From Lachnospiraceae bacterium (GTDB taxonomy: Bacteria; Bacillota; Clostridia; Lachnospirales; Lachnospiraceae): 10,400 nucleotides of DNA. Below are positions 1-10,400 of this stretch, piece by piece (the first letter of the stretch is position 1; each line of letters begins with the position of its first letter). Where the stretch lies: positions 1 to 10,400 of the forward strand of contig JAFRCB010000195.1 of the NCBI GenBank assembly GCA_017404585.1, written 5' to 3'. The position numbers were made by a program, and so were the translations under genes. The notes below the pieces were generated by a model. The model was not told where the DNA came from. It did not search any database and saw nothing but the letters and a program-made list of their open reading frames with translations.

Positions 1-4
1 ACTC

Positions 5-33
5 TTGCTTATTTCGAAAAATGAGGGTATCAT
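5..33 (+). promoter_or_regulatory. Candidate sigma-A-type promoter for the deacetylase gene
   Basis: TTGCTT (5-10) and TATCAT (28-33) are separated by exactly 17 bases and lie about 105 bases upstream of the deacetylase start. The match is moderate. The rest of the 139-base stretch before the gene holds no coding region I can support. Confidence 0.4.
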
Positions 34-139
34 ATGTGTGGACTTTCACAAGGATAGTTTACATAAGGCATTTCCGGGTTCTGTATGCAGTTCCGGCATG
101 GTATGCCATACGATATTTTGTTGATTTAGGGGTGACAAT

Positions 140-1213
140 ATGACCAGAAGACAGTTGATGGAAAAGCGCAAGAAGCGCAAGAGACAAAAACTGATCTTGC
201 GCACAGTGCGCATAGCGGGAGCGGCAGCTGCAGTAATCGCTCTTATATGTCTGATCACATTCGTTATTGTTCCGCATTTCAAGCCTGAGGAGGAAGAAAC
301 GACCGAGGTCGAATATGTATCCGGAGATACGGCGATCAGGCAGACGATATCCGACTCCGCGACCGGACAGGACGGATGGAATGTAGACGATAACGGATGG
401 TGGTATAAAAATCCGGATGATACACAGTATGTGAGCGGTTGGAAGACGATTGAAGGTCAGAGATATTATTTTAAGGACGACGGTTATCTTGCGACGGGCT
501 GGGTGAATACAGGCGACAATTCGGATGCATTCTTTGACCCGAGCGGCATACTTGATCCGACAGCCAAACAGAAACTTGTGGCTCTGACATATGATGACGG
601 TCCGTCTCAGAACACCGGAAGGATTCTGGATGTCCTTGAAAAGTATAATGCCAAGGCGACATTCTTCGTCGTAGGTATTCAGGCGGATTATTATCGGGAT
701 GAATTGAAACGTGAATATGCGCTCGGCATGGAGATCGGATCTCATACCTATGAGCACGAGATACTGTCTCTCATCACAGCTGATGAGATCATCTCGACAA
801 TGAGCAAGAATGACAAGCTGCTCGATAATCTGATCGGCTTTACACCGACGATCATGCGTCCGACCGGCGGCGGTGTCAATGATATCGTCTATGACAGTGT
901 GGACAAGCCGATGATCCAGTGGGATGTCGATACTCTTGACTGGCAGACAAAGGATCCGCAGTCCACTCTCAAGGCTACCGTCGAGGGAGTACAGGATGGC
1001 TCCGTCATCCTGATGCATGATCTTTTTGAAGCCACTGCCGATGCGACAGAACTTGTAGTACCTGCGCTTCAGGAGATGGGCTACAAGATGGTCACGGTGT
1101 CCGAGCTGGCAGCCCAGTACGGCTACACACTTGAGCCGCACAAGGAATACTATGATTTCTATCCGAAGAATTCTCCGGATGAGAGGATTCGCAAGCTGTA
1201 TTCCGAAGACTGA
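140..1213 (+). CDS. Membrane-anchored NodB-type polysaccharide deacetylase with cell-wall-binding repeat region
   Basis: A 357-residue carbohydrate esterase family 4 protein. It probably removes acetyl groups from N-acetylglucosamine of peptidoglycan or another surface glycan outside the cell. A very basic N-terminus (residues 3-17) precedes one hydrophobic segment (about 23-44) with no obvious cleavage site, so it is likely anchored with the enzyme outside. Residues about 79-135 are rich in Trp, Tyr and Gly (NGWWYKN, SGWKTIEGQRYYF, LATGW), resembling choline/glucan-binding cell-wall repeats. The NodB domain follows with all motifs: TYDDGP (150-155, base D152, metal D153), HTYEH (202-206, metal histidines), RPTGGG (240-245), WDVDTLDW (261-268) and LMHD (H293). 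The ATG has AGGGGTG about 6 bases upstream. It is a single-gene unit with a terminator after it. The substrate is inferred; family and fold are clear. Confidence 0.92.
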   Translation: MTRRQLMEKRKKRKRQKLILRTVRIAGAAAAVIALICLITFVIVPHFKPEEEETTEVEYVSGDTAIRQTISDSATGQDGWNVDDNGWWYKNPDDTQYVSGWKTIEGQRYYFKDDGYLATGWVNTGDNSDAFFDPSGILDPTAKQKLVALTYDDGPSQNTGRILDVLEKYNAKATFFVVGIQADYYRDELKREYALGMEIGSHTYEHEILSLITADEIISTMSKNDKLLDNLIGFTPTIMRPTGGGVNDIVYDSVDKPMIQWDVDTLDWQTKDPQSTLKATVEGVQDGSVILMHDLFEATADATELVVPALQEMGYKMVTVSELAAQYGYTLEPHKEYYDFYPKNSPDERIRKLYSED

Positions 1214-1249
1214 ACCTGATTTGGCGGTCCATATAGTAAAAGTAACCAA

Positions 1250-1277
1250 GAAACGCGGGATACCCGCGTTTCTTTTT
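1250..1277 (+). terminator. Rho-independent terminator after the deacetylase gene
   Basis: A perfect 10-bp stem (GAAACGCGGG 1250-1259 with CCCGCGTTTC 1263-1272, loop ATA) is followed directly by five T residues, then GGTTTT. It separates the deacetylase from typA. Confidence 0.93.
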
Positions 1278-1280
1278 GGT

Positions 1281-1309
1281 TTTACAGCAGAAAAAAATCG
1301 TGCTATATT
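1281..1309 (+). promoter_or_regulatory. Probable typA promoter
   Basis: TTTACA (1281-1286), 17-base spacer, TATATT (1304-1309). It lies directly after the upstream terminator and 46 bases before the typA ATG, so typA appears to be an independent transcription unit. Confidence 0.75.
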
Positions 1310-1355
1310 CATTAACTGTGTTAGTGTATCAAAAATGTGAAAAGTGGAGTCCAGT

Positions 1356-3188
1356 ATGAGTAATATCAGAAGAGAAGACATAAGAAACATAGCAATTATC
1401 GCCCATGTTGATCACGGTAAGACTACGCTTGTTGACGGCATGCTGCGCCAGAGCGGAGTATTCAGGGATAACCAGGAAGTTCGGGAAAGAGTTATGGACT
1501 CCGGCGATATTGAGCGGGAGAGAGGCATCACGATCCTCTCCAAGAATACTGCAATCGAGTATGACGGCGTCAAGATCAATATCGTCGACACTCCCGGCCA
1601 TGCCGAGTTTGGCGGCGAGGTGGAGCGTGTCCTCAAGATGGTGACCGGCGTCATACTTCTTGTGGACGCGTTCGAGGGAACAATGCCCCAGACGAAATTT
1701 GTCTTGAAAAAGGCTTTGGCCCTGGATCTTCCGGTCATCGTCTGCATCAATAAGATCGACAGACCGGAGGCGAGGCCGGAGGAAGTTGTGGATGAGGTGC
1801 TGGAGCTCCTCATGGATCTGGACGCATCCGACGAGCAGCTTGAATGTCCCTTCCTCTACGCATCTGCGAGAGAAGGAACGTGTTCCGCGGATCCCAATGT
1901 GGACGGAACTGATTTAAAGCCCCTCTTTGAGACGATCATTGATTATATTCCTGCACCGGAAGGTGACCCGGAGAAAGGGACTCAGATCCTCATATCGACG
2001 ATCGACTACAATGAGTATGTGGGAAGGATCGGCATCGGCAAGGTGGATAACGGTTCGATCCGTGTCGGACAGGATATTGTCCGCGTGAACTATCATGATC
2101 CGAGTGTCCATGAGAAGACCCGAATCACTAAGCTCTATGAGTTCGACGGCCTGAAGAAGGTCGACGTTCAGGAATCGACTGTCGGTTCCATAGTGGCCAT
2201 CTCGGGAATTTCTGATCTGATGATCGGTGACACCCTCTGCGTTGCGGGACAGGAGGACCCGATCCCGTTCCAGAAAATCACGGAGCCCACTATTTCCATG
2301 AATTTCATAGTTAACGACAGCCCTCTGGCAGGACTTGAAGGTACCTACTGTACATCGAGACAGATTCGTGAGAGACTCTTCCGTGAGCTCAATACCGATG
2401 TTTCTCTGCGCGTTGAAGACACCGAGAACACGGATACATTCAAGGTCAGCGGACGCGGTGAGCTGCATCTTTCTGGTCTGATCGAGACCATGCGCCGCGA
2501 GGGATATGAGTTTGCGGTTTCCAAGGCTGAAGTTATCTACAAGAGGGATGAGGCAGGCCATCTGTTGGAGCCCATTGAGGCAGCCACAGTTGATGTCGCC
2601 GGTGATTATTCGGGAACGGTCATCAGCATGCTGTCCGAGCGAAAGGGAGAGCTGCAGAGCATGGAAACTCTCTCTGACGGAACTACCCGCCTTGAGTTCA
2701 TGATTCCGGCAAGGGGGCTTATCGGTATTCACGGTAATCTGCTGACTGCGACCAAGGGAACAGCGGTCCTGAACTCCATCTTTGAGTGCTATGCTCCGTA
2801 CAAGGGTGATATCACATTCAGAAAGAACGGTTCTCTTATCGCGTTCGAGGATGGAGACGCAGTTGCCTACGGACTCTTTGCCGCCCAGGAGCGCGGAGCT
2901 CTGTTCATCTCGCCCGGTACGAGAGTATACGCCGGCATGGTCGTCGGTGAGAGCGCAAAACCTGAAGAGATTGAGATCAATGTGTGCAAGACAAAGCATC
3001 TTACCAACACCAGATCCTCTAATGCGGATGAAGCGCTGACGCTGACTCCGCCCAGGATCCTGTCTCTGGAGCAGGCTCTGGATTATATTGATTCCGATGA
3101 GCTGCTCGAGGTCACACCGAAATCGCTGCGCATCAGAAAGCGTATATTGGACTCAAGACTGCGCAAAAGAGCCAATAACAATAAATAA
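1356..3188 (+). CDS. typA: Ribosome-associated translational GTPase TypA/BipA
   Basis: A 610-residue protein, the usual length of the family. TypA/BipA is an EF-G-like GTPase that binds the 70S ribosome and supports 50S assembly and growth under stress or at low temperature. GTPase motifs are intact: G1 AHVDHGKT (16-23), the RGITI switch I motif, G3 DTPGH (78-82), G4 NKID (132-135) and G5 SAR (170-172). The remainder carries the domain II, EF-G-like and TypA-specific C-terminal sequences, for example GRGELHLSGL and PARGLIGIHG. I chose the ATG at 1356. An in-frame GTG lies 12 bases upstream at 1344, but its GTGGAG is better read as the ribosome binding site of the ATG. The gene is flanked by its own promoter and terminator. 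A housekeeping gene with nothing unusual. Confidence 0.97.
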   Translation: MSNIRREDIRNIAIIAHVDHGKTTLVDGMLRQSGVFRDNQEVRERVMDSGDIERERGITILSKNTAIEYDGVKINIVDTPGHAEFGGEVERVLKMVTGVILLVDAFEGTMPQTKFVLKKALALDLPVIVCINKIDRPEARPEEVVDEVLELLMDLDASDEQLECPFLYASAREGTCSADPNVDGTDLKPLFETIIDYIPAPEGDPEKGTQILISTIDYNEYVGRIGIGKVDNGSIRVGQDIVRVNYHDPSVHEKTRITKLYEFDGLKKVDVQESTVGSIVAISGISDLMIGDTLCVAGQEDPIPFQKITEPTISMNFIVNDSPLAGLEGTYCTSRQIRERLFRELNTDVSLRVEDTENTDTFKVSGRGELHLSGLIETMRREGYEFAVSKAEVIYKRDEAGHLLEPIEAATVDVAGDYSGTVISMLSERKGELQSMETLSDGTTRLEFMIPARGLIGIHGNLLTATKGTAVLNSIFECYAPYKGDITFRKNGSLIAFEDGDAVAYGLFAAQERGALFISPGTRVYAGMVVGESAKPEEIEINVCKTKHLTNTRSSNADEALTLTPPRILSLEQALDYIDSDELLEVTPKSLRIRKRILDSRLRKRANNNK

Positions 3189-3205
3189 CTGAAGATTTCA
3201 TATTT

Positions 3206-3248
3206 GCCGCCCGCCGGTTCCTTCACGGACTTTGGCGGGCGGCTATTT
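3206..3248 (+). terminator. Terminator after typA
   Basis: A GC-rich perfect 10-bp stem, GCCGCCCGCC (3206-3215) with GGCGGGCGGC (3234-3243), then TATTT. The T-tract is short and interrupted, but the stem is very stable and lies 17 bases after the typA stop codon. Confidence 0.8.
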
Positions 3249-3268
3249 GACAATTTGTCCAAAAACAG

Positions 3269-3297
3269 TTGCGGGAATTTTTATTATTTGTTAATAT
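3269..3297 (+). promoter_or_regulatory. Probable promoter of the beta-glucoside (licT-bglP-bglA) unit
   Basis: TTGCGG (3269-3274), 17-base spacer, TAATAT (3292-3297). A start a few bases after 3300 would put the RAT element at the very 5' end of the transcript, as expected for this regulatory class. A TTGACA at 3247-3252 has no matching -10 at normal spacing. I saw no clear CcpA (cre) operator. Confidence 0.65.
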
Positions 3298-3311
3298 ATT
3301 CTTTAGAAGTC

Positions 3312-3347
3312 AGTGATTTGTGACTGGAACGGCAGGCAAGGCTCACT
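3312..3347 (+). promoter_or_regulatory. RAT (ribonucleic antiterminator) element bound by LicT
   Basis: The lower stem AGTGA (3312-3316) pairs with TCACT (3343-3347). Between them, GTGACTG and GCAGGCAAGG closely match the conserved halves of LicT/BglG/SacY RAT elements (typically TTACTG and GCAGGCAAAACC). Dephosphorylated-PRD1, active LicT would bind and stabilise this fold. The 3' half of the element, from 3333, is also the 5' arm of the following terminator, so the two folds exclude each other. The match to the consensus is from memory. Confidence 0.88.
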
Positions 3348-3403
3348 ATTTTAGCATTCAGCATAGGCTGGTGTATTAGTGTGCGGATATGCCTGTTTTT
3401 TTT
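3333..3403 (+). terminator. Leader terminator controlled by antitermination
   Basis: CAGGCA (3333-3338) pairs with TGCCTG (3390-3395), followed by eight T residues (3396-3403). Inside, GC (3341-3342) can pair with GC (3383-3384) and CACTA (3344-3348) with TAGTG (3377-3381). The 5' arm overlaps the RAT. This is the classic arrangement in which RAT formation prevents the terminator, so licT expression is self-controlled. Confidence 0.87.
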
Positions 3404-3433
3404 GTGCTTCAACTGCACTATACACGTTGCCTC

Positions 3434-3472
3434 TCCGGCGGGAAGGAAACCGGGCTTACGGTTCTCGCCGGA
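3434..3472 (+). other. Leader hairpin 2 upstream of licT
   Basis: TCCGGCG (3434-3440) pairs perfectly with CGCCGGA (3466-3472), with an inner AACCG (3448-3452) / CGGTT (3459-3463) stem. There is no T-tract after it, so it is not a terminator. Function unknown. Confidence 0.6.
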
Positions 3473-3496
3473 CTGAATGCGCAGATGGCTGTGCAG

Positions 3497-3538
3497 CGGT
3501 ACATGAACTGCGGCAGGCAAAGCCGCAGCCGTGTACCG
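3497..3538 (+). other. Leader hairpin 3, just upstream of the licT ribosome binding site
   Basis: The outer stem CGGTAC (3497-3502) / GTACCG (3533-3538) and the perfect inner stem CTGCGGC (3508-3514) / GCCGCAG (3522-3528) enclose the loop AGGCAAA. It ends 12 bases before the AGGAG of licT. The loop resembles the conserved AGGCAAA of RAT elements, but the fold is a plain hairpin. It may influence translation or RNA stability; this is inference. Confidence 0.6.
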
Positions 3539-3562
3539 ATTTTCAACTTTAGGAGACCTGCT

Positions 3563-4420
3563 TTGAAGGTAATTAAGTCACTCAATAATAATATGGTCCT
3601 TGCCTCTGACGATAACGGCAGGGAGTGTATTTATAAAGGCAAGGGCATCGGGTTCCAAAAGAAAAAGGGAGACCCGGTCGAAATGGATAAAATAGAGAGA
3701 AGTTTTGTGCCTGCAGATGAGGAGGAGAGCAGGCATTTTCAACAGCTTTTCTCCGAGATTCCGGAGGAATACTGGGATATGGCCGGGAAAGTTGTCGAAT
3801 ACGCGAGGACAAGGCGTAAGCTCAAGATCACGGATAAAGTCATTTTGCCCCTGTGCGATCATATGGCAGGAGCGGTCGAGCGATATCAACAGGGTATTGC
3901 TCTGGACAATCCGATGCTCTGGGACGTGAAACGCGTGTATCCGAAGGAGTTTCGTGTCGGTATGTATGCGCTGACTCTCATTAAAGAGAGTTACGGTATC
4001 GAGATGAAAGAGGATGAGGCAGCATATCTTGCCTATCATTTTGTGATTGACGAGCTCGGCCGGCAGGACGGTCCCGATCCCGGGCTTATGACGGAGATCG
4101 TAGGGAATATTATAGAGATCATTGAGAAGTCCTTCCAGATCGAACTCAACGAGGAGGACTGGAATTACCAAAGATTCCTCACCCACCTGAAATTTTTCGT
4201 GAACCGTGTGATCGATCGAGAACCGAATGAGGAATCGGAAGATCAGTCACTGTTCGAGGAAGTAAGGGGGCACTATCCGCGCGTCTACAAGTGTGTGGAG
4301 CGCATTTCCGACTATATTCTTATAGAACATCACTATGATGTGAATCGTGACGAGCAGCTGTATCTCATGATGCACCTTGAGAGGGTGACAAGAAAGGCAG
4401 TTCGCCGGAAAACGAACTGA
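3563..4420 (+). CDS. licT: LicT/BglG-family transcriptional antiterminator (TTG start)
   Basis: A 285-residue RNA-binding antiterminator. The N-terminal CAT domain (about 1-55, with the family signature NNNMVL and GKGIGFQKKKGD) binds the RAT; two PTS regulation domains follow. All four regulatory histidines are present: H100 (CDHM) and H159 (AYHFV) in PRD1, H208 (THLKFFV) and H271 (MMHLERV) in PRD2. H100 and H159 match Bacillus LicT numbering exactly, which supports the TTG start at 3563. AGGAG (3551-3555) lies 7 bases before it. An upstream in-frame ATG at 3389 lies in the terminator stem and would add 58 residues foreign to the family. Expected regulation: the beta-glucoside EII phosphorylates PRD1 when sugar is absent, and HPr phosphorylates PRD2 to activate. 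The gene leads the operon, 137 bases before the permease. The symbol bglG would be equally fair. Confidence 0.95.
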   Translation: MKVIKSLNNNMVLASDDNGRECIYKGKGIGFQKKKGDPVEMDKIERSFVPADEEESRHFQQLFSEIPEEYWDMAGKVVEYARTRRKLKITDKVILPLCDHMAGAVERYQQGIALDNPMLWDVKRVYPKEFRVGMYALTLIKESYGIEMKEDEAAYLAYHFVIDELGRQDGPDPGLMTEIVGNIIEIIEKSFQIELNEEDWNYQRFLTHLKFFVNRVIDREPNEESEDQSLFEEVRGHYPRVYKCVERISDYILIEHHYDVNRDEQLYLMMHLERVTRKAVRRKTN

Positions 4421-4511
4421 TTATCCATATATCGAGACTTGAATATGACGTGATTTTGGAGTGATATTTGCAGCAATGCGTACATATATACTGACTAGAT
4501 TACGGACCCGA

Positions 4512-4529
4512 CAGCTCCGTACGGAGCTG
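4512..4529. repeat. 18-base perfect palindrome upstream of the permease
   Basis: CAGCTCCGTACGGAGCTG reads the same on both strands. It ends 13 bases before the AAGGAGG of the permease gene. There is no T-tract, so it is unlikely to be a terminator. TACGGA at 4501-4506 could pair with the TCCGTA inside it as an alternative fold. It could be an RNA hairpin for stability or processing, or a DNA operator. I found no convincing promoter or second RAT between licT and the permease. Confidence 0.7.
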
Positions 4530-4557
4530 AATATTATACAAAAAGGAGGGATGACTT

Positions 4558-6501
4558 ATGGCAATGGATTATGAATCCGTGTCGAAACAGATTATCGACA
4601 AAGTCGGTGGATCTGGCAACATTGCAAGTGCTGAGCACTGCATGACAAGACTTCGTCTTATTCTCAATGATGAGAGTAAGGCAGACGACGAGGCGGTCAA
4701 GGCGATAAAGGGCGTCAAGTCAGTTATCAAACAGGGCGGCCAGTATCAGGTCGTCATCGGAAATGAGGTAGGCAGCCTCTTCCCGGTATTTAAGAAAACG
4801 GCAGGCATCAAGGGCGATGCCGCTGCCGCTCCTGCAAAGGCCGAAGGCCCGATCATCCAGAGAATCTTCGGATTCGTAGCAGGCATTATGACCCCGCTTC
4901 TGCCGGGTATGCTTGGAACCGGTATGGTAAAGGTCCTTCTGACCCTTCTCACAGCTATGGGAGTCATGGATTCGAGCCAGACGACCTACATCATCCTTTA
5001 CGGAATGGCAGATTCCTTCTTCTATTTCCTGCCGATCCTTCTCGGATGGAGTATTGCCAAGAAGACCAACCACAGCGTACCGCTCTTCATGGTCATCGGC
5101 GCAGCCCTTATTTATCCGGATTTCGTCACTATGATGAGTGCGGCCGGCGCGACAGAAGGTATTAAGTACGGCACATTCCTCGGACAGAACTGCGTATATC
5201 TCTTTGGATTTATACCGGTAATCTGCACAACATACACATCCTCCATGCTCCCGATGGCTCTTATGGCGCCGGTCATGGTGGCTGTCGAGGATTTTGCTGA
5301 CAGAGTTTCTCCGAACCTGGTCAAGTCTTTCCTTAAGCCGATGCTCTTCTGCCTGATCTGTACACCGATTGTTGTCTGTGTCCTTGGACCTCTCGGCGGT
5401 GTCATCGGTTCAGGTCTTGCAGCTGTATTTGCTGCGATGTACGGTGCGGTTCCGTGGCTCACAGTCGCAATTCTTTCCGCGCTCATGCCGTTCATCGTCA
5501 TGACAGGTATGCACTATGCCCTGCTGCCGCTCTTCATGAGCAATATCGCTAATCTGGGCTATGACGTAGTCATCCTTGTCACAATGTTCTGCTCCAACAT
5601 CGCGCAGGGCGGCGCCTGCTTCGGCGTTGCTGCCAAGACAATGGATATCGAGACAAAATCCGAAGGTCTCGCCTGCGGTATTTCTGCTGCTGTTGCCGGT
5701 ATCACTGAGCCGGGTATGTACGGTATTAACCTCCGCTTTATGAAGCCGATGTACGCGGCTGTCGCTGCGGCAGGTCTCTCCGGCCTCTGGTGCGGTCTTA
5801 CAGGCGTTAAAGGTTACACGATGGGCGGCTCCCCGTCCTTCATGTCCCTCATCACATTCATCGGCGGCGACGCTTCTCAGAGCTTCGGTGTTATGCACGG
5901 TGTTGTCTTCGGCGCGATCGGCGGCGTTGTGTCTCTCGTTGTCGCTGCTATCCTTGCCTATATTCTTTACAATGACAAAGATGCAGGTGTAGACGTAGCC
6001 CCGTCTGTCCCGGTAGCTGAGGAAGCAGAACCGAATAAGAAGCTTGTCGAGCAGTTCGACCTTGTCTCTCCGATGGAAGGCACAGTAGTTCCTCTTGCGA
6101 ATGTCCCGGATGAAGTATTTGCTTCCGGCGCTCTCGGCGAAGGCGTCGCAATTCTTCCGACCGACGGCAACGTGTATGCTCCGTGTGACGGCGCGATCAC
6201 GACTCTGATGGATTCCCGCCATGCGATCGGCATGGTCGCCGACAACGGCGTGGAGCTCCTTATCCACGTAGGTCTTGACACTGTGGCTATGAACGGTGCT
6301 CCGTTCGAGTACAAGATCAAGCAGGATCAGGAAGTCAAGAAGGGCGACCTGCTCCTTGTTGCGGATCTTAAGGCAATTGAAGCTGCCGGTTATAAGCTCT
6401 ATACACCGATCATCGTCACTAACAGTGAGGATTATGTTTCTATCAAGCCTACGGCTGAGGGAACTGTTGCCCATGGCGATAAACTCATGACAATCGCATA
6501 A
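4558..6501 (+). CDS. bglP: Beta-glucoside-type PTS permease EIIBCA
   Basis: A 647-residue membrane protein that imports a beta-glucoside and phosphorylates it. Domain order is B-C-A. EIIB is about residues 1-80, with phosphorylation-site C28 (AEHCMTRLR) and GQYQVVIGNEV. An Ala/Pro-rich linker (DAAAAPAKAEGP) follows. EIIC is about 97-475, strongly hydrophobic with many membrane segments and the EIIC signature ITEPGMYG (from 382). EIIA of the glucose-family type is about 495-647, with H555 (SRHAIG) and the phosphorylated H570 (IHVGLDTV), 15 residues apart as in EIIA-Glc. AAGGAGG sits 8 bases before the ATG. It lies between its antiterminator and a 6-phospho-beta-glucosidase, which points to cellobiose, salicin or arbutin-like sugars; the exact substrate cannot be read. 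It should also set the LicT phosphorylation state. Confidence 0.95.
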   Translation: MAMDYESVSKQIIDKVGGSGNIASAEHCMTRLRLILNDESKADDEAVKAIKGVKSVIKQGGQYQVVIGNEVGSLFPVFKKTAGIKGDAAAAPAKAEGPIIQRIFGFVAGIMTPLLPGMLGTGMVKVLLTLLTAMGVMDSSQTTYIILYGMADSFFYFLPILLGWSIAKKTNHSVPLFMVIGAALIYPDFVTMMSAAGATEGIKYGTFLGQNCVYLFGFIPVICTTYTSSMLPMALMAPVMVAVEDFADRVSPNLVKSFLKPMLFCLICTPIVVCVLGPLGGVIGSGLAAVFAAMYGAVPWLTVAILSALMPFIVMTGMHYALLPLFMSNIANLGYDVVILVTMFCSNIAQGGACFGVAAKTMDIETKSEGLACGISAAVAGITEPGMYGINLRFMKPMYAAVAAAGLSGLWCGLTGVKGYTMGGSPSFMSLITFIGGDASQSFGVMHGVVFGAIGGVVSLVVAAILAYILYNDKDAGVDVAPSVPVAEEAEPNKKLVEQFDLVSPMEGTVVPLANVPDEVFASGALGEGVAILPTDGNVYAPCDGAITTLMDSRHAIGMVADNGVELLIHVGLDTVAMNGAPFEYKIKQDQEVKKGDLLLVADLKAIEAAGYKLYTPIIVTNSEDYVSIKPTAEGTVAHGDKLMTIA

Positions 6502-6520
6502 TTTTTAGTGTCATAATTAA

Positions 6521-6564
6521 GGCGGCTTATGGGTGGAGGCTGATGTGCGAGGCCCTAAGCCGCC
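6521..6564 (+). other. Intercistronic hairpin between permease and glycosidase (possible attenuator)
   Basis: GGCGGCTTA (6521-6529) pairs perfectly with TAAGCCGCC (6556-6564). After one bulged base, GGG (6531-6533) pairs with CCC (6553-6555). The tail TGCATTTTA is only weakly T-rich, so this is more likely a partial terminator or a 3'-end stabiliser that reduces glycosidase relative to permease transcript than a full stop. Confidence 0.75.
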
Positions 6565-6590
6565 TGCATTTTACCAACGAGGAGGCGTGT

Positions 6591-6644
6591 ATGCAGATAC
6601 AGTCTTGCGAAGAGCGTCCTCTGCTATCTTGTAAGGAGGTATGA
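6591..6644 (+). CDS. Possible 17-codon leader ORF abutting the glycosidase start
   Basis: The ATG at 6591 has GGAGG (6581-6585) 5 bases upstream and encodes MQIQSCEERPLLSCKEV. Its TGA stop (6642-6644) is followed immediately by the glycosidase ATG at 6645, and the glycosidase ribosome binding site (AAGGAGG) is read inside it as Lys-Glu. The strong binding site and exact TGAATG junction suggest translational coupling. I recognise no family, and a short frame like this may be chance. Confidence 0.35.
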   Translation: MQIQSCEERPLLSCKEV

Positions 6645-8100
<1,456 letters not shown>

Positions 8101-8104
8101 GCAT

Positions 8105-8132
8105 GAGGAGCTGGTTTCCGGCTCCTCTTTTT
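8105..8132 (+). terminator. Rho-independent terminator closing the beta-glucoside unit
   Basis: GAGGAGCTGG (8105-8114) pairs with CCGGCTCCTC (8118-8127), including one U-G wobble, with a TTT loop and a run of five T residues (8128-8132). Confidence 0.93.
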
Positions 8133-8176
8133 AAATGTCAGGATCCCGTTCATCAGGCGAAATACCGGAGGAAATA

Positions 8177-8659
8177 ATGGCAAAAGAAAAAGCAGTCAAG
8201 ACCAATGCTATGCGTATGCTGGATAAGCTGAAAATAAAATATGAAGTGCTCACTGTAGACATCCCCGAATTTGTCGACGGCGTGCAGATGGCAATGCTCG
8301 AGGGAGTTCCGGTTTGTGAAACCTTTAAGACTCTGGTGCTTCAGGGAAAAAGTAAGGAATACTATGTATTTGTTCTCCCTGTCGATAAGGAGATCGATCT
8401 TAAGCGGGCGGCTTCGGCTGTCGGTGAAAAGAGCGTGGAAATGATCCATGTAAAAGACATTACGAAGATCACCGGCTATGTTCGTGGCGGGTGCAGTCCC
8501 CTCGGCATGAAAAAGAAATTCAGAACGGTGATAGCGGCGGAGGGATGTGGGCATGAATCGATTTATGTGAGCGCAGGGAAGATCGGTACAAGTATACATT
8601 TACGGACTGATGATCTCATCCGGGCAGCGGAGGCGGAGACTGCCGATTTTACGGTTTAA
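8177..8659 (+). CDS. ybaK: YbaK/EbsC-family Cys-tRNA(Pro) deacylase
   Basis: A 160-residue cytoplasmic protein, typical for the family. YbaK hydrolyses Cys-tRNA(Pro) made by mistake by prolyl-tRNA synthetase; relatives edit other mischarged tRNAs. Visible hallmarks are the N-terminal KTNAMRMLDKLKIKYEV, the key lysine K51 in ETFKTLV, VLPVDKEIDLKRAA, and the substrate-pocket motif GGCSPLGMKKK near residues 100-110. The ATG at 8177 has GGAGG (8167-8171) 5 bases upstream. The frame extends upstream to another ATG at 8135, but that start lacks a binding site and adds residues not seen in the family. It sits between two unrelated units and is probably a lone gene. No terminator is seen before the dapA promoter, so some transcripts may read into dapA. 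Confidence 0.93.
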   Translation: MAKEKAVKTNAMRMLDKLKIKYEVLTVDIPEFVDGVQMAMLEGVPVCETFKTLVLQGKSKEYYVFVLPVDKEIDLKRAASAVGEKSVEMIHVKDITKITGYVRGGCSPLGMKKKFRTVIAAEGCGHESIYVSAGKIGTSIHLRTDDLIRAAEAETADFTV

Positions 8660-8676
8660 AGTTGTACCGCATGTGC

Positions 8677-8705
8677 TTGACAGTGAAGATGTGTGCATAT
8701 ACAAT
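8677..8705 (+). promoter_or_regulatory. Near-consensus promoter of the dapA-dapB unit
   Basis: TTGACA (8677-8682), 17-base spacer, TACAAT (8700-8705). It starts 17 bases after the ybaK stop codon and predicts a transcript start near 8712. Confidence 0.85.
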
Positions 8706-8711
8706 CTTCTG

Positions 8712-8846
8712 AGCGAGACATGAGTTCATCTCAGCGGGAGAGGCATCCGCATAAGCCGGTGGGGCAAATCAAACAAGTTTCTGCTGAAGTCAGTGATTCA
8801 TGGATCCGCGTAAAAATGTGAACAGTTATTATTGGAGGTCATACAT
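8712..8846 (+). other. Untranslated leader of dapA, about 135 nt, function unknown
   Basis: A long stretch between the predicted start and the dapA ATG. Short pairings can be drawn: CTGAG (8709-8713) with CTCAG (8730-8734), and GCGG (8734-8737) with CCGC (8747-8750) or alternatively with the CCGC at 8806-8809. I do not recognise the lysine riboswitch core or a T-box, and there is no terminator. GGAGG (8834-8838) serves dapA. Confidence 0.45.
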
Positions 8847-9734
8847 ATGTCAATTTTCAGGGGTTCAGGCGTAGCAATCGTGACGCCCATGAAGGAAAAC
8901 GGCGAAGTCAATTATGATTCTTATGAGGCTCTTCTTGAGGACCAGATCAAGAATCATACGGATGCGATCATCACAGTCGGAACGTCAGGGGAGGCTCCGA
9001 CACTCGATGACGATGAGCATCTCGAAGTTATCAAGTTCACGGTTGAAGTTGTAAAGGGCCGTATTCCGGTCATCGCGGGTACCGGCTCCAACAATACAGC
9101 CCACGCAATAATGATGTCCGAAGAGTCAGAGAAGCTCGGCGCGGACGGACTTCTTCTTGTCACCCCGTATTACAATAAGGCGACCCAGGGCGGTCTGATC
9201 GCCCATTACTCAGCAATCGCGCAGTCCACAAAGCTTCCGTGCATCGTCTACAATGTTCCGTCCAGAACAGGTACGACCGTTCAGCCGAAGACAATGATGG
9301 AGATTGCAAAGAGAAATCCCAACGTTACGGCCATCAAGGAAGCGAGCGGCAACTTCAGCGCAATCGCCGAGCTTGCTCATCTTTCGGACGGCATGATCGA
9401 CATCTATTCGGGCAATGACGACCAGGTCGTCCCGCTGTGCGCACTCGGCGGAGTCGGTGTCATCTCTGTTCTTGCAAATGTTGCTCCGCAGCAGACTCAT
9501 GACATGGTGCAGTACTGCCTCGACGGAAATTTCGCTGAGGCCGCAAAGATTCAGCTGGCTGCTCAGCCGCTCATCTCCGCACTGTTCTGCGAGGTCAACC
9601 CGATTCCGGTCAAGGCTGCTCTTAACATGCAGGGATTCAATGTGGGCAGCCCGCGCCTTCCGCTTACTGAGATGGAGCCGGCTCACAAGGAGATCCTGCG
9701 TAAGGCTATGATAGAATTCGGCTGTCTTTCATAA
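8847..9734 (+). CDS. dapA: 4-hydroxy-tetrahydrodipicolinate synthase
   Basis: A 295-residue cytoplasmic aldolase-type TIM-barrel enzyme. It condenses pyruvate with aspartate semialdehyde in the first committed step of lysine/diaminopimelate synthesis. The Schiff-base lysine is K164 (AIKEASG). Y135 and R140 lie in YNVPSRTG. The substrate-loop motif is GTSGE (45-49), where the common family sequence is GTTGE, so the second Thr of the catalytic triad region is Ser (S47), keeping the hydroxyl. PYYNKATQGG carries the Tyr contributed across the dimer interface. The ATG at 8847 has GGAGG 8 bases upstream; an in-frame TTG at 8832 overlaps that binding site and is less likely. dapB follows after 79 bases, giving consecutive pathway steps in one unit. 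Confidence 0.96.
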   Translation: MSIFRGSGVAIVTPMKENGEVNYDSYEALLEDQIKNHTDAIITVGTSGEAPTLDDDEHLEVIKFTVEVVKGRIPVIAGTGSNNTAHAIMMSEESEKLGADGLLLVTPYYNKATQGGLIAHYSAIAQSTKLPCIVYNVPSRTGTTVQPKTMMEIAKRNPNVTAIKEASGNFSAIAELAHLSDGMIDIYSGNDDQVVPLCALGGVGVISVLANVAPQQTHDMVQYCLDGNFAEAAKIQLAAQPLISALFCEVNPIPVKAALNMQGFNVGSPRLPLTEMEPAHKEILRKAMIEFGCLS

Positions 9735-9768
9735 TCAGCTGATTTTCGAAAAAAGCAATAATTGGCAT

Positions 9769-9788
9769 ACCCGCAGCATGGCGCGGGT
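9769..9788 (+). other. Small intercistronic hairpin between dapA and dapB
   Basis: ACCCGC (9769-9774) pairs with GCGGGT (9783-9788) around an 8-base loop. No T-tract follows, so it does not look like a terminator; it may protect the dapA message end. dapB has its own AGGAGA binding site 13 bases further on. Confidence 0.5.
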
Positions 9789-9813
9789 CAACCGAAGCAA
9801 AGGAGAAAAGTAA

Positions 9814-10400
9814 ATGGTACGTGTTATTTTACATGGCTGAAGCGGCCATATGGGACAGGTCGTAACGGATATCATAGCAGCGGAGCCGGATGTACAGATC
9901 GTAGCCGGCATTGACGCGGTGGACCTTCATAACAGGGAGTATCCTGTATTTACTAAAGCGGCAGACTGCCAGGTACCGGCCGACGTTATCATTGACTTTT
10001 CCACAGCGAAAGCTGTTGATGTCCTTGTGAATTACGGCGTAGAGCGGAATATCCCGATTGTTCTCTGCACGACAGGCCTTTCGGAAGAGCAGATCGCGAA
10101 CATAAAGGCGGCATCGGAGGAGATTGCGATCCTCCGTTCAGCCAACATGTCAATCGGTATCAATCTTCTTCTCAAGCTTCTGCGCGAGGTCTCCGGAACA
10201 CTGACGAAGTCCGGATTCGATCCGGAGATCATCGAGCAGCATCACCGGAGAAAGATCGACGCGCCGAGCGGCACGGCAGCTGTCCTCGCGGATGCCATCA
10301 ACGAAGGAACCGGCGGGAAGTATCATTATGTCTATGACCGCAGCGAGCGCCGTGAAAAGCGTGACGCGAAAGAAATCGGCATCTCTTCAGTCCGTGGCGG
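9814..10400 (+). CDS. dapB: 4-hydroxy-tetrahydrodipicolinate reductase with in-frame TGA at codon 9 (partial, runs off window)
   Basis: DapB reduces the DapA product with NAD(P)H. The ATG at 9814 has AGGAGA (9801-9806) 7 bases upstream and begins MVRVILHG, then TGA (9838-9840), then SGHMGQVV. This is the Rossmann nucleotide-binding loop G-x-[SN]-G-x-MG, and the stop falls on x, which I recall as commonly Cys in clostridial DapB. The next 186 codons to the window edge are open and carry the family features: VAGIDA, DVIIDFSTAKAV, IVLCTTGLS, ANMSIGINLLLKLL, and the active-site EQHHRRKIDAPSGTA (H143, H144, K147, S152-T154). Translation from the internal ATG at 9850 would lose strand 1 and the loop and has no good binding site. 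So this is either a recoded (selenocysteine) gene, a very recent nonsense mutation, or a sequence error. Gene identity is sure; its state is not. Confidence 0.9.
9838..9840 (+). other. In-frame UGA, candidate selenocysteine codon of dapB
   Basis: This is the only in-frame stop in the visible dapB, at codon 9 in the cofactor-binding loop, aligned with a position that is often Cys in related proteins (recalled, not searched). UGA serves as a true stop for three other full genes here, so a genome-wide reassignment is unlikely. Confidence 0.4.
9849..9876 (+). promoter_or_regulatory. Weak SECIS-like hairpin downstream of the dapB UGA
   Basis: TATGG (9849-9853) can pair with TCATA (9872-9876), and A9855-C9856 can pair further in. 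This leaves an apical loop starting AGGTC at 9857, 16 bases after the UGA. A G near the start of a loop at this distance is what bacterial SECIS elements show, and the AGGTC resembles the loop of E. coli fdhF as I recall it. The stem is short and AU-rich, so this is suggestive only. Confidence 0.22.

Follow-up and report, generated by a model that had tools for sequence, protein, structure and literature searches.

The window analysed here is the entire contig C55 of the draft bin G000, a stretch of 10,400 bases, and the bin as a whole comprises 2.16 Mb in 361 contigs and is 65% complete. At the 3' end of the window an intact dapA is followed directly by dapB, which runs into the end of the contig (Table 1). 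Direct reading of the sequence gives an ATG and eight sense codons, then a TGA as codon 9, and then 186 open codons up to the last base. The preliminary description had reported just this arrangement, a good ribosome binding site and start, eight codons, an in-frame UGA and an undamaged gene beyond it, and all of it is confirmed, the last point for that part of dapB which the contig holds. Between the TGA and the contig end there are 560 bases, and comparison with the 251-codon dapB of G025 and G017, the two genomes nearest to G000, puts the missing 3' part at 56 codons. The read-through fragment of 195 residues scored 141.4 bits against the NCBIfam model TIGR00036 (dapB), for which the cut-off is 122, and is thereby assigned to the family at equivalog level. 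A further copy of dapB, which it had been proposed to look for, was not found by homology search in the bin at its 65% completeness.

Table 1. Features of the dapA-dapB region, in window coordinates
Feature	Position	Strand	Remarks
dapA, intact	8847..9734	+	directly 5' of dapB; control for start calling and constraint
Shine-Dalgarno sequence AAGGAG	9800..9805	+	8 nt 5' of the dapB ATG; direct sequence reading
dapB (4-hydroxy-tetrahydrodipicolinate reductase), codons 1-195	9814..10400	+	contig end inside gene; in-frame TGA as codon 9; ORF reading and TIGR00036
8-codon reading frame, should the TGA terminate translation	9814..9840	+	
In-frame TGA, codon 9	9838..9840	+	within the glycine-rich NAD(P)H loop; G025 and G017 have a Cys codon here
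Expected location of a bacterial SECIS	9841..9906	+	nothing with a stem of at least 4 bp fits the published model
Internal ATG (Met13)	9850..9852	+	start called in 14 close database relatives; without Shine-Dalgarno-like sequence upstream

The remaining genes of the window are intact open reading frames. They include a bgl-type operon (3512-8084) in which a LicT-type antiterminator, a beta-glucoside PTS IIABC protein and a 6-phospho-beta-glucosidase are encoded in series, each scoring above an NCBIfam cut-off. An inverted repeat, ACCCGC/GCGGGT, occupies positions 9769-9789 in the gap between dapA and dapB, 5' of the Shine-Dalgarno sequence of the latter, and no Rfam family reached its gathering threshold anywhere in the window.

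The codon taken by the TGA is one at which cysteine prevails, as the preliminary description had supposed. Across 94 DapB homologues, each of at least 245 residues, codon 9 specifies Cys in 86% and Ala in 14%, and there is a Cys codon at this position both in G025 (97% complete) and in G017 (82% complete), the DapB of which is 97% identical to that of the window over 195 residues. Since Ala is found in a sizeable minority of homologues, the position evidently takes a small residue and is probably not catalytic; it is probably not redox-active either. Sister strains with an ordinary Cys codon had been put forward as a means of recognising a nonsense mutation, and the Cys codons of G025 and G017 do speak for such a change, but the two genomes share only about 87% DNA identity with G000 over the dapB region and so are not sister strains of it. 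The search for the same UGA in independent genomes, which had also been suggested, turned up none in the genomes covered. Matches to dapB were obtained in 35 of 42 genus members at E <= 1e-60 and in 53 of 61 relatives at E <= 0.001, and the stop was present only in G000; in an order-wide search 365 of 392 genomes were matched and, among the matches listed, G000 was again the only one with a stop. A pattern scan of genome contigs for the codon-9 UGA motif, which used one form of the motif and may have left out genomes very close to G000, produced nine matches, all of them due to chance and none in a dapB frame, and there were no matches at all in a pattern scan of viral contigs.

The one sign of recurrence, an indirect one, comes from predicted proteins in the database. 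Of the 19 closest DapB entries (at least 88% identity), 14 start at Met13, which corresponds to the internal ATG located 9 nt 3' of the TGA, and five keep the full N terminus. The Met13-start entries are 239-240 residues long and those displayed are intact to the C terminus. A start at Met13 is found in just one (P0038) of the 101 more distant DapB entries listed, and N-terminal truncation in none of the 12 DapA entries at 96% identity or above; these figures argue against a bias of the gene caller as the origin of the short forms and also make a sequencing slip unlikely. Entry P0005, which is 99% identical to the DapB of the window and starts at Met13, shares all four of the window-private replacements that fall within its span, and a second contig thus shows the break. 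Judged from these predictions, the likeliest cause of the Met13 starts is a stop or some other lesion 5' of Met13 in other assemblies. In a protein tree the Met13 forms and the full-length forms are interleaved, a pattern that could have arisen by repeated change, by recombination or through start calls that are uneven. The Met13 entries are known as predicted proteins only, and the cluster under P0011, with 117 members, is not comparable with the SelA cluster of 46 mentioned below.

No further lesion was found in the 195 codons of dapB on the contig (the last 56 are absent), and by this measure the gene does not count as a pseudogene. On the branch leading to G000 there have been five replacements and the stop in dapB, set against 14 unambiguous synonymous changes; four of the five replacements are ambiguous in that they fall at codons which also differ between G025 and G017. 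A first count of five replacements per 15 synonymous changes, compared with one per 57 between those two genomes (Fisher p 0.004), had suggested relaxed constraint on dapB; the idea was dropped because dapA, ybaK and bglA also show more replacements on the G000 branch (5/26, 8/19 and 20/96 replacements/synonymous changes respectively). Constraint on dapB looks no weaker than that on its neighbours as far as substitution counts can tell. The gene should be essential for the synthesis of meso-DAP and lysine, and its essentiality, the lack of a second copy and the constraint that has been kept together suggest that the allele is young, leaky or decoded.

An important consideration is whether UGA has an unusual meaning in this genome generally. 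TGA terminates 117 of 262 long open reading frames sampled in G000 and 235 of 485 in G025. A codon survey in which 732 G025 open reading frames yielded 63 best matches of at least 70%, 50 of them in a sense-like frame, provided 17,202 codons for comparison between the two genomes. Columns with Cys read TGC 188 times, TGT 60 times and TGA twice, the two TGA being that of dapB and one situated just 5' of where bglA starts. In none of the 50 comparisons did TGA occur in a Trp column. Altogether eight rows contained a stop. Five of these stops precede the first Met or start that could be used, and the others are that of dapB, a Lys-to-TAA and a Tyr-to-TAG change. The Lys-to-TAA change, at L119:40 (G000:C170), is an apparent nonsense codon where G025 has Lys, lies 40 bases from a contig end and is either an assembly error or real, and the Tyr-to-TAG change at L175:3078 is in a doubtful frame at 74% identity. 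Among the five tRNA genes found in the G000 contigs scanned, a small sample representing about a fifth of the genome, there was none reading UGA other than tRNA-Sec. Genome-wide recoding of UGA is rejected for this sample, in which TGA is an ordinary stop and isolated at dapB among the Cys and Trp columns.

The genome does possess selenocysteine machinery, the presence of which was among the checks proposed beforehand. Matches were obtained for SelA (598.6 bits), SelB (361.9 bits) and a tRNA-Sec with anticodon TCA (65.7 bits), and there are two copies of selD (on contigs C275 and C361), each with an in-frame TGA. The selA and selB genes are on contig C197 and the tRNA-Sec gene on C361, where there is also a gene with an in-frame TGA for a reductase selenoprotein B of the betaine-reductase type (NF040795, 786.5 bits, cut-off 775). 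SelA exceeded the cut-off in only 5 of 42 congeners; there was no match to it in G025 or G017, nor any match above the cut-off to tRNA-Sec in either. A database SelA at 97% identity (P0242) heads a cluster of 46 sequences. The occurrence of two selD genes raised the suspicion that the sel genes had been binned as contaminants, but this is countered by a 1.7-kb flank of C197 with 94% identity to G017, by a repeat shared by C197 and C361 that is abundant in G000, G025 and G017, and by matching composition: when tetranucleotide usage was correlated with that of 50 reference contigs from the bin, the values were 0.945 for C197, 0.943 for C361, 0.895 for C275 and 0.945 for the window, whereas the reference contigs of at least 5 kb had a median of 0.915 and a stretch of G013 gave 0.705. 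The coincidence of the UGA with a Sec-capable genome is genuine and counts in favour of selenocysteine. The repeat belongs to a short interspersed family of about 200-340 bases (L056:30-300 on G000:C197 and L037:5278-5614 on G000:C361), which is matched dozens of times in G025 and G017 but seldom in the remaining congeners that were searched. Genes for a betaine/glycine-type reductase extend over G000:C361:1-10393 and G000:C197:1900-9082 (selenoprotein B and component C alpha and beta) and are accompanied by selA, selB, selD, tRNA-Sec and a BCCT betaine transporter, whilst the two nearest genomes are without a SelA match.

Insertion of selenocysteine would call for a SECIS element immediately 3' of the UGA, and the published bacterial model specifies a loop of 3-9 nt with a G in its first two bases, an upper stem of 4-16 bp, a spacing of 16-37 nt and a minimum free energy of -7.5 kcal/mol or lower (PMC13188914). 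A model hairpin with a contiguous stem of at least 4 bp was not found 3' of dapB codon 9 in G000, G025 or G017. Both selD genes have a 9-bp stem with the loop GUU at -11.7 kcal/mol, equalled by 7 of 2118 background codons, and the stems of the two differ in their letters and yet pair; the selenoprotein B gene has a 6-bp stem with the loop GGU, for which the stem by itself gives -5.6, a value that 221 of the 2118 also reach. The power of the test is limited, as 1255 of the 2118 background codons have a hairpin and 863 do not. A looser scan in which internal loops were allowed did give a hairpin for dapB (-8.3 kcal/mol, 3-bp upper stem), but 144 of 446 background codons do as well, and it is present also in G025 and G017, which lack the machinery; the corresponding figures are -9.4 (119 of 446) for selenoprotein B and -11.7 (62 of 446) for selD. 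G025 and G017 have a weak 3-bp hairpin (-0.4 kcal/mol) that has been lost in G000, where codon 17 is changed, and thus nothing has been built up next to the UGA. General folding 3' of the UGA is ordinary (z 0.11) and the DNA there is nearly identical in G000 and the two nearest genomes. It is mainly because a model SECIS is absent that dapB is not filed here as a selenoprotein gene, and this is not proof, since in one test at least 13% of the known genes escaped bSECISearch (PMC12013277). The term "dihydrodipicolinate" does not occur in the main text, supplements apart, of four papers on selenoproteins (PMC13188914, PMC1088965, PMC12013277, PMC9312934), "dapB" is likewise absent from the main text of the three of them searched for it, and within the searchable literature the combination of dihydrodipicolinate reductase and selenocysteine brought up only a rumen metagenome study.

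The observations are probably to be explained by an ordinary dapB in which, within a single lineage of this uncultured bacterium, a genuine nonsense allele has UGA in place of the codon for Cys9. Both of the simpler alternatives raised in the preliminary description are affected by the comparison with relatives, a single-base nonsense mutation being favoured by Cys in G025 and G017 and a sequencing error being made unlikely by the Met13 starts. With such an allele most ribosomes would stop after eight codons, DapB would be absent or strongly reduced, and any that was made would come from low-level readthrough of the UGA. The break may perhaps be polymorphic and present in further strains, given how many predicted DapB proteins of near-identical sequence have Met13 as their start. 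Against a nonsense allele stand the expected essentiality of dapB, the lack of a second copy and the constraint on the gene; it is also a notable coincidence that the change struck a Cys codon in a congener with SelA, of which there are just 5 among the 42. That coincidence is what would be expected if DapB were a selenoprotein, with SelB delivering Sec-tRNA at the UGA, Sec replacing Cys9 in the cofactor loop and the SECIS being atypical or unrecognised. The UGA is exactly at the Cys codon, selA, selB, tRNA-Sec and two UGA-containing selD lie on native-looking contigs, the genomes that have neither a SelA match nor a tRNA-Sec above the cut-off carry Cys, the close SelA heads a database cluster of 46 sequences, and both the hairpin of the looser scan and the known genes missed by SECIS prediction leave some room for an unusual element. 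Nevertheless it is very improbable that DapB contains selenocysteine: the model hairpin is missing, the looser one is common in the background and found where there is no machinery, folding and downstream DNA are unremarkable, Ala replaces Cys in 14% of homologues, the word dihydrodipicolinate is missing from the main texts of the four papers cited above, and Met13 forms close to the machinery-lacking G025 and G017 would not fit if they carry the UGA. The suggestion that dapB might encode an undescribed selenoprotein is therefore unsupported, on the grounds of the absent model SECIS, the Ala at the site and the lack of the UGA in other genomes searched.

It is unlikely, though less so than selenocysteine, that the UGA is passed in some other way and DapB remains functional, whether by programmed or near-cognate readthrough serving as a dosage device or by restart at Met13. 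The frame downstream is constrained about as dapA is, the displayed Met13 forms are intact to the C terminus, there is an ATG just beyond the TGA in G000, and in-frame stops have been proposed as a means of expression control in bacteria (PMC7918605). Restart is hampered by the want of a Shine-Dalgarno-like sequence upstream of Met13, and its product, deprived of the first strand and of the greater part of the GxxGxMG loop, would not be expected to bind NAD(P)H; as to readthrough, only tRNA-Sec reads UGA among the five tRNA genes found, a small sample from about a fifth of the genome. An error of assembly, through low coverage or strain mixing near the contig end, is improbable. The bin is a fragmented and incomplete draft, the TGA is close to a contig end and so, at 40 bases from the C170 terminus, is the other codon that looks like a nonsense change (Lys to TAA), but P0005, with its 99% identity and lineage-private replacements, and 13 further close entries start at Met13, and the rest of the genes in the window are intact.

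A nonsense allele in dapB resembles the in-frame stop polymorphisms described by Belinky et al. (2021, PMC7918605) in being a single stop in a gene under constraint, where close relatives have a sense codon. The Paenibacillus TAG/CAG case in the same report, with stop and sense forms mixed on the tree, corresponds to what may be the situation here. That report describes in-frame stops kept under purifying selection in bacteria, and proposes a role in expression control, and it gives independent origins of the same in-frame stop as rare, which speaks against recurrent change at dapB codon 9. The dapB stop is unlike the cases described there in that it has hit a Cys codon, in a genome capable of Sec synthesis and in a gene expected to be essential, and in that its recurrence would be deduced from protein predictions. 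With bacterial selenoproteins that have Cys homologues, such as SelD and selenoprotein B of this genome, dapB has in common the UGA aligned to Cys and the presence of Sec machinery; it differs in having no model SECIS, no conserved UGA among the other genomes searched and a site that is probably not redox-active. With ordinary DapB (TIGR00036) it shares family sequence, motifs and position after dapA, and departs from it by the UGA at codon 9. It is also doubtful, and rather improbable on the present evidence, that among close strains codon 9 has alternated more than once between Cys and UGA, with the UGA form functional by recoding, through Sec with an atypical SECIS or through tuned readthrough; an essential enzyme of lysine and cell-wall synthesis would then rely on the decoding of a stop codon.

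With a UGA in place of a Cys codon and the Sec machinery encoded in the genome, this dapB mimics a new selenoprotein gene, yet it fails the SECIS test, which is a lesson for selenoprotein calls that rest on homology alone. If the UGA form should be functional and recurrent, DapB would be a rare example of an essential enzyme of biosynthesis that can be made only if ribosomes pass a stop codon.
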